Below are positions 1-64,000 of a DNA stretch of 64,000 nucleotides, in pieces. Numbering within the stretch: position 1 is the stretch's first letter; each line of letters begins with the position of its first letter. The notes below the pieces were generated by a model that saw only the letters and a list, made by a program, of their open reading frames with translations, made no database searches and was not told the DNA's origin. Source of the DNA: Archangium lipolyticum (GTDB lineage Bacteria; Myxococcota; Myxococcia; Myxococcales; Myxococcaceae); NCBI RefSeq assembly GCF_024623785.1, contig NZ_JANKBZ010000005.1, forward strand, positions 248,001 through 312,000, read 5' to 3'. A program made the position numbers and the translations under genes.

Positions 1-371
1 GTCGCGGAGTTGACGTAGTGCCACAGCGAGTCCTTCACGGCAGCCGTTTGCGCCGCGGCCATTACGACGCCTAGCGCCAGCAGCGCCACGTCCACGGCCT
101 GTCCGAGCACGGGAATGCCCTGGCTGCCGATCCATGCCGTGGTCATCGTCCCCATCAGCGCCAGGCTCTCGGGAGACAACATCGCCTGCACTTCCCGCAT
201 TGCCTCGTCTGGCATACGCCCCAGGGCACGAATGAAGGCGCGGCAGAGTTTCTCAGACTTCTCCATCGTCTCGATTGGCTGGGGCCGCGCATGGCACAGC
301 CCGTCCTCCACCGAGTTGGCGAACGCGGGCGCAGCGAACAGAAGACACAGGCAACAGAGGATGATTCTCAT
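1..371 (-). CDS. Secreted protein, N-terminal part only; polymorphic-toxin-like
   Basis: This is a leftward gene whose 3' end lies outside the window, so only about 123 residues are visible. It starts at ATG 371-369 and begins with a signal peptide (MRIILCCLCLLFAAPAFA). A short region with several Cys residues and a charged helix follows. Next comes a hydrophobic stretch (SLALMGTMTTAWIGSQG...) that looks like a membrane-associated hairpin. As I recall, this arrangement is typical of the N-terminal delivery half of myxobacterial SitA5-like polymorphic toxins, which carry a variable nuclease-like C-terminus. The C-terminal effector region is not visible here, so the assignment is an inference from N-terminal style only. 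It could be another secreted myxobacterial paralogue. Confidence 0.5.
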   Translation of the reverse strand, partial: MRIILCCLCLLFAAPAFANSVEDGLCHARPQPIETMEKSEKLCRAFIRALGRMPDEAMREVQAMLSPESLALMGTMTTAWIGSQGIPVLGQAVDVALLALGVVMAAAQTAAVKDSLWHYVNSA

Positions 372-406
372 GGATGTAGTCACTGACCGGGTGCGGCGCC
401 GCGACT

Positions 407-1615
407 TCACGGTGGAACTGTCCCGGCGGGTGGAGGGTTGAAGGGCAGGTCCACGCGCGCGAGCGTGCCTCCCCCGGGCGCGGGCTCCAGGCGCAGGGTG
501 CCTCCGTGCTCGTGGACGATCTTCTGGGCGATGGGGAGCCCCAGGCCGCTGCCGCCGGGCTTGGTGCTGAAGAGTCCCCGGGTGAGGGCGGGGCCCTCGA
601 GCACCTGCGGAATCCCGCCGCCGTGGTCGCGGATGGAGACACGCACGCAGGAGGGGAGCGCCTCGAGGGAGAGGTGCACGGGCGCGGCGCCGGAGGGTGA
701 GGCCTCGGTGGCGTTCTTGAGGAGGTTGCCGAAGAGGCGGCGCAGGCCGTCCGGATCCGCGGAGAGGGTGGGCTCCGGGCCGGGTTGGAGCTCCACGGGG
801 ACGGGAGAGGTCTCCTGGTAGAGGGCACACAGCTCGGCGAGCAGGGGACGCAGGGCGACGGGCTGGAAGCGCGGCGCGGGGAGACGGGCGAAATCCGAGA
901 AGCTCCGGGTCATCCGCATGAGCAGCTCCACCTCCTCCTGCAGGAGGGAGACGGACTCGGCGATGCGGGTGGCGTCCGGCGGCCCGTCCGCGCGGGAGAG
1001 CCGCGCCAGCGCGAGCTTCATGGCGGTGAGGGGATTGCGCAGCTCATGGGCCAGCGCACGGGCCACGTCCTGCCAGGCCGCTATCTGCTCGGCGGACTTG
1101 AGGCGCTCGCGCTGGGCGGCCAGCTCGCGGCCCATGCGGTTGAACTGGACGAGGAGGAACTGGAGCTCGTCCCGGGGCGAGTCGGGGGCGGGCAGTTGGA
1201 CGGAGAGGTCTCCGCGTGCGTAGGCCCACATGCCCCGGGTGAGGGTGGAGACGGGGCGGGTGAGGGCTCGGCCGAGCAGCACGGCGGCGGCGGTGAGCAC
1301 CGCGGCCGAGACGAGCAGCAGGGCCGCGATGAGCATGGGGGTGCGGCGGACGAGGGCGCGGCGGGCGAGCTCCGCCTGGGCGAGGTTGAGGCGGGCCTCG
1401 TCGAGCGCGGCCTGGGAGTGGCCCTCCCGGGCGAGCCCGGCGGAGAGCTCGTCGAGCACCTGCTCCACGGGCGCCAGGGACACGGAGAGCAGCTCCTGGA
1501 GCGCCTGCCGGGCGAGGAAGCCGAGCAGCACGAGCGGCACCAGCCCCGTGACGAGCATCACGGCGAGGAGCCGGCGGCGGAAGCGGGTGGGGGGCGGGGG
1601 CAGGTCGGGAGGCAT
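407..1615 (-). CDS. Membrane sensor histidine kinase (HAMP)
   Basis: A 402-residue sensor kinase. Transmembrane segments lie near residues 17-35 and 93-115, with a short extracytoplasmic loop between them. A HAMP linker (about 116-170) follows, then HisKA with the phosphoacceptor His190 in AHELRNPLTAMK. The ATPase domain has an N box (LFGNLLKNATEAS), a G1 box (DHGGGIPQV) and a G2 box (GSGLGLPIAQKIV). The ATG at 1615 places the proline-rich N-terminus just before TM1. A longer reading to 1726 would run into the divergent gene starting at 1696 and adds poorly organised residues. No response regulator is adjacent, so it is an orphan kinase. The HAMP plus NtrY-like kinase core suggests a partner of the NtrC type, which is inference. 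Confidence 0.85.
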   Translation of the reverse strand: MPPDLPPPPTRFRRRLLAVMLVTGLVPLVLLGFLARQALQELLSVSLAPVEQVLDELSAGLAREGHSQAALDEARLNLAQAELARRALVRRTPMLIAALLLVSAAVLTAAAVLLGRALTRPVSTLTRGMWAYARGDLSVQLPAPDSPRDELQFLLVQFNRMGRELAAQRERLKSAEQIAAWQDVARALAHELRNPLTAMKLALARLSRADGPPDATRIAESVSLLQEEVELLMRMTRSFSDFARLPAPRFQPVALRPLLAELCALYQETSPVPVELQPGPEPTLSADPDGLRRLFGNLLKNATEASPSGAAPVHLSLEALPSCVRVSIRDHGGGIPQVLEGPALTRGLFSTKPGGSGLGLPIAQKIVHEHGGTLRLEPAPGGGTLARVDLPFNPPPAGTVPP

Positions 1616-1695
1616 CGGCGGGGCGATGTTGGGGCCGCGCGCCGTCTCCTTCCAGCTTTGGAACGGGATCCAATGGGCTGATACCCTCCGGGGAG

Positions 1696-2844
1696 ATGTC
1701 CCGTCTTCTCGCTCCCTCCCAGGCATGGCTCTTCGGCCGAGGCGTGGACCTCGCCGTCTTCGCGGGCAGCGCGCTCGTCTCGGTGGCGCTCCTGCTCGCC
1801 GCGCCCGCGCTGGGCGCCGTGGGGGAGACGCCTCTCTGGGCCTGGGTGCTGCTCGTCGTCGGCGTCGACGTGGCCCACGTGTGGTCCACCCTGTTCCGCA
1901 CCTACCTCGATGGGGACGAGCTGCGGCTCCGGCCCGGCCTCTACGTCGCGGCCCCGCTCGTGGCGTACCTGCTGGGTGTCCTCGCGTACTCCATCTCCCC
2001 GGGCGTCTTCTGGAGTCTCTTCGCGTACACCGCGCTCTTCCACTTCGTCCGCCAGCAGTACGGCTGGGTGGCCCTCTACGATCGCAAGGCTCGTGTCTCC
2101 AGCACCGAGCGCGCCCTCGACGCCGCCGCCATCTACGCCGCCACCCTCGGCCCCGTCGTCTGGTGGCACGCCCACCTGCCTCGCGACTTCTGGTGGTTCG
2201 TGGAGAACGACTTCCTCTCTGGCCTCCCGGAGTGGGTGGGCACCGCGGCCCTCGCCGTCCACGGGCTCGTGCTCGTGGCGTGGGCGGGTTTCCAGGTGTC
2301 GCGCGTCGTGCGCGGCGAGGGGCTCCAGGCCGGCAAGGTGCTGCTCGTGCTCGCCACCTGGGTGACGTGGTTCGGTGGCATCGTGCTCGCCCGGGACGAC
2401 TTCGGCTTCACCGTGACGAACGTGTTGCTGCACGGCGTGCCCTACTTCGCGCTCCTCTTCCGCTACACGCGCGGGCGGCTCGCCGAGGGTGGCCAGGGGT
2501 GGCTCGGAACCGTGATGCGCGCGGGCCTGCCCGGCTTCCTCCTGGTGCTGTTCGCGCTCGCCCTGGGCGAGGAGCTCCTCTGGGACAGGCTCGTCTGGCA
2601 CGAGCGCCCCCTCCTCTTCGGCGAGAGCGGCGGGTGGGTGCTGCCCGCGGACGTGCTGACGCTCGTGGTCCCCCTGCTCGCTCTGCCCCAGGCCACGCAC
2701 TACCTGCTGGATGCGTTCATCTGGAAACCGAGCCGGGATTCGACGCTCCTCTCCCGGCTCGGGTGGACACGCCACGCCGGAGATGGTTCTCCACAAGGCA
2801 TCACCCTCGATTCAAGGGTGGTCATACCCGGAGTGCGTGATTAA
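1696..2844 (+). CDS. Polytopic membrane protein of unknown function
   Basis: A 382-residue integral membrane protein with about nine hydrophobic segments, starting at ATG 1696 and divergent from the kinase that starts at 1615. Polar or aromatic residues stand out inside the membrane regions: ALFHFVRQQYGWVALYD (about 115-131), DVAHVWSTLFRTYLD (about 59-73) and ALPQATHYLLDAFIWK near the C-terminus. Several His residues sit at equivalent membrane-edge positions, which could bind metal or haem, but I recognise no characterised family. The stop codon lies 13 nt before the trehalose synthase start on the same strand, so the two are probably co-transcribed. Function is unknown. Confidence 0.75.
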   Translation: MSRLLAPSQAWLFGRGVDLAVFAGSALVSVALLLAAPALGAVGETPLWAWVLLVVGVDVAHVWSTLFRTYLDGDELRLRPGLYVAAPLVAYLLGVLAYSISPGVFWSLFAYTALFHFVRQQYGWVALYDRKARVSSTERALDAAAIYAATLGPVVWWHAHLPRDFWWFVENDFLSGLPEWVGTAALAVHGLVLVAWAGFQVSRVVRGEGLQAGKVLLVLATWVTWFGGIVLARDDFGFTVTNVLLHGVPYFALLFRYTRGRLAEGGQGWLGTVMRAGLPGFLLVLFALALGEELLWDRLVWHERPLLFGESGGWVLPADVLTLVVPLLALPQATHYLLDAFIWKPSRDSTLLSRLGWTRHAGDGSPQGITLDSRVVIPGVRD

Positions 2845-2857
2845 GCGTCTGGGACGT

Positions 2858-5029
2858 ATGTCCAGACTCCTGCTCGTTTCCAATCGGCTCCCCGTCACCG
2901 TCAAGGCGGACAGGGATGGTGTCTCCGTGGTTCGCAGCGCCGGAGGGCTCGCCACGGGCCTGCGCGGCCCGCATGAGCGCTCGGGGGGCGTCTGGATTGG
3001 CTGGCCCGGGGATGTGTCGCGGCTCACCGCGGAGCAGCGCGCGGCCGTGGACGCCAGGCTCGCCGATCTGCGCTGCGTGCCCCTCCACCTGAGCGCCAGC
3101 GAGGTCAGCCGCTTCTACGAGGGCTACTCCAACCGCGTCCTCTGGCCGCTGTGCCACTACCTCATCGACCGGGTTCCCAATCAGGATCGTGACTGGGACG
3201 TCTACCGCCGGGTGAACGAGCGCTTCGCCGACCTGGTGGCACGTCACTACCAGCCGGGGGACACCATCTGGGTGCACGACTACCAGCTCATGCTGGTGCC
3301 GGCCTTCCTGAGGGCGCGGCTGCCCCAGGCGCGCATCGGCTTCTTCCACCACATTCCCTTCCCCTCGAGTGAGATCTTCCGCACCCTCCCGCATCGCGCC
3401 GAGCTGGTGCGCGGCCTGTTGGGCGCGGACCTCATCGGCTTCCACACGCTCACCTACGTGCGCCACTTCGCCAGCACCCTCATGCGGCTGCTGGGCCTGG
3501 AGACGGTGGTGGACCGGGTGTCCTACGAGGGGCGCGAGGTGCGGCTGGGCGCCTTCCCCATGGGCATCGACGCGCAGTCCTTCGAGAACCTCGCCAATGA
3601 CCCGGGGGTGCTCGAGGACGTGCGCCAGCACCGGGAGAAGAGCGCGGGCCAGCGGCTGGTGCTGGGCGTGGACCGGCTGGACTACACCAAGGGGATTCCC
3701 CGGAGGCTGCTGGCGGTGCAGCGTCTGCTGGAGCGCGAGCCCGCGTGGCGCAACCGGCTGCGCTTCGTCCAGGTGGCGGTGCCCAGCCGCACGGCGGTGT
3801 CGGACTACGCCACCTACCGCGAGAAGGTGGACGAGCTGGTGGGGCGCATCAACGGCCTCTATGGCGGTGTCCACAACGTGCCCGTGCACTACCTCTACCG
3901 CTCCTTCAACGAGAAGCAGCTCGCGGCCCTCTACCGCGCCGCGGACGTGATGCTCGTCACCCCCATCCGTGACGGGATGAACCTGGTGGCCAAGGAGTTC
4001 TGCGCCGCGCGTCCGGACGAGGACGGCGTGCTGGTCCTCAGTGAGTTCGCCGGCGCCGCGGACGAGATGGCGGACGCCTTGCTGGTGAACCCCTTCGACG
4101 TGGACGGCATGGCGGACGCGCTGGAGGCCGCGCTGGAGATGCCGGAGGAGGAGCGGCGCTCGCGCATGCGGACTCTGCGGGCCCGGGTGAAGGAGTACGA
4201 CGTGCACTGGTGGGTGCGCTCCTTCCTGGACACGCTCGAGGCCGTGCCCCTTCCTCCTCCACGCGCCCAGCCGGAGGGAGCGGAGGCGGCGCTCGCCCGG
4301 ATGCGCGAGGCCCGCAACCTGCTGCTCCTCATCGACTACGACGGCACGCTCGTGCCCTTCGCTCCCAAGCCGGAGCTGGCCACGCCGGACGCGGAGCTGT
4401 TGGACCTGTTGCGGCGGCTCGCCACCCGCGCTGGCACCCGGGTGCACATCGTCAGTGGACGGCCCCGGGAGACGCTGGAGACGTGGTTCGGCGAGCTGCC
4501 GGTGGGCCTGCACTCGGAGCACGGCCTGTGGTCCCGCGCCGCGCCCGGCCAGCCCTGGACGGCCCTGGAGGGAGTGAACACCGATTGGAAGAGCCTGGTG
4601 CGTCCGGTGCTCGAGTCCTTCGTCGCGCGCGTGCCCGGCGCCTTCGTGGAGGAGAAGTCGGCGTCGCTCGCCTGGCACTACCGGCAGGTGGACCGGGTGT
4701 TCGGCGCCCGGCAGGCGCGGGAGCTGCGCCTGCACCTCGGCGAGGTGTTCGCCCATGGTCCGCTGGAGGTGCTGCCCGGCGACATGGTGGTGGAGGTCCG
4801 TGCGCGTGGGGTGAACAAGGGCCGCGTGGTGGGGCCGGTCACCGACGGCATGGCCCCCGGCTCGCTGGTGGTGGCCATCGGCGATGACCGCACGGACGAG
4901 GACCTCTTCGCCGCGCTGCCGGTGGGGGGGATCGCCATCCATGCCGGTGGCAAGGACACGCGTGCCGGCTACCGGGTGAAGGGATCGGCCGAGGTGCGTC
5001 AGTTGCTCTCCACGCTGCTGGTGGGCTGA
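2858..5029 (+). CDS. Bifunctional trehalose-6-phosphate synthase/phosphatase
   Basis: A 723-residue fusion of OtsA and OtsB that makes trehalose from UDP-glucose and glucose-6-phosphate and then dephosphorylates the product. The GT20 synthase half (about 1-470) shows the N-terminal [24 protein letters not shown] (about 138-148), [14 protein letters not shown] (about 162-175), [11 protein letters not shown], and the nucleotide-sugar site [11 protein letters not shown]. The phosphatase half (about 480-723) is a HAD domain with DYDGT (Asp493/Asp495) and GDDRTDED (Asp676). ATG 2858 is chosen because it starts exactly at the conserved [12 protein letters not shown]. Upstream in-frame codons overlap the preceding gene. 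Trehalose is a known osmo- and spore-protectant in myxobacteria. The 3' end overlaps the convergent kinase gene by 31 bp. Confidence 0.93.
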
Positions 5030-6696
5030 TGCTCCATGGCGCCCTCGGCGACTGGCAGGGAGATGCGGAAGGTGGTGCCCCGGCCCACCTCGCTCTCCAC
5101 GGTGATGTCCCCGCCGAATGACGTGATGATGCCGTGGCACACCGACAGCCCCAACCCCGTGCCCACGCCGACCGGCTTGGTGGTGAAGAACGGCTCGAAG
5201 ATGCGCCCCAGGTTCTCCGCGGGGATGCCGCACCCGGTGTCGCTCACCTCCAACAGGACGCGGCCGGGGGCGCTCTGCCTCGCCGTCACGCGGATCTCGT
5301 TCTGCTCCACCCGGCCCGGCTCGATGGCGTGCGCCGCGTTGATGAGCAGGTTGAGGAGCACCTGGCTCAGGCGCGCCCCGTTGCCGCGCACCGGCGGCAC
5401 GCCCTCGCAGTCCTCGACGAGGCGCGCGCGGTGGCGGATCTCATGGGCGGCCATCTTCCCCGCACTGCGCACCACCGTGCCCAGGTCCACCGGACCGTGG
5501 ACGGCGTTGTCCGGGCGGGAGAGCACCTTGAGATCCTGCGCGATGAGCCGCACCCGCTCGGCGCCCTCGCACGCCTCGCCGATGGCCGAGATCAGCTCCC
5601 GCCGCTCGTCGTCCGAGGGCAGGCGCTCCATCCGCTGGAGCTCGTCCTGGACGTAGCGCAGGTTGCCGAGGATGAAGGCCAGCGGGTTGTTGATTTCATG
5701 GCCCACGCCCGCCGCGAGCCGGCCCACGGTGGCGAGCCGGTCCGCGAAGAGGAGCTGCTCTTGCGTCTCCTGGAGACGCCGCAGGCTGTCCTGTAGCTCC
5801 GTGGTGCGCGCGCGCACCGTCTCCTCCAGCAGGGCGTTGTAGCGGCGGAACTCGCGCTCGGAGGCCTCGGCCTCGGCCCGCACCAGTTGTTGCTTCTCGC
5901 GCAGCAGGTCGCGCAGCTCGACGGCCATCCGGTTGAAGGCCCGCGCCAGCGTGGCGAGCTCGTCGCCGCCCTTCGCGGGCAGCTCGTGGTCGAAGTTCCC
6001 GTGCCCGATGCGCTCCGCGCCCGTGAGCAGCTCGCGCAGGGAGCGCTGCATCGGTTCGATGATGGCGAAGGCGAGCCCGAGCACCAGCACCAGCGCCAGC
6101 GCGGGGATGAGGCTCGACAACTGGCGGGTGATCAACGCGCGCTCGTCCCAGTCCCGCCGGAGCAACTCCATCTGGGCACGCTCCTTCTGGATGGCGGCCG
6201 TGAGGGGCTGTCCCAGCTCCCGCTCGAAGTCCTGGAGCAGGTCCCACCACGCCTCGGGCGAGATGGGTGTCCCCGCCTCCACCGCGCGCGCGAGCTCCTC
6301 CGCCCGCCTCACCCAGCGATGCTGGGCATCATGGAGCCAGACGAGCTGCTCGTGGTACTGCTCCTCCCGGGCCCGCTTGTCCTCCACCGGGGAGACTTGC
6401 AGCTCCAGGCGCTCGAGTGCCTCGAGCCGCGCGAAGTTCTCGTCCATGCGCGCGTCCTGCTCGCGCAGGATGCGCGTGATGTTCACCCCGTCGCGCTGCG
6501 CGTGTCTCAGGGCCTCCAGGAAGGGCTGGGTGCTCACGTGCATCCGGCCGTAGATGTCGATCTGATCCTGGTTGAGGCTCAGGTACTGGCGGGAGCGCAC
6601 GCCCCGCCGGGTCCCATTGAAGCTCACCACTCCCATTGCGAAGACGAGGCCGATGGACACCATCGCGAACAGCCACACCTTCGAGCGCATCGTCAT
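4999..6696 (-). CDS. Membrane sensor histidine kinase with coiled coil
   Basis: A 565-residue kinase. TM1 (about 5-28) and TM2 (about 195-214) bracket a helical periplasmic sensor of about 165 residues of four-helix-bundle type. A HAMP domain and a long coiled coil containing RRYNALLEETVR follow. HisKA has His333 (GVGHEINNPLAFILGNLRY), and the ATPase domain has SDTGCGIP and GTGLGLSVCHGI. Start ATG 6696 puts TM1 at the N-terminus. It follows the DUF3857 gene by 71 nt on the same strand, but a hairpin-T tract terminator lies between them. Its kinase core is closely similar to the soluble kinase at 12717-13670, so the two are paralogues. No regulator gene is adjacent. Confidence 0.87.
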   Translation of the reverse strand: MTMRSKVWLFAMVSIGLVFAMGVVSFNGTRRGVRSRQYLSLNQDQIDIYGRMHVSTQPFLEALRHAQRDGVNITRILREQDARMDENFARLEALERLELQVSPVEDKRAREEQYHEQLVWLHDAQHRWVRRAEELARAVEAGTPISPEAWWDLLQDFERELGQPLTAAIQKERAQMELLRRDWDERALITRQLSSLIPALALVLVLGLAFAIIEPMQRSLRELLTGAERIGHGNFDHELPAKGGDELATLARAFNRMAVELRDLLREKQQLVRAEAEASEREFRRYNALLEETVRARTTELQDSLRRLQETQEQLLFADRLATVGRLAAGVGHEINNPLAFILGNLRYVQDELQRMERLPSDDERRELISAIGEACEGAERVRLIAQDLKVLSRPDNAVHGPVDLGTVVRSAGKMAAHEIRHRARLVEDCEGVPPVRGNGARLSQVLLNLLINAAHAIEPGRVEQNEIRVTARQSAPGRVLLEVSDTGCGIPAENLGRIFEPFFTTKPVGVGTGLGLSVCHGIITSFGGDITVESEVGRGTTFRISLPVAEGAMEHQPTSSVESN

Positions 6697-6744
6697 CACG
6701 GACCCCCGCTTGCCCAATAGCGAGGATATCTCGTGAATTCCTGG

Positions 6745-6769
6745 AAAAGAGCCGGGGGCCCCCCGGCTC
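6745..6769 (-). terminator. Intrinsic terminator after the DUF3857 gene
   Basis: Read leftward, a perfect GC-rich inverted repeat (GAGCCGGGGG / CCCCCGGCTC) is followed directly by TTTT. It overlaps the stop codon of the DUF3857-transglutaminase gene and should end its transcript before the kinase start at 6696. Confidence 0.7.
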
Positions 6770-9700
6770 AACGTTCAGCGGTGGGCGAAGCGGGGCCCCG
6801 GAGGGTGACCTTGCGGGCGAACCCCTGGTCAACCCGGTTGAGGAAGGAGCGGAAGGCCGCGTAGTCGTCCGCCTTCACGCGGGCGGCGGTGAGGGCCACC
6901 TCGCCCTCGCAGATGAGCTGGTTGCCCTCCTGCCTGTAGGTGAGGCGCACCCGGCCGAAGGGGGTCTCCTCCTGCTGGTTGGGCGGCAGCTCGGCCACGG
7001 AGTAGCCCTGGGGCAGCGTGTAGCGGAAGGCGAAGTGGTTCACCCAGGGGCCGCTCATCATCAGGTCGAAGCGGCGCTCGGCGAGTGAGGCATAGGACTG
7101 GGTGTAGGCGCGGCCGGTGCCGAAGGGGAGGAAGCGCAGGTGGCCGGGGGCGGCCTCGGCGAAGCGGGGGATGGCCATCTTGAAGTCCACCTGCACGTCG
7201 TCATCCAGGCGCGTGGTGTCGTTGAGCTTCACGTCCTGGACGGTGAGGCCGGGGAAGCTCTGGGCCCAGGCGCGCTCGAAGGTGGACTTGCGCGAGGCCA
7301 CGGAGCGGTAGGCGCGGCGGTAGTCGGGCGCCATCTGCCCGCCCACGGTGGAGGCGCCAGACACCTCGGCGCTGCCGTCCGGCCTGAGGGCCAGGTTCAT
7401 GGTGAGGCGGGTGGCGTTGTCCTCGGGGCGGGCCTCGGGGGTGGTGAGGAAGGTGGCCTTGCCGCCCGGCTCCACCACCAGCACGTTGGCCAGGCGGTCC
7501 GCGCTGGGCAGCTCGCGTGCGCCGTGGAACTCGGCGGTGCCGTCCAGGTACAGGTCATACCTGGGCACGTAGACGATGGCGTGGTTGAAGGCCGCGAGGC
7601 TGGCGGGCTCCCCGTCGATGGCGCCCAGGTTGCGCATGCGCAGCAGCACCAGGCGGCTGTCCACGCCGGCCACCTTCAGCATGGCGTGGATGAGGCTCGC
7701 CTTGTCCTTGCAGTCACCGAAGCGGCGCGACAGCACCCGGTCCACCCGGTAGGGCTTGAAGCCGTGGATGCCGAACTCGAGCGCCACGTAGCGCGTGTTC
7801 GTCACCACGAAGTTGTAGATGGCGCGCACCACCGCTTGCTGGTCCTTGCGGTCCACGCCCTGGAGGACGGTGTCCGTGGTGCGGCGCAGCTCGTCGTTGG
7901 GGGTGAGCTGGTCGCGCACGAGGCCCCACCAGTAGCGGCCCACCTCGTCCCAGGTGCGATAGGTGGAGATGTGGAGGCTGGCGGCGACCTCGGCCCAGCC
8001 GGGCATGCCGGGCTCCGGCACCACCTTGGCCACGTGCTTCGCGCCCCAGCGGTAGAGGACGCGGCCGGAGTCCACGTCCTCGCGGGCGTGCGTCACCCCG
8101 GGCAGCTTCTTCTCGTTCCAATAGAGGGGCCGCTCCTTGGGCATGTCCACGAGGAACTGGTAGCGCACCTTCGGGTAGGTGCTCTGGATGCTCTCCACAT
8201 CACCCCAGTAGTCGGACAGGAGGTTCTCCTGGGCGGTGTCGTCCAGGCGGTACTGGAGCTCCAGCACGTCCCCGGGGGCGAGCGCGGGGAAGGAGAGCAC
8301 CTTGGCGCGGGAGTCGTAATACATGCCCGTCCAGGGCTCGTTCATGTTGCGGTCGCTCTCGCCGTAGCTGTCCACCACGGAGCCATCCGGCTTGGTGATG
8401 CGGGCGCGGAGGATGCGCACCTCCTGGCGGTCTGGCGAGTAGGTGATGGGATAGGAGCGGAAGGCGTCCACGCCGCGGGCGTTGAGCACCTTCACGGCGA
8501 ACTGCTGAAGCCGGCCGGACAGGCCGCTCTTCTGCACGCGCACGTAGGTGGTGTCCACGAGGAAGACGGCGTCCTCGTTGGTGTAGCCCTCGGCCTCCTT
8601 CAGGAGGTCCTTGAAGTCCGTGAGGTACTGGGTGCCGGCGCTGGCGGACTCACCCTTGAGGGTGCGCACGGCTTCCTTGAGGGCGGGGTTCTGCGGGCGC
8701 AGCGCCAGCGAGCGCTCGAAGGCGGCCAGGGCCTCCTCGTGGCGGCCGGCGGTGAGCAGGGCGCGGCCCTCGCGCTCGTACACCTCGGGCTCGTCCGGGG
8801 AGAGGGCGCGGGCCTCGGCGAACCAGGCGGTGGCCGCGTCGGGCTGGCCATTGGCGGCGCGCAGCTCGGCGAGCTTGAGGCGGGTGGAGTTGTCGAAGGG
8901 GTCCAACGCGAGCATCTGGGTGTACTCGCGCGCGGCGGCCTCCACCTGGCCCATGTCCGCCAGGAGCAGGGCGAGCATTGCGCGGCTGGAGCGGTCGTCA
9001 TGGCGCAGCGCGAGCGCCACGCGCAGGCGGGCCACCGCGTCCTGCGGGCGGTCCAGCATGCGGGCGGAGCTGGCGGCGGAGCGCACCACGCGGGGGATGC
9101 GCGGCAGGCGCTGGAGGGCCTCCTCCACCATCATGTGCGCGCGGGCGGACTCGCCGAGCACCTCGTGGGCGCGAGCCAGCGTGAGGCGGGCGGCGGCGGA
9201 GTCGGGGGCGAGCTCCACCACGGGCTTGAGCAGCTCGATGGCGCGCTCGGGGTGGCCGCGCTCCAGCTCGTGCTCGGCGAGGGCCACGCGGGCCAGGACG
9301 GAGGTGGGGTCGGCGCGGAAGGCGGCCTCGAGGAAGCGGCGGCGCAGGTTGAGGTCGTCGCGGTGGGCGCTGGCGGCCAGCAGTTGCAGCCGCACGTCCT
9401 GGGGGGCGGCGGAGGCGGCGCGGTCGGCCTCGACGGTGGAGGTGTGCTCGCGCTCGTCGAAGGCGCGGAAGAAGTCGAGCACGGTGGCGTACTCACCGCG
9501 CAGCTGCGCGTCCTGGGGTGCTTTGGCCACCGCGTCCTTCATGGCGGAGGTGACGGTGGGCAGCACCTGGGGCGCGGCGGAGGGGCCCTTGGTGAGGGCG
9601 GGGAGGGGGGAGGGCAGGGTGGCGCGGATGCGGGCGGGAGGGTCGCGGCGCAGGAAGAAGCCGAGCGGGCCCGTGTCCTGGCACACCTTGAGGAGGACGC

Positions 9701-10457
9701 GGTTGTGGCCCTTGCGCAGGCGCACGGAGACGCGCGACTGGTCGGGCCGGGGCGCGTTGTAGCTGTCGCTGGCGGCCACCTTCTCGCCATTCACCCAGAG
9801 GCGGAAGGCGCCGGAGGTGCCCACGCCGAGCGCCACGCGCGTCTCGGCCGGGGCCTCCAGCCAGGTGAGGGCGTAGGCCACGGCCTCGCGGTTGGGGCGC
9901 AGCGCGGTGCCCAGGTCGACGTAGCCGTCGGTGGGGGTGACGGAGAGCCGGCGCCAGGACACCTCGCGGCCCTTGGCGCCCGCGTAGCTGGCGGTGAGGT
10001 CCAACGCGGCCGCCTCGGGGCCGAAGTCCGTGTCACAGCCGGACTTGCCCTCGTTGTCGAAGCCGCCGACGACGTAGTACTCGCCGATGAAGCCCAGGGC
10101 GTCCCGCAACTCGGTGGCGCGCTGCAGCCGGCCGCGGGCGCGCTCCAGGTCCATCAGCAGCAGGTGCGCGGTGGCGCGGGCGCCCGCGTCGCTGTCGCGC
10201 CGGGAGATGACCTCGCCATAGGTCTTCACCAGGGGGGTGAGGTCCTCGAGGTCCTCCTTGTAGGCGTGCAGCCGGATGAGCTGGGCCGCCCCGCGGGGTG
10301 AGGAGGCGAGCTTCAGGGCCTCCTCGGCCTGTTCCCGGGCGGCGGTGGCGCTGGTCTCGGTGGTGGCGGCCCGGGTCAGCAGCGGGCAGGCGAGCACGAG
10401 CAGGGCGACGAGCCAGGGGGTGCGCGAGAGCGCGGCGAGCCGTGGGGTACGGGACAT
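6768..10457 (-). CDS. DUF3857/transglutaminase-like protein with TPR repeats
   Basis: A 1229-residue exported protein. Signal peptide at 1-30 (PWLVALLVLACPLLTRA). An N-terminal beta-rich region of lectin or jelly-roll style follows (about 110-290), then a run of TPR motifs (about 360-610, for example RGHPERAIELLKPVVELAPDS). Next come a DUF3857 domain (about 640-800) and a transglutaminase-like Cys-His-Asp domain with Cys916 in RRFGDCKDKASL and downstream His and Asp (FNHAIVYV, LYLDGTAEF). The C-terminal segment is beta-rich. DUF3857 followed by transglutaminase is a known pairing in Bacteroidetes and Deltaproteobacteria. The substrate is unknown; a periplasmic or surface protein-processing role is inferred. 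Start ATG 10457 is chosen because it directly precedes the signal peptide. Confidence 0.85.
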   Translation of the reverse strand: MSRTPRLAALSRTPWLVALLVLACPLLTRAATTETSATAAREQAEEALKLASSPRGAAQLIRLHAYKEDLEDLTPLVKTYGEVISRRDSDAGARATAHLLLMDLERARGRLQRATELRDALGFIGEYYVVGGFDNEGKSGCDTDFGPEAAALDLTASYAGAKGREVSWRRLSVTPTDGYVDLGTALRPNREAVAYALTWLEAPAETRVALGVGTSGAFRLWVNGEKVAASDSYNAPRPDQSRVSVRLRKGHNRVLLKVCQDTGPLGFFLRRDPPARIRATLPSPLPALTKGPSAAPQVLPTVTSAMKDAVAKAPQDAQLRGEYATVLDFFRAFDEREHTSTVEADRAASAAPQDVRLQLLAASAHRDDLNLRRRFLEAAFRADPTSVLARVALAEHELERGHPERAIELLKPVVELAPDSAAARLTLARAHEVLGESARAHMMVEEALQRLPRIPRVVRSAASSARMLDRPQDAVARLRVALALRHDDRSSRAMLALLLADMGQVEAAAREYTQMLALDPFDNSTRLKLAELRAANGQPDAATAWFAEARALSPDEPEVYEREGRALLTAGRHEEALAAFERSLALRPQNPALKEAVRTLKGESASAGTQYLTDFKDLLKEAEGYTNEDAVFLVDTTYVRVQKSGLSGRLQQFAVKVLNARGVDAFRSYPITYSPDRQEVRILRARITKPDGSVVDSYGESDRNMNEPWTGMYYDSRAKVLSFPALAPGDVLELQYRLDDTAQENLLSDYWGDVESIQSTYPKVRYQFLVDMPKERPLYWNEKKLPGVTHAREDVDSGRVLYRWGAKHVAKVVPEPGMPGWAEVAASLHISTYRTWDEVGRYWWGLVRDQLTPNDELRRTTDTVLQGVDRKDQQAVVRAIYNFVVTNTRYVALEFGIHGFKPYRVDRVLSRRFGDCKDKASLIHAMLKVAGVDSRLVLLRMRNLGAIDGEPASLAAFNHAIVYVPRYDLYLDGTAEFHGARELPSADRLANVLVVEPGGKATFLTTPEARPEDNATRLTMNLALRPDGSAEVSGASTVGGQMAPDYRRAYRSVASRKSTFERAWAQSFPGLTVQDVKLNDTTRLDDDVQVDFKMAIPRFAEAAPGHLRFLPFGTGRAYTQSYASLAERRFDLMMSGPWVNHFAFRYTLPQGYSVAELPPNQQEETPFGRVRLTYRQEGNQLICEGEVALTAARVKADDYAAFRSFLNRVDQGFARKVTLRGPASPTAER

Positions 10458-10582
10458 CCGTTTTCCTCGTCCGTCGGAATAAGGGGCCGGCAGGGAGAGC
10501 CGGCGCGGGTGAACAGCCGGGCTTCGGTGAGCCTTCCCCTGCATGCGCCGTTGAGGGCGGGCAGGCAACTGAAATGTCGGGT

Positions 10583-11281
10583 TCAAGCGAGCGAGAAGGC
10601 ACGGGCGAGTGTCAGGACCTCGACACGGGTGGCACCCGCCGCTTGAAGGGCGGTGGCGGCGGCGCGGGCGGTGGCCCCGGTGGTGAGGACGTCGTCCACC
10701 AGGAGGACGGCCTGGCCGGCGACCGAGGGGGAGGCGGAGAAGGCACCGGCCACGTTGCGGGCCCGGTCGGACTCGGAGAGGCCCACCTGGCGCTGCGTCT
10801 CCCGGGCCCGGGAGAGGAGCCCCACGGGGGCCCGGCGGCCGGTGGCGCGGGCCAGCTCACCCGCCAGGAGCTGGGCCTGATCGTACTTGCGCTCGCGGAA
10901 GCGCCGGTCATGGAGGGGGAGGGCGACGAGCAGGCCGGGCGCCTGGGAGAGGAACTGGCGGGACTCGGAGGCGAGCAGCTCCGCGAGGGCGGGGGCGAGC
11001 TCCGGGTGGTCCTCGTACTTGAAGCGGTGGATGGCGCGGGCGACGGGGCCCTCGTGGGCGAAGGGGGCGCAGGTGCGGGCGAAGGGGGGCGGCAGGTCGC
11101 GGCAGCGGGGGCAGGTGTCGCGGGGGAAGGAGCCGGGCTCGGCGCAGGTCTGGCAGCGCGCGGGCGGGAGGCGCTCCACGGCCAGGTCACATGCCTCACA
11201 GAAGGCGGCGCGCACGGGCATCACCTTCGCGCAGGCGATGCACGCGGGTGGATAGAGCAGCTCGAGGAGCGCTTGAAGCAC
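10583..11281 (-). CDS. comF: ComF family phosphoribosyltransferase-like protein
   Basis: A 232-residue ComF-type protein. The N-terminal double zinc finger has Cys pairs (PPACIAC, FCEAC, CQTC, CPRC), and the C-terminal half is a type I phosphoribosyltransferase fold with the PRPP-binding loop LLVDDVLTTGATA. GTG 11281 is preferred because GAGGGGGA lies about 6 nt upstream and the encoded LQALLELLYPPACIAC matches the usual ComF N-terminus. A longer frame to ATG 11380 adds residues with no family match. ComF is required for DNA uptake in naturally competent bacteria, but many non-competent species also carry it. It is transcribed divergently from the phosphofructokinase gene. Confidence 0.88.
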   Translation of the reverse strand: MLQALLELLYPPACIACAKVMPVRAAFCEACDLAVERLPPARCQTCAEPGSFPRDTCPRCRDLPPPFARTCAPFAHEGPVARAIHRFKYEDHPELAPALAELLASESRQFLSQAPGLLVALPLHDRRFRERKYDQAQLLAGELARATGRRAPVGLLSRARETQRQVGLSESDRARNVAGAFSASPSVAGQAVLLVDDVLTTGATARAAATALQAAGATRVEVLTLARAFSLA

Positions 11282-11400
11282 GGATGGATTCCCCCTCAAC
11301 GGTCGGGTGTGACCATGGCACAGGATGCTGGATTCTGGAGAGTCCAGAGCGCACGATGACGGCTGCCGATCGCACCTCATCCCACCATCTGGACGGAGAT

Positions 11401-12714
11401 ATGAAGAAGCTCGCCATCGTCGTCGCCGGAGGACCGGCCCCGGGTATCAACAGCGTGATTGGAGCGGCCACCATCCGGGCCAGTCTCTCGGGGGTGGAGG
11501 TCCTTGGCATCCAGGATGGCTTCAAGTGGCTGGCCGAGGGGGACATCTCCCACGTCGTCCCCCTCACCATCGCGGACACCAGCCGCATCCACTTCCGGGG
11601 CGGCTCATACATCGGCATCTCCCGCGCCAACCCGACCCGCACCCCCGAGCACCTCCAGCGGACCATCGACGCGCTCGAGCGGCTCGACGTGGGCATGCTC
11701 ATCACCATCGGGGGTGATGGCACCGCGACGCTCGCGCAGATCATCTCGGAGAAGACCCGCGGGAAGATCCGCGTGGTCCACGTCCCCAAGACGATCGACA
11801 ACGACATCGACCTGCCCGAGGACACGAGCACCTTCGGTTTCCAGACCGCGCGTCACGTGGGCGTGGAGATCGTGAAGAACCTCATGGTCGACGCGAAGAC
11901 CACCTCGCGCTGGTACTACGTCATCGCCCAGGGGCGGAAGGCGGGGCACCTGGCGCTGGCCATCGGCAAGTCGGTGGGGGCGACCAACACCCTCATCCCC
12001 GAGGAGTTCCGCAAGGGCCGGGTCCCGTTCGCCACCGTGGTGGACATCCTCGCGGGCTCGGTCATCAAGCGGCTGGCCTATGGCCGCCCGGATGGCATCG
12101 CCCTCATCGCCGAGGGCCTCGCCGACTGCATCGATCCCGAGGATCTGGCGAAGTACACGGAGCTGCCGCGCGACCACATGGGCAACATCCACGTGGCGCA
12201 GATCAACCTGGGGGAGGTGCTCATCAAGGGCGTGGAGGAGCGGCTCGAGCGCCTGGGCATCAAGGCCACCCTCATTCCCAAGTACATCGGGTACGAGGTG
12301 CGTTGCGCCGACCCCATCCCGTTCGACATGGAGTACACGCGCGACCTCGGTCACTGCGCGGCCCGGTACATCATCCAGGGCGGCACCGAGGCGGTGGTGT
12401 CGATGATCGACGGGCGGTTCCGTCCCATCTCGTTCCAGGACATGAAGGATCCGGCCACCGGGCGGCCCCGGGTGCGGATGGTGGACATCGACTCGGACCG
12501 TTACCTCATCGCTCGCGGGTTCATGCTCCGGCTCAAGCGGGAGGACTTCGAGAAGCCGGAGGAGCTGGCCCGGTTCGCCAAGGTCGCCCGCCTCACGCCG
12601 GATGCCTTCCGCGATCAGTTCTTCCATCTGGTGAAGGACGAGTCCCTGGTCGTGCCCGACGTGGGCCCCCAGCTTCCCGCCAACGACGGACCGGGGTCGA
12701 AGCCCGCTCCGTGA
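11401..12714 (+). CDS. 6-phosphofructokinase (PFKA family)
   Basis: A 437-residue phosphofructokinase phosphorylating fructose-6-phosphate in glycolysis. Visible motifs are AGGPAPGINSVI near the N-terminus, the phosphoryl-donor loop GGDGTATLAQ, PKTIDNDIDLPE with the catalytic Asp, and GRKAGHLALA. The Gly in GGDG is the residue seen in ATP-dependent enzymes, whereas the Lys in PKTIDND is usual in pyrophosphate enzymes. The GGDG/PKTIDND combination also occurs in ATP-dependent trypanosomal enzymes, so ATP use is favoured but not certain. ATG 11401 begins the conserved MKKLAIVVAGG; ATG 11356 would add 15 residues. Neither start has a well-spaced ribosome binding site. Confidence 0.88.
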   Translation: MKKLAIVVAGGPAPGINSVIGAATIRASLSGVEVLGIQDGFKWLAEGDISHVVPLTIADTSRIHFRGGSYIGISRANPTRTPEHLQRTIDALERLDVGMLITIGGDGTATLAQIISEKTRGKIRVVHVPKTIDNDIDLPEDTSTFGFQTARHVGVEIVKNLMVDAKTTSRWYYVIAQGRKAGHLALAIGKSVGATNTLIPEEFRKGRVPFATVVDILAGSVIKRLAYGRPDGIALIAEGLADCIDPEDLAKYTELPRDHMGNIHVAQINLGEVLIKGVEERLERLGIKATLIPKYIGYEVRCADPIPFDMEYTRDLGHCAARYIIQGGTEAVVSMIDGRFRPISFQDMKDPATGRPRVRMVDIDSDRYLIARGFMLRLKREDFEKPEELARFAKVARLTPDAFRDQFFHLVKDESLVVPDVGPQLPANDGPGSKPAP

Positions 12715-12716
12715 GG

Positions 12717-13670
12717 TCAGGCGGCGCGGGATGAGCCGGCCTGGGCGCTGGGGGCTTCCTCTTCGTACACGGGGAGGCTCACGCGGAAGGTGGAGCCCCG
12801 GCCCAGCTCGCTCTCCACGGAGATGTCGCCGCCCAGCGCGGTGACGATGCCGTGGCACACCGACAGCCCGAGTCCCGTCCCCACGCCGACGGGCTTGGTG
12901 GTGAAGAACGGGCTGAAGATGCGCTCCAGGTTCTCCTGGGAGATGCCGCACCCCGTGTCGCTCACCTCCACGAGGACGCGCGTGGGGCCGTCCATCCGGG
13001 CGGAGAGGCGGATCTCGTTCTGCTTCGCCTGCCCCGGCGGAATGGCGTGGGCCGCGTTGATGAGGAGGTTGAGGAACACCTGGCTCAGCCGTGCCCTGTG
13101 CGCGTTCACCGCCGGGACGGCGTCCAGGTCCTCCACCAGCCGGGCCCGGTCGCGCATCTCGTACGCCGCCACCTTCGCCGCGCCGCGCAGGGTGGTCACC
13201 ACGTCCACCGGGCCGAGCTCCATGTCGTTGGGGTGGGAGAGCACCTTGAGGTCCTTCACGATGAGGCGGACGCGCTCGGCTCCGTCACGCGCGTCGGCGA
13301 GCGCCTCCAGCATCTCCTGGCTCTCCTCCTGCGTGGGCACGCCCGAGGTCCGGACCAGTTGCTGCTGCACGTAGTCGAGGTTGCAGAGGATGAACGAGAG
13401 CGGGTTGTTGATCTCGTGGCCCAGGCCCGCCGCGAGCTGGCCGATGGTCGCCAGCCGCTCGGCGAAGAGGAGCTGGGCCTGGGCGATCTGGAGTTGCTTC
13501 AGGCTCTCCTCGAGCCGGGCGTTGGTCCGCTCCAGCTCGGCCGTGCGCTGACGGACGGTCTCCTCGAGCAGGGCGTTGTAGCGGCGCATCTCCCGCTCTC
13601 CCTGCGTCGCGTGTTCGCCGTGGCGCTCGGGCACCGCGAAAGGAACCACCCTGGATTGCATCTTCATCAT
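12717..13670 (-). CDS. Soluble histidine kinase
   Basis: A 317-residue cytoplasmic kinase with no membrane segment and no recognisable sensor. After about 20 residues a coiled coil containing RRYNALLEETVRQRTAELE leads into HisKA (His85 in GLGHEINNPLSF) and an ATPase domain (NLLINAAHA, SDTGCGIS, GTGLGLSVCHGI). The start ATG 13670 has GAGG about 6 nt upstream. The part from RRYNALLEETVR onward is strikingly similar to the membrane kinase at 4999-6696, consistent with a duplication that lost the sensor. Its stop sits 2 bp from the end of the convergent phosphofructokinase gene. Input presumably comes through a protein partner, which is inference. Confidence 0.85.
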   Translation of the reverse strand: MMKMQSRVVPFAVPERHGEHATQGEREMRRYNALLEETVRQRTAELERTNARLEESLKQLQIAQAQLLFAERLATIGQLAAGLGHEINNPLSFILCNLDYVQQQLVRTSGVPTQEESQEMLEALADARDGAERVRLIVKDLKVLSHPNDMELGPVDVVTTLRGAAKVAAYEMRDRARLVEDLDAVPAVNAHRARLSQVFLNLLINAAHAIPPGQAKQNEIRLSARMDGPTRVLVEVSDTGCGISQENLERIFSPFFTTKPVGVGTGLGLSVCHGIVTALGGDISVESELGRGSTFRVSLPVYEEEAPSAQAGSSRAA

Positions 13671-13835
13671 GCCGACCTCGCGTGCGATACAGGCGGGGTC
13701 TTGCGACGAGCGTGCCATCGGGGCCGCTCCCGGGAGGACCGCCACCGGGAGGAGTCCCGTTGGGGCGTTCCGCCACACCCGGGCCATGAGGCCTCTGGGG
13801 CGGTGTGGCGATCCGCCACGATGTCCCGGTCCCGC

Positions 13836-14459
13836 CTAGCGGGCGGCGGGCGGCACCGGGTCCCCGATGCGCAGGTGCCTCGGCTGGGACTGGACCCGCT
13901 CGAACCAGGAGCGGATGGCCGGGTACCGGCTCAGGTCGAACCGTCCCTCGTCCGCCACGTGCGTGTACGCATACAGGGCGATGTCCGCGATGCTGTAGCG
14001 CTCACCCGCGAAGAAGGGGCGCTTCTTCAGCTCGCCCTCCATGACGTCCAGGGCGGCATAGCCCTTCTGGATGCGCTCCTCGAGCTCCCGCTCCTTGCCC
14101 GGGGGGACGCCGTAGAAGGCGATCCACGCGCGGGCCACCGCGATGTAAGGCTCATGGCTGTACTGCTCGAAGAACATCCACTGGAGCATCCGCGCCCGCT
14201 CCAGCTTGTCCGAGGGGATGAACGGAGTGCCCTCCGCGAAGTACCAGAGGATGGCATTGGACTCGGCGAGGAACACCCCCGGCTCGAGCTCCACGGTGGG
14301 CACCTTGGCGATGGGGTTCTTCGCCTTGAACTCCGGAGTACGCGTCTCTCCGGCGCTGGTGTTCGTCTCCACCGTCTCGAAGGGAATCCCGAGCTGATGC
14401 AGGAGGAGGCGGACCTTGTAGCAATTCCCCGAGGGGTGGGACTGGTAGAGTTTGATCAT
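13836..14459 (-). CDS. Glutathione S-transferase family protein
   Basis: A 207-residue cytosolic GST. The thioredoxin-like N-terminal domain starts MIKLYQSHPSGNCYKVRLLL, with the cis-Pro motif KVPTVEL (about 53-59) and the ES pair AESNAILWY that binds the gamma-glutamyl moiety. The all-helical C-terminal domain carries the N-capping motif SIADIALYAYTHV. Ser10 in the active-site loop and the overall pattern resemble beta or nu bacterial GSTs. The substrate cannot be inferred. It follows rtcB by 21 nt on the same strand and may be co-transcribed. Confidence 0.88.
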   Translation of the reverse strand: MIKLYQSHPSGNCYKVRLLLHQLGIPFETVETNTSAGETRTPEFKAKNPIAKVPTVELEPGVFLAESNAILWYFAEGTPFIPSDKLERARMLQWMFFEQYSHEPYIAVARAWIAFYGVPPGKERELEERIQKGYAALDVMEGELKKRPFFAGERYSIADIALYAYTHVADEGRFDLSRYPAIRSWFERVQSQPRHLRIGDPVPPAAR

Positions 14460-14480
14460 GGAAACGAGCCTAGCCGAGGC

Positions 14481-15605
14481 TCACTCCCGGCGGCTGCGCG
14501 TCTTGTAGGTGAGCACGGGGGCGAGTGTCGCCACCACCCGGACGAGCCCGGCGTCCACCAGGTCCTGCACCACGCGGTCGATGGCCTTGTACGCGGGAGG
14601 TGCCTCCTCGAAGAGCAGGTCGCGGTCCTCGCAGATGACGTGACTCTTGAAGGAGGTGCGCGTGAGGGCCTCGGGGGTGAAGCGCTCGCGCATGCGTTCG
14701 CGGGCACTGGAGCGGGTCCACTTGCGGCCAGCCCCGTGCGCCAGGCTGTGGGCGTGGCCCGCGCCATCGCCCGTGGGTAGCACCAGGTAGCTCAGCGAGC
14801 CGCGACTGCCGGGAATCACCACCGGCCCCTGGTCCGAGGGCGCCGCGCCCTTGCGGTGCAGCCAGCAGGTGTGCCCGTCGAAGGGCTTCGGGGTGACGCT
14901 GTTGTGGCAGACATCCAGCACGCGCCTTCCCGCCGCGCAGATGCCCTGCATCATCCGTCCGGCGATGGTGGCGCGATTGGCCCGCGCCCAGGCCACGGCA
15001 TGGTCATGCCGCGTGAGGTACTTCAGCGCATCGTCCGAGTCCTCCGTGAGTCCCCGGGTGCCATGCCGGTCCACGTGCGCCCGGAGGATGGCCTCGCCGA
15101 GTCCGCGAGAGCCGGAGTGGACGAGCAGCAGGAGCCGATCCGATTCCAGCCCCAGCGAGGTGAAGGTCTTCGCGTCGTGCACCGCGTCCACCCGTTGCAC
15201 CTCGGCGAAGTGGTTGCCACCGCCCACCGTGCCGAGTGCCGCCTCGAAGCCGCAGGGCTTCACGCCCATGTCGGCGAGCACCGCACCCGTGTCGCCCCCC
15301 CACGGTCCATCCAGGTCCAGCTTCGCCGCCCAGCGCTCCGGCTTCGCCTTGCGCGCTGGCAGGTCCAGCTCCCAGAGGCCCATGCCACAGCCGATGTCGT
15401 TGCCGACGAGGAAGGGATAGAAGAGGCCCTCGGAGGTGAACGCGGCGCCCACGGGCGCTCCCTTGCCCGGGTGGAGATCAGGCAGGCCCACCGCGGAGCG
15501 CATGCCTGGAAGTCGCGAGGCGGCTTCGAGCTGACGGATGGCTTCACCCTCCACCCACGACTGGGGCGAGGCAATGACACGGACGTGAGGAGTGGGCGAG
15601 TTCAT
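14481..15605 (-). CDS. rtcB: RtcB family RNA ligase (short, release-factor-H-type)
   Basis: A 374-residue member of the RtcB family, GTP- and Mn-dependent ligases that join 2',3'-cyclic phosphate and 5'-OH RNA ends. Metal-site Cys73 lies in NDIGCGMGLW, metal-binding residues in GGGNHFAEVQ (about 128-137) and HSGSRGLG (about 163-170), and the guanylylated His is His290 in SLAHGAGRKW. The length fits the short subfamily often coupled with peptide release factor H, which acts on damaged ribosomes; full RtcB is longer. No prfH gene is visible nearby. ATG 15605 starts the family-like N-terminus, and the upstream extension is proline/arginine-rich noise. Confidence 0.88.
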   Translation of the reverse strand: MNSPTPHVRVIASPQSWVEGEAIRQLEAASRLPGMRSAVGLPDLHPGKGAPVGAAFTSEGLFYPFLVGNDIGCGMGLWELDLPARKAKPERWAAKLDLDGPWGGDTGAVLADMGVKPCGFEAALGTVGGGNHFAEVQRVDAVHDAKTFTSLGLESDRLLLLVHSGSRGLGEAILRAHVDRHGTRGLTEDSDDALKYLTRHDHAVAWARANRATIAGRMMQGICAAGRRVLDVCHNSVTPKPFDGHTCWLHRKGAAPSDQGPVVIPGSRGSLSYLVLPTGDGAGHAHSLAHGAGRKWTRSSARERMRERFTPEALTRTSFKSHVICEDRDLLFEEAPPAYKAIDRVVQDLVDAGLVRVVATLAPVLTYKTRSRRE

Positions 15606-15685
15606 GCCGTCCCGGACGCGCGCGGCGTCCGGTGCCTGACGCGCCAGGGTCGGCGCGGGCGGCCGAGCCGCCCGGTCGCTCCGTG

Positions 15686-16102
15686 TCAGAGGTGGAAGTC
15701 CCCTGCTGCTTCGGGTTGGTACGGCACCGCGACGATGCGGAGCGTCCGGGTACGTCCGCCCGGGACCGGCCACTTGATGGACTGGCCCACGGACAGCCCC
15801 AGGAGGGCGCTTCCAATGGGGGCGATGATGGAGATGCGGCCCTCGTCGCTGCGTGCGTCCTGCGGGTAGCAGAGCGTGACCCGCCGGATCGAGCCCGTCT
15901 CCTCATCCTCGAAGACGACGGTGCTGTTCATCGTCACCACGTCTGGCGGGACGTCCTGGGCGCTCTTCACCTCGGCCCGGGCCAGCTCCTGCTCCAGCAT
16001 TTCGGCCAGCTCGGCGTTGCGCCCGCCGGAGTGCTGCTCGATGACACGCTGGAGTCGCTCGAGGTCGGTCTCCGTGACGATGATGTGTTGCTGTTTGCTC
16101 AT
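15686..16102 (-). CDS. rnk: Rnk/GreA-type nucleoside diphosphate kinase regulator
   Basis: A 138-residue protein with a short N-terminal helical pair (TDLERLQRVIEQH...ELAEMLEQELARAEV) and a GreA/Rnk C-terminal FKBP-like domain (PPDVVTMNSTVVFEDEETG...ISIIAPIGSALLGLSVGQSIKWPVPGG). The abbreviated coiled coil separates Rnk from true GreA and GreB cleavage factors. Rnk binds RNA polymerase and influences nucleoside diphosphate kinase levels in other bacteria. The gene lies 80 nt upstream of rtcB on the same strand. Confidence 0.88.
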   Translation of the reverse strand: MSKQQHIIVTETDLERLQRVIEQHSGGRNAELAEMLEQELARAEVKSAQDVPPDVVTMNSTVVFEDEETGSIRRVTLCYPQDARSDEGRISIIAPIGSALLGLSVGQSIKWPVPGGRTRTLRIVAVPYQPEAAGDFHL

Positions 16103-16933
16103 GGTGGTGCTCCTCCTGCGGCAGTGGCCGCGCTCGCGGCCTTGGGTCAGTGGGGGGAAGGCGGCGGGTACTCGTGGAGTGGCTTGCGTGTCCGTCCACG
16201 AGGGCGGTCAGGACAGGGCCACCCGGGAGCGAGTCAGGGCCGTCTTCGGGAGGGGGCGGAACGCCGCGCGCCGGGACTAGAACTGGTGGCGGGCGGCGTG
16301 GAACTCGAGACAGGCAGTGGCCCGGTCGTGGGCGGGCAGGACTCGGCGCACCACGGCCCAGCGCGTACCGGACTTCGTCGGAGCTGGGCAGAGGGACGTC
16401 ATGAGTTCGGGCACCCGGGGTTCCAGTGCACGACTATAACGGCTTGTCCTCCGCGTGCAAAGGCAGGCGGCCCCTCGAGTTCGGGTGTGCACCTCCGGGA
16501 CGGAGGAACAATCCCGTCGGAGCAGGGGTTGACCAGGAGGACGATGCTGACCGGGCATCGTCGTGAACCCAGGATCGTCGAGATGCGCACGTTGCCACCG
16601 CCAGCCCCCGTCAGGAATGAGACATCCCGGGCGGGAGTGTGCCTGCGCTCGTGCGTGCTCCACAGGGCCGCGGCCTGGCTTTCCTCTCGCGCCGCGGCAC
16701 CTCTTTCCTAGGGGCGCCAGCGGTCGTTGAGCGAGGAAGAGACCTCGTCTGGCACGCCCTCGATGCCGGTCCTCGTCCAGGTCCGCATCCCCTCACCCCC
16801 GTTCCCCTGCGCTCCCACGGGCTGGAGTCCCGTCCCGCCCGAGCTGCGCGCGGAGCGCACACGGGAGCCGTGAGGCCAGGCGTCGCTGGATGCGCCGAGC
16901 CGGATTTCATTCAAAGGTGGAAAGGAGGCTGTC
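16103..16933 (+). other. 831-bp region without a convincing gene
   Basis: This stretch lies between the divergent rnk and CBS genes and should carry both promoters. A 41-codon leftward frame at 16277-16402 has high third-position GC but no good ribosome binding site or homology I recognise, so it was not called. No clear repeat, RNA gene or terminator was found. A T-rich patch near 16434-16450 is the only relief from high GC. Confidence 0.4.
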
Positions 16934-17374
16934 ATGAGGGTGCGAGACGTGATGCTGCGAGATGTGGCCGTTGTCAGGCCAGAGACGAGCTTCCGCGAAG
17001 CGGTAGCGCGGATGAGGCAGTCCCGATGCCCTCTCGTCGTCGTGTGGGACGGGCACGCCATCCACGGCCTCGTGACGATGCGGGGGCTGGTGCTGGGCGC
17101 CGAGGCGTGGGCTCAGGGGTACCCCATCCAGGGCGTGGGGGACGTCGTGAGCCTCAACTTCATCTTCACCCACGAAGACGAGTCGGTGGCGGAACTGGCG
17201 CGGCGGATGGTTCACGGGGGAGCGCGGCGGGCCATCGTCGTCGACGGGGAGATGCGCGCGGTGGGCGTGGTCTCTCCCCGGGAGCTCGCGAAGCTCGATG
17301 CGGTCGGGCGGGCCTCCGAGGAGTCCTTCCCCGCCAGTGATGCCCCCGCCTGGACAGGCGCCACGGCGGGGTGA
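16934..17374 (+). CDS. CBS-domain pair protein
   Basis: A 146-residue protein made almost entirely of two CBS repeats: RVRDVMLRDVAVVRPETSFREAVARM at about 2-27 and GDVVSLNFIFTHEDESVAELARRM at about 68-91, each followed by a LVVVWDGHAIHGLVT-like strand-turn-strand unit. Such pairs bind adenine nucleotides and act as energy-state sensors. A poorly ordered tail of about 20 residues follows. The ribosome site GGAAAGGAGGCTGTC precedes ATG 16934. The next gene starts 55 nt downstream on the same strand, suggesting an operon with the HAD/ATPase-like protein and the permease. Confidence 0.85.
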   Translation: MRVRDVMLRDVAVVRPETSFREAVARMRQSRCPLVVVWDGHAIHGLVTMRGLVLGAEAWAQGYPIQGVGDVVSLNFIFTHEDESVAELARRMVHGGARRAIVVDGEMRAVGVVSPRELAKLDAVGRASEESFPASDAPAWTGATAG

Positions 17375-17429
17375 CGCGTGCCCCGAAGCGGCCGCTCTCC
17401 TACGTCCTTCACCTGAAACGGAGGTCCCC

Positions 17430-19121
17430 ATGCGTTACCTGGCTCTCGCCATGAGTCTGGATGGAACCCTGGCCGCCGCCGGCCATATCGAGGCGGCGCT
17501 CGAACAACTGCGGAGCTCGGGGCGACGCGCCCTCCTGGTGACCGCGCGACGGCTCGGGGAGCTGCCCGAGGTCTGCCCCCGCCTGGAGCTCTTCGATTGC
17601 GTCATCGCTGAGAATGGAGCCGTCCTGCACTGGCCGGCCCGCCGCGAGAGTCTGTCCCTGCGCGAGCCCGTTCCCGAGTCCTTCACGCGAGCCCTGCGCC
17701 AGCGCATCCCTTCCTCCGTCGAGCGGGGCCGGGTCGCCGTCTACACCCATGCGTCGCGGGCGTGTGCCCTCGTCGAGACGGTTCGCGAGCTCGGTCTCGA
17801 GCTGCAGATCTTCTTCTGTGGTGAGTCGGCGCTGGCCGTGCCTCCGGGCGTCAACAAGGGGGCGGGACTCCAGGAAGCGCTCCTGTCGCTCGGGCTGTCT
17901 CCACACGAGGTCGTCAGTATCGGCAGCGAGGCCAATGACCATTCGCTCCTGGAGATGAGCGAGTGCGCGGTGGCCGTGGCCGATGCGCTGCCCGCGCTCA
18001 AGGAGCGGGCTGCCTTCGTGACGAGAGGAAGGGCGGAGGCCGGGGTGGTCGAGCTCATCGAGGAGCTGGTGCGCGATGACCTCCAGGCGGCGAGGGGGTG
18101 GATTCCCCATGACGCGCTGCTGCTCGGCTTCGATGGGGCCGGAGACGCGGTGTGCGTTCCCGCCTATGGCGACAACGTCCTCGTCGCGGGGCCGCGGGGC
18201 GGCGGACGGTCGCGCTACGCCTTCGGGTTCCTCGAGCGCCTCATCCAGAAGAAGTACCAGCCTTGTGTCATCGACCCCGTGGGGGACTTCGAGCCGCGCG
18301 AGGACATGGTGAGGCTGGGGAGCCGGCTGCGTGCGCCTCGCGTGTCCGAGGTCATCGCCGCCCTGGCGGACCCCTCGGTGAAGCTCGTGGTCAACCTCGC
18401 GGGGCTGCGTCCCTACGAGCAGCCGGGTTTCAGCTCCGAGCTGTTCACGGCGCTGGCGCTGATGCGCAAGCGGACGGGGCGGCCGCACTGGATTGTCGTC
18501 CACGGAGCCCAGCACCTGTGGCCCGCCGGAGAGCGTGCCGAGGGGCTTCCCTCGAAGCTGGGAGAGACCCTTCTGGTGGTGGAGGACCCGGGGGAGGTGG
18601 CGCGTCCCCTTCTTCGGCAGGTGGATGTCGCCGTGGCGGTCGGGCCGGCTCCCACGCGGACCCTCGGGCAGTTGGCCGAGGCGCTCGACAAGACCACTCC
18701 CCACACCCGGCTCAGCACCGGCCAGGAAGATGAAGTGCTCGCCTGGTTCATCACCGAGGGGCGTTGGCCCCTGCGGCTGAGGGTTCCACCCGGGCGCGCG
18801 GAGCGTCTACGCCGGCTCCACGGACACGTGGAGGGAGACCTGGGCTCCGGGAGCTTCGTCTTCCATGGGCCGGAGGGGAGGCTCGACCTGCGGGCCCAGA
18901 ACCTGAGCAGCTTCTGCCAGATGGTGGAGGGAGTGGATGAGCGGACGTGGCTCTTCCACCTCTGGCACGGGGACTACTCGCGCTGGATCCGGCACGTCCT
19001 CCGGGACGACGAGCTGGCCCGGGAGATCTCCGCCATCGAACAGCGCTACGAGCTCCCCGCGGCGGACAGTCGCCGGCGGGTCCGTGGTGCCATCGCCCAC
19101 CGGTACGCGCTTCCCGCCTGA
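17430..19121 (+). CDS. HAD-like plus AAA/HerA-like fusion with degenerate active sites
   Basis: A 563-residue two-domain protein. Residues 1-215 follow the HAD-IIB (Cof-type) phosphatase fold and keep Thr38 (motif II), Lys143 (motif III) and Asp170. The nucleophile position of DxDGT is Ser9 (MSLDGTL), and the first acid of motif IV is Ser166 (GSEAND). Residues 225-563 resemble the HerA/DUF853-like ATPase that, as I recall, accompanies this HAD domain in other myxobacteria. Here the Walker A is GPRGGGRS (254-261), with Arg in place of the catalytic Lys, and the Walker B region is WIVVHGAQHLWP, without the usual Asp-Glu. Both domains therefore look catalytically impaired. Start ATG 17430 follows ACGGAGGTC. 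A regulatory or scaffold role is inferred. Confidence 0.75.
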   Translation: MRYLALAMSLDGTLAAAGHIEAALEQLRSSGRRALLVTARRLGELPEVCPRLELFDCVIAENGAVLHWPARRESLSLREPVPESFTRALRQRIPSSVERGRVAVYTHASRACALVETVRELGLELQIFFCGESALAVPPGVNKGAGLQEALLSLGLSPHEVVSIGSEANDHSLLEMSECAVAVADALPALKERAAFVTRGRAEAGVVELIEELVRDDLQAARGWIPHDALLLGFDGAGDAVCVPAYGDNVLVAGPRGGGRSRYAFGFLERLIQKKYQPCVIDPVGDFEPREDMVRLGSRLRAPRVSEVIAALADPSVKLVVNLAGLRPYEQPGFSSELFTALALMRKRTGRPHWIVVHGAQHLWPAGERAEGLPSKLGETLLVVEDPGEVARPLLRQVDVAVAVGPAPTRTLGQLAEALDKTTPHTRLSTGQEDEVLAWFITEGRWPLRLRVPPGRAERLRRLHGHVEGDLGSGSFVFHGPEGRLDLRAQNLSSFCQMVEGVDERTWLFHLWHGDYSRWIRHVLRDDELAREISAIEQRYELPAADSRRRVRGAIAHRYALPA

Positions 19122-19179
19122 GGTGGGGTGGGCCCGCGGCCAGGTGGGCCCACCTCTCTGCTCCTGGGAGCGTTTCGAC

Positions 19180-20460
19180 ATGACTGGGATTGCACTCGTT
19201 CTGGCCATCGTGTTCATCGGAATCGTCCTCTTCTCCCTGGAGACGGTTCCCCTCGAGGTGACGGCGCTCGCCATCGTCTGCCTGCTCGCGCTGACGGGAG
19301 TCCTCACGCCGGCGGAGGCCTTCGCCGGGTTCTCCAACGAGACGGTCATCTTCATCTTCGCGCTCCTGGCGATGACGGAGGGGCTGTCGGCGACCGGGGT
19401 GATGCACAGGGCCGGGAGCTGGCTGGCCCGCTTCGGCCGGCGTGGCTCCCGGGGATTCCTCGTGGGGCTGATGCTGCTGGTGGCGGTGTTCTCGGCCTTC
19501 GTCCCCAACACGATCACCACGGCGGCCTTCCTCCCGGTGGCCCTCCGAGGCGCGAAGGCCGCTGGCCTGCGCAGGAGCCGGGTGCTCATGCCACTCGCCT
19601 TCGCCTCCATCCTGGGGGGAATGGGCTTCCTGTATGGGACCTCGACGAACCTGGTGGTCTCCGCGCGTCTCGATGACCTCGGGATGCGCCCCATCGGTCT
19701 GGTCGAGCTCACGCCGGTGGGGCTGCCCGTGGCGCTCCTGGGCATTGCGCTCCTCCTCCTCCTGACACCCGTGGTCCTGCCCACCCGGACGGGCGTCGGC
19801 GAGGAGGACGGGCGGGCGCGGGACTTCATCACCGAGACTCCGCGTCACTCCAAGGCGTTGCTCGCCATCTCCCTCTTCGCGGCCGCGCTCGTCCTCGGCT
19901 CGGTGGGACTGGTGCCCCTGTCGGTCGCGGGCATGGCGGGCGTCCTCCTCATGGTCCTCACCGGCTGTCTGGACCCGAGGCGTGCGTTCCGCATCGACTG
20001 GCGGGTGGTGCTGTTGATCGGCTCGATGATGGCGCTCGGTCTCGCCATGGAGAAGAGCGGGGCGGGGCGGTTCCTCGGAAGCTTCGCGGCCGAGGTCGCC
20101 GGCGTGGGTGGCCCGCGCCTGGTGCTGCTCTGCCTCATGGTGCTGACCGTCGTGCTCTCCATTCCGATGAGCAACCAGGCCGCAGCGCTCGTGGTGTTGC
20201 CCATCGGGTTGAGCGCCGCCGCGGGCCTGGGCGTCAATCCCCGCACGTTCGCCATGGGGATTGCGCTCGCCGCCTCATGCTCGTTCATCACCCCGCTCGA
20301 GCCGAGCTGTCTGCTGGTGTACGGCCCCGGGCGCTACCGCTTCAGTGACTTCTTCCGTCTCGGAGGGCCTCTCACCGTGTTGGTGCTCGCCGTGCTTCTC
20401 GTGCTCGTCCCCTGGGCCTGGCCGATGGAGGCGCACGGCCTGTCCGGCGGGGCGGGGTAG
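19180..20460 (+). CDS. SLC13/ArsB-NhaD superfamily permease
   Basis: A 426-residue polytopic inner-membrane transporter of the ion transporter superfamily (SLC13/DASS-like anion permease). Two inverted halves are visible. The first has SNETVIFIFALLAM, the helix-break motif VPNTITTAAFLPV (about 104-116) and GGMGFLYGTSTNLVVS. The second has SIPMSNQAAALVVLPIGLS and CSFITPLEPSCLLVYGPG. Paired Pro/Ser-Asn-Thr-like hairpins bind the carboxylate or inorganic anion and Na+ in this family. The substrate cannot be read from sequence. Start ATG 19180 has GGGAG upstream and lies 58 nt after the HAD/ATPase-like gene, probably in the same transcript. Confidence 0.83.
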   Translation: MTGIALVLAIVFIGIVLFSLETVPLEVTALAIVCLLALTGVLTPAEAFAGFSNETVIFIFALLAMTEGLSATGVMHRAGSWLARFGRRGSRGFLVGLMLLVAVFSAFVPNTITTAAFLPVALRGAKAAGLRRSRVLMPLAFASILGGMGFLYGTSTNLVVSARLDDLGMRPIGLVELTPVGLPVALLGIALLLLLTPVVLPTRTGVGEEDGRARDFITETPRHSKALLAISLFAAALVLGSVGLVPLSVAGMAGVLLMVLTGCLDPRRAFRIDWRVVLLIGSMMALGLAMEKSGAGRFLGSFAAEVAGVGGPRLVLLCLMVLTVVLSIPMSNQAAALVVLPIGLSAAAGLGVNPRTFAMGIALAASCSFITPLEPSCLLVYGPGRYRFSDFFRLGGPLTVLVLAVLLVLVPWAWPMEAHGLSGGAG

Positions 20461-20476
20461 GGCACGGCGGCACCCA

Positions 20477-21598
20477 TCAGGTGCCGACGAGCCGGAAGTC
20501 GGATGCCTGTTCGAGCTGGTGGACACGGGGTCCTCGACGGAGGACACCCTTGACGGTCACGTAACGCTGTTCGAGGTGGGCCGCGGTCGCCTGCCGGTAA
20601 TCGGTGGCGCCCAGTGTGACTCGGACCTTCAGCAGCTCATCCTCCACCTGGGCCTGGAGGACGACGGCTCCTTCGACTTCACCGTACTCACCTGGCTCCC
20701 CCATCAACTCCACCACCCTGCCGACGAACTGGTTGGGCTGTGCTCCACGGGAGGGCCGGAGCTGGTGGGCCATCTTCTCGATGGCCTCGTACATGTTCCG
20801 ATCCACATGGACCTCGGAGGGCACCTCTGGCTCGACGGGGAGCAGGGGGGACCAGGAGCTGCGCAGTCGTAGGTCAGCGCTCTCATCGCGCGGCATCATC
20901 TCGACGAGCGCCTCGCAGAGGTTGGCGCTCACCACGGGCTCGCCACTGGCGGGCTCGAGGACCCTCTCGGGCGCGCCCGCTCGAACGGCCGCGGCCACGT
21001 GTGCCACCGAGCGCAGGAGCAGCAGGGAGGCGCGCCTTCCGAAGGACTCTTCCCGTGCCGACCGTTGCGGCGTCACATCGAGCGGTGCTTCCACCGTCAG
21101 GACGAAGCTCCCCAGTTCCGTCTGCCCGAGGCGGCATTCCTGGAGGAACGCATCTGCCTCCGCCAGGGTCATTCGTGGGTGGAAGGTCGTTCCCGGACGC
21201 TTGATGCTGCAGGCGCTGGCGAGCAGGGCCTTGCGCACGCCATTCACCAGGTCCAGCCCATTGCCCAGACGGATGCCTCCATCTCGCGTCTCCTCGCCTT
21301 CCAGGGCGAAGCGGATCAGGTCCCACCTGGGCCGCAGCAGGTCTCGCAGGAGCGACTCCATGGAGCGCTGCTCGTATTCGGCGACGCGTCGCGCGACCTC
21401 CACCATCGCTTCGCCATAATCGATGAGGTCGCGATCCAGGGGGACCTGGACCTCCGCGACGGGCGCCTGGCCGATGCGATAGATGGCCGCTTGGAGACGG
21501 CGCGACGGGATGCGGTTCCATCCGCGTGCTTCCAGATAGGCGCGCACGTTCTGGTAGTCGACCCGGTTTCCGAGCGCGAGGAGTTGCTCCGCGTTCAT
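20477..21598 (-). CDS. Unknown protein, partner of the DUF4365 gene
   Basis: A 373-residue soluble protein with no signal peptide or membrane segment and no family I recognise. It has a helical N-terminal region (residues 1-100, including VARRVAEYEQRSMESLLRDLLRP) and a mixed middle with Arg-rich helices. The C-terminal 85 residues (about 288-373) are beta-rich and resemble an OB- or SH3-like nucleic-acid or ligand-binding barrel (FVGRVVELMGEPGEYGEVEG...VTVKGVLRRG). Its ATG overlaps the stop of the DUF4365 gene in an ATGA arrangement, so translation is coupled and the two proteins probably act together. It is last in the proA-rsfS-rlmH run. A nuclease-associated recognition or immunity function is speculation. 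Confidence 0.75.
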   Translation of the reverse strand: MNAEQLLALGNRVDYQNVRAYLEARGWNRIPSRRLQAAIYRIGQAPVAEVQVPLDRDLIDYGEAMVEVARRVAEYEQRSMESLLRDLLRPRWDLIRFALEGEETRDGGIRLGNGLDLVNGVRKALLASACSIKRPGTTFHPRMTLAEADAFLQECRLGQTELGSFVLTVEAPLDVTPQRSAREESFGRRASLLLLRSVAHVAAAVRAGAPERVLEPASGEPVVSANLCEALVEMMPRDESADLRLRSSWSPLLPVEPEVPSEVHVDRNMYEAIEKMAHQLRPSRGAQPNQFVGRVVELMGEPGEYGEVEGAVVLQAQVEDELLKVRVTLGATDYRQATAAHLEQRYVTVKGVLRRGPRVHQLEQASDFRLVGT

Positions 21599-22107
21599 GG
21601 TGCGAGCTCCTCTTCACGGGACACCTTGCGCAACAGGTCGCGCAGGGTGTCGTGGTCGAAGGTCTGCCTGCGTGACAGGCGGACCGTCTGGCTCGTTTCG
21701 TTGGTCGTGGCTGGCAAGCCTCGAAGCGAGAGCCAGTAGGCACATCGCCGCAAGGTGAGCGCCTCCTCGGTGAGGGTCAGCCACTGCCCCTCGTCCCCTG
21801 GCATGACGAACACGACGAGGATGCGTGGAACGAGCGACGGGGCGATGAGATCGTCGTAGTTCTTCCGGGAGAGCTCGAAGGAGAAGGCCCTCTCGGGAAG
21901 TGGGTCGAGCACCGTGGCCTTGAGCTGGATGGCCAGCTCGGGCGAGGTCAGGACCGCATCTTCCGTCAGCAGTCCGCGTGCGCGGACCTTGAGGTCCACG
22001 CTGTCTCGGTCCTTGCGTACCTCCTCGACCGAGAATCCGGCCCGCGAGGCGATGGCGCGAACGTACGTGAGGCTCAACTCCTCCTTGATATCGTCGGGGC
22101 TCAGCAT
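21595..22107 (-). CDS. DUF4365 domain protein (PD-(D/E)xK-like)
   Basis: A 170-residue protein of the DUF4365 type. After an N-terminal helix (DDIKEELSLTYVRAIASRAG) come VDLKVRARG (Asp38) and ELAIQLKAT (Gln61-x-Lys63), which together form the D...QxK signature of a PD-(D/E)xK nuclease fold. The C-terminal half is a strand-helix core (LVPRILVVFVMP) plus a helical tail. DUF4365 proteins are widespread, often near mobile or defence genes, and mostly uncharacterised. The ATG lies 6 nt after the rlmH stop with no ribosome site of its own, so expression should follow rlmH. The coupled downstream gene is its likely functional partner. Confidence 0.75.
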   Translation of the reverse strand: MLSPDDIKEELSLTYVRAIASRAGFSVEEVRKDRDSVDLKVRARGLLTEDAVLTSPELAIQLKATVLDPLPERAFSFELSRKNYDDLIAPSLVPRILVVFVMPGDEGQWLTLTEEALTLRRCAYWLSLRGLPATTNETSQTVRLSRRQTFDHDTLRDLLRKVSREEELAP

Positions 22108-22113
22108 GGCCGG

Positions 22114-22578
22114 CTACTTGTGGTACGGCTCACCCTTGAGGATGGTGAAGGCGCGGTAGAGCTGCTCTACCAGCACGACCCGTGCCAGCCGGTGCGGCAG
22201 CGTCATCTTCGACAGCGAGAGCACCAGGTCCGCGGACTGTCTCACCCGCTCGTCCAGGCCCTCGTCACCGCCGATGATGAGCAGCAGGTCCTTCGCTCCA
22301 TCCTGCGCGCGGCCCACGTAGCGGCTGAACTCCACCGAGTCCAACAGCTTGCCCCGCTCGTCGAGCGCCACCAGCAGATCCTGCGGCTTGCGGCGCGAGA
22401 GGATGGCCTCGGCCTCCTGGGCCTTGGCGTCCCCCGCCTTCCCCTTCTTCCCACCCGCCTCGGGCAACTCAATCAGCTCGAAGCGGGTGTAGTGGGTCAG
22501 GCGCGAGGCGTACTCCTGGACCGCGGGCTCATAGAGGCCCGAGCGGTCCTTGCCTATCGAGAGGAGCCGGACCTTCAG
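22114..22578 (-). CDS. rlmH: 23S rRNA pseudouridine-1915 N3-methyltransferase RlmH
   Basis: A 154-residue SPOUT methyltransferase that methylates pseudouridine 1915 of 23S rRNA using SAM. The C-terminal knot carries [44 protein letters not shown] and the terminal GEPYHK. The N-terminal [22 protein letters not shown] is in frame only from CTG 22578-22576. No ATG, GTG or TTG exists close upstream, and the next downstream candidate (TTG 22467) would remove 37 conserved residues. With CTG the length equals the usual 155-residue family size, and GGAGAAGG lies just upstream. The CTG overlaps the rsfS stop as CTGA, implying translational coupling. Confidence 0.9.
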
Positions 22579-23105
22579 GCCACCTTCTCCCGCGGCGCGT
22601 CCGCCCAGAGGCCCTCGAGGTCATAGTGGGCGCGCATCTCGGAGAAGAAGAGGTGCGCCACCACCTCGCCGAAATCCAGCAGCACCCACTGGCCCGTCTC
22701 CATGCCCTCGTGGCCGATGGGGCGCAGGCTCTCGGTCTCCTTGAGGTTGGTCAGCACGTGCTCCGCCATGGCGGACACCTGCCGATCGCTCTCGCCCGAG
22801 CCCACCACGAAGTAGTCCGCGTAGGACGTCATCCCGCGCACGTCGAGGATGACGATGTCCAGGCCCTTCTTGTCCGACAGCAGGTGGGCAATCTTGCGCG
22901 CCAGCGCATGGGCGCGCGGGTTCTCCACCGGCGCCGAGGGCATCGCCGCTGGCGTCAGGGCCTTCTTCTTCGCCGTCTTCTTGCGGGCGGGCAGCTTCTT
23001 GGCCGCCGTCTTCTTCGTCGCCAGCTTCTTGCGGGCGGCCGGCGTCTTCGCCGCGCTCTTCTTCGCCGCCGTCTTCTTCTTCGTCGCCGTTTTCTTGGTC
23101 GCCAT
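22575..23105 (-). CDS. rsfS: Ribosome silencing factor RsfS with basic N-terminal tail
   Basis: A 176-residue protein. Residues about 65-176 are the RsfS/Iojap domain ([64 protein letters not shown]), which binds L14 on the 50S subunit and blocks subunit joining when nutrients are short. Residues 1-55 are almost entirely Lys, Ala, Thr and Arg in KKTAAKK-like repeats reminiscent of the histone H1-like tails seen in other proteins. That extension is absent from ordinary RsfS of about 105-130 residues and may bind rRNA or DNA. The ATG at 23105 begins MATKK. It lies 19 nt after proA and overlaps rlmH by 4 nt. Confidence 0.92.
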
Positions 23106-23124
23106 ACGTGTCCTGGGGCCCACC

Positions 23125-24393
23125 CTAGCGCACCTGCCCGCTCCCGTGGATGACGTACTTCTGACTCGTCAATTCTCGCAAGCCCATGGGCCCGAAAGCA
23201 TGCAATCGACTGGTGGAAATCCCAATCTCCGCCCCCAGGCCCAGCTCGCCCCCGTCGTTGAAGCGGGTGGAGGCGTTCCACACCACCGCGCTGGCCTGGG
23301 CTTCCCGGGTGAAACGCCCCGCCACCGCCGCGTCCGCCGTGACGATGGCCTCGGTGTGTTCGCTACCGTACCGGGCGATGTGCCCCAGCGCCGCGTCCAG
23401 CCCGTCCACCACCCGCACCGCCATGACGAGGTCCAGGAACTCCTGCCCCCAGTCCTCCTCCGAGGCCGGCTTCACCGGCACCCCGGCCCGCTCCAGCACC
23501 TCCACCGTGGCCCCGTCCCCGCGCAGCTCCACCCCCTTCGCCACCAGCTCCCGCCCCACCTGGGGCAGGAAGCGCTCCGCCACCGAACGGTCCACCAGCA
23601 GGCACTCGGCGGCGTTGCACACCCCCGGCCGGCTCGTCTTCGCGTTCACGGTGATGCGCGTGGCCATCTCCAGGTCCGCCGCCCCGTGCACGTACACGTG
23701 GCAGACGCCCTTGTAGTGCTTCACCACCGGAATCCGCGCGTTCTCCGCCACGAAGCGGATGAGCCCCTCGCCACCCCGGGGGATGCACAAATCAATCAGC
23801 CCCTCCAGCTTCAGCAGCTCCAGCAGCGTCTCGCGCTCGCCCGGGGGCACCGGCTGGATGCACGCCGCCGGCAACCCCGCCTCGGTGACGCCCGCCGCCA
23901 GCGCCGAGGCGATCGCCGCGTTGGAGCGCGCCGCCTCGCTGCCCCCGCGCAGCAGCGCCGCGTTGCCACTCTTGAGGCACAGCGCCGCCGCGTCGCTCGT
24001 CACGTTGGGGCGGGCTTCATAAATCATCAACACCACCCCCAGCGGCAGCCGCACCTTGCGCACGTGCAGCCCGTTGGGCCGGTCCCACTCCTCCGTCTGC
24101 TCACCCACCGGATCCTTCAGGCCGGCCACCGACTCCACCGCCCGGGCCATGGCCTCCACCCGCTGGGCGTCCAGCAGCAGCCGGTCCAGGAAGGCGCCTC
24201 CCTTGCCGGCGGTGCGCGCGGCGGCCATGTCCGCCTCGTTGGCGGCGAGGATGGCGGGGGTGGCCTGGCGCAGGTGGCGGGCCATGGCCCCCAGGGCCGC
24301 ATCCTTCTGGCTGGTGGGGGCGGTGGCGAGCACGCGGGAGGCCGCCCGGGCGGTCTCGGCGAGGGAGCGCACGTCTTCCTTGGCAACGGACAT
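23125..24393 (-). CDS. proA: Gamma-glutamyl phosphate reductase
   Basis: A 422-residue aldehyde-dehydrogenase-fold enzyme of proline synthesis, reducing L-glutamyl-5-phosphate to the semialdehyde with NADPH. Family features are [18 protein letters not shown] (about 115-132), [12 protein letters not shown], the catalytic Cys in [14 protein letters not shown] (about 265-278), and the C-terminal [19 protein letters not shown]. The length is standard. It leads a leftward run with rsfS and rlmH, a frequent order in bacteria where proA precedes rsfS. The start MSVAKED at 24393 lies opposite the divergent TPR gene, with 22 bp between the start codons. Confidence 0.95.
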
Positions 24394-24415
24394 GCCTCTC
24401 CTCTATCACCGGACC

Positions 24416-24730
24416 ATGAGCGACGCCCGGTTGGAGCAGTTCAAGCAGATGGCGGCTGAGTTTCCCGACGCGCCCATGGCGCATTTCTCCCTGGGCAAGG
24501 CCTACCTGGAGCGCCGGCAGTACGCCGAGGCCGCCCAGGCCCTGGAGACGGCCGTGCGGTTGGATCCGGCGTACGCCGCGGCCCTGGTGTCCCTGGGGGA
24601 TGCCTACGCGGGCGCCGGGCAGACGCAGAAGGCCCGAGAGGTGCTCACCCGCGCCCGGGATACGGCGCTCGCCCAGAGCCATGCCAGCCTCGCCGAGGAG
24701 ATCGACGAGCGGCTGTCCGGGTTGGACTGA
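24416..24730 (+). CDS. Small TPR protein
   Basis: A 104-residue protein of two to three tetratricopeptide repeats (APMAHFSLGKAYLERRQYAEAAQALETAVRLDP and a second unit ending in the GAGQTQKAREVL helix). It has no signal peptide and is probably a cytoplasmic adaptor. ATG 24416 begins MSDARLEQFKQMA; an in-frame ATG at 24392 would add eight residues that overlap the proA start. The stop lies 9 bp from the end of the convergent outer-membrane protein gene. The partner is unknown. Confidence 0.75.
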   Translation: MSDARLEQFKQMAAEFPDAPMAHFSLGKAYLERRQYAEAAQALETAVRLDPAYAAALVSLGDAYAGAGQTQKAREVLTRARDTALAQSHASLAEEIDERLSGLD

Positions 24731-24739
24731 GACCGGCTA

Positions 24740-25801
24740 CTACAGCCGCCAGGTGAGGCCCACCCCGCCCACCTGGCGGAAGTAGAACAGCTCGTTGCGC
24801 GGCAGTTGGGTACCGTACATCGCGAACGAGAGCTCCACGTCCAGGTGCTCGTGGATGGGCCGGACCAGCTTCAGCGACAGCGTGTTCTGCGCCTCGTCGT
24901 CCTCGAGCAGGATGATGTCGGGCGAGAGGTAGACGCCGTCCGGGTAGCGGTTGATGCCCAGGGCGCCCTGGGCCAGCAGCATCAACCTCCAGGGCAGGCG
25001 CACCCCGGCGCTGCCGCTCAGCCGGTGGCGCTGCACCGACTCGCCGAAGCTGTTGGAGCTGGTCTCCTGGTACGTGTACGCCACCCCCAGCGCCAGCGGG
25101 CCCTTGTAGGTGTAGCCCACGCTCGCCAGCAGGGAGCCGTCCTGTCGCCGCCCGGTCCACGCCAGCTGTGTCCCCGGTGGGTAGCGCACGGAGGCGTGAT
25201 AGCGGCGCGAGCCATACTCGCCGGAGGCGGTGAGGGCGTGCCGGCGGTCGATGCGGTAGCGCGCGAGGAAGCCCACCTCGGGGCCGCCGAAGCTGGCGGC
25301 GAAGTCCGGCCGGTAGAGGAATCGGTGCGCTCCCGCGCGCAGGCGCAGGGCCAGCCGGGCGTCCGGGGCGTACTCCACGAAGGCCGTCCCCATCAGGTCC
25401 GAGTAGTCGCGGCTGCCCCCCCGCCGGTCCTTGGCGCGCCCCTCCACGCCCAGTCCCAGCGACGTGCCCAGGGCGATGGAGCCCTCCAGCGCCGCGGCCT
25501 GCACCAGCACGTCCTCGTCGGCGAAGGTGAGGTACTTGCGGACACCCCCGTCGTAGCGGCCCACGAGCTGCCAGCGGTCCGCGGTGTAGCGGCCCTCGCC
25601 CGAGGCCAGCAGGCTGAACATCAGATCCGCGGCACCGGAGCCCAGGCGCCCCTTGGAGAAGTCGCGCGGCGCGTTCCCGTCCAGCAGCGTCCGGCCCGTC
25701 ACGCGCAGGGCTCCCTCCACGTCGGCGGCGTGCGCGCCACCGGCGAGCGCCAGGCAAAGCACCACGAGCGCGGAGAGGAGCCGTTTCAACGGGCGCACCA
25801 T
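24740..25801 (-). CDS. Outer-membrane beta-barrel protein
   Basis: A 353-residue exported protein. A signal peptide (PLKRLLSALVVLCLALAGGAHA) is followed by alternating amphipathic strands typical of a porin-like barrel (WQLVGRYDGGVRKYLTF, ARLALRLRAGAHRFLYRP, HALTASGEYGSRRYHASVRY). The sequence ends on an aromatic strand (VGGVGLTWRL), the usual recognition end for the Bam assembly machinery. ATG 25801 directly precedes the signal peptide. It is divergent from the lipoprotein gene at 25896 across 94 bp. The cargo or function is unknown. Confidence 0.78.
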   Translation of the reverse strand: MVRPLKRLLSALVVLCLALAGGAHAADVEGALRVTGRTLLDGNAPRDFSKGRLGSGAADLMFSLLASGEGRYTADRWQLVGRYDGGVRKYLTFADEDVLVQAAALEGSIALGTSLGLGVEGRAKDRRGGSRDYSDLMGTAFVEYAPDARLALRLRAGAHRFLYRPDFAASFGGPEVGFLARYRIDRRHALTASGEYGSRRYHASVRYPPGTQLAWTGRRQDGSLLASVGYTYKGPLALGVAYTYQETSSNSFGESVQRHRLSGSAGVRLPWRLMLLAQGALGINRYPDGVYLSPDIILLEDDEAQNTLSLKLVRPIHEHLDVELSFAMYGTQLPRNELFYFRQVGGVGLTWRL

Positions 25802-25895
25802 ACTCCGGGCTCCGGCCGCATGCCCCGTCCGCGAGAGGGCGGCCAGCCCGGTCGAGCGGTGACGGCCCGCCCGGACGGCCGTTAGACTGTGTACC

Positions 25896-26438
25896 ATGCG
25901 ACTCACATCCGTACTCTCCGTGTGTGCCCTGCTCTCGCTCGTGGCCTGCGGCCCCCCCACCTTCGTCGCGGAGGTGAAGGGCGAGACGACCGTTCCAGGG
26001 GACCCCACGGGCATCTCCACCGTGCTGGATGCTTTTCCGGCCATCGGGAGCTTCACCAGCATCGATTTCGACCAGAACCAGGACTTCCAGAACCAGGGCG
26101 TCACCAAGGAGCAGGTGTCCTCCGCGAAGCTGCGGTCCCTGCAACTGAAGATCCTCACGCCGGCGGACCAGGACTTCTCCTTCCTCGACTCGCTGGAGTT
26201 CTACGCGAAGGCGGGGGACCGGGAGGTGCTGGTGGCCCAGAAGAAGAACATCGCCTCGCTGGGCCTCAAGGCGCCCAACCCGGTGCTGGAGATGGACCTG
26301 ACGGGCGCGGAGCTCCAGCCCTTCCTCACCGCGCCCTCCATGAGCATCGGCGTGCGCGGCAAGGGCCGCAAGCCCTCGAAGGAGGTACGCCTGCAGGCCG
26401 ACGTGAAGCTGGACGTCGAGGTGCGGCTGCTGAACTAG
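25896..26438 (+). CDS. Lipoprotein of unknown function
   Basis: A 180-residue lipoprotein with a clear lipobox (SLVAC, Cys18) followed by Gly at +2. The mature part is a single mostly-beta domain (FDQNQDFQNQGVTKEQVSSAKLRSLQLKI...DVKLDVEVRLLN). Repeated hydrophobic alternation suggests an immunoglobulin-like or LEA/WHy-type sandwich. No family is recognised. Its stop overlaps by 4 bp the stop of the convergent coiled-coil gene. Confidence 0.75.
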   Translation: MRLTSVLSVCALLSLVACGPPTFVAEVKGETTVPGDPTGISTVLDAFPAIGSFTSIDFDQNQDFQNQGVTKEQVSSAKLRSLQLKILTPADQDFSFLDSLEFYAKAGDREVLVAQKKNIASLGLKAPNPVLEMDLTGAELQPFLTAPSMSIGVRGKGRKPSKEVRLQADVKLDVEVRLLN

Positions 26439-27487
26439 CGCAGCTGCTGGGCCTTGCGCTCCAGCGTGTCCGCGCGGGAGCCCAGCTCTCGCGCGAGCGA
26501 CTCGAGCCGGGCCGCCTCCGCCTCCAGCTCCCTCAGGCTCTCCGAGTCTCCACTGGCGAGCGTCTGGGCGCGCACCGTGCCCACCTGGGGGCGGCTGTCG
26601 GAGGCCCGGGAGGAATAGGGCTGATAGTTGTTCGTCGGCTCCTGGCCATCATCCGGATTTTGAGGTGCCGGAGAGTTCACCGGCCCTCCCGCGGACGGGC
26701 TGGAGCCCTCGGTGAAGGTGGTGCCGGAGCCTCCACCCCTGCGCGGGACGGGAGCCACCGAGATGGACTTCGAGGCGGAGTCGAAGCGCAGGCGCATGTG
26801 CCGGTCCTGGTCGTCGAACATGGACTCCTCGCCCAGGAAGTCGCTCATGCGCCGGTCCAGCTCCCGCTCCTCGCGCAGCTCGGTGATGCGGGCGCGCAGG
26901 GCCTGGAGGCGCTGGTTCACCTTGTCCTCGGAGTCACGCAGGGCGTCCGCCTGCTCCAGCATGTCCTCGGGGTCGTCGCTCGTCCGAGCGCCGTCGAGCG
27001 CTGGCACCTGGGAGGGAGGCAACGCGGCGCGCACCGCGTCCCGCTCGGCGCGCAGGTCCCGCATGCGGGCGATGAGCCCGGCCCGGGCCTCCCGGTCCTT
27101 CGTGGCGTCCCACGTCTGACGCACCCGGGCCAGCTCGTCGGAGAGCGCCGTGTACAGCGCCAGGTTGCGCCGCTCGGCCTCCGCCTCCGCCCCGGCGAGT
27201 GACTGCGCCAGACCGGTGAGCTGACCGGACAGCTCCTGGGAGCGCCGCAGCGCCCCTTCCAGCTCCGGGCCCGCCACCAGCCGGCCCTTCTGCTCGGACT
27301 TGAGGGACTCGATGCGCCCGGCCAGGGTGTTGAGCTCCGCTCGCAGCAGTTGCTGACGGTCGCGCAGCTCGCGCACCTGGGCACGCGCCGTCCGCGCCTC
27401 GGCCCGCGGCGTGTCCAGCCCCGAGGCCGCCCAGACGGGGGCCCCCAGGAGGAGGAACAGCAGCGGGGGGAGCAGGGCGCGCTTCAT
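26435..27487 (-). CDS. Exported coiled-coil protein
   Basis: A 350-residue periplasmic protein. Signal peptide at 1-20 (RALLPPLLFLLLGAPVWA), then nearly continuous heptad-rich helix (about 25-200: RAQVRELRDRQQLLRAELNTL...). A Pro/Ser/Gly-rich linker (about 235-290) follows, then a final coiled coil (ESLRELEAEAARLESLARELG). The start ATG 27487 has a strong AGGAGGAG ribosome site. The layout suggests an envelope spacer or structural protein. No enzymatic motif is present. Confidence 0.78.
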   Translation of the reverse strand: MKRALLPPLLFLLLGAPVWAASGLDTPRAEARTARAQVRELRDRQQLLRAELNTLAGRIESLKSEQKGRLVAGPELEGALRRSQELSGQLTGLAQSLAGAEAEAERRNLALYTALSDELARVRQTWDATKDREARAGLIARMRDLRAERDAVRAALPPSQVPALDGARTSDDPEDMLEQADALRDSEDKVNQRLQALRARITELREERELDRRMSDFLGEESMFDDQDRHMRLRFDSASKSISVAPVPRRGGGSGTTFTEGSSPSAGGPVNSPAPQNPDDGQEPTNNYQPYSSRASDSRPQVGTVRAQTLASGDSESLRELEAEAARLESLARELGSRADTLERKAQQLR

Positions 27488-27708
27488 CAAACTCCTCCTA
27501 ACAGCAAGCCGGATGCCAGGGCCACTTCGCTCCCCACGGCTCGGCCGCCAGAAAAAGCCGAGCGATTCCGGGAGGTTGGCCACGGGAGTTGCATGAGCGG
27601 TAGGAGGGGAGTGACGGAAAACCACGGGGGGAGTGCTGGCGCGGTGGATTTTCGAGGGCTCTGGCTTGTGTATCTACAGTGTCGCGAGCCGCCGGACGAA
27701 GTTGCTGC

Positions 27709-29118
<1,410 letters not shown>

Positions 29119-29154
29119 GGACGCCACCTTATATCAGGGCAGAATGCGCGCCCC

Positions 29155-29724
29155 ATGACCGTTCCCCAGACGTCCCTACACGAGCTGCTGGCCCGCCACG
29201 TTCCCTCGGATGACAAGGAACGAGAAGACGTGGCGCGGATGCTCGCATTCGCCAAGGAATTGGAGCAGCCCTTCTCGCGCAAGCAGCCGCGGGCGCACTT
29301 CACGGGTAGTGCGGTGGTGGTGGATCCGGCGGGCGAGCGGGTGGTGATGGTGCTCCACGGGAAGCTCAACCGCTGGCTGCAGCCGGGCGGGCACTCGGAG
29401 GAGTCGGACGCGGGCGGCATGGAGGCCACCGCGCTGCGCGAGGCCCGTGAGGAGACGGGATGCCGGGTGCGGTTGCACGAGCGCGCGCCGAGGCCGCTGG
29501 ACGTGGACGTGCACTCCATTCCGGCGCGCAAGGACGAGCCGGAGCACCTGCACCTGGACGTGCGCTACCTGGTGGTGGCGGAGGATCCGGAGTCGCTGGC
29601 GCACGACCCGAACGAGTCCTCGGGCGCGCAGTGGCTGTCGTGGGACGAGGCACTGGCGCGGGTGGACGAGGCGCCGCTGCGGCGGCTGATGGAGAAGGCC
29701 CGGGCGGTGGTCCGCGGGGGCTGA
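29155..29724 (+). CDS. NUDIX hydrolase
   Basis: A 189-residue enzyme with the NUDIX helix PGGHSEESDAGGMEATALRE followed by AREETGC, in which the REAREETG core holds the metal-binding glutamates. An N-terminal helical region of about 55 residues precedes the beta-grasp fold. The GGH...D variant spacing is seen in a NUDIX group of unknown substrate. These enzymes hydrolyse nucleoside diphosphates linked to another moiety. ATG 29155 is divergent from the NtrC-type regulator across 36 bp, so the two share a promoter region. Confidence 0.87.
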   Translation: MTVPQTSLHELLARHVPSDDKEREDVARMLAFAKELEQPFSRKQPRAHFTGSAVVVDPAGERVVMVLHGKLNRWLQPGGHSEESDAGGMEATALREAREETGCRVRLHERAPRPLDVDVHSIPARKDEPEHLHLDVRYLVVAEDPESLAHDPNESSGAQWLSWDEALARVDEAPLRRLMEKARAVVRGG

Positions 29725-29737
29725 GGCGGCCCCCGGC

Positions 29738-32155
29738 TCAGGCCCGGGAGAGGGGCAGGGGCGTGACCGACCGGCGTGGCAGCCGCACCGCGAAGCGGGT
29801 GCCTTCCTCCGCGCTCGACGTCACCTGGATGCCTCCTCCATGCGCCAGGACGATCTGCCGGGTGATGTAGAGCCCCAGCCCCACGCTCCCCGCTCCGCTT
29901 CCGGCCTGGCGCCCCCGGCGGAAGGGCTCGAAGAGTCTGGGCAGCAGTGCGGACTCGATGGGCGTGCCCTGGTTGCGCACCTCCAGCAGCACCTCCCCGG
30001 CCACACCCTGGCAGCGCACCCTCACCGGCGTTCCCTCGGGGCTGTGCTGGATGGCGTTGCCCACCAGGTTGCCGAGCACCTGGGCGATCCGGTCTCCATC
30101 CCAGTGACCCAGGCCCTCGCCCTCCTGCTCCAACTCCACCTCCCGCTCCGGGTGGCTGGCGGCCAGCTCCTCCACCACGCCGCGCGCCAGCTCGAAGAGG
30201 TCCATCTCCTTGCGCTCCACGCGGATGCCTCCACCCAGCCGCGCCTGACTGAAGTCCAGCAGGTCGCGGATGAGGCGGGTGGCCCGGTCCGAGGCGGAGA
30301 TGATGCGGGTGAGGCCCTTGCTCTGCCGCTCGTCCAGTCCCTCCCGCGCCAGCAGCATGGAGGCGGAGATGCGGATGACGCTCAGGGGGTTGCGCAGATC
30401 ATGGCTGACGATGCCGAGGATCTGCTGCTCGAACTCGGCCAGCTGGCGCGCCTCGGCCTCCTGCTGCTTCTGGGCGGTGATGTCCACGCAGGCGCCCGTC
30501 ATGTAGAGAGGCCGCCCGCTCACGTCGACGAACGTCTTGCCCTTTCCGCTGATCCACCGCACGCGCTCTTCCGGTCCCATCACGCGGAAGTCCATGTCGA
30601 AGTCCGCGCCCTCGCGCTCGCAGGCCTCGCACCGGCGCATCACCCCGGTCCGGTCCTCCGGGAGCACCAGGGCGAAGAAGTCGTCCATGGTCTGCACCGT
30701 CTGGCCCGGTGGCAGGCAGAAGAGCTGGTCCAGGTTCTCGTCCCACTCCAGCCCGCGGGTGCGGATGTCCCAGCGGAAGGTGCCGGTGCCGCTGGCCCAG
30801 AGGGCCGCGCGCAGCCGCTCGTCCCGCTCCTGCAGCGTGGCCTCCATGCGCTCGCGCTCCGCCAGCAGGTTGCGCAGCTGGGCCTCGCTCGCCTCGGCGG
30901 CGGCGCGGGCCTGCTGCGCGGCCTCGTAGAGCCGGGCACGTTCCAACGCCTGGGCTCCCTGGCGCGCCAGGGCGAGGATGAGCTCCCGCGCGTCCGGGGA
31001 CAGCGTACGCGGCTGCGTGAAGTTCACCACCAGGGCGCCCATCACTCCCCGGCTGCCGCGCAGGGGCATCACCGCCGAGGCCTCGAAGGAGTAGCCCTGC
31101 CCGGCGAGCAGGGGGTAGCGCCGGTCCCGCTCCGGGGCATCGGCGTAGGTGACGAGCTTGTCCGTGCGCACCGCGTCCGTCAGCGCCAGGGGCACGTCGA
31201 GCGGCAGCCGCTCGAGGCCTCGCGTCAGCGGCCGCACGTTGTCGCTGGTGCTCACCAGGTCGAGCGCCTGCCCATCCTCGGACACCAGCCACACCGCTCC
31301 CGCCTGGGCCTCCAGTGCCGCCACGCCCTGGTGGACGATGACGTCCATCACCTGGCGGGGCGTGGGCGCCTCGGAGAGCGCGGCGGTGACGGCCTGCAGG
31401 CGCGCGGTGCGCTCCTGGGTCCGCCGCTGGTCGTCGATGTCGGAGTTGGTGCCGAACCAGCGCAGCACGCGGCCGCGCGAGTCCCGCATGGGCAGCGCCC
31501 GGATGAGGTTCCAGCGGTAGGTGCCGTCGCCGCGCCGGACGCGCACCTCCACCTCGTAGGGGTCTCCCGTGCGCAGGCTGTACTGCCAGCGCTCCATCAG
31601 CCGGGGCAGATCCTCCGGGTGCACGACCCGATGCCACTGCTCGGGTTTTCCGGGAGGCATGCCGGTGAGCTCGAACCCGCGGCGGCTGATGTAGTCCAGC
31701 ACGCCGTCCGGCCGGCTCGTCCAGATGGTGAGGGGCAGCAGCTCGGCCAGGGTCCGGTATTGCTGCTCCGCCTGGTGCAGGCGCTGGGCCTGGCGCAGCA
31801 GGTGACCGAGCCGCTCCGGGGTGAGCGCCGACTTGCCGAGGTAGTCGGTGGCGCCCGCCTTCATCAGCTCCACGGCGATGTGCTCGTCGCCCTGGCCGGT
31901 GAGCATGATGATGGGCGTCTCCACCAGGGCGGCGCGAGCCTTGCGCAGCACCTCCAGGCCGTCCTGGACGGGCATCTGGAAGTCCATCAGGGCGCAGTCG
32001 AAGGACTCCGCCATCAGGGCCGAGAGCGCGGCCGCGCCATCCGTCACCTCGACGAGCTGGGCGGACAGGCCGGCCTGGTGCAGGGCACGCCGCACCGCCA
32101 GCCGGTCCACCTCGTCGTCGTCCGCCACCAGCAGGCGCAGCGGTTGTTCCTCCAT
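29738..32155 (-). CDS. Hybrid histidine kinase: receiver-PAS-GAF-PAS-kinase
   Basis: An 805-residue cytoplasmic protein that starts with a receiver domain (Asp58 in DCALMDFQMP). A PAS domain follows (about 125-245, ending with the PAC-type FGTNSDIDDQRR), then GAF (about 260-410), a coiled coil, a second PAS/PAC (about 440-560) and HisKA with His585 in GIVSHDLRNPLSV. The ATPase domain (VLGNLVGNAIQHS, GLGLYITRQIV) ends the protein. The N-terminal receiver means it can be fed by another kinase. It lies 14 nt after the single-domain receiver gene, which itself follows another PAS/GAF kinase, so the three form one phosphorelay operon. No membrane segment is present; sensing is cytoplasmic. Confidence 0.9.
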   Translation of the reverse strand: MEEQPLRLLVADDDEVDRLAVRRALHQAGLSAQLVEVTDGAAALSALMAESFDCALMDFQMPVQDGLEVLRKARAALVETPIIMLTGQGDEHIAVELMKAGATDYLGKSALTPERLGHLLRQAQRLHQAEQQYRTLAELLPLTIWTSRPDGVLDYISRRGFELTGMPPGKPEQWHRVVHPEDLPRLMERWQYSLRTGDPYEVEVRVRRGDGTYRWNLIRALPMRDSRGRVLRWFGTNSDIDDQRRTQERTARLQAVTAALSEAPTPRQVMDVIVHQGVAALEAQAGAVWLVSEDGQALDLVSTSDNVRPLTRGLERLPLDVPLALTDAVRTDKLVTYADAPERDRRYPLLAGQGYSFEASAVMPLRGSRGVMGALVVNFTQPRTLSPDARELILALARQGAQALERARLYEAAQQARAAAEASEAQLRNLLAERERMEATLQERDERLRAALWASGTGTFRWDIRTRGLEWDENLDQLFCLPPGQTVQTMDDFFALVLPEDRTGVMRRCEACEREGADFDMDFRVMGPEERVRWISGKGKTFVDVSGRPLYMTGACVDITAQKQQEAEARQLAEFEQQILGIVSHDLRNPLSVIRISASMLLAREGLDERQSKGLTRIISASDRATRLIRDLLDFSQARLGGGIRVERKEMDLFELARGVVEELAASHPEREVELEQEGEGLGHWDGDRIAQVLGNLVGNAIQHSPEGTPVRVRCQGVAGEVLLEVRNQGTPIESALLPRLFEPFRRGRQAGSGAGSVGLGLYITRQIVLAHGGGIQVTSSAEEGTRFAVRLPRRSVTPLPLSRA

Positions 32156-32169
32156 GTGCTCCTCGGCCC

Positions 32170-32586
32170 TCACGGCATCTCCACCCGCATCCAGTATGTG
32201 TTGAGCGCCGCCATCAGCTCCACGAAGGCCGGGAAGGCGACGGGTTTGACGAAATAGCCGGCCACGTTGAGCGCGTAGCTCTCCCCCCGGTCCCGGTCGT
32301 CGTTGGACGTGGTGAGCATCACCACCGGCGTGGGGCGCAGCTCCGGATCCGTCCGCAGCGCGCGCAGGAACTCGAGTCCGTTCATCCTTGGCATGTTGAT
32401 GTCCAGGAGGACGAGCCGGTTGGTGGCCGGCACCGCGCCCGAGCGCAGCATCTCCAGCGCCTGCAGCCCGTTGTTGGCGACGTAGAGGGGGTTGTGGATG
32501 GCGTTCTGCTTGAAAGCACGCTGGACGTTCATCACGTCCACGGCGTCGTCTTCCACCAGGAGGATGTGGAGTGTCTTGCGGGCCAC
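32170..32586 (-). CDS. Single-domain response regulator (Rcp1-like)
   Basis: A 138-residue stand-alone receiver with acidic pair Asp13/Asp14 (LLVEDDAVD), phosphoacceptor Asp62 (LLDINMPRMNG), a Thr switch (VVMLTTSND) and conserved Lys in YFVKPV. It has no output domain. The sequence pattern is of the type often paired with phytochrome or PAS/GAF kinases, acting as a phosphate shuttle. It is sandwiched between a kinase gene 2 nt upstream and a hybrid kinase 14 nt downstream, so it plausibly carries phosphate between them. Confidence 0.93.
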   Translation of the reverse strand: MARKTLHILLVEDDAVDVMNVQRAFKQNAIHNPLYVANNGLQALEMLRSGAVPATNRLVLLDINMPRMNGLEFLRALRTDPELRPTPVVMLTTSNDDRDRGESYALNVAGYFVKPVAFPAFVELMAALNTYWMRVEMP

Positions 32587-32588
32587 GA

Positions 32589-34715
32589 TCAGCGCCCTTC
32601 TTCCGGAGAATGCACCGGCCAGGTGAAGCGGAAGGTGGCCCCCTGGCCCGGGGCGGACTCCAGCCAGGCACGCCCGCCGCGCGCCTCCACGCTCTTCTTC
32701 ACCACCGACAGACCGATGCCCGTGCTCTCCACCTCGTCCCGTGACCGGAGTGTCTGGAAGATGCCCCAGATGCGCTCATGGTACTCGGGGGCGATGCCGG
32801 GGCCGTCATCGGCGACGGAGAACTCCCAGAAGGCGCCCACCGGACGCGCGTCCACCCGCACACGGACCTCCGGGTTGCGGGCGTGCTTGAAGGCATTGCC
32901 CAGCAGGTTGAGGAACACCTGCTGCAGGGGCACCCGCTCGGCGCGCAGGGTGGGCATGCCGGGTGCGATCTCGACGAGGGTGTCGGAGGGAGGGGAGAGC
33001 AGCTCCACGCACTCGTTCAGCAACCGGCCCACCTCCAGGGGCTCCGGCCGGCCACGCATCCGGCCCGCGCGGCTGTAGTCGAGGATGCCGTTGATGAGCG
33101 ACTCCATGCGCTGCACGCGCCCGCGCAGCAGCCGCATCTGCTCGCGCGTCTCGTCGGCCATCACGTCCTTCAGGTCGTCCTCTATCCACTGCGACAGGTT
33201 GGCGATGCCTCGCAGCGGTGCCTTGAGATCATGGCTGGCCACGTAGGCGAACTGATCCAACTCCTGGTTGCTGCGCTCCAGCTCCGCGAGGAGGCGCTCG
33301 CGCTCGGCCTCGGCGCGCTTGCGCTCGGTGATGTCCAGCACCACGGAGGCCACGCCGAGCGTGGAACCATCCGGGGCGCGCACGGGCGCGTAGCGGGCCA
33401 GCCAGGCGAGCTGCTCACCAGCGGAGTCGAGCCGGGTGGTGGCCTCCACCGTCCGCGTCTCCCCGCTCTCCAGTGCCTCGCGGAGGGTGCGGGCCACGTC
33501 CTCGACGCCGGGCGTGTCGGTGGCGAGGACCTCGGGCAGGGTGTGCCCCAGGTGGGACTCCGCGGACTTGCGGTTGATGACCTCCAGGGTGCGGTTGACG
33601 CGCATGAAGCGCAGCTCCCGGTCGAAGAGGGCGATGCCCGCGGGGGCCGCGTCGAGGAGCGTATCCAGCACCGCGCGCGCCTGCTCGGCCTCGTAGCGCG
33701 CCTGCTCGGCCCGGAGGGTGGCCTGCTGGCTCTCGCGGTACAGGCGCGCGTTGTCCATCGCGAGCGCGGCGCGGCGCGCGAGCTCCTCGGCCACGGGCAT
33801 GTCCGCGGCACCGAAACGTCGGCCGCTGTCGGCCTGCGCCAGCGTGATGCAGCCCAGCGTCCGCCCGCGCACCACCAGCGGCACGATGAGGGAGGAGCTC
33901 AGGCCCAGGCCCCGCAGCAGCCGCGCCTTCTCCGGGTCCTTCGCGAAGGCGACGATGGCCGCGTCCGTGATGACCTCCTGCAGCTCCGAATCGCCGGTGC
34001 GGATGACGTAGCCGCGCCCCCGCGTGGCGTGCTGGAAGTCCACGGGGTTGATGCGCGACAGCTCCCAGGCGAATTCCTCCCGGGAGGGGTCCACGTGCGT
34101 CACCGAGACGCGCTCGACGCTCTCGTCGGGCCGGACCAGGTCCACCGCGCACCAGTCCGCCAGCCTCGGGACGATGAAGCGCGTGAGGTTGTGCACCGTC
34201 TCCTCGGGGTCCAACGAGATGGAGAGCAGGGCACTGGCCTCGGCGAGGAAGCCGTGCACGTCCGCGGTGCGCTTCTGGTCGTCGATGTCCGTGCACGTGC
34301 CGAACCAGTGCACGATGCGTCCCTGGGGATCGTGCACCGGGATGGCGCGGCCGAGGAACCAGCGCCAGACGTTGTCGAGCCGGCGGCAGCGGTACTCCAC
34401 CTCGAAGGGCTCGCCGGTGGCCAGGCTGTGCTGCCAGCGCCGGGTGGCCTCGGGCATGTCCTCGGAGTGGAAGACGCGCTGCCAGCCCGTACCCTCCGAC
34501 TCCTCGAAGGACAGGCCGGTGTACTCGTACCAGCGCCGGTTGAAGTAGTCCGTGTGGCCATCCGGCCGCGCCGTCCAGACGATTTGAGGCAGGGCCTCGG
34601 CCAGCAGGCGGAACTGGTCCCGCTCGATGTCGAGCCTCTGCTCCGGACCCGCGGGGCCGAAGAGCGGGTGCAGGGTGTCGTACGAGGTGAGATCTCCGTC
34701 GGGCTGGTGGGACAC
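32589..34715 (-). CDS. PAS-GAF-PAS sensor histidine kinase
   Basis: A 708-residue soluble kinase. PAS/PAC (about 30-155, ending FGTCTDIDDQKR), GAF (about 165-320), PAS (about 340-460), a coiled coil, HisKA with His495 in YVASHDLKAPLRG, and an ATPase domain (LLGNAFKHA, DDGPGIAPEYHERI, GIGLSVVKKSVEARGG). The HDLKAPLRG box is of the phytochrome-kinase type. GTG 34715 is preferred because GGAGG lies 10 nt upstream. GTG 34796 would add 27 low-complexity residues. It is the first gene of the kinase-receiver-hybrid kinase operon. The ligand is not evident. Confidence 0.88.
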   Translation of the reverse strand: MSHQPDGDLTSYDTLHPLFGPAGPEQRLDIERDQFRLLAEALPQIVWTARPDGHTDYFNRRWYEYTGLSFEESEGTGWQRVFHSEDMPEATRRWQHSLATGEPFEVEYRCRRLDNVWRWFLGRAIPVHDPQGRIVHWFGTCTDIDDQKRTADVHGFLAEASALLSISLDPEETVHNLTRFIVPRLADWCAVDLVRPDESVERVSVTHVDPSREEFAWELSRINPVDFQHATRGRGYVIRTGDSELQEVITDAAIVAFAKDPEKARLLRGLGLSSSLIVPLVVRGRTLGCITLAQADSGRRFGAADMPVAEELARRAALAMDNARLYRESQQATLRAEQARYEAEQARAVLDTLLDAAPAGIALFDRELRFMRVNRTLEVINRKSAESHLGHTLPEVLATDTPGVEDVARTLREALESGETRTVEATTRLDSAGEQLAWLARYAPVRAPDGSTLGVASVVLDITERKRAEAERERLLAELERSNQELDQFAYVASHDLKAPLRGIANLSQWIEDDLKDVMADETREQMRLLRGRVQRMESLINGILDYSRAGRMRGRPEPLEVGRLLNECVELLSPPSDTLVEIAPGMPTLRAERVPLQQVFLNLLGNAFKHARNPEVRVRVDARPVGAFWEFSVADDGPGIAPEYHERIWGIFQTLRSRDEVESTGIGLSVVKKSVEARGGRAWLESAPGQGATFRFTWPVHSPEEGR

Positions 34716-34879
34716 GTCGAGAGAACCTCCGGGGGGATGGAGGTGAACCTGTCCCCCCTGTCTCTTACTTCGTCCTGATGGGCTTGGATCCGACACGGCG
34801 GGCGAGCTGTCGTCCGCGCAACAGGTCGCCCAGGTGCGTGAATTTCCTGGGATGGGGGAGGGGTAGGAGGGGGGCCTGC

Positions 34880-36364
34880 CTACCCGGTTGGTCCACCCGA
34901 GGAGGAGAACGCTCCGACGGGGAGTGTGAGCTCGAAGATCGTGACGCCCGGGCCCTGGACGAGCCGCAGGTCTCCGCCGTGGGCCCGCACAATCTTGCGG
35001 GACAGGGGCAGGCCCAGGCCGGTGCCCTTCTCCCGGGTGGTGAAGAAGGGCTCGAAGATGCGCTCGCGCTCGGCCTCGGGCACGCCGGGCCCGTGGTCCT
35101 CGACACGGATGGAGTAGCCCTGGCCCTGGCTCCGGCCGATGAGCCGCACCCGGCCGCCCCGGGGCGAGGCCTGCACCGCGTTCTTCACCAGGTTCACCAG
35201 CGCGGCCGTCAGCAGGCTCCCGTCCGCCTCCAGCATCGCCGCATCCGCCTCCACCTCCACCTCCACCTCCCGGGCCGCCGCGTCCGCCGCGAGCAGCCCG
35301 CTCGCCTCCTGGAGCAGGTCCGGCGCGGCCACCGGCGCCCGCGACAGCGGCTGCTCCCGGGCGAAGGCGAGGAAGTCCTCGACGATGCGTTGCAGGTACT
35401 CCACCTCGCGCTGGATGCGTGACACGTGCTCGGAGGCGTCCGCGTGGGCTCCCGCCTTCAGGTCCTCCGCGAGCAACCCCGAGAAGAGGGAGATGCCCCC
35501 GATGGGGTTGCGCACCTCGTGGGCCACGCCGGCCAGCATCAGCTTGAGCTGCCGGTCCCGGCTCTCCAGCGCCTCGCGCATGACCTCCAGCTCGCGTGCC
35601 AGCACGCCGATTTCTCGCGTGGGCTCCGGGGGAACGGGGGTCGTCAGGTCGCCCCGGCCGATGCGCAGCGCCGAGTCCATGAGCCGCCGCAGCGGGCGCG
35701 CGAGCCCCCTCGCGGTGAGGAGGGCCACCAGCGCGAGCACCCCGAGCGCCACGGTGCTCGCCACCGCGAAGCCGCGGGACAGGTGGGACAGGGGCCCGAA
35801 GAAGGCGGCGCTGCCCTCGACGGCCACCGCGCCCACCACCGCGTCCGCGTTGCGCACTGGCGCGTAGCCCGTCTTGTAGAGGAGCCCGTCCGAGCCCTGG
35901 AAGAGGACCTGGCTGGCCGCGCGCTGGCCGGAGAACACCCGGGACAGCTCCAGCCTGTCGCGCGCGAGCTCCGGTACCTCGGCGCCCACCGGCAGCTTGC
36001 CTCCGGCATCCGCGATCACCCGGCCGCGCGTGTCCACCACGTAGAGCCGGCGCACGCCACTCCGGTCACGCACCTCGGTGAGCATGCGGACGAGGTTGCG
36101 CCACGTGCGAGTGCCCGCCACGTCGTCACCGGGCTCGATGGTGAGCATCCGCTCGCCGCTCACCTGGCTGGCCGTGGCCGCGGCGATGGCCGAGAGGCTG
36201 TTACCCAGCTCGTCCTCGAGGATGGAGCGCGCCAGTGCGTAGACGGCCGTGCCCGTGACGATGAGGAAGAGCAGGGTGGGCAACAGGAAGGCCGCGAGCA
36301 GGCGCGCGGAGAGCGAGCCCAGTGCGTCCTTCAACCGGGAGGTGCGGGGGGCCGGGGTGGACAT
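34880..36364 (-). CDS. Membrane sensor histidine kinase with dCache/sCache-like sensor
   Basis: A 494-residue kinase. TM1 (about 20-45), a periplasmic PAS/Cache-like sensor of about 150 residues (RRLYVVDTRGRVIADAGG...GYAPVRNADAVVGAVAVEG) and TM2 (about 198-218). A HAMP domain follows, then HisKA with His282 in AGVAHEVRNPIGGI, and an ATPase domain (LVNLVKNAVQAS, DHGPGVPEAERERI, GTGLGLPLSRKIV). The sequence is of the NtrB/AtoS style that usually phosphorylates sigma-54 activators, so the orphan NtrC-like regulator at 27709 is a possible but unproven partner. A weak hairpin (GGGTAGG/CCTACCC) overlaps the stop codon. The start is ATG 36364. Confidence 0.88.
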   Translation of the reverse strand: MSTPAPRTSRLKDALGSLSARLLAAFLLPTLLFLIVTGTAVYALARSILEDELGNSLSAIAAATASQVSGERMLTIEPGDDVAGTRTWRNLVRMLTEVRDRSGVRRLYVVDTRGRVIADAGGKLPVGAEVPELARDRLELSRVFSGQRAASQVLFQGSDGLLYKTGYAPVRNADAVVGAVAVEGSAAFFGPLSHLSRGFAVASTVALGVLALVALLTARGLARPLRRLMDSALRIGRGDLTTPVPPEPTREIGVLARELEVMREALESRDRQLKLMLAGVAHEVRNPIGGISLFSGLLAEDLKAGAHADASEHVSRIQREVEYLQRIVEDFLAFAREQPLSRAPVAAPDLLQEASGLLAADAAAREVEVEVEADAAMLEADGSLLTAALVNLVKNAVQASPRGGRVRLIGRSQGQGYSIRVEDHGPGVPEAERERIFEPFFTTREKGTGLGLPLSRKIVRAHGGDLRLVQGPGVTIFELTLPVGAFSSSGGPTG

Positions 36365-36393
36365 GGGGGCGGTGGACTGTCACCCCAATTCTC

Positions 36394-37131
36394 TCAGGTC
36401 AGGCCGCCGTCGGCACGTAGGTTCTGGCCCGTCAGCCATCCGCACCGCTCGTCGAGCAGGGCGGAGACCACGCCGGCGACGTCGTCCGGTTCACCGATGC
36501 GTCCCATCGCCGTCAGGCCCGCGACGGCGGTCAGGGCTTCGGGAGGAACGCGCTCGTCGAGGAAGCCGGTTCGCGTCGGGCCGGGAGAGACGGCGTTCAC
36601 CGTGATGCGTCGCTGGCCGAGCTCACGGGACGCGACGCGACAGAGCTGTTCGAGGGCCGCCTTGCTGGCGGCATAGACCGCCTCACCGGCGGAGGGCCAG
36701 GTCGTGCTCGTCGATGAGACGACAACGACCCTGCCGCCGTCGCGCAGGTGGCGCTGCGCACGCTGGAGCAGGAAGAGCGGCCCACGGACGTTGGTCGCGA
36801 ATACACGATCGAAATCCTCCTCCCGGACCTCGGAGAGCGGTGCGTGCATCGCGATGCCCGCGTTGATCACGAGCGCATCGAGAAAAAGGTCATCCTCCGC
36901 TTCGCCGCGCACTGCCCGAAGGAGGGTGTCGTGATCGGCCGGGTTTGCCTGGTCGCTACGATGCGCGCGCACCTGATGGCCGTTGGCCCGCTCCTCGTCC
37001 TGCAGCGAGGCCGCGTCTTCGGCGGCGTGGAGATGGGTGAAGTGCACGTCCCATCCTTCACGGGCGAGGCGCTGCACGATCGCTCGCCCGATCCCCCGAG
37101 AACCCCCGGTCACGATCACACGCTTCATCAT
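36394..37131 (-). CDS. Short-chain dehydrogenase/reductase
   Basis: A 245-residue classical SDR. The NAD(P)-binding motif TGGSRGIG is near residue 8, the NAG motif is in VINAGIA, and the catalytic Ser-Tyr-Lys is seen in VVSSTSTTWPS and VYAASKAAL. The substrate-loop PGPTRTGF and the C-terminal GWLTGQNLRADGGLT are typical of FabG-like enzymes. An Arg and His after the glycine motif suggest NADPH preference. It could reduce a 3-oxoacyl or other ketone. It lies 84 nt after the GNAT gene on the same strand. Confidence 0.88.
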   Translation of the reverse strand: MMKRVIVTGGSRGIGRAIVQRLAREGWDVHFTHLHAAEDAASLQDEERANGHQVRAHRSDQANPADHDTLLRAVRGEAEDDLFLDALVINAGIAMHAPLSEVREEDFDRVFATNVRGPLFLLQRAQRHLRDGGRVVVVSSTSTTWPSAGEAVYAASKAALEQLCRVASRELGQRRITVNAVSPGPTRTGFLDERVPPEALTAVAGLTAMGRIGEPDDVAGVVSALLDERCGWLTGQNLRADGGLT

Positions 37132-37215
37132 TCGCTCCGTTCGTCGTTCCGACCTTCCCTCTTTGCGACCGGCTGATGCTCAGGCGCGATGCCGCGGCTC
37201 GTCGAAGCCAGGGCT

Positions 37216-38082
37216 TCAGGTTCGTGCCATCACCGGAAACCGATGGGGCCCGGGCGGCAATTCCAGGCCGCGTACGAAGAGGTAGGCCTCCGTGTCCTCG
37301 CCGACAACCTCCGCCCGAGGCCACCAGCGCTCGGGAGTGAAGCCGAAGTGGACCGCCGTGATGGGCTGGTCGATCAATCGCGGGATGTGCGGCCGCAGGT
37401 CGAACGCCTCACGCGCGAAGATGTCGTCGATGTAGAGCGTACCGTTCTCGACGCTGGCGAACACCCAGGCCTCCGCGTGCAACTGGCGCAGGGGTCGCGA
37501 GAAGGCAGCCGCCGCATACCAGCTCGCGATCCTCGCATGGCCGCGTGAGCCAAAGCGCTCGGTCACCGTGAGCCCCTCTTCGGACAGTGAGACCAGTCCC
37601 GCGCGGATGTGGGCCTCCGCCAGATCGAGCACTGGTGCGGGCTCGCTTCCGGGGATCGCGTGGAACGCCGCGCCGAAAAGCGCCTGCTCCCGAGGCGCGA
37701 ACCCGAAGCGTGGGTAGAAGCCGAGCACGTTCTTGTTGGCGAACAACAGCACGGGCGCTTCGCCGCAAGACTCGAGCGCCGCCTCCATCACCACCCGCGA
37801 CAATCCCCTGCCCCGATGGGAGGGCACGCAGCCGACCGCGCCGAGCTGGTAGCCGATGACCTCGCGGCCCTCGACCCGTAGCCGCATCCGCATCACCGAG
37901 GCATTGGCCACCACGCGCCCCTCGTCGAGCACCGAGAAGGCTCGGTAGTCATCGTTCCATTCACCCCACGCGCACCAGCGCCGGAAGTCCACGGTGCGGA
38001 AGACCTGGGGCACGTAGTCACAGAAGGCGGCTTGCAGCGCGGGGTCGCGGTGGTCGATTTCCACGACGGCAGAGGTGGTCAT
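37216..38082 (-). CDS. GNAT family N-acetyltransferase
   Basis: A 288-residue protein. The N-terminal half is a GNAT fold with the acetyl-CoA loop GAVGCVPSHRGRGLSRVVMEAAL (motif A, Q/RxxGxG/A as HRGRGLS, about 82-104) and FANKNVLGFYPRFGF (motif B). The C-terminal 140 residues form a second GNAT-like or sterol-carrier-like domain (LYIDDIFAREAFDLRPHIPRL), a two-domain layout known in Eis-like proteins. The acceptor is unknown. ATG 38082 (MTTSAVVEIDHRD) is divergent from the HEAT-repeat gene at 38100 across only 17 bp. Confidence 0.83.
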   Translation of the reverse strand: MTTSAVVEIDHRDPALQAAFCDYVPQVFRTVDFRRWCAWGEWNDDYRAFSVLDEGRVVANASVMRMRLRVEGREVIGYQLGAVGCVPSHRGRGLSRVVMEAALESCGEAPVLLFANKNVLGFYPRFGFAPREQALFGAAFHAIPGSEPAPVLDLAEAHIRAGLVSLSEEGLTVTERFGSRGHARIASWYAAAAFSRPLRQLHAEAWVFASVENGTLYIDDIFAREAFDLRPHIPRLIDQPITAVHFGFTPERWWPRAEVVGEDTEAYLFVRGLELPPGPHRFPVMART

Positions 38083-38099
38083 GGCTGGATTGTGGGTGT

Positions 38100-38717
38100 A
38101 TGCATATGCTGGAAGCAGTCCTCTCCAACACGGACCCCACCGGATTGCAACCTGTGCCCCGGGAGGAGTTGCCAGACTTGACGAAAACAGATGGATTGGG
38201 GCAGGAGGCGCGTCACGCGGCTCTTGATGCCTTGAGCGGCGGTGACCAACGGGCCATCGTTGACGCCGCTCGTCTTCTTTCATCAGGCAGGGGAATGGCA
38301 GTGCCTCTGCTAAGGAAGCTGAAGACTGAGCCCCGAGCAGTGAATCGCCAGGCGATTCTGTACGCAATCAGCTGGCAGGATGACATTCGCGCATGGTGGC
38401 CCTTGCTGAAGGTGCTCGCTGATGTCGATGAAGCTCCGGCCGTTCGGGGACAGGCTGCGGAGGGAATTGGATATCTGTTCTGGCGGAAAAGCAGGAGCAA
38501 ACGGGGGTATTTGATTGCCAAGGATGTTTTGTTGTGGGCTCTCAATGACCCTTCGCCCGAGGTGCGCTACTACGCGATTTTTGCTCTCGGAGCTTCACGA
38601 GATCATTCCGTGATTGCGGCTCTCCAAGGCATGACAAAGGACTCGGGTCGGTCCAATGCCATTGTGGGGACCGTTGGTGAGGAGGCCCGCAGGGCCATTG
38701 CTTGGATTCAGGATTGA
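38100..38717 (+). CDS. HEAT-repeat protein of lower GC
   Basis: A 205-residue soluble protein made of HEAT-like helical pairs (SGGDQRAIVDAARLLSSGRGMAVPLLRKLK, ALNDPSPEVRYYAIFALGASRDHSVIAALQGM). No signal peptide. Codon use is visibly less GC-biased than in its neighbours (many third-position A and T), which suggests recent acquisition. HEAT proteins of this size are sometimes immunity proteins or adaptors in contact-dependent competition systems, but nothing here proves it. ATG 38100 or the in-frame ATG at 38106 could start it. Confidence 0.75.
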   Translation: MHMLEAVLSNTDPTGLQPVPREELPDLTKTDGLGQEARHAALDALSGGDQRAIVDAARLLSSGRGMAVPLLRKLKTEPRAVNRQAILYAISWQDDIRAWWPLLKVLADVDEAPAVRGQAAEGIGYLFWRKSRSKRGYLIAKDVLLWALNDPSPEVRYYAIFALGASRDHSVIAALQGMTKDSGRSNAIVGTVGEEARRAIAWIQD

Positions 38718-38875
38718 GGCGGCTGGAGATCAAAGACGGATGGTGCCCGCATGGTGCTTGCGGTACTCAGACGGCGAGACTTCCGCTGTCCCTCCGTTCC
38801 GCCTGGACTGTCACTCGCTGACGCCAGCCGGGCCGGGAGGGACCCTACCTCGACCCCTCCCAGCCACGGGCTCCA

Positions 38876-40516
38876 TCAGTTGGCGGTGCAGGTCAGGATG
38901 GGCGAGGTGTTGGAACCGGAATACGCCGCCTGGAATCCGAAGGTCGTGCTGCTCCCTGGCTGGATGACACCGTTGTAGCTCATGTTCCGTGCCGTAACGC
39001 TCGCGCCGGATTGGGCCGGCGTGGCGTTCCACATGTTGGTGATCTGCTGGTTGCCACCGAAGGTCCAGTGGATCGTCCAGCCCCTGGTCGCGGTGGTCCC
39101 GGTGTTCGTCACCGTCACGGTGGCGCCGAAGCCGGTGCCCCACTCACTCTCGAGCTTGTAGGTCGCCGTGCAGCCGCCGGTTCCTCCCCCGGAGGACTGG
39201 GTCGTCGCGGAAACGGTGTTGGACGCGTCGCTCACGTTTCCAGCGGCATCACGCGCATACACCTTGTAGCTGTAGGCCGTGTCCGCCGACAGCCCCGTGT
39301 CCGTGTACGACAGCATGCTGCTGGGGAGCGTCGCCACTCGAGAGGTCCCGCGGTACACATCGTAACCGGTCACCGCGACGTTGTCGGTCGAGGCGCTCCA
39401 CGCGAGCGACACGCTGCTCGACGTCGTACCTGTCGCCGCCAGGTTGCCGGGTGCGGTCGGGCTCTGCGTGTCGCCACCACCTCCCCCAAAAACCGAGGCC
39501 TCGACGGAGGTGGCCTCGAGGCCATTGGCACTCGTGATGAGCCAGTTGCCCCAGTCCGTGCGGCTGGCCGGATTGAAGTTGCTGACCATGTCGAGGTATT
39601 CGACGCCACCTCCGTTGCCGCTCCACGACCAGCCGATGTAGCCGATACCCAGCGACGTGGTGTACTCCGTGATTGTCACCTCATCCGGATCCCCGTCGGA
39701 GTGGTACCACCCGAACTCGCCGACGAGGATGGGCAGGCCACGGCTGGTAAACGAGTCGAGGTAGGCCTTGATCTTCGATGGGGTGTTGTAGACGCCGTAC
39801 ATGTGGACGCTGAAGATGGAGTTGCGCAGCGGGTCGGCCTCCCAGATCGTCTGGGCGTTGTCCCGCATGGTGTTGGACCAGTCCTGCCCCCAGTTCGGCG
39901 CGTCAATCATCAAGGTGTGCGTCAGTCCAGCACTCCGCAGGCGTTGGATTGCATCCATGGTCGCCGCGGCCCACCCCGTGTTATTGGTGTTGCCATACGG
40001 CTCATTGCCGATGTTGATGATGACGTAGGCCTCCTGGCCAACGAGCGCACTGCGGATGCTCAGCCAGTAGTCGACGGCCTGAGCGAGGCTGTAGGCGTCA
40101 CTCGCCTCCCCATAACCCGTCGTGTCGTGGTTCTCGAGCACGCAGATGAGCCGGTTCTGCTTGCAGAGCGAGATGACGTTCGCCACGTCGCTGGCCGTGT
40201 TGACCGACCACCGGCCACCGCTCAGCACGACGCGGACGCTGTTGGCCCCCACCACCTTGATGTCGGCGAACGAGCTGGTCCTCTGCGGGTACCACGCGTG
40301 CGGGTGGCTGATACCGCGGATGATGAAGTCGTTGCCGTTCGCGTCGAGGAGCCGGCCGTTGACGATATGGAAGCCGCCGTCGGCGGCATGGGCGGCACTG
40401 ATGGGAGCGAGGACGGAGAGCACGGCAGTCAGCACGGCGGTCGTCGCGGTGGTGAGGAGCCTTCGCCACCAGAACCAGGCACTACGGGTATCAGCGTGGT
40501 GAATCTGTCGGGACAT
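38876..40516 (-). CDS. GH5 endo-mannanase/glucanase with FN3 and CBM2
   Basis: A 546-residue secreted glycoside hydrolase. A long Tat-like or Sec signal (about 1-35, with RR at about 18-19 and ending SAAHA) precedes the GH5 catalytic barrel (about 36-345; acid/base Glu172 in NIGNEPYGN, nucleophile Glu267 in ILVGEFGW). The style (FIIRGISHPHAWYP) is that of the GH5_8 mannanase group known from Streptomyces and Bacillus. An FN3 module (about 358-445) and a C-terminal CBM2 (about 455-546, GWTIHWTFGGNQQITNMWNA) follow. The start ATG 40516 has AGGAGAC upstream. Divergent from the GH26 gene, it shares the operator-bearing intergenic region. Mannan is the favoured substrate; other beta-1,4-glucans are possible. 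Confidence 0.9.
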   Translation of the reverse strand: MSRQIHHADTRSAWFWWRRLLTTATTAVLTAVLSVLAPISAAHAADGGFHIVNGRLLDANGNDFIIRGISHPHAWYPQRTSSFADIKVVGANSVRVVLSGGRWSVNTASDVANVISLCKQNRLICVLENHDTTGYGEASDAYSLAQAVDYWLSIRSALVGQEAYVIINIGNEPYGNTNNTGWAAATMDAIQRLRSAGLTHTLMIDAPNWGQDWSNTMRDNAQTIWEADPLRNSIFSVHMYGVYNTPSKIKAYLDSFTSRGLPILVGEFGWYHSDGDPDEVTITEYTTSLGIGYIGWSWSGNGGGVEYLDMVSNFNPASRTDWGNWLITSANGLEATSVEASVFGGGGGDTQSPTAPGNLAATGTTSSSVSLAWSASTDNVAVTGYDVYRGTSRVATLPSSMLSYTDTGLSADTAYSYKVYARDAAGNVSDASNTVSATTQSSGGGTGGCTATYKLESEWGTGFGATVTVTNTGTTATRGWTIHWTFGGNQQITNMWNATPAQSGASVTARNMSYNGVIQPGSSTTFGFQAAYSGSNTSPILTCTAN

Positions 40517-40761
40517 GAGGTGTCTCCTGAAGTGAGTGATTGAGACGTGATTCACAACTTCGGCCGATGCTCTTGCTCGATGGCGTTTTCTGAATCAGTC
40601 CGTGGCCGTGACAAAAATAGACAACTCCCAGCGGCAGGCCTGGACCCGCCATGGGTCTGCAATTCTTGACAGCATTTTTCTCCCGCTCCCTGGAGGCAGT
40701 TCTCGACAGCCCTCTTTGGCCCGAGTGATGGCCGCTCCGCGGTCACAAGAGGGGGAGCGAA

Positions 40762-40775
40762 TCACAACGTTGTCA
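40762..40775. promoter_or_regulatory. LacI-family-type operator, site 1
   Basis: TCACAACGTTGTCA is a near-perfect palindrome of TGACAACGTTGTCA with a single mismatch, matching the LacI-family pattern TGnnAnCGnTnnCA with its central CG. It sits between the divergent GH5 and GH26 genes. The function is inferred from the recurrence of the site at the second divergent hydrolase pair. Confidence 0.55.
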
Positions 40776-40898
40776 TTTTGGGTTGATGGAAAGATTCTGG
40801 CTTGATGGTAATGAGACGGCTCCTCCTGGGGTCACCGGATTGGAGTGCGCCACCGCCGGGTTGCCCTCAAACGTGAGGCGGATACAAGCCGGAACGAA

Positions 40899-40912
40899 TC
40901 GTAACGTTGTCA
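40899..40912. promoter_or_regulatory. LacI-family-type operator, site 2
   Basis: TCGTAACGTTGTCA keeps the right half-site GTTGTCA and the central ACGT of site 1. It lies 137 bp from site 1, about 13 helical turns, in the second copy of the local duplication, so looping between the two sites is conceivable. Confidence 0.5.
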
Positions 40913-41261
40913 TTTTTGGTTGAACGAAAATCTCGGTTTCTTGGTGGTGAAGAACAGCCTCCAGTGGTTCCTTGGGATTTGGGGGAGCTACCGCTGAGTC
41001 GCCCCGCCAGACGCGAAGCGACAATGACAGTAATTGAATCAGATTGTGAAGGAATTCAAGCGAAACCGTCTCTTTCGGAATATGTCAAGTGCAGGACAGT
41101 TCTTCGGAGGCAGGAGCGCGATTCATCCGGGAGTCAATGCCGGGCCTTGTGCTCCAGCCGCTGCCAGATGGAGAAGTCGGTTCTCATGGAAAATAATGTA
41201 ATCCCATGAAAACCGCCGCTATCCTCCCGCGCCTGCACATCCCGTCGGAGGAAGACAAGAC

Positions 41262-42449
41262 ATGCAAGGCAATCCCGCGGCAAAGTTCCGCCCGTTCCCG
41301 CGCGTCGGCATGCTGTTCGCCGCGCTCGTCCTGACCCTGGGAGCCAGTCCCGCTTCTGCCCAGGTCTCCAAGACGCTGAGCACCCCGGGGCCGAGCGCCC
41401 AGGCCCAAAAGGTCTACAACCTGCTCGTCGATCTGGAGAACAACAGCCGCAATGGCGTCGCGAAGCAGACCATCATGGGCCAGCACTGCGAGGCCCATAA
41501 GGAGAGTTACGCCGGGGAGTACTGGGTCAAGGTCGGCGACATCTCGGGCAGGCGTCCTGGCTTCGTGGAGTTTGATTTCGGGCCAGGGAACTACACCTCG
41601 TCCTACAACGCCCCGTACGTGGACTACGCCGTCGGCTTCGCTCGCGACCGGTTCATCTACGGCGAAGGCATCGTCGGCTTCAGCTTTCACATGTCCTATC
41701 CAGGCGCATCCACCAAGAGCTGGGAGAACAACTTCCGGCAGAGCTGGATGGACTACAACTGGATGGGCCGGGTCATCAACTGGCAGGCGAACACCTCCGA
41801 GTACCAGGCGTTCTTGAGGGATCTGTCATTCGCGGCCGACAAGCTGGCGTCTCTGCAGCAGCAGGGCGTCCCCGTCCTGTTCCGTCCGTTGCACGAGATG
41901 AACAAGAAGGGCAGCGCATCGCCGTTCTGGTGGGCGAACCACGATCCCTCTCAGTACCGGCAGCTCTGGAACATCATGCACGACTACCTAGTCAAGACTC
42001 GGGGACTGAAGAACCTGATCTTCGTCTGGTCTCCCTATGAGTGGGACGGTACCTACGGAGGAGACCCGTGGAACTACTACCCCGGTGCCGATCGGGTGGA
42101 CGTCGTGGCGGTGGACATCTACCACGGCAACCCCTATTTCCCCGCCAGCTTCTACGACGGGCTGAAGGGCTACAACAAACCGCGCATGCTGGCGGAGACG
42201 GACAAGCTCCCCGTGCGCTGGGGCGACAGCCGCTATGGCACCGTCTCCGAGATCGATGCCCGTCCGTGGGTCCTCTGGTCGGTGTGGGGGGACTCGCTCC
42301 TCTACAACCTCGGTACGACCAGCCCGAACGACTGGAACGTGTCGAGCAACTACAAGGCGATCAAGGACACGTACGGTTACTATTCGAGCTACTGGCGGGT
42401 GCTGACCGGAGGCAGCAACGCCACCTACAACTGGGCCGGGCTGCGCTGA
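41262..42449 (+). CDS. GH26 beta-mannanase
   Basis: A 395-residue secreted endo-mannanase-like enzyme. Signal peptide at about 1-33 (GMLFAALVLTLGASPASA), then a GH26 barrel with acid/base Glu212 in LFRPLHEMN and nucleophile Glu312 in MLAETDK, plus GKQ-like substrate residues in IMGQHCEAHKES and FHMSYPG. Aromatic residues line the cleft (VWSPYEWDGTYGG). No carbohydrate-binding module is attached. GGAGGAAGA precedes ATG 41262. Together with the divergent GH5 enzyme it would attack gluco- or galactomannan. The molybdenum hydroxylase operon begins 36 nt downstream on the same strand and may be read through. Confidence 0.9.
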   Translation: MQGNPAAKFRPFPRVGMLFAALVLTLGASPASAQVSKTLSTPGPSAQAQKVYNLLVDLENNSRNGVAKQTIMGQHCEAHKESYAGEYWVKVGDISGRRPGFVEFDFGPGNYTSSYNAPYVDYAVGFARDRFIYGEGIVGFSFHMSYPGASTKSWENNFRQSWMDYNWMGRVINWQANTSEYQAFLRDLSFAADKLASLQQQGVPVLFRPLHEMNKKGSASPFWWANHDPSQYRQLWNIMHDYLVKTRGLKNLIFVWSPYEWDGTYGGDPWNYYPGADRVDVVAVDIYHGNPYFPASFYDGLKGYNKPRMLAETDKLPVRWGDSRYGTVSEIDARPWVLWSVWGDSLLYNLGTTSPNDWNVSSNYKAIKDTYGYYSSYWRVLTGGSNATYNWAGLR

Positions 42450-42485
42450 GGCACCAGGGGCTTCCTTTATTCTATCATCGCACCG

Positions 42486-43334
42486 ATGAGATACGCGGAG
42501 CCAGAAACGGTGGAGGAGGGTGTCAGCCTCCTCTCTTCCACGGAGCACTCGCGTTGCATCGCGGGTGGCGCCACGTTGGTGGCGATGATGAACGCGGGCC
42601 ACATCGCCCCGGCGATGCTGGTCAGCCTGCATCGGATGCGGGAGCTCTTCGCCATCACCGAGTCCGCGGACGGGCTCTGGCTCGGCGCCATGACACCTCA
42701 TCGGGTCGTGGCCGCCGAGACACGGCTGCGCGGCTCCATGGGGGTCGTGCGCAGCGCCGCGGGCCAGCTCGCGCACCCGAGCATCCGCAACATGGGCACG
42801 ATCGGCGGTTCGGTGTGCCTCGCCGATCCCAGCACCGAGATGCCCGTGGCCCTGGTCGCGGCCTCCGCCCGGGTCGAGATCGCAGGCTCTGGTGGCAGGA
42901 GGATCGTCCCCATCGAGGACGTCCTCGTGGACCGCTTCAAGACCTCCCTGGGCCGCGGTGAGCTCGTCACCCGGATCCTGATTCCCAGAGGCATCGAGGG
43001 CGCGGTGGGCCACCACCTCCGGTTCAGCCGGGTGTCGGGCGACTACCCCACGGTGTCCATCTCTCTGACCCTCTCCATGCAAGGTGACAGGTGCGTCCAT
43101 GCGAGCGTGGTCGTGGGCTCGTGCGGGCCGGTCCCGCTCCACGTGGCCGCGGCCGATCAGCGGCTCCTCCACACCCCGCTCGGGGAGGAGGACGTGGCCG
43201 CGGCGGGGCAGCTCCTCGCCAGTGCCGCGGCCCCCATCGACGACGTCCGCGGCTCGGCCGAGTACCGGCGCATGTTGATTCCACGCCTGCTCGGCCGCGC
43301 CCTCTCGCAGGCCCGGGAGCTCGCCCATGTCTGA
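42486..43334 (+). CDS. Molybdenum hydroxylase FAD-binding subunit (CoxM/CutM-like)
   Basis: A 282-residue medium subunit of a xanthine-dehydrogenase-type enzyme. The FAD site is visible as the [15 protein letters not shown] pyrophosphate loop (about 24-38) and the second loop [14 protein letters not shown] (about 103-116), with the CO-dehydrogenase flavoprotein C-terminal domain after about 170. It transfers electrons from the iron-sulfur subunit to FAD. The gene overlaps the next by 8 bp. The order FAD, FeS, Mo subunit is that of aerobic CO-dehydrogenase-like and aldehyde-oxidase-like operons. Confidence 0.92.
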
Positions 43335-43800
43335 CAAGATCTCCCTCTCGCTCCGGGTCAACGGCGCTTCCCATGCGCTCGCGGTCGCCCCCGAGCGGAC
43401 CCTGCTCGAGGTGCTGCGCGAGGAGCTTCGTTACACGGGCACCAAACGTGGCTGTGACCAGGGAAGCTGTGGGGCCTGCATGGTCCTGGTCGACGGCGAG
43501 CCCGTCTTCTCCTGCCTCTCCCTGGCTGTCACCCTCCGCGACCGTGAGATCACCACGATCGAGTCAGTGGAGGCAGGCAACGAGCTCCATCCCATTCAGC
43601 GGGCCCTCGTCCAACATGGCGCGGTGCAATGCGGCTTCTGCATCCCCGGCGTCGTCCTCGCCGCCAAGGCCCTGCTCGATCGCAACCCGCACCCCACCGT
43701 CGATGACATCCGCCATGCGCTCGGCAGCAACACCTGCCGGTGCTCGGGCTACGCGAGGATCGTGCAGGCCATCGCTTCGCTGACAGGAGAGCGTCCATGA
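43327..43800 (+). CDS. Molybdenum hydroxylase 2Fe-2S subunit (CoxS/CutS-like)
   Basis: A 157-residue small subunit with two 2Fe-2S clusters. The plant-ferredoxin-type cluster is bound by Cys43, Cys48, Cys51 and Cys63 ([13 protein letters not shown]...FSC). The second helical cluster is bound by Cys102, Cys105, Cys137 and Cys139 ([17 protein letters not shown]). All eight ligands are present. The stop overlaps the start of the molybdopterin subunit as ATGA, implying coupled translation. Confidence 0.95.
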
Positions 43801-46163
43801 GCCAGTCACCCAAGCCGGGCCCCACCCCGACTCCCGTGGGAGACATCCTGGGCAGGTCCGTGCCGCGCCTGGAGGCACGCGAGAAGGTGACGGGGCGCGC
43901 GGTCTACACCGACGACATGACGCTGCCCGGGATGCTGTACGGCGCCCTGCTGGGCAGCCCTCATCCCCATGCGCGCATCCTGTCGTACGACACCTCCCGG
44001 GCCCGGGCGATCCCCGGCGTCAGGGCCGTGCTCACGGCCGAGGAGCTTCCCGACCATCGCGTGGGCAGCGTCCTCAAGGATCAGCCGTTGCTCGCGCGTG
44101 GCAAGGTGCTCCATGAGGGCGAGCCCGTGGCCGCGGTCGCCGCCGTCGATCTCCAGACGGCCCGCAGAGCGCTCCAGGAGATCGACATCCGGTACGAGGT
44201 CCTCCCCGCGGTCTTCGATCCCGAGGAGGCGCTGCGCCCGGAGGCCCCCGTCCTCCACGAGCAGCGGGACACCTACCTCGACTTCCAGGCTCCCTCGCCG
44301 GAGCGGGCCCGGCACCCCAACGCCGCCTCGCACATCCGGCTCATCGAGGGAGAGCCAGAGCAGGTGTGGGAGCGCTGCGACGTCATCGTCGAGGACGTGT
44401 ACGAGACTCCCGCGCAGCAGCACATCTACATGGAGCCGTGCTCGACGCTGGCCTCGGTGGATCGCGACAGCGGCAAGGTGACCCTCTACACCTCGACCCA
44501 GTCGGTGTTCCGGGTGCAGGCCATCACCGCCGAGGCGCTGGGCATCCCCATGTCCCGGGTCCGGGTCATCGCCCCCCGGGTCGGCGGTGGGTTCGGCGGC
44601 AAGACCGAGATGACCAACCAGCCCATCACCGCGGCGCTCGCGCGGGCGGCGGGGGCGCCGGTCAAGATGACGCTCTCGCGCACGGATGACATGCGGATGA
44701 TGAAGTCGCGCCACGCGTGCCGCATCCACATGCGCACCGGTGCGACCCGGGATGGCCGCATCCTCGCGCGCAAGGTCCGGATCGTCTACGACACCGGTGC
44801 CTATGCCGACGATGGGCCGTTCGTCGCCAGCGTGGGGTCCTACTTCGCGCGCGGGCCGTACCGCATCCCTCACGTCGATATCGAGTGCTGGGCCGTGTAC
44901 ACCAACCGGCTCCGGGCCGCGGCGTTCCGGGGTTTTGGCAACCCGCAAATCCACTTCGCCAGCGAGCTACAGGTTGATCAGCTCGCCGGGAAGCTGGGCC
45001 TGGATCCCATCGACTTCCGGCTCCGCAACGCGCTCGAGACGGGTGAGCGGTGGCTCGGCGGCGCGCCCGTCGAGAGCGGTACGCTCAAGGACTGTCTGGA
45101 GCGGGCCCGGGAGGCCTCGGACTGGGTCCGGCGCCGGAGCCAGCGGGCCGCTTCACCCGGCAAGCGGCGCGGCATCGGGGTGGCGGCCGTGGGGCACGTG
45201 TCCGGGCTGCTGGGCTCGAGCGCCACGGTCCGGCTCAACGAAGATGGGTCCCTCACGGTCAACACCGGAGCCGTGGACATCGGTCAAGGCTCGGACACGG
45301 CGCTCGCCCAGTGCGCGGCCGCGGCCCTGGGTCTCCCCCTCGAGCAGATCAACTACAGCGGCCCCGACACGGATGTGTCGCCCTACGACTGGTGCACCGG
45401 CGGAACCCGCACCACCTTCACCGTGGGCCGGGTCATCACCCAGGCGTGCGAGCAGGTCAAACAGCAGCTCTTCGAGCAGGCCAGCGAGATGCTCTCCCGC
45501 CCGGTGCGACAGCTCGAGCTGCGGCCCGGCGGCATCGTGGGAGTCCAGGGGGAGCCCGGTGCCTCCGTCACGTTCGGAGCCATCTCCGCGCGAGCCCTCT
45601 ACTTCAAGGGCGGTCCGATCATCGCCAGCTCCCGCTGGCTGTTCCCGCCGACACCGATCGACACCCGCCAGACATCCGCCCAGGGACTGGCGTCGATGGG
45701 AAACGGCTTCTTCGTGTTCGCCGCGCAGGTGGCCGAGGTCGAGGTGGATGAGCTGACTGGCAAGGTCGAGCTGCTCGAGGCGTGGAGCGTCCACGACGTG
45801 GGCCGGACGATCAACCCCGCGGCGGCGGAGGGGCAGATCCAGGGCGGGTTCGTCCAGGGGCTTGGCTTCGCGCTGACCGAGGAGCTGGTGTGGAGCGAGG
45901 GCCACCTGCTCAATCCCTCGATGAGCAGCTACAAGGTCCCGGGCGCGCCCGATGTCCCGGTCGGCATCCATCCCATCCTGCTCGAGCATCCCTCGGGAGA
46001 GGGGCCGTTCGGAGCCAAGGGGGTTGCCGAAGTCAGCCTGGTGGGTGTGGCCCCGGCGATCTGCAATGCGATCCGCCATGCGACCGGTGCGACGGTCACC
46101 CGGATTCCCGCCACGGGTGAGCGCGTCCTGCGCGCGTTGCTGGCGCGTGAGGGGACCGGCTGA
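43797..46163 (+). CDS. Molybdenum hydroxylase molybdopterin-binding large subunit
   Basis: A 788-residue catalytic subunit of the xanthine dehydrogenase/aldehyde oxidase family, hydroxylating a heterocycle or oxidising an aldehyde with water. It opens with [25 protein letters not shown]-like sequence. The molybdopterin contacts include [11 protein letters not shown] (about 261-271), [10 protein letters not shown] (about 378-387) and [11 protein letters not shown], and the base Glu745 lies in [11 protein letters not shown]. The active-site loop lacks the VAYRCSFR signature of true aerobic CO dehydrogenase, so CO is unlikely as substrate. Downstream accessory genes for cofactor sulfuration or MCD insertion are not present. 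Placement beside mannanase may be coincidental or may reflect sugar- or lignin-derived aldehyde oxidation. Confidence 0.9.
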
Positions 46164-46192
46164 AGGGCCCAGGCCCGGGTAGACGCGCCACC

Positions 46193-46229
46193 GGCCTCCC
46201 CATGACGCTGTCGCCGTCATGAGGAGGCC
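46193..46229. terminator. Bidirectional hairpin between the Mo subunit and GH6 genes
   Basis: GGCCTCC-C-CATGACG pairs with CGTCATG-A-GGAGGCC around a 7-nt loop, giving 14 pairs with one mismatch. It sits between two convergent genes, where it can end both transcripts. There is no clear T tract. Confidence 0.6.
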
Positions 46230-46265
46230 GCGCATCAACCCGCTCGAGGGGGCTTCGAGTCCTGG

Positions 46266-48677
46266 CTACGGCTCGACGCCCCCGGCCAGCGTGCCATTGC
46301 GGTAGACGGTGATGCGGGTGTTCTCGCCGTAGGCCGTCTGGCCGCTCTTGAACGAGTAGTCATCCGCCTCGTTGAAGTTCGCCCAGTTCGACGTGTTCGC
46401 GCGCAGCTGGATGTCACCCGTGTCCTGGCCCGCCGCCAGCGTGCCGCCGAGGAAGCTGATCTCCAGGTAGTGGGTGGCGCCAGGACGCGGAGCGGCCAGC
46501 TGCACGGCCTGGAAGCTCATGTTCGAGCAGCCCTGGACGGCCCAATCGCAGACGATCTGAAGGGTGGCCGGGCTGTCCAGCGAGATGTAGTACCGGACCT
46601 TGAGGTCCGCCAGGTTGGCCGGCGTGGTGCCGCCGTTCTTCACCCGGAGGTGGGGCCTGACCTGGTTGTTGGCCGGGGCGTTGTTGTCTCCGTCGCGGTA
46701 GAGGACGGAGAGGGTGCCCGTGCTGACGGCCTGCGTCGTGGCGGAGACTTCGTTGGACGCGGCGGACTCGAGGGACGCCTTGTAGGCCGTCGCCTTGTAG
46801 TAATAGGTCGTGCTGGCGAGCAGGCCCGTGTCGGTGAAGCTGGTGGTGGTGCTGGTTCCCACCCGGTTCGCCGAGGTGATCGCCACGTTCGGCGAGGTGG
46901 AGCGGTAGAGGTTGTAGCCGGTGGCATCGGCGACGCCCGTCCAGCTCAGGTTGATCTGACTGGAGCTGGCCGCCGTCGCGAGCAGGCCGGTGGGCGCGGC
47001 CAGGACCTGCTCACCCGGAATCGCCGAGACCGCGCTGCTGTTGGCGCTCTCCCCGTTGGCGTTGGACGCGCTGACCACGAAGTAATAGGTCGTCCCATTG
47101 GTCAGCCCGGTGAGGGTGTAGGTCGTGCCCGTCACGGTCGTCACGTTCGTGAACGGTCCGCTGCTGGCCGTGCCCCGCTTGACGGTGTAGCTCGTCGCAC
47201 CGAGCGCGGCGCTCCAGCTGAGCGTCACCTGCTGGTTGCTCGGAGTGGCCGTCAGGCCCGTCGGCGAAAAGGGCGGGTCATTGTCGCCAGTGGTCAGCGG
47301 GACGGCCGGATACGCGTTCTGGACCAGCATCGAGAACTGCTCGTGGAACCAGTGGCCGGACAGCGGAGCGTTCGGCAGGGCCCCGGTCTTCGTGTTGTAC
47401 TTCGTGTCGTAGTCCGGGTTGCACATCGGGTCCGCGCCCTTGCCCTCGTTGTTCGGAATCTCCTTGCTGGCGCCGTCGGACTCGCCCGGCGGCTTGATCC
47501 AGACGAAGGCATCCAGGTGCGAGGCGGAATAGCCAGCCGGAGACGCCTGGGGCGGCTGACCCATGCCGGTACCACTGTGGTTGCACCAGAGGCCCCGGTG
47601 GGCCCGCCGGTCGACGCGGCCGGAGTTGGCGTACGTGTCGACCGTGGTACCGGTCGCACCCGTCGGCCGGTTGGGTCCGCCCCAGCCATTGCGCGATGTG
47701 TCGATGAGGAAGCCGATGTTGGCCGGCCAGCCCGCGGCCGTGAAGCCGGAGTAGAGGGACGCCGCGAAGTCGCTCTCGTCGAAGTTGGGGTTCCACTCGT
47801 AGAACTTCGCCGACTTGAGCTGCTGCCCGCCGACCGTCACGTTCGGATCCACCAGGTGCGGCTCCGCCAGGGGCGTGTAGTTGGACGTGTTGGTCACGAA
47901 GCCATCCACGCTGGACAGCCCGGCCGTCGTCGCGCCCACCACGGAGGTGTAGAGCGCGATCGTCTTCTGCCGGTTGTCGTCCCAGCCCAGCCAGCCCGAG
48001 TGGCCGATGTCCATGTAGATGTAGACATTCGGGATGGCGTGCAGCTTGTTCATGGCGTACTGCGCGGCCGCCACGTAGATGCCGCTGGAGTTGGCCTGGG
48101 CGCACTCCGGATCGCTCAGGTTGGTCACCAGGTTCGGCAGGCCGTCCGGCTCGAGGGCCGTGATGATCCGGATGTCCTGGTACTTCGGGTCGGCGAAGAC
48201 GGCCGCGATGGCATCGATATACTCCGTCTTGTAGCGCTGCAGTCCCTCCGCGCTCAGGGGCAGCTCGCCGTTGGACGCCAGCGCCGCGCAGTCACGGCCC
48301 GGCATGTCGTAGACGACGAAAGTCGCGGTGATGGGCTGGCCGGGCTTCTTCTGGGCCAGCGCCAGATCCAGGTGGTCACGCAAGCTCTTGCGGCCGCCAT
48401 TCACGCTGCCGCCATGAATCGCCGCGATGCGGTCGAGCCAGACCGCGGTCGGATACTTTTTGACCGTGCGCATCCTGGCGGCGAGGGTGCTGTCGGCCGT
48501 CTTGGCGATCGAGGTGTCGATCAGCGCCGCATAGTCGGGATTGACGTATGAGGTTGCGCCCTCGAATGGGTTGTCCACATGCACTGCCGCCGCTGCAACT
48601 CCTCCCGAGAGTGACAGGATTAGACTCGATAGGGTTGCCAGAGCCAGGAAACAGGTCCTTGCTTGCGCTCGTTGCAT
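46266..48677 (-). CDS. GH6 cellobiohydrolase/endoglucanase with two FN3 and CBM3
   Basis: An 803-residue secreted cellulase. Signal peptide at about 1-31 (LALATLSSLILSLSGGVAAAA). The GH6 domain (about 35-465) has Asp129 in VVYDMPGRDCAALASNGE and the catalytic acid Asp178 in ITALEPDGLPNLVTN, with DIGHSGWLGW and LIDTSRNGWGG lining the tunnel. Two FN3 modules (about 475-560 and 565-655) lead to a C-terminal CBM3 (about 660-803, VRYYISLDSPATLQIVCDW) for crystalline cellulose. ATG 48677 has AGGAGGG directly upstream. Divergent from the GH74 gene. Bacterial GH6 plus CBM3 is unusual, since GH6 commonly carries CBM2, and suggests module shuffling. Confidence 0.9.
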   Translation of the reverse strand: MQRAQARTCFLALATLSSLILSLSGGVAAAAVHVDNPFEGATSYVNPDYAALIDTSIAKTADSTLAARMRTVKKYPTAVWLDRIAAIHGGSVNGGRKSLRDHLDLALAQKKPGQPITATFVVYDMPGRDCAALASNGELPLSAEGLQRYKTEYIDAIAAVFADPKYQDIRIITALEPDGLPNLVTNLSDPECAQANSSGIYVAAAQYAMNKLHAIPNVYIYMDIGHSGWLGWDDNRQKTIALYTSVVGATTAGLSSVDGFVTNTSNYTPLAEPHLVDPNVTVGGQQLKSAKFYEWNPNFDESDFAASLYSGFTAAGWPANIGFLIDTSRNGWGGPNRPTGATGTTVDTYANSGRVDRRAHRGLWCNHSGTGMGQPPQASPAGYSASHLDAFVWIKPPGESDGASKEIPNNEGKGADPMCNPDYDTKYNTKTGALPNAPLSGHWFHEQFSMLVQNAYPAVPLTTGDNDPPFSPTGLTATPSNQQVTLSWSAALGATSYTVKRGTASSGPFTNVTTVTGTTYTLTGLTNGTTYYFVVSASNANGESANSSAVSAIPGEQVLAAPTGLLATAASSSQINLSWTGVADATGYNLYRSTSPNVAITSANRVGTSTTTSFTDTGLLASTTYYYKATAYKASLESAASNEVSATTQAVSTGTLSVLYRDGDNNAPANNQVRPHLRVKNGGTTPANLADLKVRYYISLDSPATLQIVCDWAVQGCSNMSFQAVQLAAPRPGATHYLEISFLGGTLAAGQDTGDIQLRANTSNWANFNEADDYSFKSGQTAYGENTRITVYRNGTLAGGVEP

Positions 48678-48771
48678 ACGTTCCCTCCTGATGAAATCTT
48701 TCAGCAGTTCGGAAAAACGGGAAAGAACATCCCGACTTGCAAAACGATCAAAAGCCGTAACCCACATACAA

Positions 48772-48785
48772 TGCAAACGTTCTCA
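48772..48785. promoter_or_regulatory. LacI-family-type operator, site 3
   Basis: TGCAAACGTTCTCA fits TGnnAnCGnTnnCA at every fixed position. It lies 95 bp upstream of the GH6 start codon, a position suited to repression of its promoter. Confidence 0.5.
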
Positions 48786-48978
48786 TTGCAACCTGTTCAC
48801 CGAAAAACAGGGCTGGTTCCCATGCTCAATGTGTGAGCGGATTGGAATGTCTTCCTTTTCCTGCCACGGGAAATCTACGGCCTCGTGGCAATGAGGATGT
48901 CTTGCAGTGGTCACCAGCCCTGAGGAGGCCTCCGCGGAGCCGATCTCTCGACGCAAGGCGTCAAGGCTCGTTCGGGCA

Positions 48979-48992
48979 TCGAAACGTTGTCA
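48979..48992. promoter_or_regulatory. LacI-family-type operator, site 4
   Basis: TCGAAACGTTGTCA shares AACGTTGTCATT with sites 1 and 2 in the other hydrolase promoter. It lies 207 bp from site 3 and about 290 bp before the GH74 start. Confidence 0.5.
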
Positions 48993-49279
48993 TTCCGTTT
49001 GGGGGTGTCCAGGCCCCGGCCCATGACGGAGTGCGTCAGCTCCCGCGGCAGGCACCTCGTCCGGCAATGCCGCAATGACAGAGCCAGCCAGGCTCCTGCG
49101 GTGGCGATGTGATTCGGCGCGTCGTGCCGCGAAAAGATTGTCACCCAGCGATTTCTTCTGGATTTTACAGATTATCGGGCTCACCTTGTCATGGATGGGT
49201 ACCCTGCGAGCGAATCTTGCGCTTTCGCGGGGAGGGCCATCCACCGCCAATCCAGCAAGCCCATGGCGGCGCATCGCTG

Positions 49280-52200
49280 ATGAGAGACATGTCGAAGATG
49301 TGGTGCAACCTGTCTGTGGGGGTCACTGCTGTGCTCGTGAGACATCTCAATAGAAGCGGTAGTGCGTGTCTGTTGGCCGTCATCGTCAGCACGCTCCTGG
49401 TGGGGAGCGTGTCAGCGGCGAGGGCGGCGTCAGGTGCCGCATACACCTGGCGCAGCGTCGTCACGGGCGGTGGCGGTGGGTTCATCCCGGGAATCGTCTT
49501 CAACAAGAAGGAGAAGGATCTGATCTACGCCCGGACCGACATCGGCGGCGCGTACCGGTGGGATGCCGCGACATCCAGCTGGATTCCGCTCTCCGACTCG
49601 ACGGGCTGGGTGGATTGGAACAAGAACGGCGTGGATGCCCTGGCGACCGATCCGGTCGAGCCGAACCGCGTCTATATGGCGACCGGCACCTATACGAACG
49701 ACTGGGATACGAACGGCCGGATCATGCGTTCGACCAACAAGGGCGATACGTGGCAGGTGACGCCCCTCCCATTCAAGGTCGGCGGCAACATGCCCGGGCG
49801 CTCCATGGGGGAGCGGCTGGTGATCGATCCGAACAAGAACAACATCCTCTTCTTCGGCGCCCGGAGCGGCAACGGGCTCTGGATGAGCACGGACTACGGA
49901 GCCACCTGGACCCAGGTCACCAGCTTCCCCAACCCCGGGACCTATGTCCAAGACCCCACCAACTCCTATGGGAACGACATCGTCGGGCTGGCGTGGATCA
50001 CCTTCGACCCGCGTACGGGTTCGGCTGGCAGCGCGACGCAGACACTCTACGTCGGCGTCGCGGACAAGGAGAACAACGTGTTCCGCAGCACGGACGGCGG
50101 TGCCTCCTGGGAGGCGGTTCCCGGGCAGCCCGTTGGCTATCTGCCGCACCATGGAGAGCTCTCCTCCACCGGCAACCTCTACATCTCCTATAGCGATGGT
50201 GTCGGCCCGTATGACGGCTCCAAGGGAGACGTGTGGAAGTTCAATACGGCGACGGGCGTCTGGACGAACATCAGCCCCGTTCCGAGCAGCAGCTCCGACA
50301 ACTATTTCGGCTACGGCGGTCTGGCCCTCGATGCGCGCAACCCGGACACGCTCATGGTCGCCACGCTGAACTCCTGGTGGCCCGACGCCATCATCTTCCG
50401 GAGCAGGGACGGCGGTGCTTCCTGGACCCGGATCTGGGACTGGGAGGGGTACCCGAGCCGGAAGCTCCGGTATGCGCTCGATATTTCGGGCGCTCCCTGG
50501 TTGACGATGGGCATCGAGCCCATTCCTCCGACTCCCTCTCCCAAGCTGGGTTGGATGATTGGAGATCTCGAGATCGACCCGTTCAACTCCAACCGGATGA
50601 TGTACGGAACGGGCGCCACCCTGTACGGCACGAACAACCTGACCGACTGGGATGTGGGCGGCACGGTGAAGATCTCCGTCATGGCGAAGGGAATCGAGGA
50701 GACCGCCGTCATGGAGTTGATCAGCCCTCCGGCTGGCGCTCCGCTCATCAGCGCGCTGGGCGATATTTCCGGCTTCCGCCATGACGACCTGACGGCACCG
50801 CCTTCCAAGACGATGTCCGTTCCGCAGTGGAGCACGACGTACGGCATCGACTATGCGGAGCTCAACCCGGGCTTCATGGTCCGTGTCGGGATGGCGGACT
50901 ACGCGTCGGATGCCAATGCCCGGTCGGTGGGTCTCTCCCATGATGGAGGCGCCAATTGGTACAAGGCCAGCGCCGAACCGTCGGGAACGAAGGGCGGAGG
51001 GACGGTCGCGGTTTCGGCCGATGGCAACTCCATCGTGTGGAGCACGTCGGACGTGGGGGTGTATTACTCGAAGTCGGGCGGAAATGGATGGACGGCCAGT
51101 GCCGGCATCCCGGCGGGTGCGAAGATCGCGTCCGACCGCGTGAACCCGGGCAGGTTCTACGCCTACTCCGCCGGCAGGTTCTACGTCAGCACCAACGGTG
51201 GCGCCACGTTCACCCAGACGGGCGCGGCGGGTCTTCCCAGCAGCGGAGCCGCTTCTCTCAAGGCCGTCCCCGGCCGCGAGGGCGACGTCTGGTTCGCGGG
51301 TGGCAATGAGAATCCCGGTCCCTACGGCCTGTGGCATTCAACCGATTCCGGCGCCACCTTCACGAAGCTGGCGAACGTGCAGGAGGCCGATGGCGTCGGC
51401 TTCGGAAAGGCGGCACCGGGACAGGGCTACATGGCGGTGTACGTCATCGCGAAGGTCGACGGTGTGCGCGGCTTCTTCCGTTCGGACGACGCGGGCGCTT
51501 CCTGGGTGAGAATCAATGACGCTCAGCATCAGTATGCGAGGGTCACGACCATCACCGGCGATCCGCGCGTGTATGGCCGCGTGTACGTGGGGACGAACGG
51601 CCGCGGTATCATCTATGGCGAGCCTGCCGGTAGCTCGCCGGTCAATCAGTCGACCATCAACCCGACGAGCGCCTCCTTCGACAAGAAAACGGACAAGCAG
51701 GCCGACATCCCGGTGGCGATGACGCTGAATGGGAACACGCTGAGCAGCATCCAGAATGGCTCGGTGACACTCGTCGCCGGTACGGATTACACCGTGTCGG
51801 GCTCGACCGTCACCCTCTCGAAGCGCTATCTGGCCACCCTGTCTGTCGGGACGACGAACCTGACGTTCAACTTCAGCGCGGGTACAGCCCCCATTCTGGC
51901 AGTCTCGGTGATCGATACCACCTCCACTGGCTCGGGGGCCCTCAAGGTGCAGATGTTCAATGGGTCCACCGCGGCGTCCCTCAATTCCATCAGCCCGAGG
52001 TTCAAGCTGGTCAACACCGGAACGGGTCCCGTGGCGCTCTCCAACGTCAAGATCCGGTACTACTACACCATCGATGGAGAGAAGGCTCAGAGCTTCTTCT
52101 GTGATTGGTCCCAGGTCGGCGGTTCGAATGTCACCGGAACCTTCGTCAAGATGACGACGCCGACGCCCGGTGCCGATCATTATCTCGAGGTCGGTTTCTC

Positions 52201-52387
52201 CAGCGGGGCAGGCAGTCTCGCGGCCGGGCAGAGCATCGACGTCCAGGTGAGATTCGCGAAGTCCGACTGGAGCAACTATACGCAGACGGGTGATTACTCC
52301 TTTGCTTCCACCGGCGCGGCCTACGCGGACTGGACGAGAGCACCTGCATACGTCTCCGGGGGCCTCCAGTGGGGCAGCGAGCCTTGA
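49280..52387 (+). CDS. GH74 xyloglucanase with X2 and CBM3
   Basis: A 1035-residue secreted enzyme. A long n-region and signal (ending VSAARAASG at about 51) precede the GH74 double seven-bladed propeller (about 55-790), with repeated TDIGGAYRW- and STDGGASW-like BNR motifs. The catalytic pair is Asp87 (YARTDIGGAYRW) and Asp495 (ALGDISGFRHDD). A CBM_X2/Ig-like module (about 795-885, TSASFDKKTDKQADIPVAM) and a CBM3 (about 890-1035, IRYYYTIDGEKAQSFFCDW) follow. GH74 enzymes cut xyloglucan; the CBM3 anchors to cellulose. The start is uncertain: ATG 49280, ATG 49289 or GTG 49337, none with a strong ribosome site. A bidirectional terminator follows. Confidence 0.9.
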   Translation: MRDMSKMWCNLSVGVTAVLVRHLNRSGSACLLAVIVSTLLVGSVSAARAASGAAYTWRSVVTGGGGGFIPGIVFNKKEKDLIYARTDIGGAYRWDAATSSWIPLSDSTGWVDWNKNGVDALATDPVEPNRVYMATGTYTNDWDTNGRIMRSTNKGDTWQVTPLPFKVGGNMPGRSMGERLVIDPNKNNILFFGARSGNGLWMSTDYGATWTQVTSFPNPGTYVQDPTNSYGNDIVGLAWITFDPRTGSAGSATQTLYVGVADKENNVFRSTDGGASWEAVPGQPVGYLPHHGELSSTGNLYISYSDGVGPYDGSKGDVWKFNTATGVWTNISPVPSSSSDNYFGYGGLALDARNPDTLMVATLNSWWPDAIIFRSRDGGASWTRIWDWEGYPSRKLRYALDISGAPWLTMGIEPIPPTPSPKLGWMIGDLEIDPFNSNRMMYGTGATLYGTNNLTDWDVGGTVKISVMAKGIEETAVMELISPPAGAPLISALGDISGFRHDDLTAPPSKTMSVPQWSTTYGIDYAELNPGFMVRVGMADYASDANARSVGLSHDGGANWYKASAEPSGTKGGGTVAVSADGNSIVWSTSDVGVYYSKSGGNGWTASAGIPAGAKIASDRVNPGRFYAYSAGRFYVSTNGGATFTQTGAAGLPSSGAASLKAVPGREGDVWFAGGNENPGPYGLWHSTDSGATFTKLANVQEADGVGFGKAAPGQGYMAVYVIAKVDGVRGFFRSDDAGASWVRINDAQHQYARVTTITGDPRVYGRVYVGTNGRGIIYGEPAGSSPVNQSTINPTSASFDKKTDKQADIPVAMTLNGNTLSSIQNGSVTLVAGTDYTVSGSTVTLSKRYLATLSVGTTNLTFNFSAGTAPILAVSVIDTTSTGSGALKVQMFNGSTAASLNSISPRFKLVNTGTGPVALSNVKIRYYYTIDGEKAQSFFCDWSQVGGSNVTGTFVKMTTPTPGADHYLEVGFSSGAGSLAAGQSIDVQVRFAKSDWSNYTQTGDYSFASTGAAYADWTRAPAYVSGGLQWGSEP

Positions 52388-52412
52388 TGGCGCATCCGGG
52401 GAATGCGTAGTC

Positions 52413-52446
52413 CAGGGCCGGGGCCATGTTTCAGGCCCCGGCCCTG
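52413..52446. terminator. Bidirectional terminator between GH74 and alkC-like genes
   Basis: CAGGGCCGGGGCC and GGCCCCGGCCCTG form a perfect 13-bp stem with an 8-nt loop (ATGTTTCA) between convergent stop codons. It is one of the strongest hairpins in the window. Confidence 0.75.
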
Positions 52447-52461
52447 CCGGGCGGGAGCGCC

Positions 52462-53571
52462 TCAATCGACGACGGTGAAACTCCCCAGGTCCGTGGTCTG
52501 GCCATTGACGAGTGCCTCGACCCGGTGCGTGCCCGTGTAGTGCTTTCGCGTCGTCATCGTGGCGAAGGAGATCGTCTTCTCGAGGGTGCAGGATGCGCCA
52601 GGGAGGAGATCGACGTTGCCGCCCTTGAAGACCTTTGGACTGGCCGAGCCGTTCGCCTTGATGAAGTGCACGGCGAAGTCGACGACGGCCTGCTGCCGTG
52701 TCCGCGCGCGGTTGGTGACGGACAGGGTCATCCCCACGCTCTCGCCCAGCCGGACCCGCTTGGGCCGGAACGAGGCCGTCACCTCGAGCTCTCCGCCTCC
52801 GCGGAACCCGAGCACCGAGAGGGCTCGCGCGTCTCCTCGCTTCACGGCGGAGCGGAGCGCATGGCGGATGATCCACTGCCGTTCCGGTGAGGCCCCTTCA
52901 CTCCACCGTGCGCAGGTGTCCACCAGGATGTCCGGATGGTCCTTGCCGATGTCGTTCAGGTTGTTGGCGACGGAGCGCCGGACGTAGAGCTCGGGATCGT
53001 CCTTGAGCAGCTCGAGCAGCGCGAGCACCGGGCGCGGATCCTCCTGGAACGCGCGGAGGCGGGAAGCCCAGGGCAGCCGGGGCCTCGTGCCCTCCGAGAC
53101 GAGCCGCCGGACGTGGGCGCTCGGATCCTTCGTCCACTGCTGGAGACGGTTCAATGTCTCGCGTGGGTAGCGCTCGAGGAACGGGCGGATGGAGAACTCC
53201 GCGGTGAACCGTTTGGTGAGCTCGTACTGGGCGCGCATCGACGTCTCGAAATGGCCGAGCCCGTGCTCCGCTACGTACATGGTGTGGGGCAGGTAGATGA
53301 ACACCCCCATGCCCTGGAGCTCCTGGCGTTCGAGCTCCGGCCCGAGCGAACGCAGGAGGATTCCGGCCGCGTGCTCGAAGTCACCCGGGAGCGCCCGGTG
53401 CATCGCCTGCATGATGTGGCGGGCCCGGCCCAGCAGCTCGTGTGCCTCGAGCCCCTCGGTGGCCTCGGCCAGGAAGCGTTGTCGCGGGAAGGACGGGTGG
53501 GCGCCATTCAGCATGGCGGCGATGCGCTCCACCACACTCCGGTTGAAGAAGTTCTTGAGCTGCTCCGGCAT
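52462..53571 (-). CDS. alkC: AlkC-like DNA alkylation repair protein
   Basis: A 369-residue protein. The N-terminus MPEQLKNFFNRSVVERIAAML and the following HEAT-like helical repeats (YVRRSVANNLNDIGKDHPDILVDTC, ERQWIIRHALRSAVKRG) match the AlkC/AlkD family of monofunctional DNA glycosylases that remove 3-methyladenine without flipping the base. The last 100 residues or so (about 265-369) are a beta-sandwich (VRLGESVGMTLSVTNRA...YTGTHRVEALVNGQ) like the Ig-type domain reported in AlkC. That domain contributes to DNA binding there. The start ATG 53571 is separated from the divergent kinase gene by 117 bp. Confidence 0.83.
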   Translation of the reverse strand: MPEQLKNFFNRSVVERIAAMLNGAHPSFPRQRFLAEATEGLEAHELLGRARHIMQAMHRALPGDFEHAAGILLRSLGPELERQELQGMGVFIYLPHTMYVAEHGLGHFETSMRAQYELTKRFTAEFSIRPFLERYPRETLNRLQQWTKDPSAHVRRLVSEGTRPRLPWASRLRAFQEDPRPVLALLELLKDDPELYVRRSVANNLNDIGKDHPDILVDTCARWSEGASPERQWIIRHALRSAVKRGDARALSVLGFRGGGELEVTASFRPKRVRLGESVGMTLSVTNRARTRQQAVVDFAVHFIKANGSASPKVFKGGNVDLLPGASCTLEKTISFATMTTRKHYTGTHRVEALVNGQTTDLGSFTVVD

Positions 53572-53688
53572 GGACCGGGGATTAGCGCGTCCTCTGGCGA
53601 GGCTCTAGTCGGGACTTCGAGGCCTCCTTTCAGCCGGGTCTCCCGGTGAAGTACAATTGCCGATTTATACGGCCTTACGGTTATTCTC

Positions 53689-56600
53689 ATGACTCCGTGT
53701 CCTGACGAGAACGAGCTGCTGGAGTGGGAGCAGGGGCGCCTGTCCCCAGGCGCCGTGGCCGGGTTGGAGGCCCACCTGGATGGGTGCGCGGCCTGTTGCG
53801 CGGTGGTGGCGGGACTCAGGGGGGAGGGGGCCCTGTCCGCGGAGGGCCTGGAGCCCGTGGCGCCGCTCGTGCCGGGCGGTACGCCGGGGCCCGGGGCGCG
53901 CGTGGGGCGTTACGTGCTGCTGCGCCGCGTGGGGGAGGGGGGCATGGGGGTCGTCTTCGCCGCGTATGATCCGGACCTGGACCGGGAGGTGGCGCTCAAG
54001 CTGCTCAAGCCCGGGGCGGTGGCGGACGCGGAGGCGCGCGGGCGGCTGGTGCGCGAGGCCCAGGCGCTGGCCCGGCTGTCCCATCCGAACGTCGCCATCG
54101 TGCATGACGTGGGCCAGGACGGCGACACCGTCTTCCTCGCCATGGAGCTGGTGAGGGGGCGGACGCTGCGCCACTGGCTGACGGAGGCGCCGCGGCCGTG
54201 GCGCGAGGTGCTCTCTCGCTTCCTCCAGGCGGGCCAGGGGCTGGCCGCCGCGCACGCGGTGGGGCTGGTGCACCGCGACTTCAAGCCGGACAACGTGCTG
54301 CTGGGGGACGACGGCCAGATACGCGTCACCGACTTCGGCCTCGCGCGCGCGGTGACCGCGTCGCTGTCCACACCGGAGCCGTGGGACGGGGAGGGCCGCG
54401 CCTGGCAGGCTCCGCCGGGGGGCGGCGACACCCTCAGCGGTGTCCGGCTGGGCACGCCCGCGTACATGTCCCCGGAGCAGTGGCGGGGCCTGCGCGCGGA
54501 CGCGCGCAGCGACCAGTTCAGCTTCTGCGTCGCGCTGTACGAGGCCCTCTTCGGCCAGCGGCCCTTCACGGGTGGCACGGCGGGGGAGCGTGCCCGGGCC
54601 CTGCGCGAGGGGAGGGTGACGCCGCCGCCCCGTGGCTCGCGCGTGCCCGGCGCCGTGCGCGACGCCGTGCTGCGCGGCCTGGCCGTCGAGCCGGCCTCGC
54701 GCCACCCTTCCCTGGACGCGCTTCTCTCCCGGCTCGAGTCCGGCTCGCGCGCGCACCGCTGGCGCTGGGCGGCGGCCGCGCTGGCCACGGGCGTGGCGGC
54801 CAGCGCCGCCGCGGGCTTCGTCCTGGCTCGGGGTGAAGCCGCGCAGGTGTGCACCGGCTTCGAGGCCCGGCTGGAGGGCACCTGGGACGCGGCGCGCCGG
54901 GCCCGGCTGGAGCAGCGCTTCCGTCAGGGCGCGCCGCCGGTGCCAGGGGACGCCTTCGACTCCACCACGCGGGCGCTGGATGCCTATGCCCAGGCCCTGG
55001 TGGCCCAGGAGCGGCAGTCCTGCGAGGACACGCGTGTGCGGCAGTCGCAGTCCGAGCGGCTGATGGACCTGCGCGCCGCGTGCCTGGATGGCCGGCGCCA
55101 GGCGTTGCTCGTCCTGGTGGAGCTGCTGGAGGGGGGCGAGCGGGAGGCGCTCAATCGGGCGTCCGAGGCCGCGCGGCAGCTCCCCTCCCTGGCCGCGTGC
55201 GCGGACCGGGACGCGCTCGCCCGCGTGGATCCGCTGCCGGAAGCCCCGGAGGCCCGGCGGGAGCTGGCGGCGCTGCGCCGGGAGCTGGACGGGCTGCGCG
55301 TGCAGGGCGCGGCCGGGTTCCATGAGCGCGCGCTGCCCCGGCTGGAAGAGGTGGTGGCGGCACTGCGGGGATTGGGACACCGGCCCACGCTGGCGTGGGC
55401 CCTGCTCCTGCTGGGCGAGCTGCGGGGCACCGCCGGCAGCTTCGCCGCGGCGCGCGAGGTGCTGGAGGAGGCGGTGCGCGTGGCGGAGGCCGGGCACGAC
55501 GACGAGACGGCCGCGCGCGCGTGGAACCGCCTCCTTTATACGGAAGTCCAGGGCATGGGCCTGGTGAAGGAGGCCCAGCGCACCGCGCGCATGGCGGAGG
55601 CGGCCCTGGAGCGGCTGGGGCCCGAAGCCTCCCTGGAGGTGGCCGCGGAGCTGCGCCGCGTCCGCAGCAGCCTCAGCTACCGGCAGGGCGAGTACGCGCG
55701 CGCACTCACGGACGCCAGCGAGGCCCTGTCCCTGCTGGAGCGGGCGCGCGGGCCCCAGGACGCGGCGCTCGCGGATGTCCTGACCGGCATGGGCCTGGCA
55801 CTCAACGCGCTGGGGCGCTACGCGGAGGCGGAGCGGCACTATTCGCGCGCCCTGGAGCTGGTGAGGGCGGTGTACGGCCATGAGCACCCGCTGTGCGCGG
55901 CGCACCTCAGCAACGTGGCCACCGCGCTGCGGCTCCAGGGGAAGGTGGCCGAGGCGGTGGCACGCTACGACGAGGCGCTCGCGCTGGCCGAGCGTTTCCT
56001 CGGGGCGGAGCACTCCAGCACCAGCATGATCCGGGTGAACCTGGGAGACGCGCTCTCGCGGCAGGGCCAGCTGGCGGAGGCGCTGCCTCACTACGAGCGC
56101 GCCCTGGTCAGTCTGCGCAAGGGAGGGGAGGGCGAGCAGCTCCGGGTGGCCACCGTGCTGCTGAGCCTGGGCAGTGCACGGGCGGACCTGGGACAGCTTC
56201 CGCAGGCGGAGGCGGCCTACCGCGAGGCGCTCGCGCTCCAGGAGGCGGAGCTCGGCCCCCGGCACCCGGACGTGGCCCTGTCGCGCAACAACCTGGGCTG
56301 GGTGGCGCTGACCGCGGGCCGCCTGCTCGACGCGCGCGCCCACTTCGAGGCGGCGCGCGAGCTGTGGGAGGCCACGCTCGGCCCCGGACACCCGAAGGTG
56401 GCCAGCGCGCTGTACAACCTGGGGCAGGTGGAGCTGCGCCTGCGCAGGGTGCGCCCGGCGCTCCTCCACCTGCGGCGGGCGCTGGAGGTGCGCGAGAAGT
56501 CGCTCGGGGCGGAGCACCCCCGGGTGGCGCAGACGCTCGCGCTGCTGGGCGAGGCGCTGGTGGAAGGTGGCCAGCTGCGCGAGGCCCGCGAGCCGCTGGA

Positions 56601-56820
56601 GCGGGTGGTGGCGCTCTCCACGCGGGTGGAGCTGGCTCCGCCCGACCTGGCCCGGGCGCGCTTCGCGCTCGCCCGCGTCCTCTGGCAGTCGCACGGAGAG
56701 CGGCCCCGGGCGCTCTCCCTGGCGCGGGAGGCCCACGAGGCCTACGCACGGAGTGCGCCCACCTTCATGCCCCGCGCGCGCGAGGTGCAGTCCTGGCTGT
56801 CGGCCCACGGCCCCTCCTGA
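53689..56820 (+). CDS. Zinc-finger Ser/Thr kinase with transmembrane helix and TPRs
   Basis: A 1043-residue membrane kinase. The N-terminus carries a zf-HC2/anti-sigma-type zinc motif (His29, Cys33, Cys36 in HLDGCAAC). The Hanks-type kinase domain (about 74-350) has GEGGMGVV, Lys104, HRDFKPDN (Asp197) and DFG (Asp215), all intact. One transmembrane helix (about 354-376) leads to a helical extracytoplasmic region with at least eight TPRs (about 600-1000). An anti-sigma-like finger on a kinase directly upstream of a sigma gene suggests that it binds and controls that factor. The sigma gene begins 59 nt downstream. ATG 53689 starts close to the conserved finger. Confidence 0.9.
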   Translation: MTPCPDENELLEWEQGRLSPGAVAGLEAHLDGCAACCAVVAGLRGEGALSAEGLEPVAPLVPGGTPGPGARVGRYVLLRRVGEGGMGVVFAAYDPDLDREVALKLLKPGAVADAEARGRLVREAQALARLSHPNVAIVHDVGQDGDTVFLAMELVRGRTLRHWLTEAPRPWREVLSRFLQAGQGLAAAHAVGLVHRDFKPDNVLLGDDGQIRVTDFGLARAVTASLSTPEPWDGEGRAWQAPPGGGDTLSGVRLGTPAYMSPEQWRGLRADARSDQFSFCVALYEALFGQRPFTGGTAGERARALREGRVTPPPRGSRVPGAVRDAVLRGLAVEPASRHPSLDALLSRLESGSRAHRWRWAAAALATGVAASAAAGFVLARGEAAQVCTGFEARLEGTWDAARRARLEQRFRQGAPPVPGDAFDSTTRALDAYAQALVAQERQSCEDTRVRQSQSERLMDLRAACLDGRRQALLVLVELLEGGEREALNRASEAARQLPSLAACADRDALARVDPLPEAPEARRELAALRRELDGLRVQGAAGFHERALPRLEEVVAALRGLGHRPTLAWALLLLGELRGTAGSFAAAREVLEEAVRVAEAGHDDETAARAWNRLLYTEVQGMGLVKEAQRTARMAEAALERLGPEASLEVAAELRRVRSSLSYRQGEYARALTDASEALSLLERARGPQDAALADVLTGMGLALNALGRYAEAERHYSRALELVRAVYGHEHPLCAAHLSNVATALRLQGKVAEAVARYDEALALAERFLGAEHSSTSMIRVNLGDALSRQGQLAEALPHYERALVSLRKGGEGEQLRVATVLLSLGSARADLGQLPQAEAAYREALALQEAELGPRHPDVALSRNNLGWVALTAGRLLDARAHFEAARELWEATLGPGHPKVASALYNLGQVELRLRRVRPALLHLRRALEVREKSLGAEHPRVAQTLALLGEALVEGGQLREAREPLERVVALSTRVELAPPDLARARFALARVLWQSHGERPRALSLAREAHEAYARSAPTFMPRAREVQSWLSAHGPS

Positions 56821-56879
56821 ACCGGGGTGCTGTGTCTCATTCCCGCCCGCGAGGGTGGGCTTGTCGGTGGAGGTGGTCC

Positions 56880-57761
56880 GTGACGTCTGAGCAGACCGAG
56901 TCCTTCCTGTCGCGGGCGCCGCACGCGCTCGTCCCGGCGCTGCGGGCACTTCCCGGCCTGGAGGAAGCGCTCGCGGGGCTGGTGTGCGAGGCGCGCGAGG
57001 CCTGGCCGGAGGTGGGCATGGACGTGGGGGCCTTCCTGGCGCACGTGGCGGAGCGGCTGCCCTCCACGGGCGAGGCCCGCGAGGTGCTCGCGAGCCTGCG
57101 CGCGGAGGATTTCTTCCTCGCCTTCGCCTGCGTGCGGGGGGAGGCGCGGGCGCTCGAGGCGCTGGACGCGCACGTGCTGTCCCAGGTGGGGACGTGGCTG
57201 CCACGCGAGCAGCCCGCCCTCGTGGACGAGCTGCGCCAGCTGTTGCGCCAGCGGCTGCTGGTTCCGATGGATGGGGCACCGCCGAAGCTGGCCTCCTACT
57301 CCGGGCGCGGTCCGCTGGGACAGTGGGTCCGGGCAGTGGCGCTGCGGCTCCACATCGACCGGCAGCGCGCCGCTCCGCGCGAGCTGCCCCTGGAGGCCGC
57401 CCCGGTGGCGTTGGCGGATCGGCTGGGCGCGGACCCCGAGCTGGCCTTCATCCGCGAGCGGCACCAGGAGGACTTCCGGGTGGCCTTCCGCGCCGCGCTG
57501 GGCCGGCTGGAGGCCCGGGAGCGCAACCTGCTGCGGCTGCACCACGTGCACGGCCAGTCCATGGACGCGGTGAGCGCCACGTACCAGGCGCCCCGCTCCA
57601 CCGTGGCGCGCTGGATCGCCCGCGCCCGCGAGCGGCTGCTGGCGCTCACCCGCGAGGAGCTGACGGCGCGGCTGGGGCTGTCGTCTGACGAGCTGGACAG
57701 CCTGCTGCGCCTCGTGCGCAGCCAGCTCGACGTCAGCCTGCGCCTGCTCATGGCGGACTGA
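56880..57761 (+). CDS. Myxococcales-type sigma-70 family factor
   Basis: A 293-residue sigma factor resembling the Myxococcales-specific sigma-70 family gmx1 (TIGR03001), as far as I can tell from memory. After a helical N-terminal region of about 110 residues, region 2-like sequence (LASYSGRGPLGQWVRAVALRLHIDRQR, about 138-164) and region 4 (MDAVSATYQAPRSTVARWIARARERLL, with the helix-turn-helix) are visible. GTG 56880 has GGAGG about 6 nt upstream. It directly follows the zinc-finger kinase, and such sigma/kinase pairs recur in myxobacteria. Target promoters are unknown; autoregulation of the pair would be normal. Confidence 0.85.
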   Translation: MTSEQTESFLSRAPHALVPALRALPGLEEALAGLVCEAREAWPEVGMDVGAFLAHVAERLPSTGEAREVLASLRAEDFFLAFACVRGEARALEALDAHVLSQVGTWLPREQPALVDELRQLLRQRLLVPMDGAPPKLASYSGRGPLGQWVRAVALRLHIDRQRAAPRELPLEAAPVALADRLGADPELAFIRERHQEDFRVAFRAALGRLEARERNLLRLHHVHGQSMDAVSATYQAPRSTVARWIARARERLLALTREELTARLGLSSDELDSLLRLVRSQLDVSLRLLMAD

Positions 57762-57808
57762 CCTTCTCGACGTCTGGGGCTCCTCTTCGAGTCCCGGGAG
57801 GAAGTGGA

Positions 57809-58648
57809 GTGACGAAGCCCCTGGTGGACGTGGATGTGGTGCCGGCGCTGGCGTTCTGCCTCACCGACGAAATGGCGCCCTTCAGCTCCAGGTGGCACGC
57901 CCACCGCAAGCACCAGCTCCTCTACTCGGCGCGAGGCGCACTGCACCTGGAGGTGGAGCAGGCGCAGTGGCTCCTTCCTCCTCAGCGCGCGGCGTGGCTG
58001 CGCGCTGGGACGCTTCACCGGGTGCGGGCCTCCCAGCCGGTGAGTCTGTGCACGGTGTACCTGGAGCCGAAGCTCGTCCGCGCGCCTCCCGAGGAGGAGT
58101 GCCGCGTGTTCCTCGTCGGGCCCCTGGCGCGGGAGATGCTTCTCCATTCCGCACGCTGGGGCCCGGAACGTCCGCCGAAGGAGCCCGTGGCGGACAGCTT
58201 CTTCGAGACGTTGTCGCACCTGCTGTCCGAGTGGGCCATGACGGCACGGGACTGGCGCCTGCCGCGGGCCCGGACGCCAGAGCTGGGGAAGGCCATGGCC
58301 TTCACGCTCGAGCACCTGGGGGAGCCGCTCTCCCTGGAGGACGTGGCGCGCGCCGCGAGGCTGTCGTCGAGGACGCTCGCGCGGCGCTTCGAGGAGGAGG
58401 CGGCGACGACGTGGCGGAGGTTCCTCCACGATGCGCGGATGTTGCGCGCCATGGAGCTGCTCGCCGAGGAAGGGGCGCGGGTGACACAGACGGCCTACGA
58501 GGTGGGCTTCGAGAGCCTCGCGGCCTTCACCCATGCCTTCCACGCCTTCTCCGGCGAGAGCCCGCGGGACTTCCGCCAGCGGGTGGCCCGGGGCGCGGAG
58601 CCCCAGGACCAGGGGGCACCGGCTACCCGCCGCAGGCGAGCTGGTTGA
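57809..58648 (+). CDS. AraC family transcriptional regulator
   Basis: A 279-residue regulator. The N-terminal cupin domain (about 10-110: WHAHRKHQLLYSARG, LPPQRAAWLRAGTLHRV) would sense a small ligand. The C-terminal double helix-turn-helix (about 165-265: LSLEDVARAARLSSRTLARRFEEE and VTQTAYEVGFESLAAFTHAFHAFSGESPRDFRQ) matches the AraC/XylS signature. GTG 57809 has GGGAGGAAG upstream. It ends in a 26-bp overlap with the convergent metallo-beta-lactamase-fold gene, which is a plausible but unproven target. Confidence 0.9.
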   Translation: MTKPLVDVDVVPALAFCLTDEMAPFSSRWHAHRKHQLLYSARGALHLEVEQAQWLLPPQRAAWLRAGTLHRVRASQPVSLCTVYLEPKLVRAPPEEECRVFLVGPLAREMLLHSARWGPERPPKEPVADSFFETLSHLLSEWAMTARDWRLPRARTPELGKAMAFTLEHLGEPLSLEDVARAARLSSRTLARRFEEEAATTWRRFLHDARMLRAMELLAEEGARVTQTAYEVGFESLAAFTHAFHAFSGESPRDFRQRVARGAEPQDQGAPATRRRRAG

Positions 58649-59576
58649 CCAGTCCGTATACGCTGTACTGCACCATGTACGGCAGCGCGTACTGCGGGAA
58701 GGCCTGGGCGGCGCGCTGGGTGAGCGCCTCATGGTGGGGTCCGGCCTCGTCGCCGCACAGCTGCGCCTTCCGGTCCCCCAGCTCCGTGGCGTACGTGGAC
58801 ACCAGGGCCCTCATGGTGTCGAGGTACTGCTTCTGCTCGGCGATGACCGTCTCCACGGGCGCACTCCCGCCACGGCCGCCATACACCGTGGCGCCCTTCC
58901 ACGTGGCCAGCTCGTCGAGTGCGGCCTTCCAGGAGTCGAGATCCGGCACCGCCTTGCCCTCGCGCAGTCCGCCCTCCAGCCACGCATGGGCGCGGAAGTG
59001 GACGAGGTCGCCCACCACGAGCGCCTTGCGCCGGGGCAGGTACGCCACCGTCTGCGTGGTGGTGACACCCGGGTGCTGGAGCACCTTCAGCTCCACCTCG
59101 GCGCCGCCCTCGAGCGGCAGCGTGAAGCTGTCCTTGAAGGTGACGTCCACCGTGGCCTGCCGCGGGTAGGTGTCGTCGGTGAACATGCCGGCGACCTTCG
59201 TGAAGTAGTACTTCTTGTACGCGTGCACTGCGGGGATGGCCGCCGCGGTGGCCTCGCTGGCCACCACCCTGGCGCCCTCGCGCTGGAACACCGCCGCGCC
59301 GTTGAACTTGTCCGGGTTGGGATGGGTGAGGACGACGTAGCGGATGGGATTGCTCGTCTTCGCCTTGATGGTGGCGAGCACCTTCTGCGCCTCGGCCTCG
59401 GTGAACTGGGCATCGAAGACGACCACCTCCGCGCCGGTGTCGTAGAAGAACGAGTGTGTGTCGAAGCCGTTGGCGTCGCTGGTGTACCTGGCCAGCTCGG
59501 AGTCGATGAGCTTCGGGGCACAGCCGCTCGCGAGCAGTGCGCCCAACACCAGGGTCATCAGGGAGTTGCGCTTCAT
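58623..59576 (-). CDS. Metallo-beta-lactamase-fold lipoprotein with altered metal site
   Basis: A 317-residue lipoprotein (lipobox LLASGC, Cys19) with the MBL fold: FFYDTGAEVVVFDAQ, LTHPNPDKFNGAAVF, LQHPGVTTTQTVAY, VVGDLVHFRAHAWL. The normal HxHxDH motif is HPNPDKF, so only the first His and the Asp remain, with Asn and Lys replacing the other His ligands. The later His of HPG and Asp of GDLV are retained. The site may bind one metal or none. As I recall the same HPNPDKF variant occurs in other proteobacterial MBL proteins, so it may be a distinct subfamily instead of decay. The start is ATG 59576. Confidence 0.8.
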   Translation of the reverse strand: MKRNSLMTLVLGALLASGCAPKLIDSELARYTSDANGFDTHSFFYDTGAEVVVFDAQFTEAEAQKVLATIKAKTSNPIRYVVLTHPNPDKFNGAAVFQREGARVVASEATAAAIPAVHAYKKYYFTKVAGMFTDDTYPRQATVDVTFKDSFTLPLEGGAEVELKVLQHPGVTTTQTVAYLPRRKALVVGDLVHFRAHAWLEGGLREGKAVPDLDSWKAALDELATWKGATVYGGRGGSAPVETVIAEQKQYLDTMRALVSTYATELGDRKAQLCGDEAGPHHEALTQRAAQAFPQYALPYMVQYSVYGLVNQLACGG

Positions 59577-59697
59577 GGGTCTTGTCCTTTCGTGAGTGCG
59601 CGGGGGAGTTCCCCCCGCCGACAGGACCCAATGTGCCCCGGGTGCTCGTGGCGCGCTTTCGCGTATCGGACAGATACTTGTTCGAATTCGCCAGCCG

Positions 59698-60075
59698 CTA
59701 CCGGCACCACCTTCGTTCGGCCATCACCGCGAGGGCGAGGCCGATGGCGTACGCCAGGAGGTCCCCCACATCGAAGGTGGAGCCCGTCACGATCACCAGT
59801 GGATCCGACGGGCGCGTGGTGAAGAGGCGCGCCCATTGCGCCAGCTCGATTCCGACGGCCAGCACGGCGATCGCGCTGGCACGAGCGGTGACGGAGCCTC
59901 GCCAGAAGAGGCTGAGCAGATGATAGAGAAAGCCAACGACGAAGAGATCTCCCAGCGTGCCTCGGGTGAAGCGCCAGCCGGGGCCTCGGTAGAAGAGGAC
60001 GAAGAGGCCCGCGGCCAGGAATGCGGACCCGGCGGCGAGGTGGAATCGGCGGAAGTTGTCGGGTTGCCGCTGCAT
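59698..60075 (-). CDS. DUF2809 membrane protein
   Basis: A 125-residue inner-membrane protein with four hydrophobic helices. It contains YRGPGWRFTRGTLGDLFVVGFLY and GSTFDVGDLLAYAIGLALA, the paired G/R-x-GD signatures of DUF2809. These proteins are widespread and without known function; the acidic residues inside helices hint at ion or proton handling. It lies 9 nt after the small protein gene that ends at 60085. Confidence 0.82.
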   Translation of the reverse strand: MQRQPDNFRRFHLAAGSAFLAAGLFVLFYRGPGWRFTRGTLGDLFVVGFLYHLLSLFWRGSVTARASAIAVLAVGIELAQWARLFTTRPSDPLVIVTGSTFDVGDLLAYAIGLALAVMAERRWCR

Positions 60076-60084
60076 GGGACTCCA

Positions 60085-60405
60085 TCAGGTCTTGGGTTCT
60101 TCGATGATGGCTTCGTAGGGCTCGTACTCGACCTTCCGGTAGGTGCCTTCGTCGATCGCCAGCGTGTGGAACTCGTCCTCGCCCCGGCTGTTCTCGAAGG
60201 CCACCTCGATCCAGATCTTGCCGAACATGTCGATCATCCAGACCTTCCACAGGAGCCTGGAGTCGATCACCCGCTGGTACAGCTCGCTCGTGTCTTCGTG
60301 GTCTGCGAGGTCCGGGTCAACCGGTGGCCGCAACTCCTTCGGAAGCTTCAAATCCTCCGGAAGGGTATGGACCCGGATCAGATAGTCGAGGGTCTTCTTC
60401 ATCAT
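60085..60405 (-). CDS. Small protein of unknown function
   Basis: A 106-residue soluble, acidic protein (DYLIRVHTLPEDLKLPKELRP...FGKIWIEVAFENSRGEDEF...YEPYEAIIEEPKT) with no signal peptide and a mixed alpha/beta pattern. I recognise no family. The double ATG at 60405-60400 is the most likely start. Upstream frame residues are Arg/Ser-rich noise. It probably forms a two-gene unit with the DUF2809 gene. Confidence 0.65.
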   Translation of the reverse strand: MMKKTLDYLIRVHTLPEDLKLPKELRPPVDPDLADHEDTSELYQRVIDSRLLWKVWMIDMFGKIWIEVAFENSRGEDEFHTLAIDEGTYRKVEYEPYEAIIEEPKT

Positions 60406-60540
60406 GGTTTCAACCTGGGGGCGACACATGCGCGAGGAACTTCGGCACGTCGACGTCCTGATGCTAGCGCTGGGTCTCCGCCTTGCCATGGTACTTCTGC
60501 TCGTGGATGTGCGTATCGAGCCACTCTCGAGCACGCTTCT

Positions 60541-61394
60541 GCGGGCATGTCTCTTTCTCACTGAAGGGCCGTTTTGTTGATAGGACGGGCACGATGACCC
60601 CTGGACAGCCCGCTTCGCTGCAACTGCCGTCCTTCCTGCATGGCACGCTTCGCTCGGTGCAGCAGAAGACGAAGAGGGAGGGCTTGCGATGTGGCGAGCA
60701 GTACCGGGAGGACGGCACCATTCCCGTGCCCCGGCAGATGTTGGAGGTGCCTGCGGGCGAGGTAGTGGTGGCGCACGAGGTGGTGGATTTCCAGCGCGAG
60801 CGCCCGGCTTGGCGGTTGTACATGGTGTCCGATGTCATGGGTGGTATGCGCGAGGCGTTGGACTGGCAGAACACGTTGCCCGCGAGGGATTCCTACGAGG
60901 CGTGTTGTCTCGAGACGGCCTGGGGCGCGCTGTTCTTCGCCCTGGCTCAAATGGGCCCGGTAAGCGCGGAGCGCACGGCGCGGCGTCTCCAGTCAGTGCT
61001 GCGCTTCTGGGAATCGCTCCAATCCGTGCGCTACCTCTTCAAGAAACTGGGGGCGGCGCACACTTTGGAAGAGCTGATGGTGGCCTCCTGCGGCTGGGCC
61101 ATGGACGCGTGGTGTCCGGAGGGAGAAGTCTCGGTGCGAGCGCGCTTGGAGAATGCAGCGGAGCTCATGGCGAGGGCGACGCGGGAGGATTGTGTCGAGG
61201 CTATTTTCCGGCAGATGCCGCAGGCCCTCGCGCATGCGGGCAAGTTGAAGCACCGGCAGGTGGCCGACCCCGCCTTCCAGCGCGAACGTCTCGCCAAGCT
61301 CGATTCCAGGTCCTTCGAGCGGGTGTCCGGTGCGTGTACAGGTGAACTGATCTCGCTGCTTATTGGCTGGGACCGAGATCTCGAGCGGCAGTAG
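60541..61394 (+). repeat. Direct repeat unit, copy 1
   Basis: This unit is repeated at 62595-63442. Identity starts at GCGGGCATGTCTCTTTCTCACTGA, continues through the shared leader TAGGACGGGcACG, and covers the whole paralogue gene up to its stop. A run of more than 50 identical bases lies near the 5' end of the coding sequences. The segment before the gene resembles the last codons and stop of the lipoprotein gene, so copy 1 may once have had its own toxin upstream. Confidence 0.75.
60594..61394 (+). CDS. Unknown protein, paralogue 1; possible immunity protein
   Basis: A 266-residue soluble protein with no signal peptide and no recognised family. It is about three-quarters identical to the protein at 62645-63442. 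Features are a beta-rich N-terminal 80 residues (VPAGEVVVAHEVVDFQRERPAWRLYMVS) and a helical remainder (PVSAERTARRLQSVLRFWESL, VRARLENAAELMARATREDCVEAIFRQM). ATG 60594 is used because its upstream leader is conserved with copy 2. The pair brackets a lipoprotein with a nuclease-like motif, so an immunity or accessory role is inferred. Differences cluster at about 84-108 and 150-160, which could set specificity. Confidence 0.75.
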   Translation: MTPGQPASLQLPSFLHGTLRSVQQKTKREGLRCGEQYREDGTIPVPRQMLEVPAGEVVVAHEVVDFQRERPAWRLYMVSDVMGGMREALDWQNTLPARDSYEACCLETAWGALFFALAQMGPVSAERTARRLQSVLRFWESLQSVRYLFKKLGAAHTLEELMVASCGWAMDAWCPEGEVSVRARLENAAELMARATREDCVEAIFRQMPQALAHAGKLKHRQVADPAFQRERLAKLDSRSFERVSGACTGELISLLIGWDRDLERQ

Positions 61395-61553
61395 GCGAGT
61401 GTAGCCAATTCAGATGAGGGGGGCACCCAAGGTCGAGAGTGCCCAGGCAGGTTCGTCGCATGACCTGACGGGGGGAGGCATGGGCTTCGCTCGGCTTCTC
61501 GCGTCTACTGTTTCTGACTCCACGTCTGTCTGAGTGGGTAGCGGGAGGTGCTC

Positions 61554-62618
61554 GTGCGTATCGCCGTCTGGTGTATGTCCATGTTCCGGGCCGTGCGGTG
61601 TGAGATGGCGCTGCTGTTCTTGTCGGTGCTCGCCGGCTGTGCGACTGCCTCCGGTGAGCGGACTTCTTCAGCCTGGAGCCAGGAGGCGCCACGGTTCGGG
61701 GCACCGCTGGTTTCCACTCCACCGCCACGAGTCCTGCTGGCCATGAGTGATGGGCCAACAACAGGTGGGGATCCTTCCGGCCCAACTGTCCAGGGCTATA
61801 ACGTCCCCGGCCGGAATCTGGATTCGCAGATGCCCTGGGAGTTCTTCCTGGGCAATGCCTCGCACCGACTCATTGCCCTCGTGTACGGCGTCAATCACCC
61901 AAGGAACAAAGCCTACTTCAACACCAAGTCGATCAAATTCATTCTCGATGAAACGAGTGTCGGAGACGCGTCCCTGCTGTTGCCAAACGAGCGCGAAATA
62001 CGCCCAGACATCACCGATGTCTCTCTCCTGAGTCTTTTCGAGGTCAAACCCTGGGGTGAGCGAGCCCTCCGAGATGGCCGCGAGGAAGCTCGCAAGTATC
62101 TGGCTGCACTGAATCGGGCCACCCCGAACGACAAGCGCTTTGTGGGGGGCACGGACTTCCAGGGAGAAATCCTCGTCCGCTTCGCTGGTGGACAATACAT
62201 CTGGCGACTGGAGTGGAAGAACCCCGAGCCTGGAGTGATCCAGTACAAGTGGACGCGCAGCCAGCAACGCTTCGAGTCCGAGGCGGCGGCATTCGAGGCC
62301 GCACAATGGGTGGAACTCACCGAGCAGGAACTGCGGCAGTATGGTGGGTGGGTGAGTCAGGCCGTGGAGGGCATGGTGAGTCGGCGTGAGAAACTCGTCA
62401 CCATCAGCGGGACCGTGGGCATGGTCATCGATCTCGTCGGAAGTGTTGCGACGACGGTGCTATGGGGAGCGATTGTGGGCCAGATGGGCTCGGGGTCGGG
62501 GACCGGGCAGCCACCAGCGCAGGGCGGTGGACAGGTCATTCCCTTCCCGGCGCGGTCTCCACCCACTGCCCCCTCAGTGCAGGTGCCGGCTGCCGCGCGC
62601 ATGCCCCTTCCTCGCTGA
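61554..62618 (+). CDS. Lipoprotein with PD-ExK nuclease-like motif; toxin candidate
   Basis: A 354-residue lipoprotein. The signal ends in the lipobox SVLAGC (Cys29), and a proline/serine-rich linker runs to about 95. A folded domain (about 95-270) contains EIRPDITDVSLLSLFEVKPWG, that is Pro151-Asp152 and Glu163-x-Lys165, the PD-...-ExK arrangement of restriction-endonuclease-fold nucleases. GREEARKYLAALNRA follows as the next helix, then an Arg/Trp-rich strand (YIWRLEWKNPEP). A glycine-rich hydrophobic segment at about 283-312 and a Pro-rich tail end the protein. Lipoprotein toxins with nuclease tips (SitA type) are swapped between myxobacteria by outer-membrane exchange. GTG 61554 has GGGAGG upstream. 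The toxin role is inferred. Confidence 0.75.
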   Translation: MRIAVWCMSMFRAVRCEMALLFLSVLAGCATASGERTSSAWSQEAPRFGAPLVSTPPPRVLLAMSDGPTTGGDPSGPTVQGYNVPGRNLDSQMPWEFFLGNASHRLIALVYGVNHPRNKAYFNTKSIKFILDETSVGDASLLLPNEREIRPDITDVSLLSLFEVKPWGERALRDGREEARKYLAALNRATPNDKRFVGGTDFQGEILVRFAGGQYIWRLEWKNPEPGVIQYKWTRSQQRFESEAAAFEAAQWVELTEQELRQYGGWVSQAVEGMVSRREKLVTISGTVGMVIDLVGSVATTVLWGAIVGQMGSGSGTGQPPAQGGGQVIPFPARSPPTAPSVQVPAAARMPLPR

Positions 62619-63442
62619 AAGGTTGTTTTGATAGGACGGGAACGATGACGCTTAGACAGCCCGCTTCACTGCATCTGCCGTCCTTCCTGCAGGGCACCTT
62701 TCGCTCGGTGCAGCAGAAGACGAAGAGGGAGGGCTTGCGATGTGGCGAGCAGTACCGAGAGGACGGTACCTTTCCTGCTCCCCGGCAGATGTTGGAGGTG
62801 CCTGCGGGCGAGGTCGTGGTGGCCCACGAGGTGGTGGACCTGCAGCGCGAGCGCCCGGCCTGGCGGCTGTACATGGTGTCGCATGTCATGGGCGCCTTGG
62901 CTCCGGATGGGCAGAGCGCGTTCCCGGTGAGGGATGATTATGAGGCGCTCTTCCGAGACACAGTTTGGGGGGCGCTGTTCTTCGCGACGACACACATGGG
63001 CCCGGTGAGCGCGGAGCGCACGGCGCGGCGTCTCCAATCAGTGCTGCGCTTCTGGGAGCCGCTCCAGTCCGCGCGCTATCTCTTCAAACCACTGAGGGGG
63101 GCACAGACGTTGGAGGAGGTTATGGTGGCTTCCTGTGATTGGGCCATGGATGCGTGGTACCCAGAGGGAGGCGCCTCGGTAAGGGCTCGTCTGGAGGTCG
63201 CGGCGGAGCGCATGGCGAGAGCGACGCGGGAGGACTGTATCGATGCCATCCTCCGGGAGATGCCAAGGGCCCTCGCTCATGCGGGCAAGTTGAAGCACCG
63301 GCAGATGTTGGCTGATCCCTCCTTCCAGCGTGAACGCCTCGCCACGCTCGACTCCTGGTCGTTCGAGCGGGTGTCAGGTGCGTGTACGGGGTATCTGATC
63401 TGGCTGCTGACTGGCTGGGACCGGGAACTTGGGAGGCAGTAG
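62595..63442 (+). repeat. Direct repeat unit, copy 2
   Basis: Counterpart of 60541-61394. It begins inside the final codons of the lipoprotein gene, spans the 26-bp leader and contains the whole second paralogue. Copies diverge after the stop codons. The lipoprotein lies between the two units. Confidence 0.75.
62645..63442 (+). CDS. Unknown protein, paralogue 2; possible immunity protein
   Basis: A 265-residue soluble protein, close paralogue of 60594-61394 and 26 nt downstream of the lipoprotein stop, so likely co-transcribed with it. This is the classic position of an immunity gene. The shared core includes RSVQQKTKREGLRCGEQYRE, MGPVSAERTARRLQSVLRFW and LAHAGKLKHRQ. Compared with copy 1 it has changes at about 84-108 (ALAPDGQSAFPVRDDYEALFRD) and at several central positions. 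No catalytic motif is evident. It could alternatively be a helper for toxin delivery. Confidence 0.75.
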   Translation: MTLRQPASLHLPSFLQGTFRSVQQKTKREGLRCGEQYREDGTFPAPRQMLEVPAGEVVVAHEVVDLQRERPAWRLYMVSHVMGALAPDGQSAFPVRDDYEALFRDTVWGALFFATTHMGPVSAERTARRLQSVLRFWEPLQSARYLFKPLRGAQTLEEVMVASCDWAMDAWYPEGGASVRARLEVAAERMARATREDCIDAILREMPRALAHAGKLKHRQMLADPSFQRERLATLDSWSFERVSGACTGYLIWLLTGWDRELGRQ

Positions 63443-63472
63443 GAAGATTCAATAGGCCGAGGCCCTGGCGAA

Positions 63473-63970
63473 TCACCGGAACGAGTCGACAATGAATGCG
63501 TCTGCGATGGAGTAATCGAGGATGGCGGTCCCGGGCTTTGACTCGGGCCTCTTCCTGAGCTGGCCGTTTCCGAGCCGGGCCACTGCGCAGATGGGCACTT
63601 TGTCACCGCCGTCCAATGGATGGGCTTCGTAGTACCGGACGACGACTTGTGGTCCGCTCGTCCAGACCCGCCCATACAAGCGTGCGGGACCTTCGAGTGT
63701 ACCGATGTCCTCCTTCAAGACACTTTCCACCGGCCCGTCATAGAGCGTGATGGGCGTCGCGCCCATCTGGTTGGCGTCGAGCTCCACGAGTGCCGCGTCT
63801 CCAACGTGCAGCTTCAGATACCGCATGACTTCGAGCGCTTTCGCCGGGCACGCCTCGGGGCCGGGGGTGCCATCGGGACGCAGCCTCACGTCCCCCGCGA
63901 TCGTGGTGCAACTCGCGGACGTCAAAAACAAGATTGCGGACAGGCGCGTGAAGGCTTTCGCCATGGGCAT
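63473..63970 (-). CDS. Secreted or lipid-anchored protein of unknown function
   Basis: A 165-residue exported protein. A signal peptide (FTRLSAILFLTSASC) ends at Cys21, a weak lipobox (SAS before Cys). The mature part is beta-rich (YLKLHVGDAALVELDAN, EGPARLYGRVWTSGPQVVVRYYEAHP, VPICAVARLGNGQLRKRPESKPGTAI). As I recall, similar small proteins occur repeatedly in myxobacterial genomes, often beside Ser/Thr kinases. It is convergent with paralogue 2 across 30 bp. Function is unknown. ATG 63970 or 63964 could start it. Confidence 0.72.
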   Translation of the reverse strand: MPMAKAFTRLSAILFLTSASCTTIAGDVRLRPDGTPGPEACPAKALEVMRYLKLHVGDAALVELDANQMGATPITLYDGPVESVLKEDIGTLEGPARLYGRVWTSGPQVVVRYYEAHPLDGGDKVPICAVARLGNGQLRKRPESKPGTAILDYSIADAFIVDSFR

Positions 63971-64000
63971 GACGACCGCTCCTACTCGCGAATGAGACGG

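What the first reader, a model, noticed from the sequence alone, without database searches (positions are those of the whole stretch)
20477..22107. DUF4365 nuclease-like protein translationally coupled to an unknown 373-residue partner
The DUF4365 gene shows Asp38 and Gln61-x-Lys63, fitting a PD-(D/E)xK core. It overlaps its partner by ATGA. The partner has a helical N-terminal half and an OB-like C-terminal end and matches no family I know. Tight two-gene units with a nuclease-fold member are the usual form of uncharacterised defence modules.
Basis: partly seen in the sequence, partly recalled or inferred. Interest (0 to 1): 0.65.

Follow-up and report, generated by a model that had tools for sequence, protein, structure and literature searches.

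The report
Two-gene nuclease and partner defence candidate
Two tightly coupled bacterial genes encode a likely DNA-cutting enzyme and a partner protein whose end resembles DNA-binding proteins; they turn up in very different bacteria, are present in some close relatives and missing in others, and in some cases sit inside a known anti-phage (restriction) operon, so they are probably an untested self-defence module.

Summary
Window 21595-22107 (-) encodes a DUF4365 protein and 20477-21598 (-) its 373-aa partner, overlapping by ATGA. Both match an existing, functionally untested PADLOC candidate, PDC-M02A/B. The DUF4365 model resembles the DREN nuclease of SPARDA; D38, Q61 and K63 are invariant in all 68 aligned rows. 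The partner ends in an OB fold like those of SSB, PriB and SilF; its other ~280 residues have no Pfam family above cut-off. The pair is dispensable: a relative with 95-97% identical flanks has an empty site, and 2 of 6 genus genomes carry it after rlmH; relatives occur in many phyla, with a four-base overlap in 47 of 64 distinct pairs. In 10 of 75 relatives hsdR follows directly, but the window's genome shows no HSDR_N match, so this copy probably acts alone. In four family genomes the nuclease is lost or gutted while partner sequence stays open, with low dN/dS. Most likely a latent DNA nuclease controlled by a sensor partner; anti-phage activity is untested.

The parts
21595..22107 (-). DUF4365 (DREN-type) predicted PD-(D/E)xK nuclease, 170 aa; PADLOC PDC-M02A
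   Evidence: PF14280 E 7.9e-21; PDLC04278 E 2.2e-56; AF2 model pLDDT 94.0 with SPARDA DREN chains as best structural matches
21994..21996 (-). codon of Asp38, predicted metal ligand
   Evidence: invariant in 68 of 68 rows; corresponds by motif to D41 of NbaSPARDA DREN (PMC12205087, passages)
21919..21927 (-). codons of Gln61-Leu62-Lys63, the Q-x-K catalytic motif
   Evidence: Q61 and K63 invariant in 68 of 68 rows; corresponds by motif to Q60/K62 of NbaSPARDA and Q62/K64 of TmuRE
21595..21598 (-). ATGA overlap of stop and start codons (translational coupling inferred)
   Evidence: sequence; same kind of 4-bp overlap in 47 of 64 distinct pairs
20477..21598 (-). partner protein, 373 aa; PADLOC PDC-M02B
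   Evidence: PDLC04323 E 4.2e-164; 88 of 88 aligned members, window included, match PDC-M02B models; AF2 pLDDT 93.4, pTM 0.79
21284..21598 (-). partner N-terminal part, residues 1-105 (kept in the natural short forms)
   Evidence: model elements and short-form boundaries
20753..21283 (-). partner middle part, residues 106-282, with invariant N226 and A230; removed in the short forms
20480..20752 (-). partner C-terminal OB domain, residues 283-373
   Evidence: e.g. 8bbz SilF Z 10.1, rmsd 2.3, 74 aligned; 4dam_F SSB Z 9.1, rmsd 3.2, 87 aligned
22114..22467 (-). rlmH (23S rRNA methyltransferase) ORF as called; its stop lies 6 bases upstream of the DUF4365 start, so the pair is probably read with the rsfS-rlmH run (inference)
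   Evidence: PF02590 E 4e-39; coordinates
20456..22107 (.). presence/absence segment: about 1.65 kb here, about 15 bp in genome G005 of the same genus

Best explanation
The two genes are a stand-alone copy of the PDC-M02 module. The first makes a DREN-type metal-dependent nuclease that is expected to be latent on its own. The second, made in matched amounts by translational coupling, binds and controls it: the middle part is the likely docking surface and the OB domain (perhaps with the N-terminal part) the sensor, most plausibly of single-stranded DNA or replication intermediates of invading DNA. Sensing would let nucleases assemble and cut DNA, stopping the invader or the infected cell. Shown here: gene pair, overlap, nuclease fold and conserved active site, OB domain, patchy presence and loss, restriction-operon embedding in relatives. 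Inferred: coupling, complex formation, what is sensed, activation, DNA as target, and protection against phages or plasmids.
For: Family: PDC-M02A/B. Nuclease: PF14280; best structural matches are SPARDA DREN chains, 9qcc_M Z 13.6, rmsd 3.2, 138 aligned, then Hjc resolvases and I-Ssp6803I; D38, Q61, K63 invariant in 68 of 68 rows. Published DUF4365 domains cut DNA non-specifically once activated (PMC10810196; PMC12205087); the NbaSPARDA DREN domain alone had undetectable activity and is activated by tetramerisation; a DUF4365 toxin kills E. coli and loses this when three of its four conserved D/D/Q/K residues are mutated singly (PMC11297309). Pairing: 13 of 14 near full-length DUF4365 copies in 96 family genomes have a full-length partner beside them; distances covary and the 4-bp overlap is common. 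Mobility: the tree mixes phyla, 8 plasmid records, PHROG families for both genes, empty site. Defence link: hsdR directly downstream in 10 of 75, hsdS upstream in 11 of 78. The window's genome has no HSDR_N match at E 1e-10, so this copy probably works without a type I enzyme.
Against: No anti-phage, nuclease or toxicity data for this pair in anything I could read. In the window the neighbours are housekeeping and transport genes. For loci outside restriction operons the survey of neighbours was inconclusive. The two best structural matches of the OB domain are SilF, a metal-binding protein, not SSB, and Z 8-10 is modest; an OB fold does not prove ssDNA binding. Persistence of partner parts after nuclease loss would also fit a toxin-antitoxin pair. 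The DUF4365 gene of G003, the only other rlmH-linked copy, has a frameshift near residue 133, in a draft genome. No complex was modelled.
Confidence: 0.55

Rival explanations
1. Toxin-antitoxin type pair: DUF4365 is a toxin whose action is simply neutralised by the partner; protection, if any, comes from the antitoxin being inactivated during infection. The nuclease-less short forms would be orphan antitoxins.
For: Four-base overlap; nuclease lost or gutted while partner sequence persists in four genomes at two loci (G055, G064, G063; G005), with pairwise dN/dS 0.14-0.28 for the persisting parts, against one genome (G035) with the reverse; DUF4365 toxicity known for an injected toxin (PMC11297309).
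Against: The partner is twice the toxin's size, with an OB domain and a conserved middle part, more than an antitoxin usually needs (general knowledge); the toxin gene comes first; the NbaSPARDA DREN domain alone had no detectable activity, so the nuclease may not need neutralising.
Confidence: 0.25
2. PrrC-like guard of a type I restriction enzyme: the nuclease is held silent by HsdM/S/R and released when a phage disables restriction. The window copy would be a remnant or act in trans.
For: Nine loci have the order hsdS - DUF4365 - partner - hsdR on one strand (about seven lineages: L045/L046 and L103/L120 are near copies), an embedded position like that of prrC in the EcoprrI operon (PMC3874165; PMC2610378); the label 'next to a type I gene' needs 12 changes on the tree, at least 11 forced; the nearest relatives outside the window's family by tree path, L045 and L046, are of this kind.
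Against: No HSDR_N match at E 1e-10 in the window's genome or in G003; in the family, genomes with a full-length partner have hsdR no more often (4 of 13) than the rest (29 of 83), Fisher p 1.0; 16 of 80 loci were labelled as next to a type I gene, the others not, though some of those have short flanks.
Confidence: 0.12
3. Restriction-type system in which the partner reads a DNA sequence or modification and directs DUF4365 to cut it.
For: Nuclease fold shared with restriction enzymes and resolvases; frequent company of type I enzymes.
Against: No modification enzyme belongs to the pair in the window; among 88 partner members only weak hits to DNA-binding domains appear in Pfam (RHH_1 best E 0.0028 in 2, GMT-wHTH 0.0037 in 1).
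Confidence: 0.1
4. A housekeeping DNA-repair or rRNA-linked function tied to rlmH.
For: It follows rlmH by 6 bases here and also sits after rlmH in G003; Hjc-like fold.
Against: Absent after rlmH in 4 of 6 genus genomes, with a clean empty site in the closest; other copies lie elsewhere; 13 of 96 family genomes carry a full-length partner.
Confidence: 0.03

Closest known systems
PDC-M02 (PADLOC-DB 2.0.0 phage defence candidate)
   Same: Both proteins match its A and B models over nearly their full length, in adjacent genes
   Different: No difference in kind found; the window copy stands beside rlmH rather than in a restriction operon. PDCs are described as coming from guilt-by-embedding and as mostly unvalidated (PMC12988326, PMC10855318; passages)
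SPARDA (short Argonaute with DREN/DUF4365-APAZ)
   Same: Same nuclease domain and D-Q-K active site
   Different: No APAZ extension on the nuclease and no Argonaute hit in the partner, which has an OB domain
PrrC / EcoprrI
   Same: In the embedded relatives, a nuclease gene inside a type I restriction operon
   Different: Different nuclease family, two genes instead of one, and the window copy is not embedded
EAT16, DUF4365 toxin of a contractile injection system
   Same: DUF4365 nuclease-like toxin; three of four conserved residues needed for killing E. coli (PMC11297309, passages)
   Different: A predicted injected effector, two-domain protein; its pairing with a PDC-M02B partner was not examined

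Membership tests
PDC-M02 (PADLOC candidate) | first protein matches PDC-M02A | tested here: met
   PDLC04278 E 2.2e-56, residues 1-166
PDC-M02 (PADLOC candidate) | second protein matches PDC-M02B | tested here: met
   PDLC04323 E 4.2e-164, residues 1-371 of 373
PDC-M02 (PADLOC candidate) | the two genes are adjacent on one strand | tested here: met
   4-bp overlap
PDC-M02 (PADLOC candidate) | protects against phage | not testable with these tools
   no experiment; 'PDC-M02' in 0 papers of the library
DUF4365 / DREN nuclease | Pfam PF14280 above cut-off | tested here: met
   75 bits, cut-off 24.3
DUF4365 / DREN nuclease | catalytic D ... Q-x-K conserved | tested here: met
   D38, Q61, K63 invariant in 68 of 68 rows: window, 66 other loci picked for near full length, one of them (L015 = L072) twice
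DUF4365 / DREN nuclease | PD-(D/E)xK fold like solved DREN domains | tested here: met
   9qcc_M Z 13.6, rmsd 3.2, 138 aligned; Foldseek E 3.1e-8
DUF4365 / DREN nuclease | nuclease activity | not testable with these tools
   needs purified protein
SPARDA | APAZ domain fused to the nuclease | tested here: not met
   the protein ends at residue 170 and the aligned nuclease fold spans 1-166
SPARDA | short Argonaute partner | tested here: not met
   no Argonaute family among the 22 Pfam families hit by any of 88 partner members at E 0.1; the fold comparison itself does not exclude it
PrrC-type restriction guard | gene embedded in a type I restriction operon | tested here: not met
   window neighbours are rlmH and a CitMHS transporter; met on both sides in 9 of the 80 relatives' loci
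PrrC-type restriction guard | type I enzyme present in the same genome | tested here: not met
   0 HSDR_N matches at E 1e-10 in G000, a 75-contig assembly listed as 100% complete
Toxin-antitoxin pair | first protein toxic alone, neutralised by second | not testable with these tools
   needs expression test
Housekeeping neighbour of rlmH | fixed presence next to rlmH in relatives | tested here: not met
   2 of 6 genus genomes; empty site

The most novel reading that the evidence does not exclude
The partner has a job of its own. At one locus in three species of the window's family, the nuclease and the partner's middle part have been removed while the N-terminal part and the OB domain were joined in frame into a 191-200 residue protein that stays open, keeps the old overlap or start region, and shows low dN/dS. 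These would be nuclease-free derivatives, either orphan antitoxins/immunity proteins against PDC-M02 nucleases or repurposed DNA-binding proteins, and they would assign nuclease docking to the middle part and sensing to N-part plus OB.
Probability: 0.35. Interest if true: 0.62.

Novelty: new member of a known kind. Interest (0 to 1): 0.45.

Why it matters
It turns a computational candidate into concrete hypotheses: a DREN nuclease of the kind that arms SPARDA, run by a partner with no Argonaute signature and an OB domain, found alone as well as inside type I restriction operons. If true, the same nuclease type serves at least two unrelated sensors, and the natural nuclease-free derivatives give ready-made constructs for separating docking, sensing and neutralisation.

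Tried and rejected
DUF6575 link: the partner model matched a phage DUF6575 protein in BFVD (Foldseek E 1e-6, TM 0.34, rmsd 14.5), and DUF6575 is named in a paper of validated E. coli systems (PMC9519451, passages and one section). Profile comparison with the one DUF6575 locus found in 20 genomes searched gave nothing (probability 0.4%), and no partner member hit PF20215. Left as an unproven lead.

RHH_1 hit at residues 263-285 (E 0.0028, below its cut-off), seen in 2 of 88 members: taken as chance.

Solved-structure search by sequence: the partner profile hit only a designed helical bundle (E 0.001) and a thymidylate synthase (E 0.52): rejected. The DUF4365 profile hit 9qbp, a SPARDA DUF4365 protein, only at E 0.32, though with the catalytic columns aligned.

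Defence genes beside pairs outside restriction operons: inconclusive. I left out 16 loci next to type I genes and 6 further near copies, leaving 58; the nearest neighbour of 100 aa or more on each side gave 105 proteins, the sixth neighbour 74. The output tallies models, not proteins, and shows 25 of 123 model families for the near set and 25 of 34 for the far set. Down to E 1e-60, where both lists are complete, the near set shows about 8-10 kinds (PDC-M23B, GajB, REase_III, HmaA, MTase_I, MTase_II, SoFic, DruM, RTasHel, IetA; some may be one protein) and the far set 4 (JetA, RT_UG39, AbiEi, DrmC). The larger number of models near the pair leans towards enrichment, but models are redundant and proteins cannot be counted. 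A Pfam scan of the near set shows mostly unrelated metabolic families among the 25 of 63 listed.

Link to type I restriction across the family: none (4 of 13 against 29 of 83).

Phage records: no match to the partner in 50,697 records at E 0.01, although both proteins hit PHROG families, BFVD holds a Leptospira phage LE1 relative, and three IMG/VR contigs matched, one of them with DUF4365 upstream.

Full report
1. What is there. The minus strand carries, right after rlmH (6 bases apart), a 170-aa DUF4365 gene (22107-21595) and a 373-aa gene (21598-20477) that overlap by ATGA. The next gene is a convergent CitMHS transporter ending at 20460. Upstream on the same strand come rlmH, rsfS and an ORF that I take for proA from recall, since no family search was run on it, so the pair is probably transcribed with housekeeping genes (inference).

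2. Identity. Pfam calls the first protein DUF4365 (E 7.9e-21) and gives nothing above cut-off for the second; NCBIfam gives one match below cut-off and none. PADLOC-DB matches them to PDC-M02A (2.2e-56) and PDC-M02B (4.2e-164), and all 88 aligned partner members, window included, match PDC-M02B models. Papers that used PADLOC describe PDCs as candidates from guilt-by-embedding, mostly unvalidated (PMC12988326 and PMC10855318, passages). The source cited in PMC12988326, a 2024 preprint by Payne and co-workers, is not held and I did not read it. 'PDC-M02' occurs in 0 papers of the library; 7 papers hold 'PDC-M0', 'PDC-M1' or 'PDC-M2'. In four of these I read the PDC-M0 passages, and of the M0 numbers only M01 and M05 are named; two are haematology papers by title and one (PMC13356809) was not opened. 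Supplements were not searched.

3. The nuclease. In an alignment of 68 rows (window plus 66 loci picked for near full length, one of them twice) D33, D38, Q61, K63 and W109 are invariant. The model (pLDDT 94.0) matches SPARDA DREN nucleases best: the top 12 Foldseek rows are SPARDA chains, and so are the top six structural alignments (Z 11.3-13.6, rmsd 3.2-3.8, 133-141 aligned), followed by Hjc resolvases. In NbaSPARDA the catalytic residues are D41, Q60, K62; the DREN domain alone had undetectable activity and is activated by tetramerisation (PMC12205087, passages). In TmuRE Q62/K64 are the predicted active residues and the complex degrades DNA non-specifically (PMC10810196, passages). A DUF4365 toxin, EAT16, kills E. 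coli, and three of four conserved residues were needed (PMC11297309, passages). DUF4365 was assigned earlier to the RecB-like Mrr group of PD-(D/E)xK nucleases (PMC6299218, passages).

4. The partner. The model is confident (pLDDT 93.4, pTM 0.79). Residues 283-373 form an OB domain. Of 50 listed structural alignments 28 have Z 8.0-10.1 (74-90 residues aligned): the best two are SilF, a metal-binding protein, the rest of these SSB and PriB proteins and further SilF. Foldseek gives E 0.007 at best and nothing under 0.001, so this is a fold match only. Viral predicted structures include a full-length match from Leptospira phage LE1 (E 1.9e-23, TM 0.62). No member gives a clear Pfam domain; two hit an OB family weakly (best E 0.02). 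W27, N226, A230 and A340 are invariant in 88; I see no catalytic motif, so a regulator is more likely than an enzyme (inference).

5. Pairing. Two have no room upstream; of the other 78, DUF4365 lies directly upstream on the same strand intact in 56, split or partial in 17, absent in 5. That set was chosen by partner score and includes draft metagenome contigs, so the broken share is not an unbiased estimate. Junctions could be measured in 65 pairs from the 80 loci plus 10 of the window's family (64 distinct, L015 = L072): the start overlaps the stop by four bases in 48 (47 distinct) and by one base in 4; in the other 13 a start lies within 60 bases. Protein distances covary (rho 0.689, 0 of 2000 permutations). 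In the 96 family genomes, 13 of 14 near full-length DUF4365 copies have a full-length partner beside them; the exception, G035, has only the partner's N-terminal part. Two further DUF4365 hits are remnants: G005 (section 8) and a 44-residue piece in G054.

6. Distribution and mobility. In the window's genus the pair follows rlmH in 2 of 6 genomes (own and G003); in G001, G002 and G004 an RtcB-like ORF follows rlmH, in G005 the transporter (the RtcB name is recalled). G005 has the same flanks at 97.3% (2393 bp) and 95.0% (656 bp) with about 15 bp in place of 1.65 kb. Because the window and G003 share the position and their partners are 81% identical, old presence with repeated loss is more likely than two insertions (inference). 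In G003 the DUF4365 frame shifts near residue 133, after the active site; that genome is a 430-contig draft, so an error is possible. The own genome holds a second, divergent pair on C16. Partner matches: 15 of 96 family genomes, 13 with a full-length copy; 16 of 195 in the phylum sample, all in the window's family; 8 plasmid records of 72,556; 0 phage records. The partner tree mixes phyla.

7. Restriction operons. Three gene clusters recur beside the pair: hsdM, hsdS and hsdR, confirmed by Pfam on representatives. hsdR follows the partner directly on the same strand in 10 of 75 loci with 400 bases or more downstream; hsdS ends within 1.75 kb upstream in 11 of 78; nine have both (L045, L046, L066, L073, L076, L090, L103, L120, L122; in L103 and L120 hsdS ends about 1.1 kb before DUF4365; hsdR is in pieces in L066 and L073; L045/L046 and L103/L120 are near copies). 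With 49 HSDR_N hits at E 1e-5 in 20 host genomes that I chose, about 2.5 per genome, and some 5000 genes per genome (assumed), about 0.04 such neighbours would be expected. The label 'next to a type I gene' needs 12 changes on the tree, at least 11 forced by starred branches (15 labelled rows; 34 of 500 shuffles as low, so it is only weakly clustered). The position resembles that of prrC embedded in the EcoprrI operon (PMC3874165 and PMC2610378, passages). But the window's genome and G003 have no HSDR_N match at E 1e-10, and in the family full-length partner carriers have hsdR in 4 of 13 against 29 of 83. The embedding is recurrent but not required. Whether other defence genes are enriched beside non-embedded pairs could not be settled (see Tried and rejected).

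8. Losing the nuclease. At one locus, intact in G079 and marked by an alpha/beta-hydrolase-like neighbour (recalled name), G055 and G064 keep only 33 codons of DUF4365, still overlapping by four bases a 200-aa partner made of its N-terminal part and OB domain; in G063 what looks like the old DUF4365 start region is fused onto a 191-aa version. dN/dS between G055 and G064 is 0.183 over 200 codons with 39 differences (OB part 0.043, only 9 differences), like the neighbouring hydrolase (0.152); for G063 against G055, G064 and G079 it is 0.26-0.28. G064 also has an intact divergent pair elsewhere. At the second locus G005 has lost about 235 bp of DUF4365, including the equivalents of Q61 and K63, while its partner stays open (dN/dS 0.18, 0.15 and 0.27 against three intact relatives). 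The reverse case is one: G035 keeps the nuclease residues and a partner N-terminal part fused to a Fis-like helix-turn-helix (recalled name). So nuclease loss with partner sequence kept is seen in four genomes at two loci, at most three events, the reverse in one. The deletions in G055/G064 and G063 may not be independent, these are pairwise estimates, and in G005 the loss may be too recent for selection to show.

9. Reading. The evidence fits a mobile effector-plus-regulator module with a DREN nuclease. Defence is the likeliest role (association, patchy presence, known behaviour of the nuclease family); its trigger and target are inferred. The PrrC-like guard reading is unlikely for the window copy because its genome shows no type I HsdR. 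A toxin-antitoxin reading stays open and is tested by the same experiments.

Noticed in passing
G055 (L010:1216-1818), G064 (L011:1216-1818), G063 (L017:1477-2052): Short nuclease-free partner derivatives (N-terminal part plus OB domain), open and with low dN/dS, at the same locus where G079 has an intact pair.
   Followed up: partly
G035, L038 around 902-1956 (+): Intact DUF4365 followed by a partner N-terminal part fused in frame to what looks like a Fis-type helix-turn-helix (name recalled).
   Followed up: no
G000:C16:41225-42807 (L002): Second, divergent copy of the pair in the window's genome (31% and 41% identity), with close relatives in G001, G002 and G005; in G005 the nuclease of this copy is gutted.
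   Followed up: partly
L104, L111, L113, L115, L112, L117, L123: Several related metagenome loci have an intact partner with split, partial or missing DUF4365; could be decay or draft-sequence frameshifts.
   Followed up: partly
BFVD A0A482MK90 (Nodularia phage vB_NspS-kac65v162): A 101-aa phage protein predicted to match the partner's OB domain closely (89 columns, rmsd 1.6, TM 0.79 by its own length); might be an OB-only relative or mimic.
   Followed up: no
window 17298-19121 (+): 607-aa ORF that, by eye, looks like a HAD-type phosphatase joined to an ATPase-like part, an unusual combination; not searched.
   Followed up: no
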